Of a DNA stretch of 64,000 bases, positions 1-64,000 are shown in pieces (within the stretch, counting starts at the first letter, position 1; each line of letters opens with the position of its first letter). Below the pieces are notes generated by a model, which did no database searches, was not told the origin of the DNA, and saw only the letters and a program-made list of their open reading frames with translations. Location of the stretch: NCBI GenBank assembly GCA_905220665.1, contig CAJNAR010000157.1, positions 248,001 through 312,000 of the forward strand, read 5' to 3'. This stretch comes from Albugo candida (Eukaryota > Oomycota > Peronosporomycetes > Albuginales > Albuginaceae). Made by a program: the position numbers and the translations under genes.

Positions 1-208
1 TGTTTATGTTTCATCTTCGAGTTCTAATAACAGCAAAAGCTTAGCTGTTGCTTTTAAAAGATCGACGCAAAAGGAGCGCATGGCAACCCAAAATAAGAAA
101 CGATTTTGCAAAATAAATACCTAAACAAGCTTCTGCAAATCTCATCTTACGGCCTGAGCACCAAGAAACGCGCCTTTCCATTCGCCCATTGCACGCACGT
201 ATACAGAA
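1..208. other. Upstream region of the RING-H2 gene
   Basis: No coding region is convincing here. A small frame starting near 106 runs into the RING gene in another frame and looks like a shadow. The stretch probably holds the promoter and 5' leader of the gene starting at 209. Confidence 0.4.
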
Positions 209-1126
209 ATGGACCTAGCAATTCGCGTCAATGTCCGATACGCAGCGCCCCCCAACTCTCAAATCAAGGACGCTCTTCGTTTGTTCAAGAGTCCGCGCTG
301 GGTTCAGTCGATCATCCGCTACATTATCCCGCAGCTCAATAGCGTTTCTCCAGTATCAGGAAGTGTTTTGGAGTCATTGAAGAAGCATCGAATTTCTTCG
401 CGACCAGAAAAATGCGACTGCAAGATCAGAAACGGTCAAGAACAACCATGTGGGTGTGAAGCTGCAAAGTCATGCGTGATCTGCATGGAAGCAATCGAGA
501 CAACTTCTCTAGAGCTTCCTTGTAAGCACCAATTTCATGAACATTGCATAGAACCATGGCTGAAGATGCATAGCACGTGTCCTACTTGCCGGGCACAGCT
601 TCCAACAGAGCCCTGTACAAATTACAGTGTGTATGCCATCAATACAACGATCATATTGCAGCAATCTCAGGCCAGGTTACCGACCGCCGAGCTTCTAGAA
701 TTATCAGCCAGTAATCAAATCATTAGAGCCGTGGTAAATGCACGAGTGCGTCGTCGAAGCATTCCTGAAAGCAATTCCCAAGCAACTCCAGTCGCTTCCA
801 GTGAACCAACTCTTACATCTACATACATGGATCCAATGAACTTGTCTCGCTCTTCTCCAGTTCCTCTTCCGGATAATTTGTTGACGACTGAAGTAATAGT
901 TCCTTGTTCAAGTGAGATTTCAGCCGGAGCTACCTCCGTTCACAATGTAAGACCGCCCGAAACTTCTCTTCCGAATTCTGAGACGCATGAATGGACCATT
1001 ACAGAGCCAATCGTTCCAACATTTTCACGGCATTCTTCTAGAAGACGATATCGTGACGACGATGAAGAAACCCCATTTCACAAGCGTCAACGAATGGACG
1101 AAGAGCAACATAATATCACTGTCTGA
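209..1126 (+). CDS. RING-H2 finger protein, probable E3 ubiquitin ligase
   Basis: A single-exon gene of 305 aa starting at the ATG at 209. A complete C3H2C3 RING is visible at about residues 89-127 with ligands C89, C92, C105, H107, H110, C113, C124 and C127, and spacing typical of RING-H2 domains that recruit E2 enzymes. The N-terminal 60 residues are basic/hydrophobic with no clear membrane helix. The C-terminal half (about 180-305) is rich in Ser, Thr and Pro and ends in a basic-acidic segment with a possible nuclear localisation signal (RRRYR, KRQR). Substrate and pathway cannot be inferred. The RING assignment is firm; ligase activity is inferred from the family. Confidence 0.85.
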   Translation: MDLAIRVNVRYAAPPNSQIKDALRLFKSPRWVQSIIRYIIPQLNSVSPVSGSVLESLKKHRISSRPEKCDCKIRNGQEQPCGCEAAKSCVICMEAIETTSLELPCKHQFHEHCIEPWLKMHSTCPTCRAQLPTEPCTNYSVYAINTTIILQQSQARLPTAELLELSASNQIIRAVVNARVRRRSIPESNSQATPVASSEPTLTSTYMDPMNLSRSSPVPLPDNLLTTEVIVPCSSEISAGATSVHNVRPPETSLPNSETHEWTITEPIVPTFSRHSSRRRYRDDDEETPFHKRQRMDEEQHNITV

Positions 1127-1523
1127 AAGAACACATTGACTTAGAAATATAAACTATTACTTGTGAATAATTCTGGCTCCGGCTATCAACCCTTACTTCC
1201 TTTGCATATGTCAATATGCCCCACTCGCTCGCATTATTCAGATTGTCTCTACCCTTTGACATTTGTCCGCTACATAAACCACTGACTTACATGCGCCTCA
1301 GAATTTGGAAGAAAAATTTTCGGGCTGTGTTCATTGAAAATATTCTGCTTTCAGGCTATCCAAATGTTGGACATTTCTAGTCACAATGTTGCTTGATCAT
1401 GTCTCCGTTCCGATTGAAAATATTTACAAAGGAAATGAATGAGTGGGATTTTGGTCAAATTACGAAACAAAATAGAGTTGTTAATAAGTACAATAATTAC
1501 AGCTCCCTTTCACTACTCAAATG
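1127..1523. other. Convergent intergenic spacer
   Basis: The spacer lies between the stop of the RING gene and the stop of the minus-strand protease. It is AT-rich with no supported coding region. A short frame at 1393-1632 overlaps the protease antisense and is not convincing. Confidence 0.4.
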
Positions 1524-4007
1524 TCATTTAGAGCACATTTGCTTTCCTGTTTGCGAGGAGCACAGACCACCTTTAAACGAGTTGGAGGATGTCATGCTGA
1601 ATGAAGAACCAGCTCTGATGGTGGCACGATAGTTGCCCGAATTCGTTGGGATGCCACATGAAGAAGGCGTTAACGAGTCCGTCGATGTGGTCGATAATTG
1701 ACGGACGGCGTCTGATAAAGTAAGTGGATACCGTCCGACTACGAGCACATAGCTGCCTTTGGGAAGGCTCAATGAGATATATGGATCACGAAAACTGATG
1801 GAAGTTCTATTGTTCCGATTTTTCAAAAAATTCTCATCGTCATCGGCTGCTGTGATTACATTTCCCATTGACAGTCCACTAGCTTCCTTCTTGAACAAAA
1901 ATACCACTGGATCAATGTAAGATGCAGTACAGAAACCATTCACGTTGATAAAATTGAACCCATCTGCGCTAGCGTAACTCACAATTTCAATGTTGACGCG
2001 CCCAAAACCTGAAGTAGTAAAAGGAATTGTATCAACTGATACAGATACTCCCGGCTTGCGGATAATTGAACCGGGCACTGCCGCCTTATATGAAACACTC
2101 CTTTCTTTGTGATAAGAGCAAAGTGAGTATGGCTGAAATGTGGAGGTGAGCTGACATTGACTACCAATATATGAACCAGGCGATTCCGCCGAAAAGGGGG
2201 CAGAAGTCCCTGTTGCTTTCATTGTGACACGATAACTCCCGTAATTGGATATTTTCTCGCCACAAACTCGAGGTGTTGCGGACAAAGTTGTTTGCTTCGT
2301 GATCGCAGCATTTACGTCGAGTGGTGAGGTACCGACTGCCAGGCGATATGTTCCAGCTGATAACGGCATTGAGAGAAATGAGTCTTTAGAGCTGATCGAC
2401 CCATCCTCTCTCCCAACACCATCCGGAGCGTCGTCATTTGATGCTATGACACCGTTTGCATCGATAAATCCGCCATTTAGGCGGAATAATATAAGACTGG
2501 AATCGATGTATCCTGCGTTGCAGTCGCCATTGACATCCGCAAATACATTATTCCCGTAACTTTCCACTGATAAAACATCAATTGATATCGTGACGTCGCT
2601 CCTCACCGTAAAATCAATATAATCGACTGATGTGCTTCTTGCGGTGGCGAAGAGCGTTCCATCAACGACTTTAACCACAGTTTCTGTGGGTGGGGATTGT
2701 GCTGCTGCTGATATCACTGGGCTGGTTGTTGCAGGAATTGGCGAAGTAACTGGCGAACTGATTGTCGACAAAGAGCAAGGAGGAAGGAGACTCTGTGCTT
2801 GTAAATCATCCACAATTTTGTAAATATTAATAGCTGTGTTCGGACAGCCTCCGCAATGATGAAGTGCCACAACAGAATTGTCTGACCAAGCAATCACAGG
2901 AGATCCGGAAGATCCACCTTGTGTGTCCAGAGAATACGCGACCTGATCGACCGCACATCCACCAGCAGTCAGCGATTCTACACTTCCATATCCATTGTCA
3001 GTTTTCATCGAAACACGAGTACCCCATCCAGCTGGATTTTGAGGTATATAAATTCTTTCATTAAGAACTGCTCCAGTTGGACGAAGCTTGAGATATCCAA
3101 ATGAGACAGAAGGATTATTCGGAAGGAGGACAAGTGTATAATCCAGTTCCGAAGAAGTTCTAATCAGCGTAGCTGAAGTAGCTACAATCGTACCGGGGCA
3201 TCCATAAGGTATCGCACAATTCGTGGCGCACTCGGTCGCTTGGGCTTTGACTTCAAATTGAGAATTACTCGCGTCTTCTTGTGTCCCAATACAGTGATTA
3301 TTCGTAATAACATGCCCCTGACAGCCAACTAGCCAGCCCGTACAAAAAAAGCTCCCTGAGGATTTGTGTATGAGCAAACGAATGATTGAATTTGTCGATT
3401 CTGCTATGTTTGGATAGGCTTTAAAGCAAGAAGCCTCCCGTGAATCGTCTGCACCGCACACTTCTTCATGACTCGATAACTCTAAAGCGGCTGACTGCGC
3501 CAGAAAATGGTAATCTTTGATCTGAAATCCAACGCATCGACTTGTGCTGGGAGCGGGGTGTACACCTCGAGACGGCGAAAATAGCTCTATCATTAAAGAC
3601 GTTGTATACAGAGCTTGAGAGTAGAAGGCACCACTTGTATTTCGACCAGAGTAAATAAGTGTTCGTTCATCGGAGGCATTTTCGCTATCCCGAATGACTA
3701 TATAATCGTCCGCCGGAAGATTGAAAGCTGTGAAATGTAGCGCAATAAAGTCTGCAAGTACATTTGTAACTTCGTAGCGAAAAACTGGGTCATTTGGTGA
3801 TATGGATACATTGGTAGCCACAGTGGCGTATGAAGGGCCGGTGCAACCAACTCCGATATTTGTGCGCTCAATTCCGCTCGTGAGACTCTGGGCATTCAAA
3901 CTGCTGGTATTAGAGGTTTGTGACCTTGTCAGAAGAATCCAGGAGCTTAGAACTATAAGATGCATCATTTTAGCAGATGAATATGTGAATGATCGGAAGA
4001 AGTACAA
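1524..4007 (-). CDS. Secreted CUB-like / trypsin-like serine protease with two C-terminal beta domains
   Basis: An uninterrupted frame of up to 827 aa. The second start, MM at about 3968, immediately precedes a hydrophobic signal peptide (HLIVLSSWILL) and may be the true start. Residues about 55-165 resemble a CUB-like beta sandwich. Residues about 185-400 form a trypsin-like domain of the lysyl-endopeptidase style: His238 in NNHC, Asp289 in ELDYTLVLL and Ser367 in GGSSGSP form the triad, with many cysteines for disulphides. A Thr/Ser/Pro linker follows, then two repeats of a beta domain (about 440-610 and 650-820), each with FADVNGDC or FINVNGFC followed by GTYRLAVG- or GSYVLVVG-like strands. 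It is probably an extracellular protease; the substrate is unknown. The triad is seen; secretion is inferred. Confidence 0.85.
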   Translation of the reverse strand: MYFFRSFTYSSAKMMHLIVLSSWILLTRSQTSNTSSLNAQSLTSGIERTNIGVGCTGPSYATVATNVSISPNDPVFRYEVTNVLADFIALHFTAFNLPADDYIVIRDSENASDERTLIYSGRNTSGAFYSQALYTTSLMIELFSPSRGVHPAPSTSRCVGFQIKDYHFLAQSAALELSSHEEVCGADDSREASCFKAYPNIAESTNSIIRLLIHKSSGSFFCTGWLVGCQGHVITNNHCIGTQEDASNSQFEVKAQATECATNCAIPYGCPGTIVATSATLIRTSSELDYTLVLLPNNPSVSFGYLKLRPTGAVLNERIYIPQNPAGWGTRVSMKTDNGYGSVESLTAGGCAVDQVAYSLDTQGGSSGSPVIAWSDNSVVALHHCGGCPNTAINIYKIVDDLQAQSLLPPCSLSTISSPVTSPIPATTSPVISAAAQSPPTETVVKVVDGTLFATARSTSVDYIDFTVRSDVTISIDVLSVESYGNNVFADVNGDCNAGYIDSSLILFRLNGGFIDANGVIASNDDAPDGVGREDGSISSKDSFLSMPLSAGTYRLAVGTSPLDVNAAITKQTTLSATPRVCGEKISNYGSYRVTMKATGTSAPFSAESPGSYIGSQCQLTSTFQPYSLCSYHKERSVSYKAAVPGSIIRKPGVSVSVDTIPFTTSGFGRVNIEIVSYASADGFNFINVNGFCTASYIDPVVFLFKKEASGLSMGNVITAADDDENFLKNRNNRTSISFRDPYISLSLPKGSYVLVVGRYPLTLSDAVRQLSTTSTDSLTPSSCGIPTNSGNYRATIRAGSSFSMTSSNSFKGGLCSSQTGKQMCSK

Positions 4008-4511
4008 CGCAAATTGTCAAATGACAAATTCTTTTCGAATAGGTGGTCCCGATGCACAATCCCATACAATCCAGTGCCTCACGATATGAAATTGGACATC
4101 AGTTGGAGTCTTTAATTATATTTTGTTGCGCAAACTATCGTGTGAAGCCTTCGGTTTTTTCATAGCGCATACCCAAAAAAACATCACTTTTGTAACCCCT
4201 CATTTTACTTAGGCTTTAATGTGAAGAAATTGATCAACTGGGATCGAGGGGTCTAAATTGCTTGTAAGAAACAGCCATCTACGATCCTGAGGCCGTGGCA
4301 TTTCAAAGCGTGCGCTGAAGCGGAAACGATCATGAGATGGTTGCGAGCACAAAAAGTGCTCGTCGACTGAACACAAGTGAGGACAATCATTATAAAAGAT
4401 TATTGCTGTTTAACAAGCGCCAAGGCTTTGAACGAACGCGTGGGTGATTTTATAGAACGGATAGTCACGTTGATCACGATGCCTTTTTACTCAACATGTC
4501 AAACACGCAAG
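4008..4511. other. Intergenic region between the protease start and the histone H1 stop
   Basis: No gene is supported. It should hold the protease promoter and the 3' end of the H1 gene. Frames on the plus strand from about 4377 onward overlap the Lys-rich H1 tail antisense and are composition artefacts. Confidence 0.4.
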
Positions 4512-5291
4512 TTATTTTCCGGCAGTGCTATTTTTGTTACTTCTCTTCGTTGGTTTCCCCGATTTGTGCTTGGGTACCTTTTTCGATTTTTGCACGCTTT
4601 TTGCTTTGGATCGTACGAGTTTCTTTGTTGGGGCTTTTTTCACCACAATTTTTTTCTTGGAAGGCATTTTCTTTGCAGATGTTTTCTTGGGTAGCAGTTT
4701 GGGTTTCACTTTTTGTTCCTTCTTGTTTTTCTCACTAACTTTGACTTTCGAAGATGACTTTGCTTTTTTCTTTTGCTCGGGTGAAAGCTTGTAGAAGCCT
4801 TTTTTCATCTCTATAAACTTTCCTTTTTCAACTCCCATTTGCAGTGCTTTCCTGAGTAAGTGATTCGCGTAATTTGGTTTTTTGCTCGCGACGTATTTAG
4901 CAATGGCTTGTCGTGATGATCCATTACGATCTTTGTACGAGGCAATCGCATCTACCACCAAATCAAAGTGCGATGCACCACTCTCCACAGGATCAACTGG
5001 TTTCTTTTTGCCATTCACAACAACTCGTTTGCTTTTCTTTTCTACAACAATTCTCATCGGTTGTTTCATTTTGGAAGCAGCTGCACTTGCTGCTTGGGTT
5101 TTGGCTAAGCGCTTCACAGGTAGTCGAGTTCGCTCCAACTTTCCTTTTTCAGCGTCAGTTCCTTTTCTACCTTCGATTAGCTTTTCCGTATCGACTTCTT
5201 TATCCGATACTACAGTTGTTCGACTGGTTATCTCGACAACGCTCTCTTCGACGATCTTCGTCTTCTCTTCGTTATGATCTCCGAATGCCAT
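4512..5291 (-). CDS. Linker histone H1
   Basis: I place the start at the ATG at 5291 (MAFGDHNEE), because the upstream in-frame extension has no methionine until an unlikely AT-rich leader. The product is about 259 aa. An acidic/mixed N-terminal tail is followed by a winged-helix H15 globular domain, recognisable from SHFDLVVDAIASYKDRNGSS through LRKALQMGVEKGKF, and then a long Lys/Ala/Pro/Ser-rich tail ending near the C-terminus. This is the classic three-part architecture of H1, which binds linker DNA at the nucleosome dyad. It sits beside the H4 and H3 genes, so this end of the window is a small histone cluster. An intron in the 5' leader is possible. Confidence 0.88.
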   Translation of the reverse strand: MAFGDHNEEKTKIVEESVVEITSRTTVVSDKEVDTEKLIEGRKGTDAEKGKLERTRLPVKRLAKTQAASAAASKMKQPMRIVVEKKSKRVVVNGKKKPVDPVESGASHFDLVVDAIASYKDRNGSSRQAIAKYVASKKPNYANHLLRKALQMGVEKGKFIEMKKGFYKLSPEQKKKAKSSSKVKVSEKNKKEQKVKPKLLPKKTSAKKMPSKKKIVVKKAPTKKLVRSKAKSVQKSKKVPKHKSGKPTKRSNKNSTAGK

Positions 5292-6024
5292 TCTAAGGAA
5301 TTTATAAAAATGTTTAGCACTTGCGAAAAGCTTAAGTAATCGGTCGGTTGCTTTTAAGTACCTGTTTGCTTGACAATTTGTGCGACTGCGATTTTGTGAA
5401 CAAAAGTTCACACTATTATTTCTTTTTGAAAACGAGGAAAAACAAGCGAAATGACTGGATTCCGCCAATCAAATCACTTAACTCGATACTTAGAAGCACA
5501 AGTTGCTCCTTCGAGAGGGGTCGGGCAATTCAAGACCCACAACTCCAGCCTCTGAGCAACATAATGAATGGCTTTCACTCAGTGTGTTGTGTACATACTA
5601 CCAACCAGCCTTATGTCACGACCTACAGACTCTTGAAATCGTCAGAGTGGAAGTCGAGCTAGACAAATTAATTAGCTATGTAGTGAAAAGTTTGGTGGTA
5701 CATATATAAATACAATGAATGTAGGAAACATGTAAAGCAGTTTTGGGTGAAGGAAGACTAACTCGGATGATTGTCGATGGAATCCACATTCGGCGTAAGT
5801 GATCATGAATCATAGAAAATCATGGCAGTGCCTTAAGTATAGGAACAGATTAATTTTTCTTGGTAACACTCATATATTATCTTTTAGCAGTGTAAGCAAA
5901 ATGTATTTTCATAGTGCACGTATTGGACTCAATGCGAGACCATATTCAGAGATTATTCTCAAAAACTGAAGTCTCGCCTACTATAGTGTAATGTTGTGTC
6001 GTATATCGAGTCAAAATGAAGCAC
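5292..6024. other. Intergenic region between H1 and H4
   Basis: No supported gene. It should contain the H1 promoter (upstream of 5291) and the H4 3' region. Small frames at 5348-5709 lack any recognisable feature. Confidence 0.4.
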
Positions 6025-7052
<1,028 letters not shown>

Positions 7053-7267
7053 GCGAATGCTTTTATAACTGAAGTACCTTTATCTCATATGGAAAACATC
7101 GTTGGTCTACATCAGCCATGTGATGAATCGCGATTTGAATAGCTGCATTTTTTTCATTCTGAATCATCGTTAGGATAATCTGTTATAATACAGATAAAAT
7201 AAGTCGAAAAGTTTTCGATCATGATTTCCTCCGGAATACTATATGTAAAATTAAAGAAACAGCTCTG
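7053..7267. other. H3/RPA1 convergent 3' spacer
   Basis: A tail-to-tail gap of 215 bp, AT-rich, with no coding signal. I did not find a convincing metazoan-type histone stem-loop after the H3 stop. Confidence 0.4.
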
Positions 7268-9362
7268 TCAAGTTGCAATGTATTTGCGGATAGCATGCAA
7301 CAAATCCTTTGATTCCTTCACGTAGTCAATTGGCTCCAGATTGACCACGTTCACTTTGACACGCGACTCACCCTGTACATTTTCAGCCTTGATTCGAAGC
7401 CGCAATACATAGGACTTGAATAGAGCTTCTTTAAAAATTGTTTCGAACAAAGCCGTGTTGGTATCTTTGATCTCTGCTATTTCATCCGCGGTCCGTTTAT
7501 TCAGAATAACTCGGCCTTGATCATTGAAACATGTGACCCAAGAACTTCCTGTGTGGTCCACAATAACCAAAGACATGATATATCTGTTCTCACACGTTTT
7601 GTATACCGTTTGACATTTCTCGCAGCTGTAATTCTGCGCGACATCAGCAATCACTTTCTTATTGCACTTTGTGCATGCTTGGTAGTATAAGCCAGAGTCG
7701 TGTTTGATGTAATTAACCGTTCCTTTAACAGTGATGTAATCTGGCTTTTGATCAAACCCCAATTGTCTTCCTTTTATGTCCGTCAAATTAGCTCTTTCAG
7801 CGAAAGAGCCGAGAGAGCCACCACCAAATCCACTGGATCCCACACTTAAAGAAGTTGTCTCACTCGTACTACCGCCATTATTGTACCAACTGAGTAGAAA
7901 TCCAGCTTCAGGAATCGCTGGATTTACGCTAAAGTGGGAGCTAGAGAGGGTTCCGATGGATCGACCGTTGTATTCACTGATGCGGCAACCTTTTATTGCA
8001 AGGACGTTGTTGACCCAGCTTGAGCAGTCTTCTTGAGCTCGATCATTCCATAATGTCACGCGAACTTCCGCCATTGAATCGTCCACAAGAACCAAATCTC
8101 GCTTGAATAATTGTTTCCCAGCTTTGGAGATGATCTCACTTACAGGCTCAAGTTGTTTTACGACCCCAATCACATCAACATTGGCATCTGCGGGCAATTT
8201 CTCTAGCATCCCAATTTTTTTAAAATTGTAATTCATCTGTTGAATGCCACGGTCATCAGAGGCCAACGATATCTCCGAGTGCTGATCGAATGTGATCTCG
8301 TAGTCATTGTTCACGGAGGAAAACTTGCGATTGGCCATGCGAATTTTGCCTCCCGAGAAGTAAAATACTTGACCAGGACGCAAAACATCGTAGAATTTAT
8401 CTACTGCATCATTGAACATGGTACCTCGGATTTCTCCACCTTTTGAATCTAGCAAATCAATACTGAATAATTTTCCTTGACCCCGAGCATTTGTCCAGTT
8501 CTTGATTGGGGCGCGATTGGTCACCCTCGCTTTGATAGTCCAGCGCCCACCGGTATACGGGTTCAAACTCTGGATATCTGATAACCTGATGTTTGGATCT
8601 TCACGAACCACAGAGCCTTTTTGATTGTTAACTGATGATCGGCCGCTAGCTGCATGCGTCGAAGGTGTCATTTCTGTTCTTGCCTGCTGATGTATACTCA
8701 TCGATTGGACAGAAGAGGACGGAATGGAAAGTGGTTTTGGCACGGGGATGCCTACCGAAGGCGTTGCTGCGCGCCCACCATTGCTATTCTCAATACTTTG
8801 CGGATTTCCAATCCTCTCGTATGCTGGTTTTATCTCACCCAAGCTTAAAACAATCAGAATCCTGTTCAAAGCTCTAGAGTGAGCTTCATTTGGACATTTT
8901 GTGCAATCAACCTTTACCTTCTTCCCTGCACATCATTGCCCAAATAATCTTTTAATTGAACGATGTAATTTTCTTTTAAACTCTCATTTTGCATCAACTG
9001 AAAGGATATGTGTTAAACCTATACAGTTGGTGGGATATAAAACACGCACTGGTACGAGTTGTGTTGCTAACATTCCACTGATAAATGAGGTGCCGTCTGA
9101 CAGTATAATCCTAAATTATTAAAAGAACTTTGTTTATAAACGCGAGATTTCAATGGAATCACATGCCTATATCGATCACTACCAGCTCCGGAAGCTGGTT
9201 TGATCTTCTTGATGTCAATTATCTATCATTTAAAAGCATAGTATTGTTGGAATCAGCTTCATCAAAGCAGATTACATGCATTAGCACCTGTAACCAAGGT
9301 TCAAATCCTTCAGGTTCTTGCTTGAGATACAGCATTTGAATAGCATTGGTGGTCAAACTCAT
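7268..9362 (-). CDS. RPA1: Replication protein A large subunit (RPA70)
   Basis: Assembled as five exons: 9362-9288, 9222-9167, 9110-9050, 8997-8918 and 8861-7268, giving 621 aa, very close to the 616 aa of human RPA1. The small 5' exons rebuild the N-terminal OB fold (DRYR-IILSDG, MLATQL, GRRILIVLSL). The last exon carries the DNA-binding OB folds A-C, including the C-type zinc ribbon (CTKCNKK..CEKCQ). RPA coats single-stranded DNA in replication and repair. The third intron (9111-9166) begins GC rather than GT; the alignment allows no GT alternative in frame. The start lies 142 bp from the divergent SIL1-like gene. High confidence in identity; exon edges are manual. Confidence 0.93.
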
Positions 9363-9504
9363 CAGTAAAATAATACAAATTCCCGCTAAAATCGCACTTA
9401 ACCTCCAACGATGCGATTCAATACCGGTAATATCAGACACTTTGCCACGAGAATAGAGTAATTTTTATCTCATCCAGCGCCATTAATATTCTCAAAGTAG
9501 CTTT
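9363..9504. promoter_or_regulatory. Shared promoter region of RPA1 and the SIL1-like gene
   Basis: The two start codons face away from each other across only 142 bp, so both promoters must lie here or overlap the coding ends. No specific element could be named. Confidence 0.35.
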
Positions 9505-11181
9505 ATGAGACAAGTGAAGCATTTCGTTTTTGTAGTTTTTTGCATCTGCAACCTCCTTGCAACCTGTTTTTCAGTGAAGCAATGGGAAGACAGCGGCCAC
9601 AGAGAAGAATCTGCGACTTGCTCTATTCCTACGGAGACTGATTCTACCCCAGCCACATGTAGTGCTCCATCAACGACGGTGTCAGAAGTCCCAAACCATA
9701 ATGCGGAGTTTGTGGCAACAAACGACTGGCAAGAATTGCTTCAGGGACAAAGCGTTCCACCTGTACTGCTTTAAATTGTGAAGTTTGCTCGTGTTATCAT
9801 CACTTAACTTTGGATTTGATGTAGGGCTTACACGTGCGTGTAAATTTACAAACAGGCAAACGAGAAGCCAAAATTCTGGATGCGAATGAAAAAGAGGCAG
9901 ATAATGCTGCTGTATTGGTTGATAGTCCTGATGAGGGATCAGAAGGAGTGCTGCAGACTTCAGCATCAGCAGTTGGCGAAGTGAAGGAAGATCATGAGGC
10001 CACAGATAAAAGCTATGACAATGTAGAGATTTTGAATGAATCTGAAAGCTTTGTTCCAAAAGAACCGGATTGGAATCACGAAAAAATGTGCGAATTATTA
10101 AATTCATTGCCTGAACCGCCCAAAGTGGGTAACATGGACATCAATGAAGCGCAAAAAAAATTATCAAAGGATGAATTCCGTCGAGAAATTATCCGCTTGT
10201 GGAAAAATCGTCAAGCAGATCTCAAATTGGCTCTGGATGCCTTGCAAAATGATTCAAAATATCAAGGAGAACTGATCGATTCCTTCCATGAAGCAGGCCT
10301 TGAAGGAAAGGTAGAAGAACAGCTTGTAATCTTAGAAAAGCTGGAATGGGAAGTGCAGGATCTCGACAAGACACATATATTTCATTATATCGGCGGTTTT
10401 GATTTCGTACTGGAGCAACTGAATGCTTCGGATCTGAGAATCGCCGCCAGTGCTTGTTGGGTCATTGGAACAGCATGCAAATACTATGACGATGCTCAAG
10501 TATGGGCTATCGATGCCGGGGTCATGCCGAGACTGCTTCAACAACTAGCCGTTGAGAGTTCAATAACATCGGACAATCAAGATCAGCAACTTTCAATCTG
10601 GGAAGCGAGAAAGAAAGCACTATATGCGATTACATCGATCATGCGGTCCCAGGATCGAGCACGCAAACTTTTTCTTCAATTTGATGGCGAACGAGCTCTT
10701 GGCCAGTTTTTTGGGGGCACCGCGCCGTATAATGTCCAAATCAAAGTACGTCAAATTGCGCATTGTCTCTCAAATCCGCATTTAAAAGTTTGTGCAGGCG
10801 CTTTTCCTTGTCCATGACACATTAGTGGAAGCAGAGTCAAAAAAATCAGAAATAGCTTTGCATCCTGCTTTATCGAAACTTGACGAAGCGTTCAAGACCG
10901 GTGAGTGGTGCGAACGTGTGGTCAACTTCTATGAGACATTCCATGAGAACCTGGTTCCCAGTCACTTAATTGAGGCCTTGGAAACACTGACAGCTCAAGC
11001 AGATATGTGCTCCTCGGTTTTCCAACAAGCCAAGCTGAGAGCTCAATTGGACAAGCAGATTGCAAATTGGGAAAAAATGAAGCTTGCGGAAAGCGATGAG
11101 GAGCTGACACATGTACTTAAAGCTGCGCGTACTTTGATTGAGACCTTAAAAAGCTCAGAGACCTCACATGAAGAATTGTGA
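9505..11181 (+). CDS. SIL1/Fes1-family nucleotide exchange factor of the ER
   Basis: Three exons (9505-9762, 9825-10745, 10798-11181) give 520 aa. The N-terminus is a clear signal peptide (VKHFVFVVFCICNLLATCFS). The conserved SIL1 segment GLHVRVNLQTGKREAK is created exactly across intron 1. The central part (about 190-400) reads as armadillo-like helices of the Fes1/HspBP1 family (AASACWVIGTACKYY.. and ALYAITSIMRS..). The protein ends in HEEL, a KDEL-like ER-retrieval signal. It should release ADP from the ER Hsp70 (BiP) in the lumen. A cytosolic Fes1 role is less likely because of the signal peptide and HEEL. The stop is 45 bp from that of the convergent TLDc gene. Confidence 0.88.
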
Positions 11182-11226
11182 AACTAAGACTTGATCGGAG
11201 ATTTTGTGTGCAAGCGGATGAGTTAT

Positions 11227-12048
11227 CTACTTGAACTTAGGAAGAAATCCCCACACTTCGATTGAATATAGCTCAAATTCAGGATTGCGCGTCAAACAAC
11301 TGAAAAGAAAAGTGTGAATAAGCCTGTAATCATAATGACATGCCAATAAGGGACACAAACGGATTCATGAATGTAGAGGATTGCCCGCTGCTTCCTTTTG
11401 ACATCTCGGAGTCAATGTACCAAGCAAACCGCCCCCTGATCAATACCCCAGTTAATGCGATGGAAGGAGTATGTGAAGAAATCAGTATTCGTACCCTCCA
11501 CCCATAGCAATGCATCGACAATTACTGAGCATGAAAAAGGAATTTCGCTTCGTCCATGTATACTTTCTAAATTCCGGAGTGCAGCTGAATACATAACATT
11601 CTCCATTTCCGTAATAAGAACTTGTTGTTTGCCATGGCGTGGTCACAAAGCCACCAAAAACATCTCCGTGAACCGTTTCTAGTAGAATCAATGTCGGACT
11701 ATCATTCTTCACTCTGTGCATGAAAGTCTCCAGACTTGCACCATGGTGAGACGATGTATACAATAAATTCCAGTTGTAATTCCTAAATCTGTGTGGAAGT
11801 GACGCTTGTAATGAGCCCATAAGCATTTTTTGGTGCTTCATATTGCACAAAATTTTCGATTCAAACGCTCCGATCAGTTCTGGTAATTCTGGTTCATGAG
11901 ATCGAGATAATAGTCGCTCGGAATACGACCGTGCTCCTCGGCTATCAAACGCTACTCTTTTTACTTCTTCGTGAGTCTGTTGAGTCAACAGCGGAATTCG
12001 CTCTCTACGATCAGAGCTAAGCCAGACGATGGTGAGCTTTAGTCTCCT
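11227..12048 (-). CDS. TLDc-domain protein (5' end unresolved)
   Basis: Three exons can be joined: 12048-11495, 11435-11361 and 11299-11227. Together they rebuild a full TLDc domain: WNLLYTSSHHGASL, then VFGGFVTTPW, SYYGNGECYVFS, IAMGGG, RFAWYIDSEMSKGSS, TFMNPCL and the terminal LYSIEVWGFLPKF. The frame continues upstream of the first ATG-free exon to about 12048, where an in-frame stop sits behind a plausible 3' splice site, so at least one more 5' exon is missing. TLDc proteins (OXR1, TBC1D24, NCOA7) are linked to oxidative-stress protection and V-ATPase interaction; which role applies here is unknown. The domain call is firm. Confidence 0.8.
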
Positions 12049-14457
<2,409 letters not shown>

Positions 14458-17400
14458 CTTGATGTCGCCACATAACTTTTTTTATTTTACGTCTCAGAGA
14501 TGCAACTTTTACGGCACGCTCGCCACATACATTGTCATAAATCGGCAGTCTTAGAGAAATTCAAATTGATTGCTTTGATGGTTGCACACTTTTTGTAGTC
14601 TTGATCTGATGCAAGTAAAGCAATAAGCAAAGTTGAAGTCTCGATTCAGTAGAGCTTGAAGGCACTAGCAACACTGCTGTCGCGTAATTTCGCAGTTCCA
14701 ACATTCCCATTACGATGTAATTCAAAGAAGAGATTGGGTGGGACTCATTTCCATTGCGGTAGCGGTTGCAAAACAATCAATGCTGGAATTCCTCTAACTT
14801 ATCCTACTTAGCCTCAGTCTCAAGTCGCATTCCAAGGCAATGCATACTGATCAAGTGCGCCTTGGCTTCTACCAAGCTCAATCAATAATCTGTCTATCGT
14901 GCCTCCGCTTCATCAACATGTAACTCAACACGAAGCCCATCTCAACTGAGCATATCAGCATCAAACATAACAAGCAGGCAATCCGACATCTACAGAAGCT
15001 CTAGAGGCTGTTGATATGAAACAATGCGGATGGAAACCCTAATCGGAACAAACCAGAGAGGGCAAAGAATAGAAAATCGAGCGAAACATGATGATATAGA
15101 GGGAGGACATGAGAAGAAAGAAGGGGAAGTAAAGCGAAGAGGGGGGAGAGAAAATGGTGGAACCAAACAATCTCTAAACCAAGAACTTCTTCCTTCTAAA
15201 CAGAAAGCTGACGTGGAATAAAGATCTACTGGTGACCTCTCCACGCACTCAGCATCCGCACCACCACAACCGAAGGCAAACGGCCTCGAAGACAATCAGA
15301 AATGGCGACTCTATCGCACTTCTCCTTCCGACCAAAAACAATTGAGCGTGCACGCCACGGACAGAGTAATTTTGCTACTGGCAATCAAGGTGTCGGCGAA
15401 TTTCGGCAACAAAGCACGGTTCATGATACAAAACCCTAGCATTACATCCAAATTGCTGATGCAGTAATTTTTGTTCACAGATACTCTAATTTAATCTGTG
15501 CTGATTATTTCGGATTCTACTTTTGATGAATTTAAATGAAGTACGAAACCTGCGGAAAAGTCCGTAGTCGACAAGGGAACTAAACTGTACGTGAGCGTGT
15601 AATGGCTAGAAACGTTATGGCAAAAGTCGGCCATTGCAGCAAATGTAACTTGGAACATAGAAAGGATTTATTAAAAGAGCCTGCAACGATCATTATGCTT
15701 CGCTCAGCATAAAAAGTCGTAAATAGCAAGGAGTGTTGGACTTACTTATTGATAGCAATGCGCGATCAAAATAATCCAAAGCTCGTCATGTAGCTGATTC
15801 CCCAATATGTGTCTTATTTTTATGATAAGGACCCCTTATTTTTAGGCGTAAACGTCGACGAACTAGTGCACGATATTTCTTGATATCGGAAGTCGATTTC
15901 ACAGGATTTGTTTTGTTTTCGGAGTATCTATCACTGTGATGTGTCGAAAAAAGGTTGTCAATCGCAATGATAACTTTCGTTTGAAAAGCAACTGATAGTT
16001 TCACCTTATTTGAGCAATGTAAAATGTATGCCATTGCTTCGTAAGTCTGGGCGCTGCTCGCGCTTACGAGGGAGCGAAAGAAAGCTCAAGATTTATAAAA
16101 ACCCTCTATCTTTCATTTGTCCTTTTACAGCTATCTCAACAATATGGTCTACACTGAATTATTCCTCGCTGAACTCGTTCCCTTCAGCTACATAAATTGA
16201 CGAGTGGAGCCACAAGAGCGCGTAGGTAGCTGAGGGAAATGAGTCCAGCGAAAAAAAAATTGATGCAGACCATATTGGTTGGGATAGCTGGAAGAAGACA
16301 AATGAAAGGTAGAGCACTTTCATCAATCCTAGGCTTTTCGTTCACTCCACCGTAAGCGCGAGCAGCGCCCGGCCTTTGCACCAACTGTCGCAAACATGCG
16401 TATTGAAGTCAAGTCATTTGATCGCGCTTCCATAGAGTTTTCCCAGACTCGCTACTTCCGTTTCCCAAGTGTCTTTCTTGCCGACTTTCCTCTCCGTATG
16501 TGATACGCTGCTACATCATCAGCAGTCTCCTCAAATAACGTAGTGCTACACCCTGCTTCATACCATGTATAAGAATTTGAGATGTTCCATTCCCTATTTT
16601 ATCGCTGGACACTGAAACAAAATCTGGTCGGCTTATATCTATAACTCTCACCTTCTTCTCGGGAGCGTGCGACACGTGTGAGCTGTATCTTGGAAGGTTT
16701 GGGACTATACCTAGCGTGCAGAGAGTGCATTTTGTGATGAAAGGGATCTAGTTTAGAAAAATGTGGAAAGGCTCGACCACTGCAAACTTTTCAGACACAG
16801 CATACGGTGATATCAAATAGTAGTGAAATAATTCAAGATAGGTTTTGGCTTAGAGCCTAAAGACTACAGCATGTATAGCAAGCCGCATTTCGTGCAAGAG
16901 CAATGATGCGTTATACGCCTCTCTTACTTCATAATGCAGTGCGCTCTTATTCAATTTTACAGCATCCTGACAGCGTAATGACATGAGAACGTTAAGCAGG
17001 ATATTGGAATCCCCGAATTACGTGTCCCTCTATAGCGACCATAGCATCCGTTGCCTGAATCATTCCATCGAGCAAATAATGACGACATCTGAGAAAGCTA
17101 TCAAGTTTGCCTTTGTCCCAACTTCACGTCTTTTCTAGATTTGTATAGCTCCTCTCGCGCGCTGTATATTCAAACGCAAGTACAGAAGCGTGAGGAACGA
17201 TTTCACACACCACGATATCGATAAATCACATGGGGTAACCGTCATTCCACTGATGACATGGAACATCGATGCATTTTCATCAGCGACAGATTCCGTACAG
17301 ATAATGATATTCGCGTGCAACTGAAGTGGTTAGCTTGGCCTAATGCTGTCGAAAACATTCAAAGAAGCCAAACGCAGTCTACACGCGCGTCGGAAGGTGA

Positions 17401-17960
17401 TATTCCATAGCGTTATGTCCTACTTCCACCGCGAAGGAACACAAGACCTCCGACCTCTATTTATTCGAAGACAAGTAAGGCTTGGTACATGAATGAAAGC
17501 AATGAATCACGGTACCTCCATCTCGTCACAAACAATCGATAAAGAGTGCAATAGACCGGAGGATGCATCTATGCCGAGTGCTTTATCATACCGCTTGATG
17601 AGACTACTCGCGATGCTGATGCTCTTCTTACGGCTTCCATTGACGATCCACTAGCAATAGGATGTTCCCCCTTTATAATAACGAATGCTACCATGGACGA
17701 CTGCCAGTGCTGAATGTACGCCAGACCGAGGCTGCACTGAGACGATTGAACGTGATTGTCGGAGCTATTTGCGTGAAATTCAGCACTAACGCATTCTGTT
17801 TGCGAATGAAAATGCAAAAAGATCAGTGTCATGAGGTCCGACTACGTTCATCAGCTGACTGGCATTTCGTGTGTTTTCGAGGGTTGATAGCTCGTAGGAG
17901 AGAGAGATTGCAAATGCGAAAGCCGCTTGCATGTGCGGAAGTACGATCCTCAAGGATTGT
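14458..17960. other. Gene-poor region with foldback element
   Basis: No gene is supported over 3.5 kb. It contains a purine-rich tract (about 15100-15165), the palindrome listed separately at 16035-16375, and many short frames without domains. Composition is similar to the surrounding DNA. It may be decayed mobile-element sequence, and it probably continues the repeat that starts by 17961. Confidence 0.45.
16035..16375. repeat. Long inverted repeat / foldback palindrome
   Basis: Two arms of about 165 bp face each other around position 16203. The outer end of the left arm, GGGCGCTGCTCGCGCTTACG (from about 16048), recurs as its reverse complement near 16350-16370. Further matching blocks include CTTTCATTTGTC, CAGCTATC, AATATGGTCT and TTCCCT-CAGCTAC. 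The arms are diverged but clearly homologous, with almost no spacer. This is the form of a foldback or MITE-like element or of a recent inverted duplication. No transposase is encoded. Confidence 0.65.
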
Positions 17961-20108
17961 ACCCCATTGTCATCGTCAAAGAGCTGGTCTGGTGACTGAT
18001 GTAAGACCGAAGAGAGCGCTTAAGGTCACGAGTGCTCATCGAGTTGAACGTCGACCCGTTATTCTTTCTCACTAACGAGATAAACGATGCTGAGAGGATC
18101 CGACGGCACGCATAGTCCACTGTTCTCTTTTTGCGGACGTGCTGGCTATCGCCGGAAATGAGGAAGCCCTTCAGCATATAGTTATCATGACACTAATCTT
18201 GATGGTTTTTGGATCATTTGACTCGTATCGGTAATATCGATAAGATTGTGAGTATCTCATGGCGTCGATGATAATGATTTTTACAATTCTTTATTTCTCA
18301 CATAAATTTGCGACCTCTACCGCTTCCTGCAGCATTTAGGAACTGATAGTGCATCAAAGATACGCACACGGAGTATTCTATGAAAACGAAAGAATATTCC
18401 AGTCGCACCATCCTATGGCACATCATTCTGTCCGTTCGTCTCGAAGTTTAACTGTTAAAACGCGAACAAAATGCTCCCAGATCTTTAATGGGACAATAAA
18501 GGAACCCATTAGCATCAACGCCGTTCTCAAATGATTTTCAAAGCACTTTTGTCGCCAGCAGACATTTCTGATAACGGTACTCTCTTCAAGTAGGCCGTGC
18601 TCGGCGGGCTTTGTGGCACCATTGCTATAACCCCTTCCACCGCAAACGTTAGTTCCAATAAACAGCTTTTTACCATCCATTATAAGAATTTTTTAAGGTT
18701 TTTGCTGAATCTAACTTCACGTCGGATGGGATTGTGTGCAACGTCAGCCATTCTGTCGTATTCGGTGCTCAGATGTACACCACAGCAATCATAGATGTTA
18801 AGGCTGAATGAAAGTTGAATAGCAGGTGAACATTGAATGACTGTGCATGCTTTCAATACAAAAAAACGTTTAATTTCTTCCAAACCACTGCTTGGAGCTT
18901 ATAGTGTTTCAGCTGTTTCGACGTCTTGTTGCTTTCTATGGAGTGTGGAGACGGATTATTCTCTCTTTGAGTGCTCTATGGTTGGTAGATGGTAGTAGCC
19001 GCAAATGATGGGCGAAGACTTCAAAGTGTCGCCGCCACTCCCAATCGTTCCAATAGATCGCAGCACAAAAAACTCAAACAATACAGCAAAACTTTGAAAT
19101 GGTACCATCACATTGGTCGTGTACCATTCTATCGGTACACGTTCCAAGCTTGTTACTTGATTCGAAATCGCATTGGAATGTGTTTAACGTTCCACTCTTT
19201 CCAGCTTGTAGATTTGCGAAGATATTCCCAATACTTTGATCCCCACATTCCCGCATCTCTTTTGTAACGACGAGTGCACGTTGTTAGACGCCACTTTTTC
19301 CAACGAGCCCACCGTAGCACTGATTCAATTTGACGTGCAATGTCCCAAACCCAACACAGCCATTGAATTAGGTTGATGCATCCCTGGTAGCTCAACATCA
19401 TTCGCTTGTAGTTGTCCTCCAAATATTCGATTGCCACCACCTTTCCCACGACCACCAACATCTCGGTAGCCACCTTTTCAGTTGCCTTACGGGCAATAAT
19501 CACAGCCGCCTCCTCCACTTCCACCACACGGTCGATTGTATATCCAAGCCATTGCCGGATCTTTATTCGAACCACACTTACGATGCTGCAGACCGTATCA
19601 ATCACAGTGTCAAAAATTTCTTCGAGTAGGGTAAACATGTTAACGTTCGCTGATTTTTTTTAAAGTGATTCCAGGCATCCTTGAGTTCCTAGCCATATTC
19701 TCCATCTTCTCCATCAATTAAATCTGAGTCTGGTCTCTTTGCGGAATTTCTGCGTGGCGATGAGATGGAGAAGCTTTAACGTGCCTTGGCAGTCAATTCG
19801 TCAAAACTCTCGTTCCAATTGATCCGATTTGCTGATATGCCAGGTATATCAACAAATCAGATCAATATATACACGAATCCTGTCGATTTGATGCTGAAAG
19901 ACATCAAAAGAATAGAATAGAAGGAACTTGATGCGAGCATGACTATCACGTTTATGTAATCAGATGCTTGTAAAGTTATATGTTGTTCTGTCAATAGTAA
20001 ACTCGGAATCGTTCTTGCGTTATAGAAGTTTTCATGAAGAGATGCACCATACTGTCATAATACATAAACCGCGCTTATCGCATATTTGCCTTGAGTTTAG
20101 CCACCTCT
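17961..20108 (-). repeat. Copy A of a >2.1 kb dispersed repeat (inverted relative to copy B)
   Basis: This stretch aligns in reverse complement with 61887-64000. Homology ends abruptly near 20108 (matching 61887 in copy B). On the other side it runs at least to 17961, where copy B is cut by the window edge, so the true element is longer. Small indels account for the length difference. Divergence is uneven: low around the 161-codon frame and higher near the boundary. It is a candidate unclassified mobile element; no transposase, reverse transcriptase or terminal motif was recognised. Confidence 0.8.
19153..19638 (-). CDS. Repeat-borne hypothetical protein, copy A
   Basis: An intact 161-codon frame with ATG inside the repeat, matched by an equally intact frame in copy B (7 amino-acid differences). 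The product has an amphipathic/hydrophobic N-terminal half (FTLLEEIFDTVIDTVCSIV), then a long Val/Ala/Glu-rich helix and an unusually Trp- and Arg/Lys-rich C-terminal half (LIQWLCWVWD, WARWKKW). It belongs to no family I recognise. Of 12 nucleotide differences between copies, about 8 are non-synonymous, so protein-level selection is not evident. It may be an element-encoded protein or a frame open by chance. Confidence 0.4.
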   Translation of the reverse strand: MFTLLEEIFDTVIDTVCSIVSVVRIKIRQWLGYTIDRVVEVEEAAVIIARKATEKVATEMLVVVGKVVAIEYLEDNYKRMMLSYQGCINLIQWLCWVWDIARQIESVLRWARWKKWRLTTCTRRYKRDAGMWGSKYWEYLRKSTSWKEWNVKHIPMRFRIK

Positions 20109-21307
20109 TTGTCCTATTCGTACAATGTTTCGATGAAGTATTGGAATCCGCTTGTGAAAATTGGCGCACGTCTGTAAGTGTATGGAGTGAGTCCTAAACT
20201 ACTCTATTGGCACTTTCGTTCTTTAAGGGATTCCCCGTGGTACAAAAATTTTATATTTGGATTAGTTAAGTATCTGATTCTGTAGTTCCTTCCGATGTCC
20301 GATGGTGTTGAGGGATCTCCTTGGTGGAAGCGTTTGTCAGGAAGCGGGTGGAACTCGCACTGATCCGATTCGCGAGAAAGATAAATTTCGTCTGCTTGCC
20401 AAGTCCACGCACAAGCGATTACTAATCGCCAAGGTCGCGATCTCGCACTCTACTGCCAAGACCTTCTCAACCGCTTTAAGCACAGAAATGGGCAGTTTTG
20501 GAGCAACTGGCTTGTTTTGCGCATTCTTTCCTATGCGATATCGAAATGTACTTTGGAGAGGAAACGGCACATGCTCTTTATCTGATCTTTTGGCTGTAAT
20601 TACAAAATAGAACCAAATCCTTGCCATCGCATCAAATACATTGGTAGAGATTGTTGCGCGACATTCTCTGATTTTGGAAGATGCTGTAGAAACATACAAT
20701 TGATGAGAAAGATGTTAGCAATCAGAAAAAGGTCGCGGTTGAATACAAATACTCTATAGCAATTCAGCCTGATGTAGCGGTGAATAAAGGTCCCTCATCA
20801 AAAACCTGTGAAGATTCTTTCTTAATAAGAACTTGGAAGTTGATGCTAATCATTTTCTTCCATAAGCAGAACACGACGAGTAAGCCAACCATTTATGATC
20901 TCCCCGTTTTGTAGAGCCAAAGATGATATGATAGCAAGCTGCCGCATGAGCCTTAGACCGTTGCCGACGAGCACGGGACGCTTCATTAAATAGATGCGAT
21001 ATTGTGGACCAAAGATACTGCGCCTGTGGTTACATATTTGTTCGCGTCTTCATGCCCAAATGAACAAGAGCCCATAATCCGATACTAATCGTAGCATTTC
21101 AATTCGTTCACACCGGAATTAGTTGCTCTTATTAGATGGGAAAAATCTTAGAAAGCGGATGCGTAATTAAAATACTTTCAAATGCATGTGCCTATCCATA
21201 CAATCATAAGCGAACCTGAGTGAGAAAAAAAGAGGAATGCGAGAGTTACTCCAAGTGTTATACATGTAGCTCAGCTTGATGCCACTGAGATTAAGCCTAA
21301 CAAATAG
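20109..21307. other. Gene-poor region left of the PPCS-lipase fusion
   Basis: No gene is supported. A 120-codon minus-strand frame at 20337-20699 has protein-like composition but no recognisable domain and no homologous copy in the window. It is the best candidate for a degraded element fragment here. Confidence 0.35.
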
Positions 21308-23923
21308 TCAAGCGGCCGAAAATTCCACAGATTCCTTCATATTCGTATCGTAATACAAAAAGTCATGATACCGAAAGTAAGTCACCAGCTCGGTCATTCC
21401 AACGTCACGTTGTGTGTGACATTCCCGTCCACGGTGTCCGTATTGCTGACATACTTTGCATTTATGCTCGCCAGTGCTGTGGTTGGTGCGTCCACAATGA
21501 CGACATGGCTTGCCACGGTGAGGACAGTCGGAGCCACGATGAGTACCTCGTTCGGTACAATAACGGCAACGATGTTGCTCTATTGAATGACCTTTTCGCT
21601 CACATATGCAGCAGACGGTAGCGGCCTGAAAATGGGATTTTTTGATGACTCGATCAATGATACGATCCGCTCCACGCACGATGGGAAGCATAGAGAAAGA
21701 AGATGGCAAGCGTCGTGCAACTCCAAGGCCATTCTCACGCAAAAAGATCTTGATTGCAGCATCGCTGTATCCTTCCGAGGTGGGAGGAAAAGCATGAATG
21801 TTATCGGACGGGTGCATTACATTCAAAATCTGTTCAGGCTCGAATAACAATTTGAGACGAGCTGCAAATCCAGCATCCCCAACGCGCGGCGATCCGAATC
21901 CAACGAAATCGATTTTACTCACATCCAGTCCTTGCACTCGACATCGATCACCCAAATATAGCATGAGAAGCTGTCCGAGCATCCCGCCCATGCTGTATCC
22001 TGTTATGTGCACTGCAGCGCCAATTTTTATATACTTCATTATTGCTTCAATTATTCCTTCCATGATCATATCGTCCATGTATCCTTTTAAAGATCTATGG
22101 ACTCGAACATGACTTGCTTGTTTTTGTGATTCAAGTCCTTCTTGCTGCATGTTATCATGCCTTCTCACACTTCTTGTGTGGACTTGAATACGAGGATGAT
22201 CGAGGACGAGTGTGTCGTATTCACGGATCAAGGGATGCTTGATAAGTTCTTCAAGTGACGTCAAATCAGTGACATCCACTAAACCACGAATCAATCCAGC
22301 TGATATCATGTTTTGGATGCTCTGTCGTACCCTTGTTTGCTCACCTTCTGACCATGCCGATCCGATCTTGCTCCACATAAATTGTAATAAAGCAGCCGCG
22401 GAAGAATAATCTCCAGTTATCGAAGCCGTCACAACATCAAGCGCAGATGTGAGAGATACTGATTTGAGCTGGTACTTCAGTTCACATATCTCTTTTTCAG
22501 CCCATCCAGACCAGAAATCTCCCCAGACGTCTCTAATGGTATTTGGCGTTCCCGCTGGACTGAAAGCGATCACTACATCCAAACCACTATCATGGGTATT
22601 GGATTTTGCCAGGTTACCTTCCCATACATGAGCACGAGCGCAATGACTGCGATTCTGGAAAATTTCTTTCAGCTCATAAATTGGTGATTGCGCTCCCAAC
22701 TTTCTTTGAGTTCGTATTTGAAGCCCTTTGCCAAACTTGACGTTTTTATTACCAGCGGCGTCTTCATTCAGTAAATCTGTAGGCTTCAACATACAGAACT
22801 TGGCCGACAACAACAAAAGTTCTTTCGCTTTTTGCAGTATTGCACGCATTTTGCAGAAGTTACGATGTAAATCTGCAATCCTTGCAGCGAACGCATCATT
22901 AATATCCTCATGCTCCGGACATGTGAGAATCGTCTCGTCTTGTTCAGTGACCAGAAGTATCTGATGCGGATGTTCCATGCGGTTGACTCCAGCAATCACA
23001 TCTACCCCATACTTTTCCAAGTCTTTGTGTGCGGTTTCAATCATAGTTTCCTGTGGTAAATCATACCTGAAGGAGACCAAAAATGCCTTTGGGCACCAAT
23101 CTTTGCGAATTTTCCGAATCAAATTTGGAGCTCGGACAAAGTGGATGGATAGCTTCATGTCTATTTTTTCATACTGTTTACTGAAATAATTTGTACTGTT
23201 GGCATTTTTTTGGCTATTTCTGATGGCATTGATATTGGCTCCATTCTGCTTCCCCCAAAAGGGCGTCTCCGAGTGAATGGGTACATAGTATTCCATGACC
23301 GTGGCAGCCAAGATGACGATACCACGAGTATTCGCTTTATGAATGGCTTGTGTAGCGATGCGAAGAAGCAACAAATATTGCTGCAAACAGCTAAACGATA
23401 CTTTCAACATATGTTGTTTTGAAATAGCATGAGTCTTCATGATCTTATAGAAGCGCTCTGTCTGGGCTTTATCCATGCCGCCCAATATAATGCAATCATT
23501 CTCGTCTTGGTATTGAAATATATCGAGTAGAGTGTCCTTCTGGATATACTTTTGAAAGTGTCGTGTGAATGGCTGCAGCGAGTCTTCTCGACACAGGAAG
23601 ATGACGCTATACTTGATGGACAGGAGGTACTCTACGCACGCAGGCCCTTGATATTCTTGCACTCTACCCGTTAGATCAACAAATAATTCTTTTGTCCTAT
23701 CTAGAGGAACATTCGTCGGACCGGAAGTCACAAGAGCGATTCCTCGGCAGCCATCTTGCTCCATTTCACGTTCGATAAAGCTGTGAGTACTTCTTTCATG
23801 CTCCAAAAGTTGCCATTCGGGGTCTTCCTCAATCTGATTTTGAAAAAAATCTTCTACAAAAGTATCTGAATCGGCTGTAACATCACCACCGAGTCTCTGG
23901 CGAATCGCGTCCCATATTGACAT
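21308..23923 (-). CDS. Fusion: phosphopantothenate-cysteine ligase-like + class 3 lipase + zinc knuckles
   Basis: A single ATG-initiated exon of 871 aa. Residues about 60-345 resemble eukaryotic phosphopantothenoylcysteine synthetase (CoA pathway): ALVTSGPTNVPLD at the start, ILAATVMEYYVP, then DWCPKAFLVSFR and VDVIAGVNRM with ILLVTEQDE. Residues about 445-725 resemble a class 3 lipase: DVVIAFSPAGT, nucleophile Ser644 in GYSMGG, FVGFGSPRVGD, then SDNIHAFPP with a plausible Asp707. Residues 771-835 hold four CCHC zinc knuckles: CX2CX4HX6C, CX2CX5HX4C, CX2CX4HX6C and the classical CX2CX4HX4C. The glycine-rich substrate motif of PPCS looks degenerate (FVDLTGRVQEYQG), so ligase activity is uncertain. 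I know of no described protein with this domain set. Confidence 0.75.
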   Translation of the reverse strand: MSIWDAIRQRLGGDVTADSDTFVEDFFQNQIEEDPEWQLLEHERSTHSFIEREMEQDGCRGIALVTSGPTNVPLDRTKELFVDLTGRVQEYQGPACVEYLLSIKYSVIFLCREDSLQPFTRHFQKYIQKDTLLDIFQYQDENDCIILGGMDKAQTERFYKIMKTHAISKQHMLKVSFSCLQQYLLLLRIATQAIHKANTRGIVILAATVMEYYVPIHSETPFWGKQNGANINAIRNSQKNANSTNYFSKQYEKIDMKLSIHFVRAPNLIRKIRKDWCPKAFLVSFRYDLPQETMIETAHKDLEKYGVDVIAGVNRMEHPHQILLVTEQDETILTCPEHEDINDAFAARIADLHRNFCKMRAILQKAKELLLLSAKFCMLKPTDLLNEDAAGNKNVKFGKGLQIRTQRKLGAQSPIYELKEIFQNRSHCARAHVWEGNLAKSNTHDSGLDVVIAFSPAGTPNTIRDVWGDFWSGWAEKEICELKYQLKSVSLTSALDVVTASITGDYSSAAALLQFMWSKIGSAWSEGEQTRVRQSIQNMISAGLIRGLVDVTDLTSLEELIKHPLIREYDTLVLDHPRIQVHTRSVRRHDNMQQEGLESQKQASHVRVHRSLKGYMDDMIMEGIIEAIMKYIKIGAAVHITGYSMGGMLGQLLMLYLGDRCRVQGLDVSKIDFVGFGSPRVGDAGFAARLKLLFEPEQILNVMHPSDNIHAFPPTSEGYSDAAIKIFLRENGLGVARRLPSSFSMLPIVRGADRIIDRVIKKSHFQAATVCCICERKGHSIEQHRCRYCTERGTHRGSDCPHRGKPCRHCGRTNHSTGEHKCKVCQQYGHRGRECHTQRDVGMTELVTYFRYHDFLYYDTNMKESVEFSAA

Positions 23924-24130
23924 TGTCCTGCCTGAAGCACTTCACAACTGTCGAAAAAATTTCTATTTTTTTTATCGAACTTAAAATTCGTATCAGTATC
24001 TCAAGTACAGATGTTTGGTGAGCAGTGCGGTCTCACGTTGCAAGGGTATCTATATTTCTAAATTAGCGTATCAAAGCTTCGCGGCGCGGTGAGAAACCTT
24101 TTGAGGCAGCTGCAGTCAATGCTTCTCGAT
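23924..24130. other. Spacer between the fusion gene start and the SUN gene stop
   Basis: 207 bp with a T-rich run; it should contain the promoter of the fusion gene. No coding signal. Confidence 0.3.
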
Positions 24131-26293
24131 TCACGCGGACACCGGCTTTCCGTGCACTTGGAAGCGATAGAGACAGGTATACTCTTGATTTCCGTGGTTA
24201 GATTCAATGCTGAGTGTCATACCATCCAACACAGTGGTACAATTCTGGAAATGGAATGCGTCAGATTGAGAAAGATAATGTAAATGATGAGATACCTCGG
24301 GAGAAATTATCTTGAAAGTCTGACTTGAAGAATCTGAGCGATTGAACGCGTAACTACCAAGCGGGATGCGATCGACAGTATAAGTCTCCAAAGTGCCTAT
24401 GATACCCTACAAAATAAAAAGGTTGATCACGGATTGTCAATTACATACTCAATGCTTCAGAACAGTATCATCACCCATAAACGAAAGCGATTCGGTGCAG
24501 CAGAAAAGTCGCGAGCAACTTGTCTCCTGATATGTTGAACAGTGACAGAGGTCGGGATAATCCTATGACTAAGGCGGATGGAGAGATTTGCCTTTTGGCC
24601 ACTGAAACCCCAACAGCTCCCAATTTCCATGGTTTCCTGCAAACAATGGTGATTTAGTGTAATTCTGTAAGCTATTTTGTCGATAAAATTGAACATTCAA
24701 GTTTTACCGATAATGCTGTCTCGGGCCGTCCATTATGACGTGATAGCCAAGGTGGTGTCACAAATTCAGTCAGGAGATCGCGTGCTGAAAAGATTGATGG
24801 AGAGAAAGTAGATGGGGTTGTGAATGAGTGGTCGTAGTTTGGTCGCAAAATTAGAGGATGAATCACAGCTTCAAAGATACTTTTAGCAATGGTCTGTTTC
24901 GTTGGGAAAATGTCGCTACATAGAAGCCGTGAGAGTCGATTTCGCTGTGTGCTAATGTTCTCACCGTTTTTGGTAGACGACTCGAGCTCCATTGGCAATA
25001 CCCGCATAGTCAACGTCTTCTTTTTGCGTTGCTATTTCCTTTACCGTTTGTTCGATTATATTAATCAACTCGTGCTGTGATGAATGTTCGTGTTTGGACC
25101 CAAAGGTCAGAGAGCTCGATGCGACTGTACTGTCTTCCAACTTTTGAGTGGATAGATCGTGCTCTAGTTTGTGTAAGTTCGACTGCATTGTTACAAGTAG
25201 ATTTTGTTCAGTCTCGTTCTTCCAGTCTTGTAGCATGTCGCCCATAGTTCTTTGTTGGCTTACCAGCAGTGTTTCCTCATCCACCTATCCATCATATAAA
25301 GCGTGTGCTGGCTCAATTCAACATGTTCAGGCTTAATACCTCTAGATATCTCACAATGCCAGTCATTCCGGTTTGGAAATGATCTTGGGCTTTTTCCAAA
25401 TTACTTATTTTTGAAGCCTAAAGACTTTGTAAAGCAACGTAAACGATGAATTCACTCATGAGACGTACTACTTGCTGTATGCCTTCAGCGACTCGACGCT
25501 CTACATATGTGGAAAGAGTGCTACTCTTATCCATCATATTTGTTTGCTTTTGCTGCTCCAACAGTGTCCTCTGCATGAGTTCTTGAACGGACCGAAGACT
25601 TTCAATCGCTTGATCTTGTTGGCTTACGGTGGTGCGAAGTGCATCAAGTTCGTTTTCAATGTAAGCCAATTTGAAGTCGAGGACTTCTTCCATGATACTT
25701 TTCATAGCTCCGCGCTCCTGAGAGCTCATTGTGCCGGTACTTTGGTCTAGATATGGTATCCGTGAGGCATATCGAATAGCGCTTGTGAGGTACGTGGGTG
25801 CGAAAATTGCAATTGCACAGCATATCAAAGGCAGCAACAGCCATGTCACATTCAATACAACAAGTATGAGACGTGCAAGTAGACTCTATCATAATACGAT
25901 GAGATTTAGCTGATTGTACATTCATCAGACTCATGAAGGTACCAGACTCCACTTGAATCCTTTGCTCAAACCCTGCATGAAATGAGAATGGATTATTTCT
26001 TGGAAGGAACTGAATGTCCCATTTCGTCCATCGATATCTTCGCGGTCATATATCGATGACTGGTTTGGTTCACGTGCAGGTGATGTAGAGTCTTGATATC
26101 TGGTTGCGGAAGATTGTTGGCTGCTTATAAATGTAATATCATCTTCCTTGTCATCATCTATCTGATCATCTTCTTCGTCTTCGTCGCTCTCTTGATTCTG
26201 TCTCTGTACCTGATTCAAGTTTCCAAGCAGCCGACGTTGTACTGGTGTTGTGTTGGTTCTTTGGAGCGTACTATTCCGCCCAAACCTGTCCAT
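24131..26293 (-). CDS. SUN-domain inner nuclear membrane protein
   Basis: Eight exons (26293-25943, 25885-25469, 25417-25340, 25284-24965, 24915-24708, 24636-24475, 24406-24296, 24244-24131) give 586 aa. The N-terminal nucleoplasmic part is acidic (DEDEEDDQIDDDKEDD). One membrane helix follows at about 117-150 (LLARLILVVLNVTWLLLPL), then coiled coils, then a C-terminal SUN domain: DYAGIANGARVV, SCWGFSGQKANLSIRL, PNRFRLWGIIGT, SQTFKI and the diagnostic SNHGNQEYTCLYRFQVHG. SUN proteins bind KASH peptides to form LINC bridges across the nuclear envelope. All introns are 49-71 bp and preserve frame. The identity is firm. Confidence 0.93.
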
Positions 26294-26492
26294 ATTGGGA
26301 TTTGAACGTAGTACAAGTTATGAGCATGCATTCTACCTCTACCTTGGACTAGAACGTGTCCCTGAGGATCGCAACTTGTATCTGCCGCGATCCATTTCTG
26401 CTGTATGTGCAATTTCAGTCTCATGCACTGTGTATACTCGCTTAATTACGAATAAATAGCTAGCTGGCAACCATTAAGTAATTTCCTCAGAC
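26294..26492. promoter_or_regulatory. Divergent promoter region, SUN and FAR1-like genes
   Basis: 199 bp between two start codons on opposite strands; no specific motif was recognised. Confidence 0.3.
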
Positions 26493-27575
26493 ATGGATGT
26501 AGCGGAAAAACAGCGCGTCAACGGAGGTAACACGAAGGTGCTCCAAAACCATCTTGACTTACGCTTCTTCCTTTTTTCTGTTTCTATCTTGAAGACGATG
26601 ACCTCTTGCATGTTCCAACCTCTGCAGTGGAATTAGAGATAAAACAACAAACTGATTCCACCGAGCGTATCGCAGGTAACACTCAAACACTAAAGCATGT
26701 GATGCACGCTATCGGCTTATCGTGAAATATGATATTTTGTGATATATGTGCTCAGCATCTCAATCCATCACGTCGATATTAAGAGAAAGAAAGCATCGTG
26801 GAAGTGACTCTGATCAATTACCTGAAGAAGAACCCGATGAAGATGTTGAAGAGGTCGATGATGACACAAGTTCAATGCTTCGGATACCGGAAGAGGAGGC
26901 CACCTCACTCATACAATGTCCTCCTATCGATCAGTGCTTTGATTCTTGGGAAGATTTTCACCATGCGATGGATCATTATTGCATTGCTACTCACCAACCA
27001 ATGCGCCTTCGTACTTCTGATTCGGCAAAAGCTGTGAATTTACGGGCAGCTCGACGAAACAGTTTGAAAATTCCAATTGATGAAAGCATTGGTTTTGTGA
27101 AGAAATTATATTTGTGTACGCATGGTGTCAAGACAAAGCCAAGAGGGAAAGGAAAACGGCCCCGCCAACACTACCGATATATGGGTTGTCCGGCAATGAT
27201 TCGTGCGTGTATCTCAGAGAGGAAGCCTGGGGAAGGTCATGGCAAAGATAAATATGTAGTTCGCGTTGTGGCTCAGGTATGAAGACAATGTAGGATTTTT
27301 TTTGATCTCTACACCTGCAATACTGTTCTGCATGCATCTAGATTAACAAACATAACCATCGCCTCAGTGAACACTTGTTCAAGTCTTATTCCGAAAGCCG
27401 TGTCGTGATTGATGATGATCTGATTGTACCACTTGGACCCGGTAAAATCAGAGATGAGAGTACCTCAATCAATGCCGCAAACGCAATTGCTACAGCTGTT
27501 GAATCTGGGGCAGTTCCGTCCTCGCTGGATGAGCAAGCTTTGAAAGCAGCGCGTAAGCTGCAGCAGCCACTTTAG
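26493..27575 (+). CDS. FAR1-like (WRKY-GCM1-type) zinc-finger DNA-binding protein
   Basis: Four exons (26493-26526, 26595-26675, 26756-27276, 27342-27575) give 289 aa. After an acidic N-terminal third (LPEEEPDEDVEEVDDD), residues about 105-235 carry a FAR1-type DNA-binding domain: FDSWEDFHHAMDHYC, LYLCTHG, GKRPRQHYRYMGCPAMI and, across the last intron, AQINKHNHRLSEH, giving the C-C-HxH ligand pattern of the WRKY-GCM1 fold. Such domains descend from Mutator-like transposases, but no transposase catalytic domain or terminal repeats are present, so it reads as a host transcription factor. The C-terminal tail is Ala-rich. Function is inferred from the domain only. Confidence 0.75.
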
Positions 27576-27629
27576 TGTGATCTTGTTACGAGTTTGTCTG
27601 TAGATATTTTTCAAAGTTCGTCATTGGAT

Positions 27630-28921
27630 ATGCTGTCCGGAAATCGAATGAAAATGAGGTAATTTACAGAGAAATTTACCAGCAAAGCTGAAAAACGCAC
27701 TTTTGATCCAGGGTAGGATGGATTGGCACTGGGATAATGGGACAAAGCATGTGTAGTCATCTTCTTGTATGTACTCATCACATTTTGAGCTACCTCAAAC
27801 ACTAACGCAAGCATGGTACATCCACAGCATCACGGATATGACGTGACAGTATGTAACCGCACACTCAGTAAATGCAATGCGCTTCGAGATAAGGGTGCTC
27901 GTGTCGTTTCCACCGCAGCAGACGTAGCCAGTTATGCAGGTTGGATTCTTTGCATCGCATCATAATAGTGGATACTAAAGTCGGAGCTTTTTACATGCAG
28001 ACATCATTTTCGTAATGGTCGGATTTCCGTCCGAGGTGCATTCAGTCATGCTAGATCCTCATAACGGAATATTAAGTCGAATGCGAGTTGGTGGAATCAT
28101 AGTTGACATGACCACAAATGAACCCACATTCGCGAAAGAATTATACGATATGGCGAAAATAAAAGGTGTTTCTGCCTTAGATGCTCCAGTCTCCGGTGGT
28201 GACATTGGAGCTCGTGATGGGACGTTATCGATAATGGTCGGCGGTGATGTCGATGCAGTGTATGCAGCAATGCCTTACTTCAATCTAATGGGAAAGAATA
28301 TTCGCCACATGGGTGGACCGGGAGCTGGGCAACACACTAAAATGGTAAATCAGATTTTAATAGCGTCGGCCATGGTTGGTGTTGTGGAAGGTCTTTTGTA
28401 TGCACATCGATGCGGTCTGGAATTGAATGAAATTATCAATGTCGTGAGCATGGGTGCTGCTGGATCTTGGTCAATCAGTCATTTGGGTCCTCAAATCGCC
28501 GAGCGTAATTTTGAGCCTGGTTTCCTTATCGATCACTTTATCAAAGACATGTCAATTGCTCTCCAAGAAGCTCAAAAGTATAGAACCGTGCATAAGGGTT
28601 GCCTAACTGCTCTCATACATATCTCTCTTTCCAGAATGCGCTTGTCACTTCCAGGACTTGCTTTGGCTCATCAGTTCTACAACGCTGCCAAGGTCAGTTT
28701 TTTATCTTAACTTGAAGCCCGCACAAAACGCCCTGAACAGAATGTGTGTACTTTAGGCTCACGGCCACGGACGGTCAGGGATTCAGGCTTTGATTATTGC
28801 ACTGGAACAATTAAATGGTACGTCAATTCAATGCAAAACGACTCTGCTTCAGCCTCTCATCATGTACAAATTATTAGGAATTCAAAATAGAAAGTCAGCC
28901 GATGATGTTGAAGTCGTCTAG
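27630..28921 (+). CDS. NAD(P)-dependent beta-hydroxyacid dehydrogenase (3-hydroxyisobutyrate dehydrogenase family)
   Basis: Seven exons (27630-27658, 27712-27750, 27812-27939, 28001-28577, 28635-28692, 28757-28817, 28878-28921) give 311 aa, the usual family length. The Rossmann motif VGWIGTGIMG is formed across intron 1. Also present are YDVTVCNRT, the substrate loop DAPVSGGDIGARDG, the catalytic-lysine segment GAGQHTKMVNQ and the C-terminal LPGLALAHQFY. Substrates in the family include 3-hydroxyisobutyrate, tartronate semialdehyde and succinic semialdehyde; I cannot choose between them. No strong mitochondrial presequence is seen. It lies only 54 bp after the FAR1-like stop, on the same strand. 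Valine catabolism would link it to the BCKDH E1 alpha gene at 37 kb, though that is speculative. Confidence 0.9.
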
Positions 28922-29114
28922 TTGTCTAAAATTGTGGTGGAAATTGCATTAAAATATTATCTCTAATTGCTTTGCTGCATGGTATCAATTTTCGTTGGCT
29001 TCATCTTACACTTCGTAATCTGATTGATTAAAATTGAATTTTGACTTTGATACAGCATTTTCTCCAATCATATAAGTAATTCTACTTTGACTATCAGTTG
29101 CTATTACGAAAGAA

Positions 29115-29945
29115 ATGATGGATGTCTCTGACGCTGAAATGACGCAGCCACTTGTATATTCGTCGAATGAAGCCATGTATCATGATCTTGGTAGCGACGG
29201 TATCCATTCAACTGATATGGTCAACTCGACAAGAAGTTCTTCGCAGAAGCCCGACGGAAGAAGCGAAGAGGAGATGAAGCAGGCTCCTGCATTCAGCCAA
29301 AACTATGCAAGCCAAAGCTATATGGCTTCGAAACCTTATCCTCCGTCACATAAAATGTCCTACTTTAGTCAAATAAAACATGCTTCATCCTGGGGTAACG
29401 CTTCATCCATGGAAACAAGCGCATCCGTTTCGAAAATCGACATCGTATTCAGCGGGTTGTACACTTTAGCAACAGTTTTTACAATTCTTCAAGGATTTGG
29501 TATGCTAATGCACTACACACCCGCAACAGGTATGAAAGGACCTCTCCATCCAATATCATCGCTCTGCTTATACAACACTTTGTTCGTCTAGTCGCATTAG
29601 GCTTGTACACAATGTTGTTTGGTACGCCATTCGTCTCATTTATCTCATCCGGTACTGACCCAAATTCTGATAGGATCGATCGTCATTCTATATGACCTCA
29701 AAGCCGTGGTATATAGCGTCAATCTTGAGTTATATGTCCCTTTCCTGGGCAATTACTTTGGCCGCGCAATTACGATGCTATTTTTCACCGTATTATGTAG
29801 CCAGGTTCATGACTACGCCGGATGGAGCAAACTCGTTGTGCTTTGTGATCTGGTAGTAGCGATCTCTCAAGGAATTGTCTTTTTCACTATGAAGACGATG
29901 GACCCTTTAGAGTCGTGTTCGAACGATGAGCTCTCAGGACTTTAG
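29115..29945 (+). CDS. Four-helix membrane protein, COPI-associated/TVP15-like
   Basis: Three exons (29115-29529, 29592-29621, 29674-29945) give 238 aa. The first 105 residues are hydrophilic and Ser-rich and probably cytosolic. The rest holds four hydrophobic segments: IVFSGLYTLATVFTILQGFG, ALGLYTMLFGSIVILYDLK (made by joining three exons), FGRAITMLFFTVLC and LVVLCDLVVAISQGIVFF. The loop PFLGNYFGRAI resembles the GRG motif of COPI-associated/TVP15 Golgi membrane proteins. The family match is moderate; membrane topology is clear from the sequence. Confidence 0.65.
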
Positions 29946-30120
29946 TCTTGGACGCTTTTCAGATGTATAATACATTCGATACGCCTAAACACAGTGAAAC
30001 AAATCCGAGATCATTAAGATTTAGGCTATATACATGATTTTCAAGCTTTTTAAGAATCTGGAATTGGAGAGGCAACAAGACTTCGAGTTTATACAAATGA
30101 CTGACTACTACAGCTTCAAC

Positions 30121-31422
30121 TCACGACTTTTTCTGATACAAAGTCGGTCCGAGTTGCATGCGTGAGTTTGCATAGAGGAACAAAGCGTACACAGCGGTCG
30201 CATTCATAGCGATAACATACAGCTGCACATAAAAAATGGCATTCCAATCGAATATCGCTGCTCCATACCCGACATATAGACCAACGACATGAGTACTCAA
30301 CCCCAGTAAGGAAGCCACGCGAACAATATATCCATGCTGTCTGCGGTACCAATCCCGGTAACGATCGTCACAAGATGCCAAAAAGTTGTGTGATGCAGCT
30401 TTTTCTGGCTGAACTGATGCGGAATGGATGACCGCTGCTTGCATCTTCATGTAAATCACGTATATCGCAAGAAGCACACTATCCAAAGAGTATGCGTTCT
30501 TTTCTCTCGCAACTAGATATTCAGCGTGCACACTACTGATCGTTTCACCGTTACATTCTGATTGAGAGGAAGCATTTTCCATATAAACATTCTTTATTTT
30601 ATCATAAATTGCGGCGTGGACCCATGTGCTGAGTCCACCAACAACAGCCAGCGGCATGTAGGTTCCTCCGTAATGACTGGACATGACTTGACCCATCACG
30701 TAAAAATTTGGAGTGATCACAAGGGAATCCACTAGACCATCAAGAATTCTGCCAGTCCGTGTCCCACGGCCACATAGTCGCGCAACTTGACCGTCGACAC
30801 AATCAAGAATGATCCATGAAAATATCAACATTGAAGCAAGCAGCAAGGAAGTAGTGGGTTCCAAATTTAAAGGCGAGTGAAATTCTGCGTCGTACAAGAA
30901 GAGTGCGGCGCTCCAGCCAATACCAAGTCCCAATAAAGTAATTTGGTTTGGTGTTATCGCGATAGGTAGATAGCTTATCATAGTAGCGATCACCGCAGCC
31001 AATCTTCGATGGAAATAATAATCAACCAGCTCTTCAACATCATACATTTTGGTAGACATAGCTTTCCGATAACGATCGTTGCACTTTGTCGTCCCTTCCA
31101 TAAGATACTCGAGAAAGGGCTCGCTTCTTGCTCGAATATTGCGTACGATTAATTTCGGTGCGTCTATCACATTGCGGTTCTCGTCGTCTTTTGTATCACA
31201 AGTTGACGGATTTCGTGGAGAAGAAATCTTTTGCGCGTACATCGAAGTGGTACACAATTTCTCAGGCTCTATACTGAGAATGTTGTTGTGCGAACGCAAA
31301 ATTGCGTCAAAAATATCTTCAGCGGGTGTGGGGTTACTTATACCAAGAGGCGTCCACCATGATATTTCGAATACAGTACCGGATTCGAAAAGTTGATTGT
31401 AAGGACCAATGGCTGTATGCTC
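30121..31422 (-). CDS. CDP-alcohol phosphatidyltransferase family protein (5' exon unresolved)
   Basis: The frame runs from the stop at 30121 to about 31422 (over 430 codons), where an in-frame stop precedes a plausible 3' splice site; no ATG begins this exon, so a short 5' exon is missing. The family signature DG-x2-AR-x8-G-x3-D-x3-D is perfect: DGQVARLCGRGTRTGRILDG with following LVDS. Several membrane helices flank it. Such enzymes transfer a phosphoalcohol group from CDP-alcohol (ethanolamine/choline phosphotransferase, PI or PG-P synthases). The short loop between motif and helices does not tell me the substrate. The N-terminal about 110 residues are hydrophilic. Confidence 0.85.
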   Translation of the reverse strand, partial: EHTAIGPYNQLFESGTVFEISWWTPLGISNPTPAEDIFDAILRSHNNILSIEPEKLCTTSMYAQKISSPRNPSTCDTKDDENRNVIDAPKLIVRNIRARSEPFLEYLMEGTTKCNDRYRKAMSTKMYDVEELVDYYFHRRLAAVIATMISYLPIAITPNQITLLGLGIGWSAALFLYDAEFHSPLNLEPTTSLLLASMLIFSWIILDCVDGQVARLCGRGTRTGRILDGLVDSLVITPNFYVMGQVMSSHYGGTYMPLAVVGGLSTWVHAAIYDKIKNVYMENASSQSECNGETISSVHAEYLVAREKNAYSLDSVLLAIYVIYMKMQAAVIHSASVQPEKAASHNFLASCDDRYRDWYRRQHGYIVRVASLLGLSTHVVGLYVGYGAAIFDWNAIFYVQLYVIAMNATAVYALFLYANSRMQLGPTLYQKKS

Positions 31423-32001
31423 CTAATTACATTAATCACATTAATTTTTAGTGTGCTTACAGTATTGTTAATTGACTATTCGCTGATAACAGTGACGCCC
31501 TCTCGGGTACGGTTCGATCACAACATGACCAATCCATTCCTGAAAGCAACCAAAAGAATGCTTCGACTTAAAACATCAATCGACCGTGTGATTGTCAAAT
31601 GAATGAATCTTCTTGAATTAATGCAATACCATCGTACACCAGAGAATTGATAGACCGATAGATCTTATGATTGTTGAGCGTAATGTGAAGCGCTGTACTC
31701 CTATAATGCCATTCAGATGGTGAAGGGGGTAACGATAATCCTACATTAAGAATGACAGGACATGCGAAGTGGATCGGTGTGCGCTTGTGGCAAACAGAAC
31801 AGATTGTTTGTAGCGTGCCACGCGTCGCTGCAAATTGATGTATGGGTATTTATTCTAGGTAGCTTTCACGCAGGAATCATCTAGTTTATAATCATATTAT
31901 ACGTGCATGGCTGAATGCAGACGTACTTTACACAGCTCTGCAGCGGAGCATAGAATGCTAGTCTATGTTTTTGAAACCTACTTTTTCTCGTCAGCAAGAT
32001 T
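31423..32001. other. Intergenic region
   Basis: It probably holds the first exon and promoter of the CDP-alcohol phosphotransferase (left part) and the 3' end of the coiled-coil gene (right part). No other gene is supported. Confidence 0.35.
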
Positions 32002-33399
32002 CTATGTCAATGGCCTGCATGACTCTGAAGTGTAACAAGACCTTACTTCGATATAGGAACCAAAAAGAATAAGGCCAGCAAATGATAAACAGCATGCACC
32101 CACTGCCAGCGCGATACGAATCACATGTGAGCTTTGCGTAGGCTAATACAGAAAAGCATAAATGTCATATAACAGCGCTTAAAAGAAAGGTCTTCATGCC
32201 CAACCTGCATATAATTTGTAGACTGCGTGTGAGAATTTTGCTTCAATGCTGATTTTATTTGTGTTTCAAATCGACAATGTCGCTTCACAATCTCTTCGAC
32301 GGCATTTTGAAGTTCTGTTTGTAGCTTTCGAACCGAATCACTCAATAGTCCCATCTAGATATTAAACTAATTAAACAATGGTGCATTCTGATGGAACTCA
32401 TTACCTTCTCATCACCGAGTTTTCCACTCGCTACCAAGCTAATAATTTGCGCTTTGATCTGTTGCAGTTCAATTGCATGATTCTGATCGTTTACAACGGC
32501 GTCATGACGCCAGCGGGTCAACTCCGACTCCAATTCTTGCAATCGTTCCCGTTGAATGTCCACTTCACTGTGTGAGCAATCCTTCAAACCAGTTTAAATC
32601 AAATCAGCTTGGACTTAGAAAAGTCGGCGCTAACCTTGGGATTGGCCTGAGAATGCAACATTTTTTCTTGGACGATACGGGAAAGCTGATTGTTAAGGTT
32701 TTCTAAAGATGGAAAAATACCGCTAGCATGTTTCTCAAATTCCGCCTGGTTCCGAATCAAAGCATCTCGCTCTTCAACAAACCGTGCCAGAGTTCCTTCA
32801 AGTTGTTTAGTATATTGGCGCAGCTGATCATTACTGAAAATTTGATCACCATTTTCGTTTTCACTACTGTCTTCAACACCAGTGAAGTGTAATTTTTGTT
32901 GTACTGGTATAGAGTCAATGCTCAAATCGTTTTGTTCAGATCGTTTGGATGCTGTTCCCGCACCTTTTCTCTCAAACTGGAAACATTTACCGAGAATCCT
33001 AGTTTCTTCGAAATCTTCTTTGTTGCGATCACTGATGGCTTTTTTGGTTCCACGAATATCTGACAGCTCAGCCAGATTCATCCGATCAATGCGAGCCAAT
33101 CGTTCCGCACTTGATAATTTTCGAAGGACGGACCATTCTGAATTTGGAGTCATTGAAGCTGTTTGTTCATGCTCATAAGTTTCTTGTGTTTCCAGCATTG
33201 TTTTTTGAGGTGACATTTCAGGTGTAGTAATTAGCGTTTCGATATCTGTATCATTATAACTAAGTAAGTTTTGACGGCTGATAATCTGGTGTAACTCTTC
33301 GCGATGTTTTGATAACAATTCGTTCATATTCTCATCATCTTCTTCTTCCTTTTGTAGCTCTTCTTCAATTCTCATAAATGTTTCTTCTTGTATTGTCAT
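32002..33399 (-). CDS. Tail-anchored coiled-coil protein, unknown function
   Basis: Four exons (33399-32635, 32581-32405, 32354-32205, 32142-32002) give 410 aa. The start is the ATG at 33399. The protein is acidic and heptad-like over most of its length (EEELQKEEEDDENMNELLSK, LEGTLARFVEERDALI, ERLQELESELTRW). It ends in a single hydrophobic helix created by the last exon (VIRIALAVGACCLSFAGLIL) and about 20 further residues. This suggests a tail-anchored protein of the ER, nuclear envelope or another organelle, with coiled-coil dimerisation. No family is recognised. Each intron (50-62 bp) keeps frame, supporting the model. Confidence 0.7.
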
Positions 33400-34528
33400 T
33401 TTGATCAAAGTATAAGAGGTATCTATAAAGTTATTGTTAAACGACAGTGGTAGAATATCGGACTACTTGAGGATCTATTGACGGCTCGCTGGTCGTATGT
33501 AAGCATTCAATTCTACTACACCCGCTTCTATTGCTTGCAATACATAGACAATGATTCTCACCTATTCAGATTCGCAAATGGACGAAAACAGAAAATGGAT
33601 GAACAGCAGGGTCAAGTATCATTCCAAAAACAATGCGGTGTCAGTAGTCAAGCAGAAACAACTTCTCAGACCATATATGTTGTCCCGCAATAGGCATACC
33701 AATGCGTTGTTGTGAACTGACTTTTGTGGATCGGAGGTTTTTTGACGGAGTGCAATAGCGACCGTGAGGGTGAGTAGCTACCACAAACTCGATCAATGAG
33801 ACCATTTAGATATCTGTGATCTTTGTTTGCTACACAATGCACGCCAGTGCTGTCGGAGAAGGTGTCTTCAAAAGGGGAAGGCTATTTTTTATTCAGGCGG
33901 GGGGGGTAGTGCAGTTCAGGAAAGGGTCCTATGATGTATCGATTTACCATTCCCATGATTTGATCGATTGATTCGCTAAGAAGAAAAGAAGGGCAGGCAA
34001 GCAGCAAAGTTCACAAGTATCATGCTGTTATAAATATACTGAATATAGACGGAAAATCAACCGCAGGTACAGATCAATACGATATCCGAGATGTGTCAAG
34101 CTCCCGGCCATCTATTTCAAGTAGCAATTTTCAGAAGCCATTTGTGAAAGCTGTCTCGCCTATAAGGACATCATCTGACATAACAACTTACTGACTCGAT
34201 AGCAGCAATCTGCTTCTTCTTTATCGCTGACGGCGATTCTCAATTGTAAGTGACAAAAAAATAATAATGTTGCACATTCTTTGCTGGATCATGAAAGACA
34301 CTATCAAAATGATGAGATACTGCACTATATATGTCATGGCAGACTTGGGCGTTGCTGCATTTGCATGTAGTAGTGGCTTCTCAGTGAGAAAGATCATCCC
34401 TCTTATATTGCTTACTAGACTTTACTTCCAAAATCTTTGTGTTTTTACAATGACTATGGGAAACTATGGGTGAGGTGCGAGCAGTGCCGAGAATGGAGAG
34501 CAGTAACCAAAAGTTGAAAACCATATTC
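33400..34528. other. Intergenic region
   Basis: 1.1 kb with no supported gene. A frame at 33595-33693 (M-D-E-Q-Q-G...) has protein-like composition but no partner exon I could join. A run of eight G lies near 33898-33906. The left end should contain the promoter of the tail-anchored protein gene. Confidence 0.35.
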
Positions 34529-35951
34529 CTATTTAAGGTTGGATAGACCAATTTTATATGACCCATCTTTGCTGCTACCGGTGCCACTTCCATGACCTTT
34601 ACACCACGAGATCTTTTCAAAGTACTTTTTTGCAAGCTCCAATTCGATTTCATGTGTGTCTTTTTTGTTCACCTTACTGTCGAGGCTGAACACATCGGAA
34701 AGCACGTCATTTGACGTCAGCAGAATATTCAAACCCTGAGTGCAGGGTAGCGGCTGCGGAATGGCTTCCATGATTAAATCAGAGCAAATTCCATTTGGCA
34801 ATTCGGTTCTATCCCATTCTCTTTGTAACACACTCAACAGCTTTTGTAGAGTTTCTGGGAAGATAAAGCCTGTAAGCTCTACCCCAAACTCGTCACGGCT
34901 GCTCTGTAATAAGGATTCGCTTGACAGCTCGACATTTGGCTGCTTCTGATGAGCAATTCGGCCGAGATTTTTGACACGAAGAGTTTGCAATGTGGCATAT
35001 AGGAAGGGAAATTGCGAGTAGATAGTCGGTAAATCCCTTTTCGATAATGCTTTTTGGAAAAGTGAATTAGCATGTAAAGTCAAATGTTTGCGCGCGGCTT
35101 ACCTTTTTGATTGAGAAGATACTCATACAGTCCATGAATTTGCAAGTGACCTTCGAACACCAGCGCGGTGTCAGAAACCCTCATCGGAGGATCGCTCGAT
35201 ATTGGTTGACACTGAATCTCGGAGGACCTGCAAAATGGCATCCTGAAAGATACGTTTGCTTCTGTGAGATCTTTTCGAAGTCTTGCGTTTGACTGGGTAA
35301 CCACGGCACGAAACTTGTACTTGTTCTTTCCCTGTTCCTGGTGAATGTTGGAGTTTTCACTGCAATAACGCTGCCGATAAACCTCTACAAATGACTTTTG
35401 GAAAGAACTAAATTTCGCAGCGTCGCTGCCTTCACATTTGGGAGATTCACCATAGAAACAAACTGTATACTCAGTTGTGTGGACGTAAAAATACGATCTT
35501 AGCTGTAATGTTGGTGAGGTTTTGGCTTTTAGCCGATAATTGTGGTAGGCAGCTCTCAATGCATCTTGCCATTGCTGTAAATAGTACTTGTAAAAGTCCG
35601 ATTCATTGTTGTCTTCTTCACAAGCAATTCGTGATTTTGACATGAATCCATTCTTCAGAACGCTGGATGATCTGCACGGTGCTGTCTCACTCGGATACAT
35701 GTAATACAGCATAGCATGGTACCAGGACCTTTCTGGTGGTAAATCAGCAGATTCTGTTTCCTTATTATTGCTCAGGAAACACTTGGTGGCCTCGAATTGA
35801 ACAGATGCTCTATACGTAAGAAAATAGAAACAAATTGAAAGGACAAAGAAATGCGGCTGACCAACTTTGGACGAAGGAATGGTATCGAAGCTGGAGTAAT
35901 CAAAATTACTTTCGCATACGGTGTCAATTCAAAGGGAATGCTCTGGTTCGA
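34529..35951 (-). CDS. DONSON (downstream neighbour of SON / humpty-dumpty) homologue, 5' exon unresolved
   Basis: Three exons can be joined (35951-35866, 35809-35103, 35049-34529) for about 437 aa; an in-frame stop behind a 3' splice site at 35952 shows a further 5' exon is missing. Family landmarks: WQDALRAAYHNYR, LRSYFYVHTTEYTVCFYG, ALVFEGHLQIHGLYEYLLN and, after the last intron, PFLYATLQTLRVKNLG and GFIFPETLQKLL. DONSON supports CMG helicase loading at replication origins and fork stability. The match is by conserved order of segments, recalled from the family. It fits the several replication genes in this window. Confidence 0.75.
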
Positions 35952-37189
35952 CTAATTGGCAAGAGCCCTGAGAGCAGTATGATAAGTGTACTTTTAAGCA
36001 TCATACTTCCAGAGATTTAGGCATATCGATAGAGCGTCGTTTATTTTTCAATAATCGTGATGTTCTAGTTTTTGATGTGTCGGAGTGTTTGACGAACCAA
36101 TCCCTTATCCTACTCCGCGGTATATCCTGTCCTTCGCTCGCTTTGATCTTTTCTTCACAACCCCCACTCTCAATGTCAAGTTTTGCCGAAATCTGATCTC
36201 TCCTTTTTCCATTTGTACAATTCCTTCCATCGCTACCATTCTAAAATGTAAGCATTAAACAAGCACTAAAACTTGTCTTCAGGTCCTTCAAACGCGCACC
36301 TTCGCTTCACTTTGCTTATCTTTCTTGCGACGTCTCTATAAAGTCAAATACATTCATCACTTATTCCTTTCTTCTTGCCAAAATGTTCAAAGGCAAGACC
36401 TTCAATTCCATCGGTAGAATTCGCTCCGTCATGTTTCTTGACAGCCGTCTCAAGTGACATGAACAAATCAAGTTGCTGATTGGGTGAAATGAAGTGGAAT
36501 CTCGTAGCGTGGCATTCGACACTGGTGTTTCCATTCTTTACAGACTTTTGTTGAAAAGCGTAGTGTCAGGCAACTGTCTTTCACGTGACTCAAGTATGCA
36601 TTCACCTTATAAACTTGTCAATGATCTCTCCCATCCAAGCATATAGAAAGGAATTCTAATGCTTGAATAGCCAGCTTTTCTACTAATCATGCGTTCTAAT
36701 AGAAAGTCACTTTGTCGCTTGTGTCAAAGCACGCATAATCGCAAACCATGTTCGTTTGGACGGCCAGCTACTCAGTAAACTTAGCAATCTGATGCCGTGT
36801 CATGCATGCAAAAGTCGATCGGTGGAGAGTAATTTTCAACCAACGCACATTCGAATATATCTGCTGCCACTAACACGACATCTAAGCTTGAGCGCCACCA
36901 TTCACTGCACAATATAGTTGACTCTATCATCAAGACAGCATCTCACGAAAAGAGACACTGCATAGAGACATCTTGCCATCGCACTGCGTATATAAACATA
37001 ATCAGCTAGAGTTTGCCTCTTAAGATCTTACATAGTTGTGCAGCTTCGATACGCACTATAAACACTGATTGTCTAAATCGATCAGTTTTCACCCTTTAAA
37101 ATGATTCGTTTTTGTCTCGTGGTGTGGACGATTGAAGTTCCGACATACTTCAAGCAGAACATCTGTCTAAGTACGTCGAAGTCATCGAA
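35952..37189. other. Intergenic region upstream of DONSON and BCKDHA
   Basis: 1.2 kb with no supported gene. It contains pyrimidine-rich patches and several short plus-strand frames (for example a 24-codon one at about 36383). The missing DONSON 5' exon and two promoters should lie here. Confidence 0.35.
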
Positions 37190-38657
37190 ATGCTTAGCTG
37201 GATCAAGAGATCAAAATCAATTCCAAAACAGCTTATTTTGCAACGTACAATTTTACATTCACAGCTCGTCACTAGTATAGGTGCATCGATCAGCGTGTGC
37301 TCGAAATCTGCCCTGTTTGACCTTTGGACGCGTAGCCTTTTTTCCAGGAACAAATATACCGTATGCTTCGACTTTGCAGTTTAACAATCCTGCAGAAGAT
37401 GCTGTCCTCCCCTGTTATCGACGTAACGCTACTACTAGACGAAAACGGCTCGCTGATACTCCTTTTTAGTTCTTAATGTTGATGGAGAAATGGTTGATAG
37501 TATGTCGAAGCCAGCCATGAAGCAGAGTGCGATTTTACAATCGTATCAAAAAATGATTTGCATGAAAGTACGCGCATAACAAATTTGATCTCTGCTTAAT
37601 TAAAAATTTAACTCTACAGATAATGGACAGCATTTTATATGATGCGCAACGACAGGGCCGAATATCTTTTTATATGACATCTTACGGAGAAGAAGCCGTC
37701 AGTTTTGGAACAGCAGCTGCTTTGGATGCCAAGGATATGGTATTTGCTCAGTATCGGGAACCTGGCGTCTTGATGTGGCGTGGTTTTCAGTATCAAGATT
37801 TTGCTGATCAATGCTTTGGGAATATCGACGGTCATGGAAAAGGACGCCAGATGCCTGTGCATTATGGATCGAAAGCACTAAACTATCATACCATATCATC
37901 TCCATTAGCTACTCAAATCCCACATGCCGTCGGAGCAGCGTATGCATTCAAACTAAGTAAAGAAAAAAGAATAGCTGTTTGCTATCTAGGCGAAGGCGCA
38001 GCGAGTGAGGGTGACTTCCATGCTGGTCTCAATGCTGCAGCTACTAGGGATTGTCCAGTACTATTTGTCGTGCGAAACAACGGGTATGCAATTAGCACAC
38101 CACGGAAAGACCAGTATCGGGGTGATGGTATTGCACCAAGAGGAATTGGCTACGGAATATCATTTACACGTGTAGATGGAAACGATCTTTTGGCAGTTTA
38201 TGAAGCAACAAAAAGAGCACGAGAGTTTAGCCTACAAAACAACAAACCAGTGATTTTAGAGCTAATGTGTTATCGTACTGGTCATCACTCAACATCAGAC
38301 GATTCGACGCGATATCGACCGGTGGATGAGATATCGGACTTCAAAGAATGTTTTGACCCGCTCCTTCGCGTCAAACGATACCTGATCGTGAGTGAACAAG
38401 TTCTGATATCATAATTTTGACGTACTTGGTTGTAGAAGCATGAATTGTGGTCAGAAGAACAAGATGTGGTACTTAAAGATACCGAGCGACTCAATATGTT
38501 GAAGGCACTACAAATTGCTGAAAGGAAGCGCAAACCAGGACTGGATACCATGTTCGAAGATATCTACGACAAAAAGCCGGCTCTGATAGCAGAACAAGAA
38601 CAAGAAATGTGGGAGCACATTGCCAAATATCCGGAAGAATATACGATAGAAAGCTGA
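37190..38657 (+). CDS. BCKDHA: Branched-chain 2-oxoacid dehydrogenase E1 alpha subunit
   Basis: Five exons (37190-37244, 37294-37422, 37470-37567, 37620-38387, 38436-38657) give 423 aa. The first exon makes a basic, Ser/Leu-rich mitochondrial presequence ([18 protein letters not shown]). Then come [39 protein letters not shown], the thiamine-diphosphate motif [13 protein letters not shown] to [10 protein letters not shown], and the E1 alpha phosphorylation loop [13 protein letters not shown] with the regulatory serine kept. With E1 beta it decarboxylates branched-chain ketoacids in the mitochondrial matrix. An upstream ATG at 37100 gives only a 60-codon frame and is rejected. Confidence 0.95.
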
Positions 38658-39050
38658 AGCTTGCCGCTAGCTATACTATAATTTTTCATACACTTTAATA
38701 CGCCATCATCCACAATCGACCCCAGAATGCCTCTGGAAAGAACATGATGACCCTGGAAAAGGGAACATTCGCTCAAGTCGACGAACATATCAGCTGATAT
38801 TAATTTGACCGTCAAGCAAGCTTTCCATGAAATTCTGACGCATACTCGTAACACAGACCTGAGATCACAAGACATTGATAAGGCACATAACAGAGAATTC
38901 TTTGCGTATCAGTGCCACACGATGTCAGTATTGGAGAGCGCTATAGTAATGCTACAAGTGTATTAGGAGCTTTCCTTGCAGCAACATGGCGTCGTTGAAG
39001 CGACTCAAATTCATTGGATGAATTCAAAGTGAAGTAGCGCGGACGAAAAA
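38658..39050. other. Intergenic region
   Basis: 393 bp with no coding signal; it separates BCKDHA from the unrecognised gene starting at 39051. Confidence 0.35.
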
Positions 39051-40410
39051 ATGAGCAAGAAAATCAATACGGTCCATCAACGGAAAAAGAAAAGTCTAAA
39101 GAGTAACGGATGCAAAGATTTGGCTTCGAAGAAAGAACATGTGCGTGAATTGGCCAAAGCACGACGTTGGAAGCAAATCAAGAAAGAATACGGGGATAAA
39201 ATGGTCGTTCGTGCAAAACATTGTACGAAGATAACTTCTTAAACTTGTATCGAATCTGTGCATGACTGGACCAAAGATCTAGAAAAGATTATCTCGAAGC
39301 AAACACCTGCGTATTTGGCAATGAAGATCTTGGAACAGAATGGGTACGGGGCTGTCAACGCCTCCAAAGCATCCGTAGACATCGAGAAATCTGCAAACAA
39401 CATGATATCAAAGGTTTTGACGGATAAAAGCGATGCTGTTGGATACGTAGAAGTACATCTATTGCATTCTTTTGGTAGGATTTATGTTAAACGCACTTGG
39501 CATTTCTAGGCAACAGCGGAGAAGAGTGTAACAATGTCAGAGTCAAAATTGACCAAAGAGCAAATTGACCAAATTGAAGAAAAACGAAAAGAAGCGTTAG
39601 CGAGACGGAAAAAGTTGGCAGAACAATCGAAAGTACGCAAAAGTTTCATTGACACAAATCTCATCGCAATAAATGTTTGTGTGAGCATTTTTGGCAAAAG
39701 TCCGTACCTGCGAATATCTCCTCAGAGACACCTAAAAAAACACCAATTGTCAATACGATCTGTATGTGGGATATGCCTTGCTAAGATGACGATACAAATG
39801 GAATTTGATGTGATCAGCTCTTGAGCAAGATATACAAGCAGCGACTGAGATCTTTCAAAGCGACATCTCCGATCATTCAGGTGATCTGATTTGCAGGAAC
39901 ATTCTACCATAGTTCATCAACTGGCAATGCATGCTCATCAGACTTTCTTTCATCCGTCCCGACAATCGATCATACAAGTCAAATCCAAGAGAAAAAGCCT
40001 GAAGTATCAGCAACCACTGAGACTCATTCAGCAGTATCGATTTCTCAGGAGATCCAGGCAGCAGCAGCCATTATCGAATGGGAAGAGCAAAACGAGCAGA
40101 ACCATCGAAACAGTATACAAAAAGTATGAAAAGTGTGATTACTGATACTATCATCCGCAGCGTGTTATGGGTCTTCTATGGATATTGTTCCGATCAGTGG
40201 CGATGAGGCAGATTCGCTCCTGCCTGATCCTTCGAATAGGGTGTGTTCAGATATCAAAGCAAAACAAGGTTTGCGAGTCGATTCTTCTGAAGGCGTCAGC
40301 TGCATCATGTTGTTGTGCCGATAGCGCCAAAGACACAAGTTGTTGCACCTACCACGCATACAATTCCCATGAGTAGCCAAGAATATTCGCAACACAACTT
40401 TCTATGCATG
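39051..40410 (+). CDS. Unrecognised multi-exon gene with RPA-binding-like helix
   Basis: A plausible start at 39051 (MSKKINTVHQRKKK) gives a highly basic N-terminus. Likely exons: 39051-39222, 39277 to 39413 or 39446, and 39510-39632, all phase-compatible with introns of 54-96 bp. Exon 3 encodes SESKLTKEQIDQIEEKRKEA followed by LARRKKLAEQ, which resembles the RPA32-binding helix of SMARCAL1, TIPIN and XPA. Further protein-like segments follow at about 39896-40130 (VSATTETHSAVSISQEIQAA) and 40160-40410 (SSMDIVPISGDEADSLLPD), but I could not find splice sites that join them cleanly. No enzymatic domain is seen. The gene's existence is likely; structure after 39632 is uncertain. Confidence 0.5.
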
Positions 40411-40594
40411 TAAGCTTCGTGGTATTACCACCTTCTAATCTACTGTCTTGGCTCCATGAACAACAACCTATAGCACCAAGCATCTTTTACAGATGAAAGT
40501 GGATGATCGCGTTGCGGACTATGTCTCGAGCATGTTGTCATGAAGAAGACCAAGTGTAAGCGCTTTTGGTGCGCTACCGCGAAGAAGCGATCAC

Positions 40595-43354
40595 TCACAC
40601 GTATTTCCTGCAAACAGGATCCGCAAATGCTAGATGATTTGGCCATAAGATCAGGTCATCTTCGTCACCACAAAACGGCAGCATTACACCACCGCTATCG
40701 AAACTTTTCGAAGGATTATATTCTGCATTTTTGTATTCGTCAGCCATCGCAAGCAAATGAGGCCATAATGATCGCGTTGGTGCTTCACATTCCAATTCTC
40801 TCTGTTCCTTTTGTGAATTGTGGAGAAAATTACCAAATAGCCCTGAATATACGTGAACGTATATGGAGCACAGCATCCGCTCATTAAACTCGAAAGCCCA
40901 CGATTGTTGCCTCCATATTTGCCACACAGCATCAAGCCATTGCACGAAAACAGGGGATTGCTCTTCGACTTCCTGTTGCCCGGGGCACTCTCCCTGAGCG
41001 TATCGCCACTGAAAACGATGTCCGAATGAAATCCACTCTTTTTCGATCAACATCAGAAATCCTTTTATAGTGCGGTAATATGGGTCGAGTAAAAGCTCGA
41101 TCAATGCACTCATTTGGGCTGTCCGATCCCATCCATCACTACAATGAACTATCACAGACTCTCCACGGCACAAACAACCACATATCTCTTGTGTCGCTTT
41201 CAAGATGCTTGCCAAATGCATGAGCCAAAACGTGCTCTGTAGTTGGATATTCCATTCGTCATTTTCTCGATCTTGGCCGGGTTGACAAACATCAGATAAG
41301 GAGCGAAATGATGATCGAACAGCATGGATGTTGGCAATGTCACAAAAATGCAGCTCCGCGTTATAGTAGTTACGTGGGTCTTCAGTTCCTTTGCCTTGGG
41401 CAGCGTTTGCTGTTGCAGCCATTTGACTTCGAGCGTCGAAAAAATGAATCTTTCCAACAGAATTTTGTGTTGATGCAGCTTGGATCGCTCGGACTATCTT
41501 TACGTCTGCTTCAGCCACAAAACCACTCAGACCTGCACATGGTTGCGCACAACGAGCAAGTAAAGCTTTGGTGTGTGGATGTCGCCATACTGTTGCTGGG
41601 ATACGACCGGCACTTCGATATGCACGTAATTGCTTCAGATCTTCATCCATAAGCGAGTTTGGAATGACGAAAGCATCCGGATATGTCGGAAATGTGTCAA
41701 AAGACGAATTATCATATAGCCGCATAATGCTCTCCTCGTGTCCCAGCAGCCCAAGACGCAGATACTCTTCATTGGGTTTGAACAACGGAGTCAAGTTTCC
41801 AATTGGTTGGGAAAGCTCATCAATATTGTGTTCCTCTTGGAGTGCTCGATAATGAACTGACGCGAACACATACTTTGGTACTGAGGCAAAAAGAGCGATA
41901 AAGGAGGCCAAAATATCGTGACAGGTACGCTCATCTCGAAAAGCAAGATTAGCTCGAAACAGCGTCTTGCACTCAACACTTAACACGTGTGGAGCTGTAG
42001 CAAGGTTTTCCAATGAAAGAATCGATGCAACTGGTATTTCTATTGTGTCATTCGCAATTTGTGATGTCCAAATGAGCCGATAATTTGTATGTAAGAGCAT
42101 GCCATCAATGCTAAAATGCCTTGCTGTTCCAAGAACCATCTCGCCAACGACATTAGTCACTTGTCCAACTCCACGAAATGCGCCTTTGACGGTATGAGTT
42201 CCAAGTCCAAGCATGCCCATACCCAATCCTTTTGCAAAACCAAAAACACCACCACTGGCACCCCCTTGATACGTCTGAGTCACCAAACCGGCAGCTCCTT
42301 TCAAGAAGCCGTTGCTCACACTTGTCGACGCACGAAATAGACCTCGACCTAATGACCGGGTGGGATGGGAATAATCTCGGGTAAAGCAATTGGTCGTCTG
42401 CAGTTTGTGACCGGCTGCACCCATCGATGAGAAAGATCGTGAGCTAAGTATGTCACTTGGCTTGCTTTCATTCCCGGTATCGTCGTATAGCTGAAGATTG
42501 TCTGATGGAAATGGAATCGCTTCTGAGTCATCATCGACCCCCAAGGTGCTTTGACTCTCTTTATAAAATATGATATAAGCTGCCGACTCGACTACCAAAA
42601 GAAGACGCTCTCCGGCTACTGCAGTGATACCAGTAGCTATAAATTCAGGAGCATCTTTTGCCAATACTTTCTCGTGCTCATAATACGACGCGTTTCCGTC
42701 CGCTACTCTACCAGAACATTTTCCATTTTCTTCTTCCATTGTACATTTTCCACGATGACTATGATGGTAGATTGATGCAAAAGGACTATTTGGTGTATTT
42801 CTTCCTGCCGAACCTACTTCGGTCATTGTGAACTCCTCGTAGTCTCCTAAATCAGAGAAACTACTCGAAATCTTGCGAGTGTGTTGCATCGATCCAACGT
42901 GAGAGAGACTTCTAATAACGTCTTCCGTATCAGAATCCTTCAACGAACGAGGAGGGTGAACCTCTATCCCATTAGTGCCAAGTTTTTCGATTTCAAGATC
43001 CAATTTAGAGCGTTGTCCAAAGTCACGAAAATCTCTCTCAACACCTTTGATGTTGCCAAGTTTTGCGTCGACCGCATTAATAAGACGTGTTTGATCTTCA
43101 CGAATTGGCGATACGACTGGTTTGCTTTTCACTCGATCTTCAGACTGATAAAAACTCGAGCAGCTGATGTCGGACGGAATGTCCAATTTAAACGGATCTC
43201 CTCGTCCAGATCTCGACGGTTGAGATTGCGAAGAAGACACACTGATGTTTTTCACATCGTCTGTGAATTCAGAGCCCTGTAATAATTGTTCTTGACCAAA
43301 TTTGTCCATCGGATGACTAACAACAACCATTGGACCCCCAGCAGGACTTTCCAT
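40595..43354 (-). CDS. Myotubularin-family phosphoinositide 3-phosphatase with glycine-rich GRAM insertion
   Basis: A single exon of 919 aa. The active-site loop HCSDGWDRT is at 737-745 with catalytic Cys738 and Arg744, so the enzyme should be active on PI3P and PI(3,5)P2. The first PH-GRAM strand lies at about 245-265 (AGERLLLVVESAAYIIF) and the GRAM core resumes at about 417 (DGMLLHTNYRLIWTS). Between them are about 150 residues, including a Gly-rich amphipathic stretch at 335-410 (GGVFGFAKGLGMGMLGLGTH) that resembles the C-terminal helical repeats of VPS13-type proteins. The N-terminal 240 residues are low-complexity. The acidic C-terminal tail is short. The protein should act on endosomal membranes. 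Confidence 0.9.
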   Translation of the reverse strand: MESPAGGPMVVVSHPMDKFGQEQLLQGSEFTDDVKNISVSSSQSQPSRSGRGDPFKLDIPSDISCSSFYQSEDRVKSKPVVSPIREDQTRLINAVDAKLGNIKGVERDFRDFGQRSKLDLEIEKLGTNGIEVHPPRSLKDSDTEDVIRSLSHVGSMQHTRKISSSFSDLGDYEEFTMTEVGSAGRNTPNSPFASIYHHSHRGKCTMEEENGKCSGRVADGNASYYEHEKVLAKDAPEFIATGITAVAGERLLLVVESAAYIIFYKESQSTLGVDDDSEAIPFPSDNLQLYDDTGNESKPSDILSSRSFSSMGAAGHKLQTTNCFTRDYSHPTRSLGRGLFRASTSVSNGFLKGAAGLVTQTYQGGASGGVFGFAKGLGMGMLGLGTHTVKGAFRGVGQVTNVVGEMVLGTARHFSIDGMLLHTNYRLIWTSQIANDTIEIPVASILSLENLATAPHVLSVECKTLFRANLAFRDERTCHDILASFIALFASVPKYVFASVHYRALQEEHNIDELSQPIGNLTPLFKPNEEYLRLGLLGHEESIMRLYDNSSFDTFPTYPDAFVIPNSLMDEDLKQLRAYRSAGRIPATVWRHPHTKALLARCAQPCAGLSGFVAEADVKIVRAIQAASTQNSVGKIHFFDARSQMAATANAAQGKGTEDPRNYYNAELHFCDIANIHAVRSSFRSLSDVCQPGQDRENDEWNIQLQSTFWLMHLASILKATQEICGCLCRGESVIVHCSDGWDRTAQMSALIELLLDPYYRTIKGFLMLIEKEWISFGHRFQWRYAQGECPGQQEVEEQSPVFVQWLDAVWQIWRQQSWAFEFNERMLCSIYVHVYSGLFGNFLHNSQKEQRELECEAPTRSLWPHLLAMADEYKNAEYNPSKSFDSGGVMLPFCGDEDDLILWPNHLAFADPVCRKYV

Positions 43355-43597
43355 TCAGATTGTAATTCCCAATGGAAATAGAGACTTTTGTCGAATTTCA
43401 GTCGAATTGATACAACGTATGATGAGTAGAGAAGGATTTTCTCGACTATAAGTAGGTGGATGTAAGGGTACACGTATAGGTGAGCACCTGTTTGGTAGTT
43501 CCCCCAAGAAGTATTACAATGTCTCGAGGTGGTGGTTATGACTTTGCACTAAATTACGGAAGTACGTTAATCTAGGACACCCCATCCAGTTTGTGTT
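43355..43597. promoter_or_regulatory. Divergent promoter region, myotubularin and SYF1 genes
   Basis: 243 bp between the two start codons. It contains an 18-codon upstream frame at 43519 (MSRGGGYDFALNYG) in front of SYF1, which may be a leader uORF. Confidence 0.35.
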
Positions 43598-46277
43598 ATG
43601 GCTGTGGTCGTGATGGCAGCGCAAGCCGATATTGTTCTCGCAAAGGACACACAGGTAAGAAGCGCGATAGGCTGTACGTTGATCTATAGAACGGTTTCTC
43701 ACAACTCTTTGATAGCCCAAAGGAATCGAAAACGAAAAGTTCTTTGAGTATGAAGAAGAAGTCAGTCGTCGCCCATATGATATCCACGGATGGTTGCGAT
43801 ATCTTGGAGTAATTTCAGCAAATATGCAGTTCAAAGACCACTACAATTTGCGTAATCAGATATACGATCGGGCATTGAAGTTAATGCCGCGTAGTTATAA
43901 GCTGTGGAAGATGTATTTGGATGAGTTAGGCATAAAATTGCGTGGAAAAAGAATTGATGCCAATGAGTTCGAATCGCTGATAATGTCGTACGAGCGCTGT
44001 TTGATGCATTTGAGTAGAATGCCACGTATTTGGCTGAATTATGTCGCTTTATTGCAGCATTTGAGGCGTATCACGCAAACTCGCCATGTGCTTGACCGCG
44101 CATTGCAAGTGCTTCCAATAACGCAACATAAGCGTATTTGGGAGGTCTACTTGCAGTTTTCTTGTGATTCTGGGATTCAATTACTTGGCGTACGCACATA
44201 TCAGCGCTATTTGCAATTGGAACCGAGTAAAATCGAAGATTTTGTTGAGTATTTGGTTTCTATCAAAAACTACCGGCTAGCTAGTCTACAGCTAGTGAGA
44301 ATATTGAACGAGGCTGATAAAACTCCTCCAAAAAAATCTATACATGCTTTGTGGATGCAGCTATGCGAAATCATCTCTTTATATCCAGATCAATTGGAGA
44401 ACTCAATGAACGTGGAAGAGATTTTACGGAGCGGAATGAAGCGATTCACGGACGAAGTTGGTCGACTGTGGTGCTCATTAGCAACATATCACATCCGTTT
44501 AGGAATGTTTGAATCCGCTCGCAACATTTATGAGGAAGGCATTCAGACCGTGCTGACTGTACGCGACTTTAGTATGATTTATGACGCGTATGTGCAGTTT
44601 CTTGAGGCGATGACAACAGCAGAGATGCGTTTGGCGGATGAGGAAGTTGAAAAGCCTGATTCGAGTGATTCGGAGCGTAGCCAAGTCGATCGACTTTTGC
44701 AAATTTACGAACAAGTTGCTGACCGCCGTCCATTACTACTAAATTCAGTACTTTTACGACAAAATCCTCACAATGTCCGAGAATGGGAAAAACGCGTCGC
44801 ATTTTATGCTGAGAAGGCTCCTTTGAAAGCTATACAAACGTATGCGGAGGCGGTCAAGACGATAACACCCCGAAAGGCGAAAGGAAAACTCCATGGTTTG
44901 TGGATCCAATTCGCCTATTTCTACGACCAACACGGCCGGTTAGAGGATGCGCGCACGATATTCAGCAAAGCAACAGAAGTAGCCTATCGGTCCGATGAAG
45001 AGCTCGCTGCGATCTACAATGCGTGGGTGGAGCTGGAGTTACGCCACGAATGTTTTGACGAAGCGCTTGAGTTAGCTCGATCCGCATGTACGATGATAGA
45101 AGATCCAAAGGTTGTACTACGAAAACGGTCGACCATTACGGCACAGCATAGGCTGCATACCAATGTAAGCATATGGAAACTACGCTTGGATTTAGAGGAA
45201 AGTCTCGGAGACTACAAGTCAACTCGGGAAGCCTATGAAAAAGCATTCGAATTACGAATAATAACCGCTCAAATGATCATCAACTATGCTGCGTATTTGG
45301 AGGAGCACAAGTATTTCGAAGACTCATTTCGTGCATTTGAACGGGGATTGGATATCTTCCCCAAGTTTCCACATGCTCGAGAATTATGGGACACTTATCT
45401 TACTAAATTTGTGAATCGGTATAAGGAAACTAAGCTCGAACGAGCTCGAGACCTCTACGAACAGGCCGTGAAAGCGGTTCCGATCCATGCAGCCAAAGAC
45501 TTTTATTTGAAATACATTGACTTTGAAGAAAAATATGGAATGTTACGAAACGTCATGGCGCTGTTTGATCGAGCAACGGACGAAATTGGACAGTCTTCAA
45601 GCTCCTCTGCAGGTCAAGATCAAATGGAGATGTATCAGTTGTATATCCAAAAAGCACAAAAGTATTTCGGAGTCGCAAAGGTCCGTGAAGTCTATCAACG
45701 TGGAATTGACAAGCTTCCGGATGCATCTGTTGTACCCCTTTGTCTCAATTTTGCGACTTTGGAAATCAAACTTGGTGAAATTGATCGAGCTCGAGCCATA
45801 TATACACACGCTTCGCAATTTGCCGATCCACGAAAGCACGAGGATTCATTTTGGAAATTATGGCACGATTTTGAGGTCGCTCACGGCTCTGAGCTTACTT
45901 TCCTCGAGATGTTACGTATCAAACGAAGTGTGGTTGCACAATACGCTCATGTTAATTATCACATTGCAGATGTTGTTCCAGCAACCTCATCAGAGGCGAA
46001 TGGAAACACTTTTGTGAGTGGAAACGCTTCTTCGGCGCGGTATCCTCTTGACGCAATGAGTAGTCTGGAGACGCAATTGAATGAGGAGCACGACGTTGAT
46101 TCACACACAAAGCGATGCGCAGAAAATTCAGATATTGAACAAGCACATGCTACCAAAAAAGTGAAGGTAGAAGCTGCCGTAAATGAGGAAGAAATCGATC
46201 TGGACGATCTACAAGACAATGAGGAGAAGGATTTTGAGATTGAGAAACAAGCGATGCCAGACTTTTGCAATGATTAA
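43598..46277 (+). CDS. SYF1: Pre-mRNA splicing factor SYF1 / XAB2
   Basis: Two exons (43598-43654, 43716-46277) give 872 aa, close to human XAB2 (855 aa). The start MAVVVMAAQADIVLAKD aligns with the N-terminus of XAB2. The protein is a long array of HAT/TPR-like helical repeats (W..YL..E, RA..IYERAL): LRYLGVISANMQFKDHY, RALKLMPRSYKLWKMYL, RALQVLPITQHKRIW, RFTDEVGRLWCSLATYHIR. It ends in an acidic tail with a short KKVKVE basic patch. SYF1 is a scaffold of the Prp19-associated NTC complex in the spliceosome, and XAB2 also acts in transcription-coupled repair. Together with coilin it fits this intron-rich genome. Confidence 0.95.
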
Positions 46278-46412
46278 CGTGAGTAGAACGATAGCAGAGC
46301 TCATTACCTTTGATACTATTAACTGCCCCATGATAATGTGACTTTTCCCTGCTACATGACGGTAACTTTCGCGCAACAATATAAAATTGCTTCAACTTGA
46401 GCATTTATATCA

Positions 46413-47567
46413 ATGGGGCGAGAAGCGTTTGAAGAATTTCAGGAAGACTTTGAAGCATTACGGGAGGATACGCTCAAGCAGTTGGACACGTACCGCTCTT
46501 CTGGCATCCCTGGTAGATCTATTGAGATATATTATGTGAAATTGCAGCTCATGTTTGTCACAGAGCAAAGGCATGGGTTAGAGACAGCGATCGCTAGTAA
46601 TATTGAAAAACTGGGGAATTATGTGAGGCAAAAAATAGTGCTGATATATTTCGGATTGAATAACGAGAACGATCAAGTTAGACTCGACTTCTTGAAAATG
46701 AAACGAAAGATGTTAGCGGAACGGACCGGCGGCAGCTGATGGAAATGGTAGGATTGCAGTCGCTATCAATGGTGGAGATGACGGATACACATATTCTGTA
46801 GACACGAAAATGCAAGAGTCAAGTAGCTAGTCTGAAGTCTGAAATGGAAAGATTAAAACTCTTGTCGGACGCAAAAGCTTCTGAAAGTGCAAGCGCGGAA
46901 TCGACGACAAACGCTGTAAGTGAGAGATTATCTACGGAGTAAAGTCGCTGAGTGTTGCTTCTTGTTTTCACGTCATTAGAAAGATCAGATGCTACAATAT
47001 CAAAATCGACTAGATAGGTGATCATAATCTTCAAAATCATCAAGCTAGAAAGCCTGACTTGCTTTGGTAGAACTGGGCGGCATCTTGATCAGACACAGCA
47101 GACTCTTGCTGAAACAGAAGCTATTGGTGAGTAGAATAAGTTTACATGTAAATCCCTTACAGAATATCACCTAAAGCTAGCAATGTGGCCAATAACCTGC
47201 TAACGCAACGGAATCAATTACAACATGCTGAAATCGATGTGCGTAGCCGATATATACTGATCGCATCAAGTCGTGCTCAGATCTATATCTATTATAGGTC
47301 GGGCAGGCAGATGAGGATGTGCGTGACGCTGGCCGTCATCTACGCCGATTAACAATCAAAGTGGTCACCAATAAGATCGTTCTCGGTCTCCTGATCATTA
47401 TTCTGATTGCTGCTGTCATATTCCTATCGGTTTATAAATGGTATCCCGGTGCCAAAGAAGCCATACGAGGAAAGCCTTCTACCAACACCACACGGCTTTT
47501 AGAATCTGGTTTATCTTATGATGTTACTGTTTTGAGCTCAAGACTTTTCAAAGAGAAGCATGAATAA
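46413..47567 (+). CDS. Qb-SNARE of the VTI1/NPSN type
   Basis: Eight exons (46413-46512, 46564-46622, 46682-46747, 46802-46915, 46980-47017, 47071-47126, 47177-47238, 47298-47567) give 254 aa. Introns are 50-64 bp and every junction keeps frame. An N-terminal helical region (FEEFQEDFEALREDTLKQLD) precedes the SNARE motif: DQMLQYQNRLDRTGRHLDQT, ETEAIASNVANNLLTQ with the zero-layer glutamine in LLTQRNQL, and DEDVRDAGRHLRRL. A transmembrane helix follows (IVLGLLIIILIAAVIFLSVY). About 43 residues remain after the helix, longer than usual for VTI1. The stop lies 3 bp from that of the convergent neighbour. Confidence 0.88.
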
Positions 47568-47570
47568 ACT

Positions 47571-48222
47571 CTACATTTGTTTTTTCGGCCTAAGGACATG
47601 ACGATATTCGCGACGCAGTCGTGTGAATAAGAGGCGTTCGTTTCCATGATACTCTTTCAAAAGCTCCTCCACCTTTGACGCATACTTGGGATCATACTTT
47701 ATAAAAAATCGCTCCAACCGTGCTCTACAAAGAAATTGTCAGCAATCAATCTCTCCAAATCGAAATTTCATCACCTGTTTTGCTCAAATCTCAACAGCGT
47801 AGATTGTCTTGGAAATAAGATCAAGTGCATCGCACAGATGAAACAAGTCAAGCGGCCAATGTCCAAAAGGCAGTGCGTATTGAAATCAAGGCTTCCCAAT
47901 TGGACGCAGTGAGATTCGACGTGGCTTCTGTCTGAGTCCAATACGCTTTGCATAGCGAGAAGTAACAATAAGGCTAGTACAGTTGATTTGATTTTTCAAC
48001 AGCAGGGAAGACGCAATAGCACATACCGACAATGAGCCCACTTGAAATAGGACGTAAGAGCGCTAGTAAAGTCATCAAAATGCTCATTATCTGTCTGGTT
48101 AGTTCCAGAATATGGTCATCATCACAACGCGCTCCAATGCTGTCTAATAACCGCTGAGGATGCCAGAAAATGTGCGCTAGAACAATACAAATTGCTAATT
48201 TAAAGGCTATCCATGGCATCAT
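47571..48222 (-). CDS. Small membrane protein, unknown function
   Basis: Three exons (48222-48027, 47973-47775, 47724-47571) give 182 aa. The start is at MMPWIAFKLAI. Hydrophobic segments at about 1-20 (WIAFKLAICIVLAHIF), 45-75 (ILMTLLALLRPISSGLIV joined to ALLLLLAMQ) and about 108-125 (RLTCFICAMHLILF) suggest three membrane helices. The C-terminus (RLERFFIKYDPKYASKVEEL and LFTRLRREYRHVL) is a soluble helical tail with a DP-x3-x-V..LL..Y pattern that I have seen in other short oomycete and protist proteins, but I cannot name the family. It overlaps no other gene and ends 3 bp from the SNARE stop. Confidence 0.65.
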
Positions 48223-48588
48223 TTCTAGCAGAAATCTGCATTTATATTGGCTATTATTGCGTACAAACCTATATTTCGCGCATTGATTGGCTATTACTGC
48301 ATCCCAATCCATCAAAAAAAGGAGCACCGCACTCGAGAGCCCTCGTCGGTAATGCCAATGTCATAAAGGCATTTGAGACACTTTAATCGCCACACTAATC
48401 TACATATCTGCGTTGAGTAAATTGAACACATTACATTCAGTTGATGACGAGACAAGAACAAGACCTGTCTTATCCTCTTCTCAGCATTCTTCTTTCGTGT
48501 GCGACGGGACCAAAGTGGACCACCAACCTCTATTGCGTACAAACGGTGCGTTCAGAACGATTTCATTTCGCGTCAAGCAGAATTGGAA
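48223..48588. promoter_or_regulatory. Divergent promoter region with 15-bp direct repeat containing CCAAT
   Basis: It lies between two divergent start codons. ATTGGCTATTATTGC at 48246 recurs as ATTGGCTATTACTGC at 48286, one mismatch, exactly 40 bp apart. Each contains ATTGG, the complement of CCAAT. It probably serves the small membrane protein gene and/or HEATR6. Upstream in-frame codons exist before the HEATR6 ATG but carry no better start. Confidence 0.5.
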
Positions 48589-51500
48589 ATGACGGGAACC
48601 GTCAGTTCTCGTGCATCCACTCGATCGATCGTGTCTTCATCGATTAAAAAGAGCACAGAATTGAGTCCTACTCCTACTCCGTGTCATTGGAACGGAGCAC
48701 ATGGATCCGATGACTGGCAAATGAATAATAGTCAACAACGTCGATCACGGGATGGGAAAATATTGCTGGGATTACACGAAAGAGCGAGGAACGATCCAGT
48801 ACTTCAGCTCACGACGGTCGAGATAGAAGACATACTGCAGCAAGTCTCGGGAATTGTGGTATCAAACTCAAAATTACGACATGAAGTGAGTCAGTGAATT
48901 AGCATTTCGTGCAGCGTTTTGTAATGTTTGATGAATAGGAAATCACACCATTGCTCGTTTCTTTAGCAAAAATAGTACCTGTTCGTTCGGGATTGCTGTG
49001 CTCGGAATACATTCATCTGATACACAAATGTTACAAGAAGAAGCACCCGATTTTCTTCTCGCATGGACAATTAGTTATTGTACTTGATTTTCTGCTCGAG
49101 TTTATCACGACCGGTGCAAGCTGGTACAGCAGTAGCGCTATCAAAGCACTAGGACTGATTCTGGAGGAAAATATCGACCGTGTGGAAGTCCAAGTAAGGC
49201 GTACTTATGTGGATTACTAGCAGCAAGTCAGCGAATTTGACGATGAAAATGACTGTGTAGGAACTCGAGCGCCTCTTTGGCGTCTTATTGAAATATATGG
49301 AGCCTTCCGAAGTCAATGTGGAGGCGAGATATGCTGCAACAAGTTGTTTCTCTCCAATTTGCACGCTAGCAAGTAAAACGCCAACACTGAATCAAAAGGT
49401 TTCCGTCTTATTGCGAATGATTGTGGAGAATATACGACAGCAAGTTTCAAGGATGACTTTAGAAGAAACTGACGATCGAATACTCATCAAGGCATGCACT
49501 TGCAGTCTCAACTGCGTCTACCTCATCGCGACATCCGGTAATGCCAACGCAATGACAGCCCAATTCGAGACAATTGTCCCTGGATTGATGACGTCCATCC
49601 GTCCCATCATCGGACGTGGGATTGATCTAGAAGGCGACTCGAAACTCCACGCTGGCATGAAAGATATCAAAATTATTGGCAGCTTGGCGATTATGACCGA
49701 GAATACGCACACGGAAGATCAGTACGTGCTTATTCTACTTGGTATCCCGGCCTAATACGACTCCGTAGAGCGTTGCTTGCACACTTGCGGGTCACGATAC
49801 TGAAGCTTCTCGAAGCCATCACAGTAAAGTTTCCTCGGCTTGTAACATCAAGTATGGGACTCTACCTTCCAGAACAAAGTGGTCCGTTTATGACTCTGTA
49901 CGGTAACTCCCCGTCCATTTTGACATTGCTCCTCGCCGACACCTGTGAGCGTGCTCGAGTCGGTGCAGCTCGATTCTTGGAAGTTTTGTGGGAGAATGTA
50001 CCGGTCGCGGAATACCTTCGACATCCTCATAGCTGTAATATCTCGACTTATTCTTTTGCATCAATGCCGAAACGGATATCGCTGATGCTGTATCAAGTAC
50101 ATGCGACGTTGGTATATTCCATGCAGCACGAGAAAGATCTCGTCACCACAACACAGATTTTGAAGGTAAAACTCATTTGGTCTTCTTGTCTCCTACTGAA
50201 CGTTTCTGCTCAGACTGCAACTTCAGTGATGCAAATCTGCCCCTACTCGAGCATTTGTACCATTTTGAGAAATTGCGAGCTAGAAGCGAGTTTCACCGAT
50301 GTATTTACAGCGTACATTTGTGCGGTGTATTCGATCATAGGATCGGCATACGGTATGTCTTTTTCGATCATGACGCAAAAGCTGATGTGTTATGATAGAT
50401 CACACCGTGAGACTCGCCGCTTTTTCGTGTTTGGTAGCTGTGCTGAGTATCCAGTGCTCCGATGTCATTCTCACTTGGCTTACAACGAAATCAAAGACTA
50501 CGCGAGTCATAACAATAGCCAATCTTCCAATCGTATGGGAGTCGTCTTCGTCATTTGCATCCAACAAATCGCTGGTGGAAGATATATTGTGTATCGCTCA
50601 ACGCTCCGACAATTTTGGTCGACCGATATCTCGTCTAGAGGCCATGACTTTATTACCAAAGATTGCCCGAAATTATTCGCCAGCGCTGAGGTTTGTCACG
50701 AAGCCATCAGACTTGCCAAATGCTTATTCGAATGTGCTGTAGCGATAACTGGGAGGCACTGGTGGAGTTCCTACTCACTTCATTCCAAGATGTGGATTCC
50801 AATATTCGTGTACAAGCGATCAAGATACTCGAGGCTTATATGAAGTCCGAGGTGAGCCGATCGGAAGGAATAAGCTCAGAGAAGGGAATGGGTACGGCAA
50901 GCTGTCGTGCACGAGCCAATTCTATCGGTGCGATACTTCCTCCAAGGATTGGGAATGCCAGAACACGAGCAGGATCGCTTGGAAACCTGCCTCAAGGCGA
51001 GTATCTTGCATTTGGAAGAACGAGCTTCATGTACTCTGAGAGAATGCAAGATGAGTTCCTGGAAGACAATCGTCTGGAATTGATATCTGGACACTTGATG
51101 AGAGGCTTCTCAGATCCTTCCTATCATGTCCGGACTGGAGTTTGTTCATGCTTTACTTTATTGCGTCCACGAGATTGGGTTCGCCTCAAAAGAATGCTTC
51201 AAGCACAGCGGTCACTAAATGCACGTAAACCCCGGGATACTTGGAGTGTCGAGGATTGGAATGGTTTCATCCTGGTGCTCTTCCAAGCTTGCAAGGATAG
51301 TTCGCCTGTCGTACGAGCAGCAACATTTCGTTTAGTTGGGTCTATGAGCTTAGCCCCAGCGCTGAAGAGTGAGTCTTTCGCTCGTGAAATTGTGACTCTT
51401 GCAATGGAAGCGCTAGACGACGCAGTCCTAAACGTTCGGATCAAAGCGGCGTGGGCGCTGGGGAATGTGTGCACGACCGTCGGTCCCGAAAGTGCCGTAT

Positions 51501-52543
51501 TGGAAAGGCCCAACATGTCACGTAGTGGTGGAAACGAACTGACGCGACGCCGTCGGCAGCCAGATTTCTCCGAGGACACGAACCAACGCCTGCTGTTTGA
51601 CTTGCTCCACGCGGATCGCATGCGGACGATCATTGAAAAAATGCTGATTTGCGTCAATGACCACGACAAAGTAGCGTCAAGTGTAGCCCGAGCACTCGGT
51701 CTTGTCTGCCGTTGGATATGTTTTGAGCCATTCCGAAGCAAGCTTGATGAAAGCGTTGTACAGGAATTGGATGGATTACTTGATAAGACAATGCTGGTTC
51801 TTTCGTCCAAAGTGAGCAATGGATCTCCAAAAGTACGATGGAATGCTTGTCACGCTATCGCTAAAATTCTTTCGTGTCCTGGGCTACCGTTGGCATTGAT
51901 TCCTTGGGCTCCTGCTGTCTTCCAAGCTTTAATTCATGCGATCAGCCAACAAGACAACTTCAAAGTTCGTATCAGTGCTTGTGGAGCACTTCGAGTGTCG
52001 AGCTCACGCAGCGGAATGGGAGCCTTTTATGCACCTGCACTTGGCGCGGTTGTGGATGCGTTAGAGACTGCTTCTGATCTCAAAGATGTGACTGAATTCA
52101 GATACAAAGAGCAGCTAGAAACACAATTATCATTCACACTCACACATTTACTTCATATTGCGGCACAAGACGATCATCCATTAGTGTGGGAAGTGCTTAC
52201 TATAAAGTCGGCTGGATTTCTTTTCGACTGGCTATTCCATAATATGAATCGCATGCTATCGGTGGTCGAAGAACAGGAGGTGATTCATCATAGAGACACT
52301 GACGCAGATAATTTGGAGGATGAGCAAGGTTCAAGCGGTGCAGCTAATTTGGAGGTCCACGATGCAACTCCCATTCGAAAAGAGGAGATTTTGTCGGCAA
52401 TTCGAGTTCTTCTTCAGGTCTTGCACAAATACGACCCGAATCGAGTGTTTATAGCCTCAGGATGTGTATCCATTTTGTATGATGCGAAACTTGGCCTGGA
52501 ACGAGATGTCCTGTATTCCAATCCATCGATCTCAGAGCTGTGA
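48589..52543 (+). CDS. HEAT-repeat protein, HEATR6-like
   Basis: Seven exons (48589-48885, 48939-49193, 49261-49721, 49769-50165, 50214-50352, 50399-50690, 50743-52543) give 1213 aa; human HEATR6 is about 1181 aa. Most of the length is HEAT/ARM-like helices: ALGLILEENIDRV, DDAVLNVRIKAAWALGNVC, KVRWNACHAIAKILSCP, DNFKVRISACGALRV. A Ser/Arg-rich disordered loop lies near the start of the last exon. An upstream frame extends back to about 48448 without a methionine, so the start at 48589 (MTGTVSSR) is a choice, not proven. Function in the family is poorly defined. Convergent with coilin, 46 bp apart. Confidence 0.8.
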
Positions 52544-52589
52544 ATCGATACGATGCTCAAGCACAGGATCGGCTGGTACGAATGCAACA

Positions 52590-53993
52590 TCACGATGTGG
52601 ATTCAACCGCTTGTGCAATGACGTAGGATGGTCCTTCTAAGAAGTGTAGCTGGTGGATTTCACTGAGAGCTAATTCGTTTGTATCGTGTTCCGTGTTCCA
52701 TTGTAAGGTATTGTCGAAAAATGTCAATGTATATGTTTCCAGCCGTATCGTACAATCATTTTCCTCGATGATGCAGACACGACCACACTGCCAGTCGCTT
52801 TGTACAGGCTGCCATGTTTCTGAGCAAAGTGTGAGTGTTTGATACGCCAATATGTCATTCACTTTATATGTTGTAATGCTGTGAGGCTCGAGGGAGATCG
52901 GATATTCCAGCAGAGCTGTAGCCAAAATCTCGTGATCCGTTTCTGTGCTTATAAGCTGGTTTGCTTCATCTGCAACAGAGGCAATGACTTCATAAGGTCG
53001 TTTCCATTCACTCCATTGAGGCCGTTCTTCAAAAATGGTATCTCTGTCGACTTCAGTATCATCACTTTCGAATATGATTCTGTTTGTTGACGTTTGTTTC
53101 TCACGAGCTTCCACTTGGATGGGACTTTGGCATTCAGTCTTCTTCGTGTCTGCGGCTTCTGCGGCAGGAATCACTCGTCTTTGTTCGAGATTCTCAGCCG
53201 TCTTTGTACTCTGCTGATCGTTTTCCTGTGGTATGAGAGAGATTATTGGTACCGCAGTGGATGCGTAAGAATTCTCCAGCTCTAATCGCCTCCGTTTTGC
53301 CTGTCGTTGCCTCCGGGAAGGCCGCTTTCTTCCTTTCTTGTTTTTGCTCAGATTTTCCTCAACTATATTCTGATCCGGCTCAAACGTAAATCTCGATTCT
53401 GAGCGTTCCTGGACAAAAGTGTTTGGTCCTAATGATCTCTCAAATCTTTGCATCCCAGTGGCGACTACCGCTACCGCTGGCTGCTGAGATTTTTTTCTCT
53501 CCAGAATCTTTGTTCTCTTGTCTTGATTTCGCTCGACTTTGCCCTCAGGCAGTCTTTTTGCGGCTAGTACGAGCTTTTTATTTCGCTCCTTTTTTCGCTC
53601 TTTTTTCTTGGACTTCTTGTCGGTACTAGAGCTTCTGTGAGATCGTTTGGGTCGAGAGCTTTGCACAGCTGTATCGCTTGAAACCTCGTTGTCGTAGCGC
53701 TCAAAGTCGAGACCTTCCACAGCAACTGCGTCATTCTCTCGAAGAATTCTTACATCTTCGCCCGGAAGAACATTTACGTCATCTATTAGTAAATGTATAC
53801 CGTTTGGGCAGAATGTCATCAGATCAAAGGCTTCACAGATATGGTACATCACATCTGCGATTTGTTTACATGATGTTGGTACTAAATACCAGCACTTGGA
53901 GACACCACGATCTTTATAGACTTTATGACCGAGTGCTTGCGTGAAAAACAGCTTGATACGAACATGTGCACGATTTAATATAGAATCACACAT
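52590..53993 (-). CDS. Coilin
   Basis: A single exon of 467 aa. Residues about 10-95 form the coilin self-association domain (VRIKLFFTQAL, DVMYHICEAF, GIHLLIDDVNVLPGEDV, RILRENDAV). A long basic, disordered middle carries Lys/Arg clusters (KKSKKKERKKERNKK; KKGRKRPSRRQRQAKRRR) typical of nuclear/nucleolar signals. The C-terminal about 95 residues form the atypical Tudor domain (YKVNDILAYQTLTL, CGRVCIIEENDCTIRLETYT). Coilin is the scaffold of Cajal bodies, where snRNPs mature. Sequence conservation is low, as usual for coilin, but both end domains are present in the right order. Confidence 0.8.
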   Translation of the reverse strand: MCDSILNRAHVRIKLFFTQALGHKVYKDRGVSKCWYLVPTSCKQIADVMYHICEAFDLMTFCPNGIHLLIDDVNVLPGEDVRILRENDAVAVEGLDFERYDNEVSSDTAVQSSRPKRSHRSSSTDKKSKKKERKKERNKKLVLAAKRLPEGKVERNQDKRTKILERKKSQQPAVAVVATGMQRFERSLGPNTFVQERSESRFTFEPDQNIVEENLSKNKKGRKRPSRRQRQAKRRRLELENSYASTAVPIISLIPQENDQQSTKTAENLEQRRVIPAAEAADTKKTECQSPIQVEAREKQTSTNRIIFESDDTEVDRDTIFEERPQWSEWKRPYEVIASVADEANQLISTETDHEILATALLEYPISLEPHSITTYKVNDILAYQTLTLCSETWQPVQSDWQCGRVCIIEENDCTIRLETYTLTFFDNTLQWNTEHDTNELALSEIHQLHFLEGPSYVIAQAVESTS

Positions 53994-54092
53994 TTGTATT
54001 GCTATCGCCCTTGAAAGCCAGCAACCAATCGATTTAGAGCGTGTATTAGTATGAATAGGCTCTACTAATGCGAATTCAGGCTGCTTCTCGAA

Positions 54093-56300
54093 TCACTCGC
54101 TATACGCTTCGATGTACTCATATCCACTTCCCTTCTTTGGTAGCAGTCGCTCACCTAATTTATCAGAGTGTTCTGAGGATGTGAAGCTTGAGATAACTCG
54201 CTCGCGATCACACAAGGCTTCTACTTCTTCAATTGGAATCCCGTCAGCGCCTTTTCCTTTAGATCGGATGATAACATCTTCCTGCAGTAGACGTTCCAAC
54301 TCTTGATCGGTCAATTCTTTCCATCCATTCGCAGGTGTGCCATTTTCTGATGCATCCATTCCGCCTGCTGTAAAACGACCACGATGAATAACAACTCGTT
54401 CTAATTTACGTTTTTCCATTGTGCGTTGTACCATTCGCGTCTCAAAATTGCTCTCTGTAATCAGCCGATAGACCACAATGTTTTTTGTCTGACCGATGCG
54501 ATGGCACCTATCCTGTGCCTGGTTGTCTTGCTGTGGATTCCAGTCTGAGTCGTAAAAAATCACTGTATCAGCAGCGATCAGATTGATCCCTAAGCCACCT
54601 GCTCTAGTGGAAAGTAAGAAGCAAAAGATATCATCCTGACTGGAAGATTCACTTGCTACATCAGCTTTCTGTAGTGAGCGGTTAAAAGCGTCCACCTGAC
54701 TCTGTCGAGACGCTAAATCGGTCGAGCCATCCAGTCGACAGTACTGATACGAGCGAAGCATCAGAAAATCTTCCAAAATATCAAGAACTCGAGTCATCTG
54801 AGAAAATATGAGAACTTTGTGTCCCCATCGTTTCAACAGCTGGAGCATCTGATCCAGTACGATCAACTTTCCGGAAGCTTGGATGAGAGGATCAAAGTGA
54901 ATGGCGTCAGATTGCCAGCAATTTTGCTTCGATTTCTTGCGAATCGAGCTAGGCTTATAAGGTTGCTCTGGCAAGTTTGGGTCTTCATCGAATAAGTATG
55001 GATGGTTGCAGCACTTTCGTAGCTGCATCACTCGATTGCGTAAAGTATTATTCTTCCTTCCAACCACAGACTCTCGATACTTGGGTCCATACTTTTCCTC
55101 TAGATATAAATGTAGTGTGCGATTCCAGATCTTGGTGTAATAATCCTTTTGTAGCGATGACATTGGACAATACACACAGACCTCAACCTTCAAAGGCATT
55201 TCTTCTACCACATCAACTTTAAGACGACGAAGTAAAAATGGTCGCAAAATCTCATGCAATTTACTGACAATTTCAGCTTTTTTTTCTCCGCTGAGGTTGG
55301 ACGAGTTTTCTGTCTGCGTCTTTGTTTCTTCATTAGCGATTTCAAGCGTTCGGGGAGGTCCTTGAAGGGAGAACCAGCTCTCAAAGATTTCCAAATCGTC
55401 AAATACGTCTGGCAAAATGAAATTCAGGAGACTCCAAAGCTCGACCAAGTTATTTTGCAGCGGAGTACCAGTCAAAAGTAATCTATTTTCTGATGAAAGT
55501 TTTTTCAATTCTTTTACCAGCCGACAATTCATATTCTTTAGGCGATGTCCTTCGTCGACAACGATGTACTTCCAGTAGAGTTTTAGGCGTTTAAACTCAG
55601 AATGATCCTGTAAGATGATCTCATACGATGTGATTATTACTGGAAACTCGATTGAGTTTTGATCAATATTCTTCAATTCTTTTCGGCAGATTTGTCGACG
55701 TATGTCTCTGGGGCCGTGATACACCAAACAAGGAATAGACGGAGCCCATCGGTCAAATTCATTTTTCCAATTGTACACAGTAGAAAGAGGTGCAACAACG
55801 AGGAAGGGACCTCGTACTGCTTGTTCCTTCAAGTGCGCTATAAGCCCAATAACCTGAATGGTTTTACCGAGTCCCATCTCATCCGCTAAAATGCCATTCA
55901 GCCCGTTCTCATAGAGATTACAGAGCCATTGAATGCCGTCCAGCTGATAAGGCCTTAATGTTCCTCCAGTGAGTATTCGAGACTGAGTGTGAACGCTCTG
56001 AGTCTCCTGGACGCTTATATCTGTCACTTGTTTGAGTTTCTCATCTGCATCTTTATGCGCGTTCTTTTTTGACCTCTTGCGTTTATTCTTTGTACCATTT
56101 TCGACTTTTGTTGCATAACTATCGCTTTTGACTCGTTTATTATTGTGCGTCGTGACATTTCGCATGCTGGCAGTCAAGAACTCGGAATATAAGCCCGCTT
56201 TCTCAAGTAGATTATCCAGTTTCTGCAGCCTCTCAATGGTGACATCCCCATCACTTCCCGAGTTTTCGACACATGAGGCTTGAGCTGTGCTCGAAGCCAT
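54093..56300 (-). CDS. SNF2-family chromatin remodeller LSH/HELLS/DDM1
   Basis: A single exon of 735 aa. An N-terminal coiled-coil and basic region (NKRKRSKKNAHKD) precedes the ATPase: LRPYQLDGIQWL at 115, Walker A GLGKT at 143-147, DEGH at 249-252, LLLTGTPLQNN, and the C-terminal lobe with KVLIFSQMTRVLDILEDF, STRAGGLGINL and QAQDRCHRIGQTK. The spacing, short length and lack of bromo-, chromo- or SANT domains point to the LSH/DDM1 subfamily, which remodels nucleosomes in silent chromatin and, in plants and animals, supports DNA methylation. Helicase identity is firm; the subfamily call is strong. Confidence 0.9.
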   Translation of the reverse strand: MASSTAQASCVENSGSDGDVTIERLQKLDNLLEKAGLYSEFLTASMRNVTTHNNKRVKSDSYATKVENGTKNKRKRSKKNAHKDADEKLKQVTDISVQETQSVHTQSRILTGGTLRPYQLDGIQWLCNLYENGLNGILADEMGLGKTIQVIGLIAHLKEQAVRGPFLVVAPLSTVYNWKNEFDRWAPSIPCLVYHGPRDIRRQICRKELKNIDQNSIEFPVIITSYEIILQDHSEFKRLKLYWKYIVVDEGHRLKNMNCRLVKELKKLSSENRLLLTGTPLQNNLVELWSLLNFILPDVFDDLEIFESWFSLQGPPRTLEIANEETKTQTENSSNLSGEKKAEIVSKLHEILRPFLLRRLKVDVVEEMPLKVEVCVYCPMSSLQKDYYTKIWNRTLHLYLEEKYGPKYRESVVGRKNNTLRNRVMQLRKCCNHPYLFDEDPNLPEQPYKPSSIRKKSKQNCWQSDAIHFDPLIQASGKLIVLDQMLQLLKRWGHKVLIFSQMTRVLDILEDFLMLRSYQYCRLDGSTDLASRQSQVDAFNRSLQKADVASESSSQDDIFCFLLSTRAGGLGINLIAADTVIFYDSDWNPQQDNQAQDRCHRIGQTKNIVVYRLITESNFETRMVQRTMEKRKLERVVIHRGRFTAGGMDASENGTPANGWKELTDQELERLLQEDVIIRSKGKGADGIPIEEVEALCDRERVISSFTSSEHSDKLGERLLPKKGSGYEYIEAYSE

Positions 56301-56450
56301 GCGGTTATCGCAAGATGGAATGATTGGACGTTAATGAAGACGATTGAGTCAGCTGCATTATGTATTCTTATGCGATGTATTCGTGGTTCGCTAATAAGTT
56401 AAAGGTGCGCTTTCGTGGCTATCCACTCCAAGCTTGTCTGTTTATTGGTT

Positions 56451-58539
56451 TCACTTCTCAGTCGCAATTGTGTCGAAATCTTGTACATTCTTGCCAGAAT
56501 TCTGCTCGGATTTTTTATTCGCAAATTGGAGCATTTCGCTAAGTTGCTTTTCTAGTTTTGCAGAGTGGTGTCTTTCTTCCAAATACTTGGCATTTGCGAC
56601 GGTCAGTTCGCGATGAAGAAGATCATTTTCGTGCCAAAGGTGCTCCATTTCGAGTATCCGTTCTTCAGCAAGCACTTTTGCTTTTTCCAGTTGATCGCGC
56701 AAGAGCATTACCGTTCGAGATTGCGTCTCGATTTCATCTTGCAAGTGATGCTAGGATGATGAACACAAACACAATAATAGTATTCTTTGGTGGTCGATGT
56801 GCATTCAGCAAAAAAAAATTGAGCTAACCATCATTCTTTCTCTGGCTTGGATTTCTCTGCATCGCACACAGGGAAAAGGTGAGATGGGTCAAGATTTTGA
56901 TACAGAAAAAATGCCCCCACTTTTCAATTTCTTCTCCTGCACCATATGATGGGACAGCCATTAGTTGTCGCAATTGCTCCTGTAGAATGTGGATCAGATG
57001 CTTTAGTTCTTGTTGCTCTCGAGTCAACAACGCGACTGTATGCTGTTGCTTCAGATATTGCGACATTGAGATTCTCACATCGTTGATTCTATGTCCAGGT
57101 GGTGCGTCACATACTGCTGCCTCATGACTGCTTCCGCTGCTTCGACTGCAGTTGCTTGAGTTTGCACGATAATTGTTGTCTGCTACAGATCGGCGTTCTA
57201 TCTGCGAAGACTCTGTATTCGATGCGTTTAATCTTTGGAGACCGGACAAAGTTTCACTCTGGTATCCATCGACACGAGCATGAGGGGACTGACGCTCTTG
57301 AGATGATTTTCTCATGAAATTGGATAAATTGGTTGCATTTGAGATATTTATGGGAATATTCTCGTCAAGATCTTGCAGGTACTGTTCGTCTCGTTGTCTT
57401 CGCCTTTCAACTATATTGAGTAAACTTCCATAAGAACGGCCGGTAATCCTCTTATGCGCCTTTGACAAATGATCCGCTGTGTTTGGACGTTGAGTCGTGC
57501 ATCCAGTTGGAGAATTACCGACAATTTCAGCAGAAGTGGTGATAGGATTCTGTCGATCACTCTCTGATCGCTTAAGCTGTTTGTACAGCTGAGCTGGAGG
57601 CACAGATTGCGATCTTGTTGTCGTGACTGAGCTACTTGCGCATCTTCCGTGTCCGCATCTTGCTGTATGCTCATCCCTACCAGCGTCCATAGTGTGCCGA
57701 TGCTCTATTCCCTGGTGAGCTTTTTGCTCGAGTTCCTGAACCTCATTCCGATTCGTGCCGTCAAACTCGCACATTCGATGCTAAACGATAAAACAGACAC
57801 AAAAGTAGAATGAATCTTGATTTCCATTTTTTTGGAGGTGCAAAATTGCGGTACATTTCGTGCATGAGGGGATGGGTCAGATACCACTTCTGTGATTCGA
57901 AAGCGTCCCTTTTGAGTATCACTGTAAGAAAGGACACATTCAGTAACGCTTTCCATCTTCATGCACGTAAGCTGCATGACCCTCTATTCAAAATCTTGGA
58001 ATCTTGTGATCGCCTCAATGCAACAAGCTTCATGAGTTCAGATTCATTCAGGTAACCATTTGGTGCATGAGGAGGTCGAAAATCACAGTTTTCTTCGTCA
58101 AAAGCACGCTGTATGCTCTACAAAATCGCCATAATTAATAAACCCAGTAGAATTCTGTATATACCTGCTCATGAATTGCACCGCCCATGACCAAAGAACG
58201 GGGTCTTCGATGCGAAATCGATATAAAAGGAACCTGACAGTTGATAGAAGTCGAGTAGGATGCCGATCTTTGCACACATTTTACACAGGAATCATTATTT
58301 GGAACCAAATTCCGCTCATTGGCAGTACGGTCGACCTCTTGGCCGTATTCTGTAGTTGAAACGCAGGCTGTGGTCACAACAGTTCCAGGCATCGCTGTAC
58401 CAACTGCAACAGTGGAAGCTGCAGCAGTAGCTATTGCAACTGAATCCGCAGCTTCATCTGTTCTGAAAGAAGCGTCATTAGAAAGATCAGTTATCGTGAA
58501 TCTCCCTCGACGCTCCACGCGCTTTGGCAGCTGATGCAT
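56451..58539 (-). CDS. Coiled-coil protein with two GRF-I-T motifs, unknown function
   Basis: Six exons (58539-58165, 58117-57981, 57921-57855, 57780-56921, 56856-56829, 56750-56451) give 588 aa. The start MHQLPKRVERRGRFTITDLS contains GRFTIT; a second copy, QKGRFRITEVVSDPSPH, is produced by exon 3. An Ala/Thr/Val-rich low-complexity segment follows the first motif. The middle is disordered (Ser, Arg, Asn, His). The C-terminal 150 residues are a strong coiled coil (EEIEKEIQARERMMHHLQDE; VMLLRDQLEKAKVLAEERIL). The KGRFxI motif followed by Asp/Ser/Pro recurs in several eukaryotic scaffold proteins. No enzyme domain. All splice junctions stay in frame, including a 28 bp exon. Confidence 0.7.
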
Positions 58540-58809
58540 CAGATCGTCCAAATGGCTCGCGGGGCGTAAATTAAGTAAAGTCACTGTACGACGAAGCGAA
58601 ATGCAAATCGAAAAGAGCGTTTTGTTGAGAAAAATGCTAACGCGCGCACCAGTGCAATCGCTGGCCCAAAACAATCAAAACGCATAAACTGACATTAACA
58701 AACACCAATAAAGTCACTTGTACACGCACGCATCATATGTGCTCCTCTAAACGGAGATTAATCGTCTGCAGTCTATCACATAATTGCCAATTCGCCGCGG
58801 TGTACACGA

Positions 58810-61800
58810 TCACACGTGCGACACAGCTCGAGTCTCTCTCCATTGATTGTTTGGATATATCTTCAAATCGAGTTTCTCGGCAGTCTCAAAGGTGGTGGAA
58901 TCATCGCCATTGTTCATTCCTTTGAAAACGCATGCTTCGATGTACTCTTGTCTTCTCATCAATTGCGTCAATTCCTCTTCTTCTTTGGGGATCATTCGAG
59001 AGATGAGAAGCACGAGAAACAATCCAACTTGACAGCATACGATGTAGATACACGCTCGATTTGTGACTGACAATTCAAAATCAAAAAGTTGATCTGCAGT
59101 GTACAAGACGATAGCCGAGTTTGTTCCAATGGCGATGATTATCATGATACGAAGAATGTAAAACCAAGCACCAATGTCTTTCGCCGGGTGTGGAAACGGT
59201 CTTCGATGAACATAACAAAGCTTGACTGCATCCACGTGGACTTCAGCGACATTGTTCACGAAAGCGAGCAATGGTGTTAATGGAAAAGCCACGACAAATA
59301 GTGTGACAAAACCGAACTGAATGATGAGTTCGTTGTAATCTTCAAATGCTTCGTTTCTTTCATAAGGGATCAATTTCGCCTGTTTTTCGACGATATTGTG
59401 TCGCGAATTTGTTTCATCATTTGTGTCGTCAGAATACGATGTCCCTTTTTTGAATGCTTTACGCTCTTGAAACAAAGCAAATTGGTGCTTGAGATATGGA
59501 ATGACGACCTCGAGTGTGTTCCCAATCACGATTCGAATCAAAAATAGAACCAACAATTGATCACGGAGCTCTTGCATGCAGTTGTCTTTAATGCATTGGC
59601 CTTCAATAGATCGCTTGAAGAATGCAATGTAGAAAAATGACGCAAAGGAATTGCAAAACTGAAACAGAAATACTTTCCAGATGAGATGATTTTCGTACTC
59701 AAACTCTGTTCGATGATTTTCCCAGTCGTTCAGATTTATGGCTACCCAGCGATAGACAGAGTTGAATGCGAGAATCTGAACGGCATTGATGCCGGTGACC
59801 ACCAAAGTCAAGGGCTTCTTGTATCCGGCGGTGATGTCCATTCCAAATAGACGACCGTCGTTGATCCAGAATTTCAAAAAAAATAGAAAAACCAATGCTA
59901 TGAGCACAATGGCGACCATCGCTATAACTACCGCTACAGATATGGCAAACGTACGACGACGTCGTAATTTACTTGGATACGTCAATTCTTCATCGTCAGT
60001 TTTTGGATTGTAGCTTTTTACCCCACGAAACTGCGGTCGGTATTTCGAGTGAATGTTGGAGTGGTAGTACCCCCATGCGGCATTCAGCACTGCGTTTTTC
60101 TTCTTCCAGACTTCAGCAACCAGCGTTCCCCAAATTACTATGAAGACAGCAAATGCTATCAGGATGTACGGCTGCACTGATTTATTTTTTTCCTTGATGC
60201 TAACGGACAAGTTTCGAATCCCAACAATCTCTGTGATGATGCCTGCAATCGTTGCTATAAGCAGAAGCTTGGTGTAGAAACCAAGCCAAGCAAAGTAAAT
60301 GGCGACCTTTTCACCAAAGTAAAATCGGATTTTCTGCACCGGCTGATGAACCATAGACCAACGCAGAGCCCAAGTTGCTCGGAGATCGGAAAGAGCGACT
60401 GGGTCATGCATTGCAAATGCCGACTCCAGATACTTTGATACTTGCAGCGCATCCACGTTAATGTGCCGGCTCACAATACTAGACGTCAAACGTATCCGAT
60501 CTTTCTGTGCAAAAAGTGTTTCCTCCCTGATACCGTTCCACTCAATGGGATATCGACGATAGTATGGCTGGTAAATACCCTCGCTTTTATATTCCGCATA
60601 TGGAGCAAAGTAAGTCATTGGGTCGTACGCTTGTGCGAGCATCCATATTTTCCGAAACCAGGATCCTGTATTGATCTCTTCTTTACGGCGTTCCAACAAG
60701 TTTGTCGACGCGGTGAGATGATGCTGGCTGTCTGCTTCTTCAGTGTGTCCCCATTTCTTCAAAGCCTTATAAAGTTTTGGATGGTACTGTTCACCTTCTC
60801 TATTCAGCAAAGGATCTACCTCAGGGAAAGATCCAGACGCTTTTTCTGGATATCGCCTCGTTTTTTCCAAATGATGTATCGAGTTTATCCAATCACTTTT
60901 CGTGAGTTCAGCGTTGAGGAGCTCTATTTTGCTTTGGTGTTGAGAGTTGTCGAATGGTTTATTGCTCACTTGTAGCTTGTAGCCAATACGATCCGCTTCC
61001 ATTCTCAAATCACTGTCATCTGCTCTTATCGTCATGAAAATTTCGTCACCGTCACAGCTGAGAAACATCCGCGTTGTGAGCCCACAGGTCACTTGAAGGC
61101 GTCTAGCCATTGCTGAAGCCACCAGCTCCGAGAAAATCAATTGTGTCGTATTTTCAGTTGAGCCTGTGAAAGCTTGATACTCCTTCTCAAGCTTTTTCTG
61201 TTCCGATTGAAAATGCTCACTAAACTCGTGGAAAAGCGACATTCGATCATGATGATCGACGTGAGATTCACTGATAAAGCAGCGTTTGGTGCGTAAGACC
61301 CGATGAAAAGCATCGGAGACAAGGTATCCGACTTTTCTACTCTTATCTTCATCGATTCCCAGCATCAAAGCGACAAAAGCACCCATAGAATACTCGTTCG
61401 AATCCTTCCTTTCTCCTCCAGTTTGGCGAGCGAATATCAGCACCATATCGTGATCATATAAATACGCTCGATCGGAATTTTCCGGATACAGTGAATGAAA
61501 TCCTGACCCAGTTTTCTGTAGCAGTCGATGTGAGAAATCGTTTGACACTTGTGTAGAAGTCATGGACGATATTTCAGGCACTGCGGGATATTTCATGCTA
61601 AGTTCCGCTATAGATGGTCCCATGTCAATGTCTAGGGCGGCGGAATCGAGTGAAGGCGACTCCATTGATCGGTACGGTTGGCGATACCGCTGGCTATCTC
61701 GTGCATCATTTTCTGGAACTTGAGAAGTCTCGCTGAGCGAATATTGTGAAGACATGGAGGATGGTAATGTTTCTAATATGGGAGCGTCACTATCGCGCTT

Positions 61801-61836
61801 GAAATAACGACCAGCCAGACCTCTTGCTTTGTTCAT
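58810..61836 (-). CDS. TMEM16/anoctamin family channel or lipid scramblase
   Basis: A single exon of 1008 aa. The N-terminal about 520 residues are cytosolic and include FHRVLRTKRCFISES and MSLFHEFSEHFQSEQK; the family's PH-like dimerisation fold is expected here. Ten hydrophobic segments follow, starting at VAIYFAWLGFYTKLLLIATI. The Ca2+-binding segments of TM7 and TM8 are kept (YNELIIQFGFVTLF, NNVAEVHVDAVKL), so the protein is likely Ca2+-gated. Cys-rich loop GQCIKDNCMQELRDQ precedes a membrane segment. TMEM16 members scramble lipids or conduct chloride. Its start lies about 50 bp from the edge of repeat copy B, so the promoter may lie inside the repeat. Confidence 0.93.
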   Translation of the reverse strand: MNKARGLAGRYFKRDSDAPILETLPSSMSSQYSLSETSQVPENDARDSQRYRQPYRSMESPSLDSAALDIDMGPSIAELSMKYPAVPEISSMTSTQVSNDFSHRLLQKTGSGFHSLYPENSDRAYLYDHDMVLIFARQTGGERKDSNEYSMGAFVALMLGIDEDKSRKVGYLVSDAFHRVLRTKRCFISESHVDHHDRMSLFHEFSEHFQSEQKKLEKEYQAFTGSTENTTQLIFSELVASAMARRLQVTCGLTTRMFLSCDGDEIFMTIRADDSDLRMEADRIGYKLQVSNKPFDNSQHQSKIELLNAELTKSDWINSIHHLEKTRRYPEKASGSFPEVDPLLNREGEQYHPKLYKALKKWGHTEEADSQHHLTASTNLLERRKEEINTGSWFRKIWMLAQAYDPMTYFAPYAEYKSEGIYQPYYRRYPIEWNGIREETLFAQKDRIRLTSSIVSRHINVDALQVSKYLESAFAMHDPVALSDLRATWALRWSMVHQPVQKIRFYFGEKVAIYFAWLGFYTKLLLIATIAGIITEIVGIRNLSVSIKEKNKSVQPYILIAFAVFIVIWGTLVAEVWKKKNAVLNAAWGYYHSNIHSKYRPQFRGVKSYNPKTDDEELTYPSKLRRRRTFAISVAVVIAMVAIVLIALVFLFFLKFWINDGRLFGMDITAGYKKPLTLVVTGINAVQILAFNSVYRWVAINLNDWENHRTEFEYENHLIWKVFLFQFCNSFASFFYIAFFKRSIEGQCIKDNCMQELRDQLLVLFLIRIVIGNTLEVVIPYLKHQFALFQERKAFKKGTSYSDDTNDETNSRHNIVEKQAKLIPYERNEAFEDYNELIIQFGFVTLFVVAFPLTPLLAFVNNVAEVHVDAVKLCYVHRRPFPHPAKDIGAWFYILRIMIIIAIGTNSAIVLYTADQLFDFELSVTNRACIYIVCCQVGLFLVLLISRMIPKEEEELTQLMRRQEYIEACVFKGMNNGDDSTTFETAEKLDLKIYPNNQWRETRAVSHV

Positions 61837-61886
61837 ATATGAAGAAGAAATTCAGAGAGAAATAAAAGCGTTACAAATTCATTGAT

Positions 61887-64000
61887 AGAGGTAGCTGAAC
61901 TCAAGGGAAACATGCGATAAGCGAGGGTTATATATTATGACAATATGGTGCATCTCTTTATGGAAATCTCTATACCGCAAGAAAGATTCCGAGTTTTCTA
62001 TTGACAGAACAACATATAACTTTGCGAGTATCTGATTACATAAACGTGATAGTCATGCTCGCATCAAGTCCCTTCTATTCTAGACTTTTGATGTCTTTCA
62101 GCATCAAATCGACAGGATTCGTGTATGAATTGATCTCATTTGTTGATATACTTGGGATATCAGCAAATCGGATCAATTGAAACGAGAGTTTTGACGAATC
62201 CATTGCCGAGGCACGTTAAAGCTTCTCCATCTCATCGCCACGCAGAAATTCCGCAAAGAGACCAGACTTAGATTTAATTGATGGAGAAGATGGAGAATCT
62301 GGCGAGGAAACTCAAGGATGTCTGGAATCACTTTAAAAAAAATCAGCTAACGTTAACATGTTTACCCTACTCGAAGAAATTTTTGACACTGTGATTGATA
62401 CGGTCTGCAGCATCGTAAGTGCGGTTCGAACAAAGATCCGGCAGTGGCTTGGATATACAATCAACCGTGTGGTGGAAGTGGAGGAGGCGGCTGTGATTAT
62501 TGCCCGTAAGGCAACTGAAAAGGTGGCTACCGAGATGTTGGTGGTCGTGGGAAAGGTGGTGGCAATCGAATATTTGGAGGACAACTACAAGCGAATGATG
62601 TTGAGCTATCAGGGATGCATCAACCTAATTCAATGGCTGTGTTGGGTTTGGGACATTGCACGTCAAATTGAATCGGTGCTACGGTGGGCTCGTTGGAAAA
62701 AGTGGCGTCTAACAACGTGCACTCGTCGTTACAAAAGAGATGCGGGAATGTGGGGATCAACGTATTGGGGGTATCTTTGCAAATCCACAAACTGGAAAGA
62801 GTGGAACGTTAAACACATTCCAATGCGATTTCGAATCAAGTAACAAGCTTGGAACGTGTACCGACAGAATGGTACACGACCAATGTGATGGTACCGTTTC
62901 AAAGTTTTGCTGTATTGTTTGAGTTTTTTGTGCTGCGATCTATTGGAACGATTGAGAGTGGCGGCGACACTTTGAAGTCTTCGCCCATCATTTGCGGCTA
63001 CTACCATCTACCAACCATAGAGCATTCAAAGAGAGAATAATCCGTCTCAGCACTCCATAGTAATCAACAAGACGTCGAAAAAGCTGGAACACTATAAGCT
63101 CCAAGCAGTGGTTTGGAAGAAATTAAACGTTTATTTGTATTGAAAGCATGCACAGTCATTCAATGTTCACCTGCTATTCAACTTTCATTCAGTCTCAACA
63201 TCTACGATTGCTGTGGTGTACAACCGGTCACCGTATACGAAAGAATGGCTGATGTTGCACAGAATCGCATATGACGTGAAGATGTATCCAGCAAAGACCT
63301 CGCAAGATACTTACAATACTAAATTGGATGGTGAAAAGCTGTTTATTCACAAAGCCCGCCGAGCGCGGCCTACTTGAAGTACCATTATCAGAAATGTCTG
63401 CTGACGGCAAAAGTGCTTTGAAAATCATTTGAGAACGGCGTTGCTGCTAATGGGTTGCTTGTACTGTCCCACTAATGATTTGAGAGCATTTTGTTCGCGG
63501 TTTCACAGCTTGAACGTCGAGACAAACGGACAGAATGATGTGCCATAGGATGGTACGATAGGAATATTCTTTCGTTTTCATGGAATTCTCCGTGTGCGTA
63601 TCTTTGATGCACTATTGGTTCCTTAGTGTTGCACGAAGCGGTAGAGGTCGCAAATTTATGTGAGAAATAAAGAATTGTAAAAATCATTAAAATCGACGCC
63701 ATGAGATGCTCACAATCTTATCGATATCACCGACACGAGTCAAATGATCCAGAAACCATCAAGATTAGTGTCATAATAACTATATGCTGAAGGGCTTCCT
63801 CATTTCCGGCGATAGCCAGCACGTCCGCAAAAAGAGAACAATGGACTATGCGTTCCGTCGGATCCTCTCAGCGTCGTTTATCTCGTTAGTGAGAAAGAAT
63901 AACGGGTCGACGTGAAACTCGAGGAGCACTCGTGACCTTAAGCGCTCTCTTCGGTCTTCTTTCGCTCACCAGACCATCTCTTTGACGATGACCACGGGGG
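61887..64000 (+). repeat. Copy B of the >2.1 kb dispersed repeat, truncated by the window
   Basis: It aligns in reverse complement with 17961-20108. The left boundary is sharp near 61887, about 50 bp upstream of the TMEM16 start codon. It continues to the last base of the window, so its far end is unknown. It carries the intact 161-codon frame. It lies in inverted orientation to copy A, with about 41.8 kb of genes between. Confidence 0.8.
62358..62843 (+). CDS. Repeat-borne hypothetical protein, copy B
   Basis: The 161-codon frame matches the one at 19153-19638 over its full length with 7 substitutions and no indel. The product is amphipathic with a Trp- and Lys/Arg-rich C-terminal half and no recognised domain. 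A T-rich/A-rich stretch (TTTAAAAAAAATCAGC) lies just upstream. Whether it is translated is unknown. Confidence 0.4.
   Translation: MFTLLEEIFDTVIDTVCSIVSAVRTKIRQWLGYTINRVVEVEEAAVIIARKATEKVATEMLVVVGKVVAIEYLEDNYKRMMLSYQGCINLIQWLCWVWDIARQIESVLRWARWKKWRLTTCTRRYKRDAGMWGSTYWGYLCKSTNWKEWNVKHIPMRFRIK

Follow-up and report, generated by a model that had tools for sequence, protein, structure and literature searches.

Within a stretch of 64 000 nucleotides of the Albugo candida genome, analysed whole and called the window here, one open reading frame (ORF) encodes a domain resembling phosphopantothenate-cysteine ligase (PPCS), a class 3 lipase and four zinc knuckles. The locus raises two questions: whether this combination is a single real gene product and, if so, what an enzyme fold of the coenzyme A (CoA) pathway and a set of knuckles might do for a lipase. 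To the first our answer is yes. To the second we offer tentatively a PPCS-like domain that would serve for docking, a lipase whose triad appears intact, and a knuckle insert that may place or gate this lipase.

Gene and reading frame

The minus strand of the window holds one unbroken ORF of 871 codons, at exactly 21308-23923. Among 100 first-order Markov sequences simulated from the window, open frames reached 280 codons at most, and the ORF is therefore far above chance. A preliminary description of this DNA had proposed a single uninterrupted gene here, giving no strand, and the ORF bears it out. That description had also set an intronless gene against neighbours that are mostly split; this is no distinction, since the window has five further stop-free frames of 745 to 1013 codons.

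21308-23923, minus strand: whole coding sequence, 871 amino acids and stop, without intron; an ORF whose full length is spanned by 36 of 46 database matches, one of them identical

Within 15 kb of this gene lie a 3-hydroxyisobutyrate dehydrogenase-like gene and a dehydrogenase E1 component-like gene (window 27979-28710 and 37566-38414), which can both serve branched-chain amino acid breakdown; their proximity is possibly chance.

Homologues and spread of the fusion

The 46 matches, at E values up to 1e-5, come from a protein database search with the fusion; our protein searches scored about 8000 candidates sharing most words. Full-length homologues are some 38-60% identical to the fusion, and P0002 is identical to the window protein (P0001). 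Every match that bears a species name is an oomycete protein, the named genera being Lagenidium, Pythium, Globisporangium, Phytophthora, Nothophytophthora, Saprolegnia, Achlya and Aphanomyces, with downy mildews besides; matches labelled 'lgn' and 'ena', among them P0034, P0037 and P0045, come without one. Albugo laibachii has no named fusion match among the 46, though its canonical PPCS was found. Because the fusion is common to Phytophthora, Pythium, downy mildews, Saprolegnia, Achlya and Aphanomyces, it is older than the split of these lineages and predates the Albugo candida genome; since all species-named homologues are oomycete proteins, it may be an oomycete lineage marker. Two fusion paralogues of Aphanomyces stellatus, P0038 and P0041, fall in different tree clades, which suggests an old duplication within the Saprolegnia-Aphanomyces lineage.

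Conservation was read from alignment A1 (n = 29), made of P0001 and 28 of the 46 matches, with short, fragmentary and near-duplicate entries and the identical P0002 omitted. In A1 the last 32 residues considered at the C-terminus (837-868) have a mean pairwise identity of 0.72; the knuckles follow at 0.70, the lipase core at 0.655 and the PPCS part at 0.50.

Profile, PDB and fold matches, together with the full-length co-linear homologues, agree with the three-part fusion proposed earlier: the protein is an N-terminal PPCS-like domain, a class 3 lipase and four zinc knuckles in one conserved oomycete gene product. Its predicted structure has a mean pLDDT of 65.2, with values below 50 at residues 708-719, 736-769, 778-800 and 807-871. 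Structure prediction, which had been proposed for each domain, served for the PPCS and lipase folds, both recognised in the model, but the knuckles and the C-terminus are poorly modelled.

Class 3 lipase

21692-22837, minus strand: larger first portion of the class 3 lipase (residues 363-744)
22550-22561, minus strand: SPAG loop (residues 455-458), a candidate for the oxyanion loop, placed where class 3 lipases have their GT motif; invariant (29/29) and common to the relative P0048
21983-22000, minus strand: GYSMGG with the predicted catalytic Ser644 (29/29)
21803-21805, minus strand: Asp707 of HPxD, putative catalytic Asp (29/29), aligned with Asp412 of P0048
21329-21397, minus strand: C-terminal segment (residues 843-865) containing the putative catalytic His853, at 21365-21367

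The assignment to class 3 lipases with Ser644 in GYSMGG, made before from the letters of the sequence, is upheld by a Pfam Lipase_3 match (1.2e-9, residues 616-715), by lipase fold matches and by the invariant Ser. Class 3 lipases carry GT where the fusion has SPAG[TN].

The position of the catalytic His takes more argument, and P0048 carries most of it. This extra relative, from a profile search of the same protein database, is a 536-residue EukProt transcript that matches the fusion lipase at 1.2e-48 (hmmsearch) and 5e-34 (BLASTP). It has neither the PPCS domain nor the knuckles; the lipase is what it has in common with the fusion, down to the N-terminal segments LLLSAKF and SPAG. Near its end SRYHGYEYY aligns with FRYHDFLYY of the fusion, a C-terminal match that is weak alone (E 0.06). 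Downstream of the Asp, all 10 rows of the alignment of P0048 with fusions have a single His in common, His504 of P0048, and in alignment A3 (P0048, P0001 and 37 matches) it is at least 90% conserved, not invariant. His853 is invariant among the fusions of A1 (29/29). Two other candidates were dropped: residue 764 is not conserved in A1, and residue 710 is invariant in fusions but P0048 has no His there.

Fold comparison gives a similar picture for P0048. Of the 50 rows shown for its model, 40 superpose on lipase-fold chains as far as residues 503-512 and the other 10 stop before the His; the ranges give the first and last aligned residue only, and model pLDDT is below 50 over residues 413-536. 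The aligned chains of feruloyl esterase, Thermomyces lipase and Rhizomucor lipase end at 244-259. This is close to the catalytic His of these three enzymes, at 247, 258 and 257; by that numbering the aligned chains of the two lipases (TLL, RML) end about two residues short of it. With the model of the fusion itself, fungal lipase alignments stop at about 738-745, so its C-terminal segment is not superposed on those lipases; two plant PLA1 rows alone reach 861-862. His853 as the catalytic His is therefore supported but not proven, and a triad of Ser644, Asp707 and His853 appears intact.

The genome has at least 16 Lipase_3 matches among those listed, the four strongest lying within 131 kb on one contig (C5:170326-301099).

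Zinc knuckles

21416-21613, minus strand: four zinc knuckles (residues 771-836), alternately CCHH and CCHC, apparently inserted in the lipase; 16 ligands, kept in 463 of 464 cells of A1; absent from P0048

The knuckles are most plausibly CX2CX4HX4H (771/774/779/784), CX2CX5HX4C (786/789/795/800), CX2CX4HX4H (807/810/815/820) and CX2CX4HX4C (822/825/830/835), of which the fourth is the only one with exact zf-CCHC spacing. The cluster of four noted in the preliminary description is real, but not the X6 spacing given there, which takes in the first Cys of the next knuckle. The zf-CCHC profile that it had named does not detect them: the isolated piece scores 15.7 bits against the Pfam cut-off of 20.8, and the whole protein has no zf-CCHC match listed. 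Several residues that are not ligands are invariant too (29/29), for example Arg785, Arg792, Gly793, Thr817, Gly818, Gly832 and Arg833.

The fold-alignment (VIA) rows do not span the knuckles. We rejected a placement of the knuckles as a C-terminal tail of the lipase, as an inserted position fits P0048 better. Their insertion between the catalytic Asp and His853 is supported but not proven, and the simplest history is that a PPCS copy was added to a class 3 lipase at its N-terminus, and a knuckle cassette between its Asp and His.

The knuckles might alternatively be a purely structural zinc clamp for the lipase C-terminus, binding neither RNA nor a partner, as would suit both their apparent insertion beside the putative catalytic His and a conservation that is highest at the ligands and the C-terminus. 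We consider this somewhat unlikely: P0048 has a lipase and no knuckle at all, and the invariant non-ligand residues between Cys and His suggest a binding surface.

PPCS-like domain

22838-23863, minus strand: PPCS/CoaB-fold domain (residues 21-362), predicted pseudo-enzyme
23630-23689, minus strand: degenerate active-site motif (residues 79-98) at the position of canonical VRFLDNFSTGxRG; Arg58 and Asn62 each in 27/27 canonical PPCS and 0/22 fusions (at Arg58, seven gaps)
23153-23281, minus strand: variable low-complexity loop (residues 215-257) replacing the conserved EHKxxS loop; His205 in 1/22, Lys206 in 1/22 and Ser209 in 0/22 fusions against 27/27 canonical PPCS

A Pfam DFP match above its cut-off (7.1e-5, 23.1 bits against 22, residues 249-322) and the hits of the fusion in a PDB sequence search, human PPCS at 2.4e-18 and yeast CAB2 at 7.6e-17, confirm the PPCS-like domain that had been suggested, and fold comparison of the predicted structure finds the PPCS fold present.

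Residues were compared in canonical numbering between 22 fusion domains and 27 canonical PPCS chosen for spread, the latter being the Albugo candida genome's own and 26 from the 120 matches listed of 3262. Besides the losses given above, Lys223 is found in 27/27 canonical proteins and 0/22 fusions, 21 of which have Asn; P0007 alone of the 29 fusions in A1 keeps Lys at this position. The Lys-bearing loop that crosses between protomers in PPCS is absent from the fusions, which have low-complexity sequence of differing length instead. Asp61 (21/22), Gly69 (22/22), Asp194 (14/22) and Lys242 (19/22), all 27/27 in the canonical set, are kept. Some ligand binding may survive, given the Lys of P0007 and the retention of Asp194 and Lys242.

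By their spacing, the canonical residues match R207/N211 and D281/K293 of Msm CoaB. According to PMC7794376, these four are common to the active and allosteric sites of Msm CoaB, R207 is critical for the second half reaction, the CoaB active site is closed by a Lys-bearing loop from the opposing protomer, and the dimer forms via a beta-sandwich.

A maximum-likelihood tree sets the 22 fusion domains apart from the 27 canonical PPCS with 100% ultrafast bootstrap on the separating branch. The parent of the fusion PPCS is not placed by it, because the fusion stands on a long branch outside every canonical PPCS and is not nested in those of oomycetes.

The earlier suspicion of a pseudo-enzyme is thus strengthened. 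The equivalents of Arg58, Asn62, the HK loop and Lys223 are lost across the 22 fusions, bar one each at His205 and Lys206, and a domain that keeps the PPCS fold with such key active-site residues lost looks like a pseudo-enzyme.

Two readings would leave the domain more than a scaffold. As a metabolite sensor it would bind phosphopantothenate, a nucleotide or CoA and switch the lipase; the intact fold of the predicted structure and the retained Gly69, Asp61 and Lys242 are consistent with this, but equivalents of Arg58, Asn62, Lys206 and Lys223 are lost in at least 21 of the 22 fusions and the cross-protomer loop is now low-complexity and variable in length, and we judge a sensor to be unlikely. 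That the domain is still a ligase-type enzyme on another substrate, the protein being bifunctional, is very improbable: the fold and a good part of the core persist throughout the oomycetes sampled, but no fusion has the equivalents of Arg58 and Asn62, and the counterpart of Arg58 by spacing is that critical R207 of Msm CoaB (PMC7794376).

Canonical PPCS elsewhere in the genome

The genome searched comprises 38.9 Mb in 196 contigs. A profile search of them for other PPCS genes, a check that the preliminary description had recommended, found a separate canonical gene on another contig (C170:329762-331128, minus strand), which rules out the fusion as the sole PPCS of the organism. Our hand-made model of this gene has five exons and four GT-AG introns, each 48-59 bases long; the protein of 385 amino acids carries the intact motif VRFLDNFSTGSRGA and is 87% identical to its best match, an Albugo laibachii protein. 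The genome thus has at least this number of PPCS genes: the search listed this one place and not the fusion itself, so that weak copies are missed.

Each of the 14 canonical PPCS from oomycetes that we examined has a conserved hydrophobic C-terminus containing GGxxS. The best 17-residue mean hydropathy is 2.2-2.5 in these 14 and at most 1.5 in 13 non-oomycete proteins, and the tail is a possible tail or membrane anchor.

Local duplication and retroposition

17950-23880, no strand assigned: segment found again, inverted and partly rearranged, at 309887-317523 of the contig carrying the window (C155; window 61887-64000 and beyond), there including a shortened second gene copy

The second gene copy lies inverted on the plus strand at C155:312055-314634, 55 bases past the window end. 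It is 99% identical in protein from residue 14 (98.9% for the coding part), lacks the first approximately 13 codons, and has two in-frame TAA stops and six extra bases at one place; some 0.6 kb of non-matching sequence follows, and then the 3' flank, which over 2.2 kb is 92.6% identical. The copy is an inverted duplicate made at the DNA level, and because the first codons are missing and two in-frame stops are present it is by these signs now a pseudogene. It may also be an assembly artefact.

Window 17950-20108 is repeated locally in inverse orientation at 61887-64000, over about 2 kb and with 92-94% identity; the one ORF tested there had no Pfam match. Of the 1.45 kb repeat core adjoining the second copy, three genomic copies were found including itself, all on C155.

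The absence of introns had earlier been taken to hint at retroposition or capture. A recent event of this kind does not fit a fusion common to many oomycetes, in a window where long uninterrupted frames are frequent; most oomycete protein models are single ORFs in the main text of PMC2705460. It is scarcely credible that two or three adjacent genes were read as one, or that the locus is a recent retrocopy or captured gene: no intron in the fusion against four in the hand-made canonical model would suit it, but co-linear full-length homologues across oomycete genera (36/46 matches), other long ORFs nearby and a second copy duplicated as DNA with its 3' flank, not as a retrocopy, argue against it. 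For the whole fusion there is no known parent with introns; an ancient retroposition is possible.

Proposed function

The reading that we favour, whose mechanism is inferred, joins a docking pseudo-PPCS, an intact lipase triad and a knuckle insert. PPCS is a dimeric fold, and a dead copy might act as a docking half, pairing with itself or with canonical PPCS; we suggest this role by analogy, because catalytically incomplete CoA-pathway paralogues act as hetero-oligomer subunits. Docking would bring the lipase to the CoA-synthesising enzymes, where fatty acids freed from lipid would be met by CoA for activation. The hydrophobic tail of the oomycete canonical PPCS could place this partner of the fusion at a membrane, and the knuckles, adjoining the catalytic His, may bind an RNA or protein partner and so place or gate the lipase. 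Taken whole, this is a distinct possibility, and we hold it tentatively.

A further proposal is a ligand-gated CoA-pathway lipase, docked by the dead PPCS, in which RNA, zinc or redox at the knuckle cassette would control fatty-acid release where CoA is made; this is speculative and, in our view, decidedly unlikely.

If the scaffold role is true, it would tie lipid breakdown physically and directly to CoA supply. Regulation of lipases by a knuckle cassette within their fold would be new for that enzyme class. For oomycete lipid metabolism the fusion raises a well-defined question.

Comparison with known systems

The combination had been called undescribed. Searches of the literature by words and locus tags, with most subscription papers outside their scope, found no paper on this architecture, but the protein is already in public databases, where homologues go under automatic names ('hypothetical', 'lipase', 'phosphopantothenate-cysteine ligase'). 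The kind of event is known, since oomycete genomes are rich in lineage-specific fusions: PMC2705460, in its main text, gives 273 novel multifunctional fusion proteins in Phytophthora sojae, mostly single ORFs, and PMC3681718 gives 1120 oomycete-specific domain combinations. The words 'lipase', 'pantothen', 'zinc', 'DFP', 'cysteine ligase' and 'knuckle' do not occur in the main text of PMC2705460; its supplementary fusion list lies outside that scope and may hold the P. sojae orthologue. The fusion protein, its loss of the ligase site and its seemingly split lipase triad appear to be undescribed. What they would amount to is an apparently dead CoA-biosynthesis enzyme tied to a lipase with a triad seemingly split by zinc knuckles, from Saprolegnia to Phytophthora and Albugo.

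Class 3 lipases (Rhizomucor and Thermomyces lipases, feruloyl esterase A, plant PLA1) have the same fold, with GxSxG, Asp and, for the fusion putatively, a catalytic C-terminal His in the same order; the fusion adds the knuckles, apparently between Asp and His, a long insert at 466-600 before the Ser loop and the N-terminal pseudo-PPCS. Its knuckles resemble those of zf-CCHC proteins as short CX2CX4HX4[C/H] units in a row, but knuckles 1 and 3 are CCHH and knuckle 2 is CX2CX5H. From eukaryotic PPCS (human PPCS, yeast Cab2) and bacterial CoaB it differs by the lost active-site residues and the attached lipase, the canonical PPCS being a separate gene in the same oomycete genome.

A close parallel to the proposed docking role is yeast Hal3/Vhs3/Cab3, where a fold of the CoA pathway that lacks catalytic residues likewise serves anew, as subunit, scaffold and regulator (PMC4626798, PMC7865483). 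None of Hal3, Vhs3 and Cab3 has both catalytic residues of yeast PPCDC (PMC4626798), Cab3 is the scaffold of a CoA-synthesising complex, and in mammalian cells PPCS is near pantothenate kinase (PMC7865483). Unlike the fusion, the yeast proteins belong to the PPCDC and not the PPCS step, have no lipase attached and form a trimer, not a dimer.
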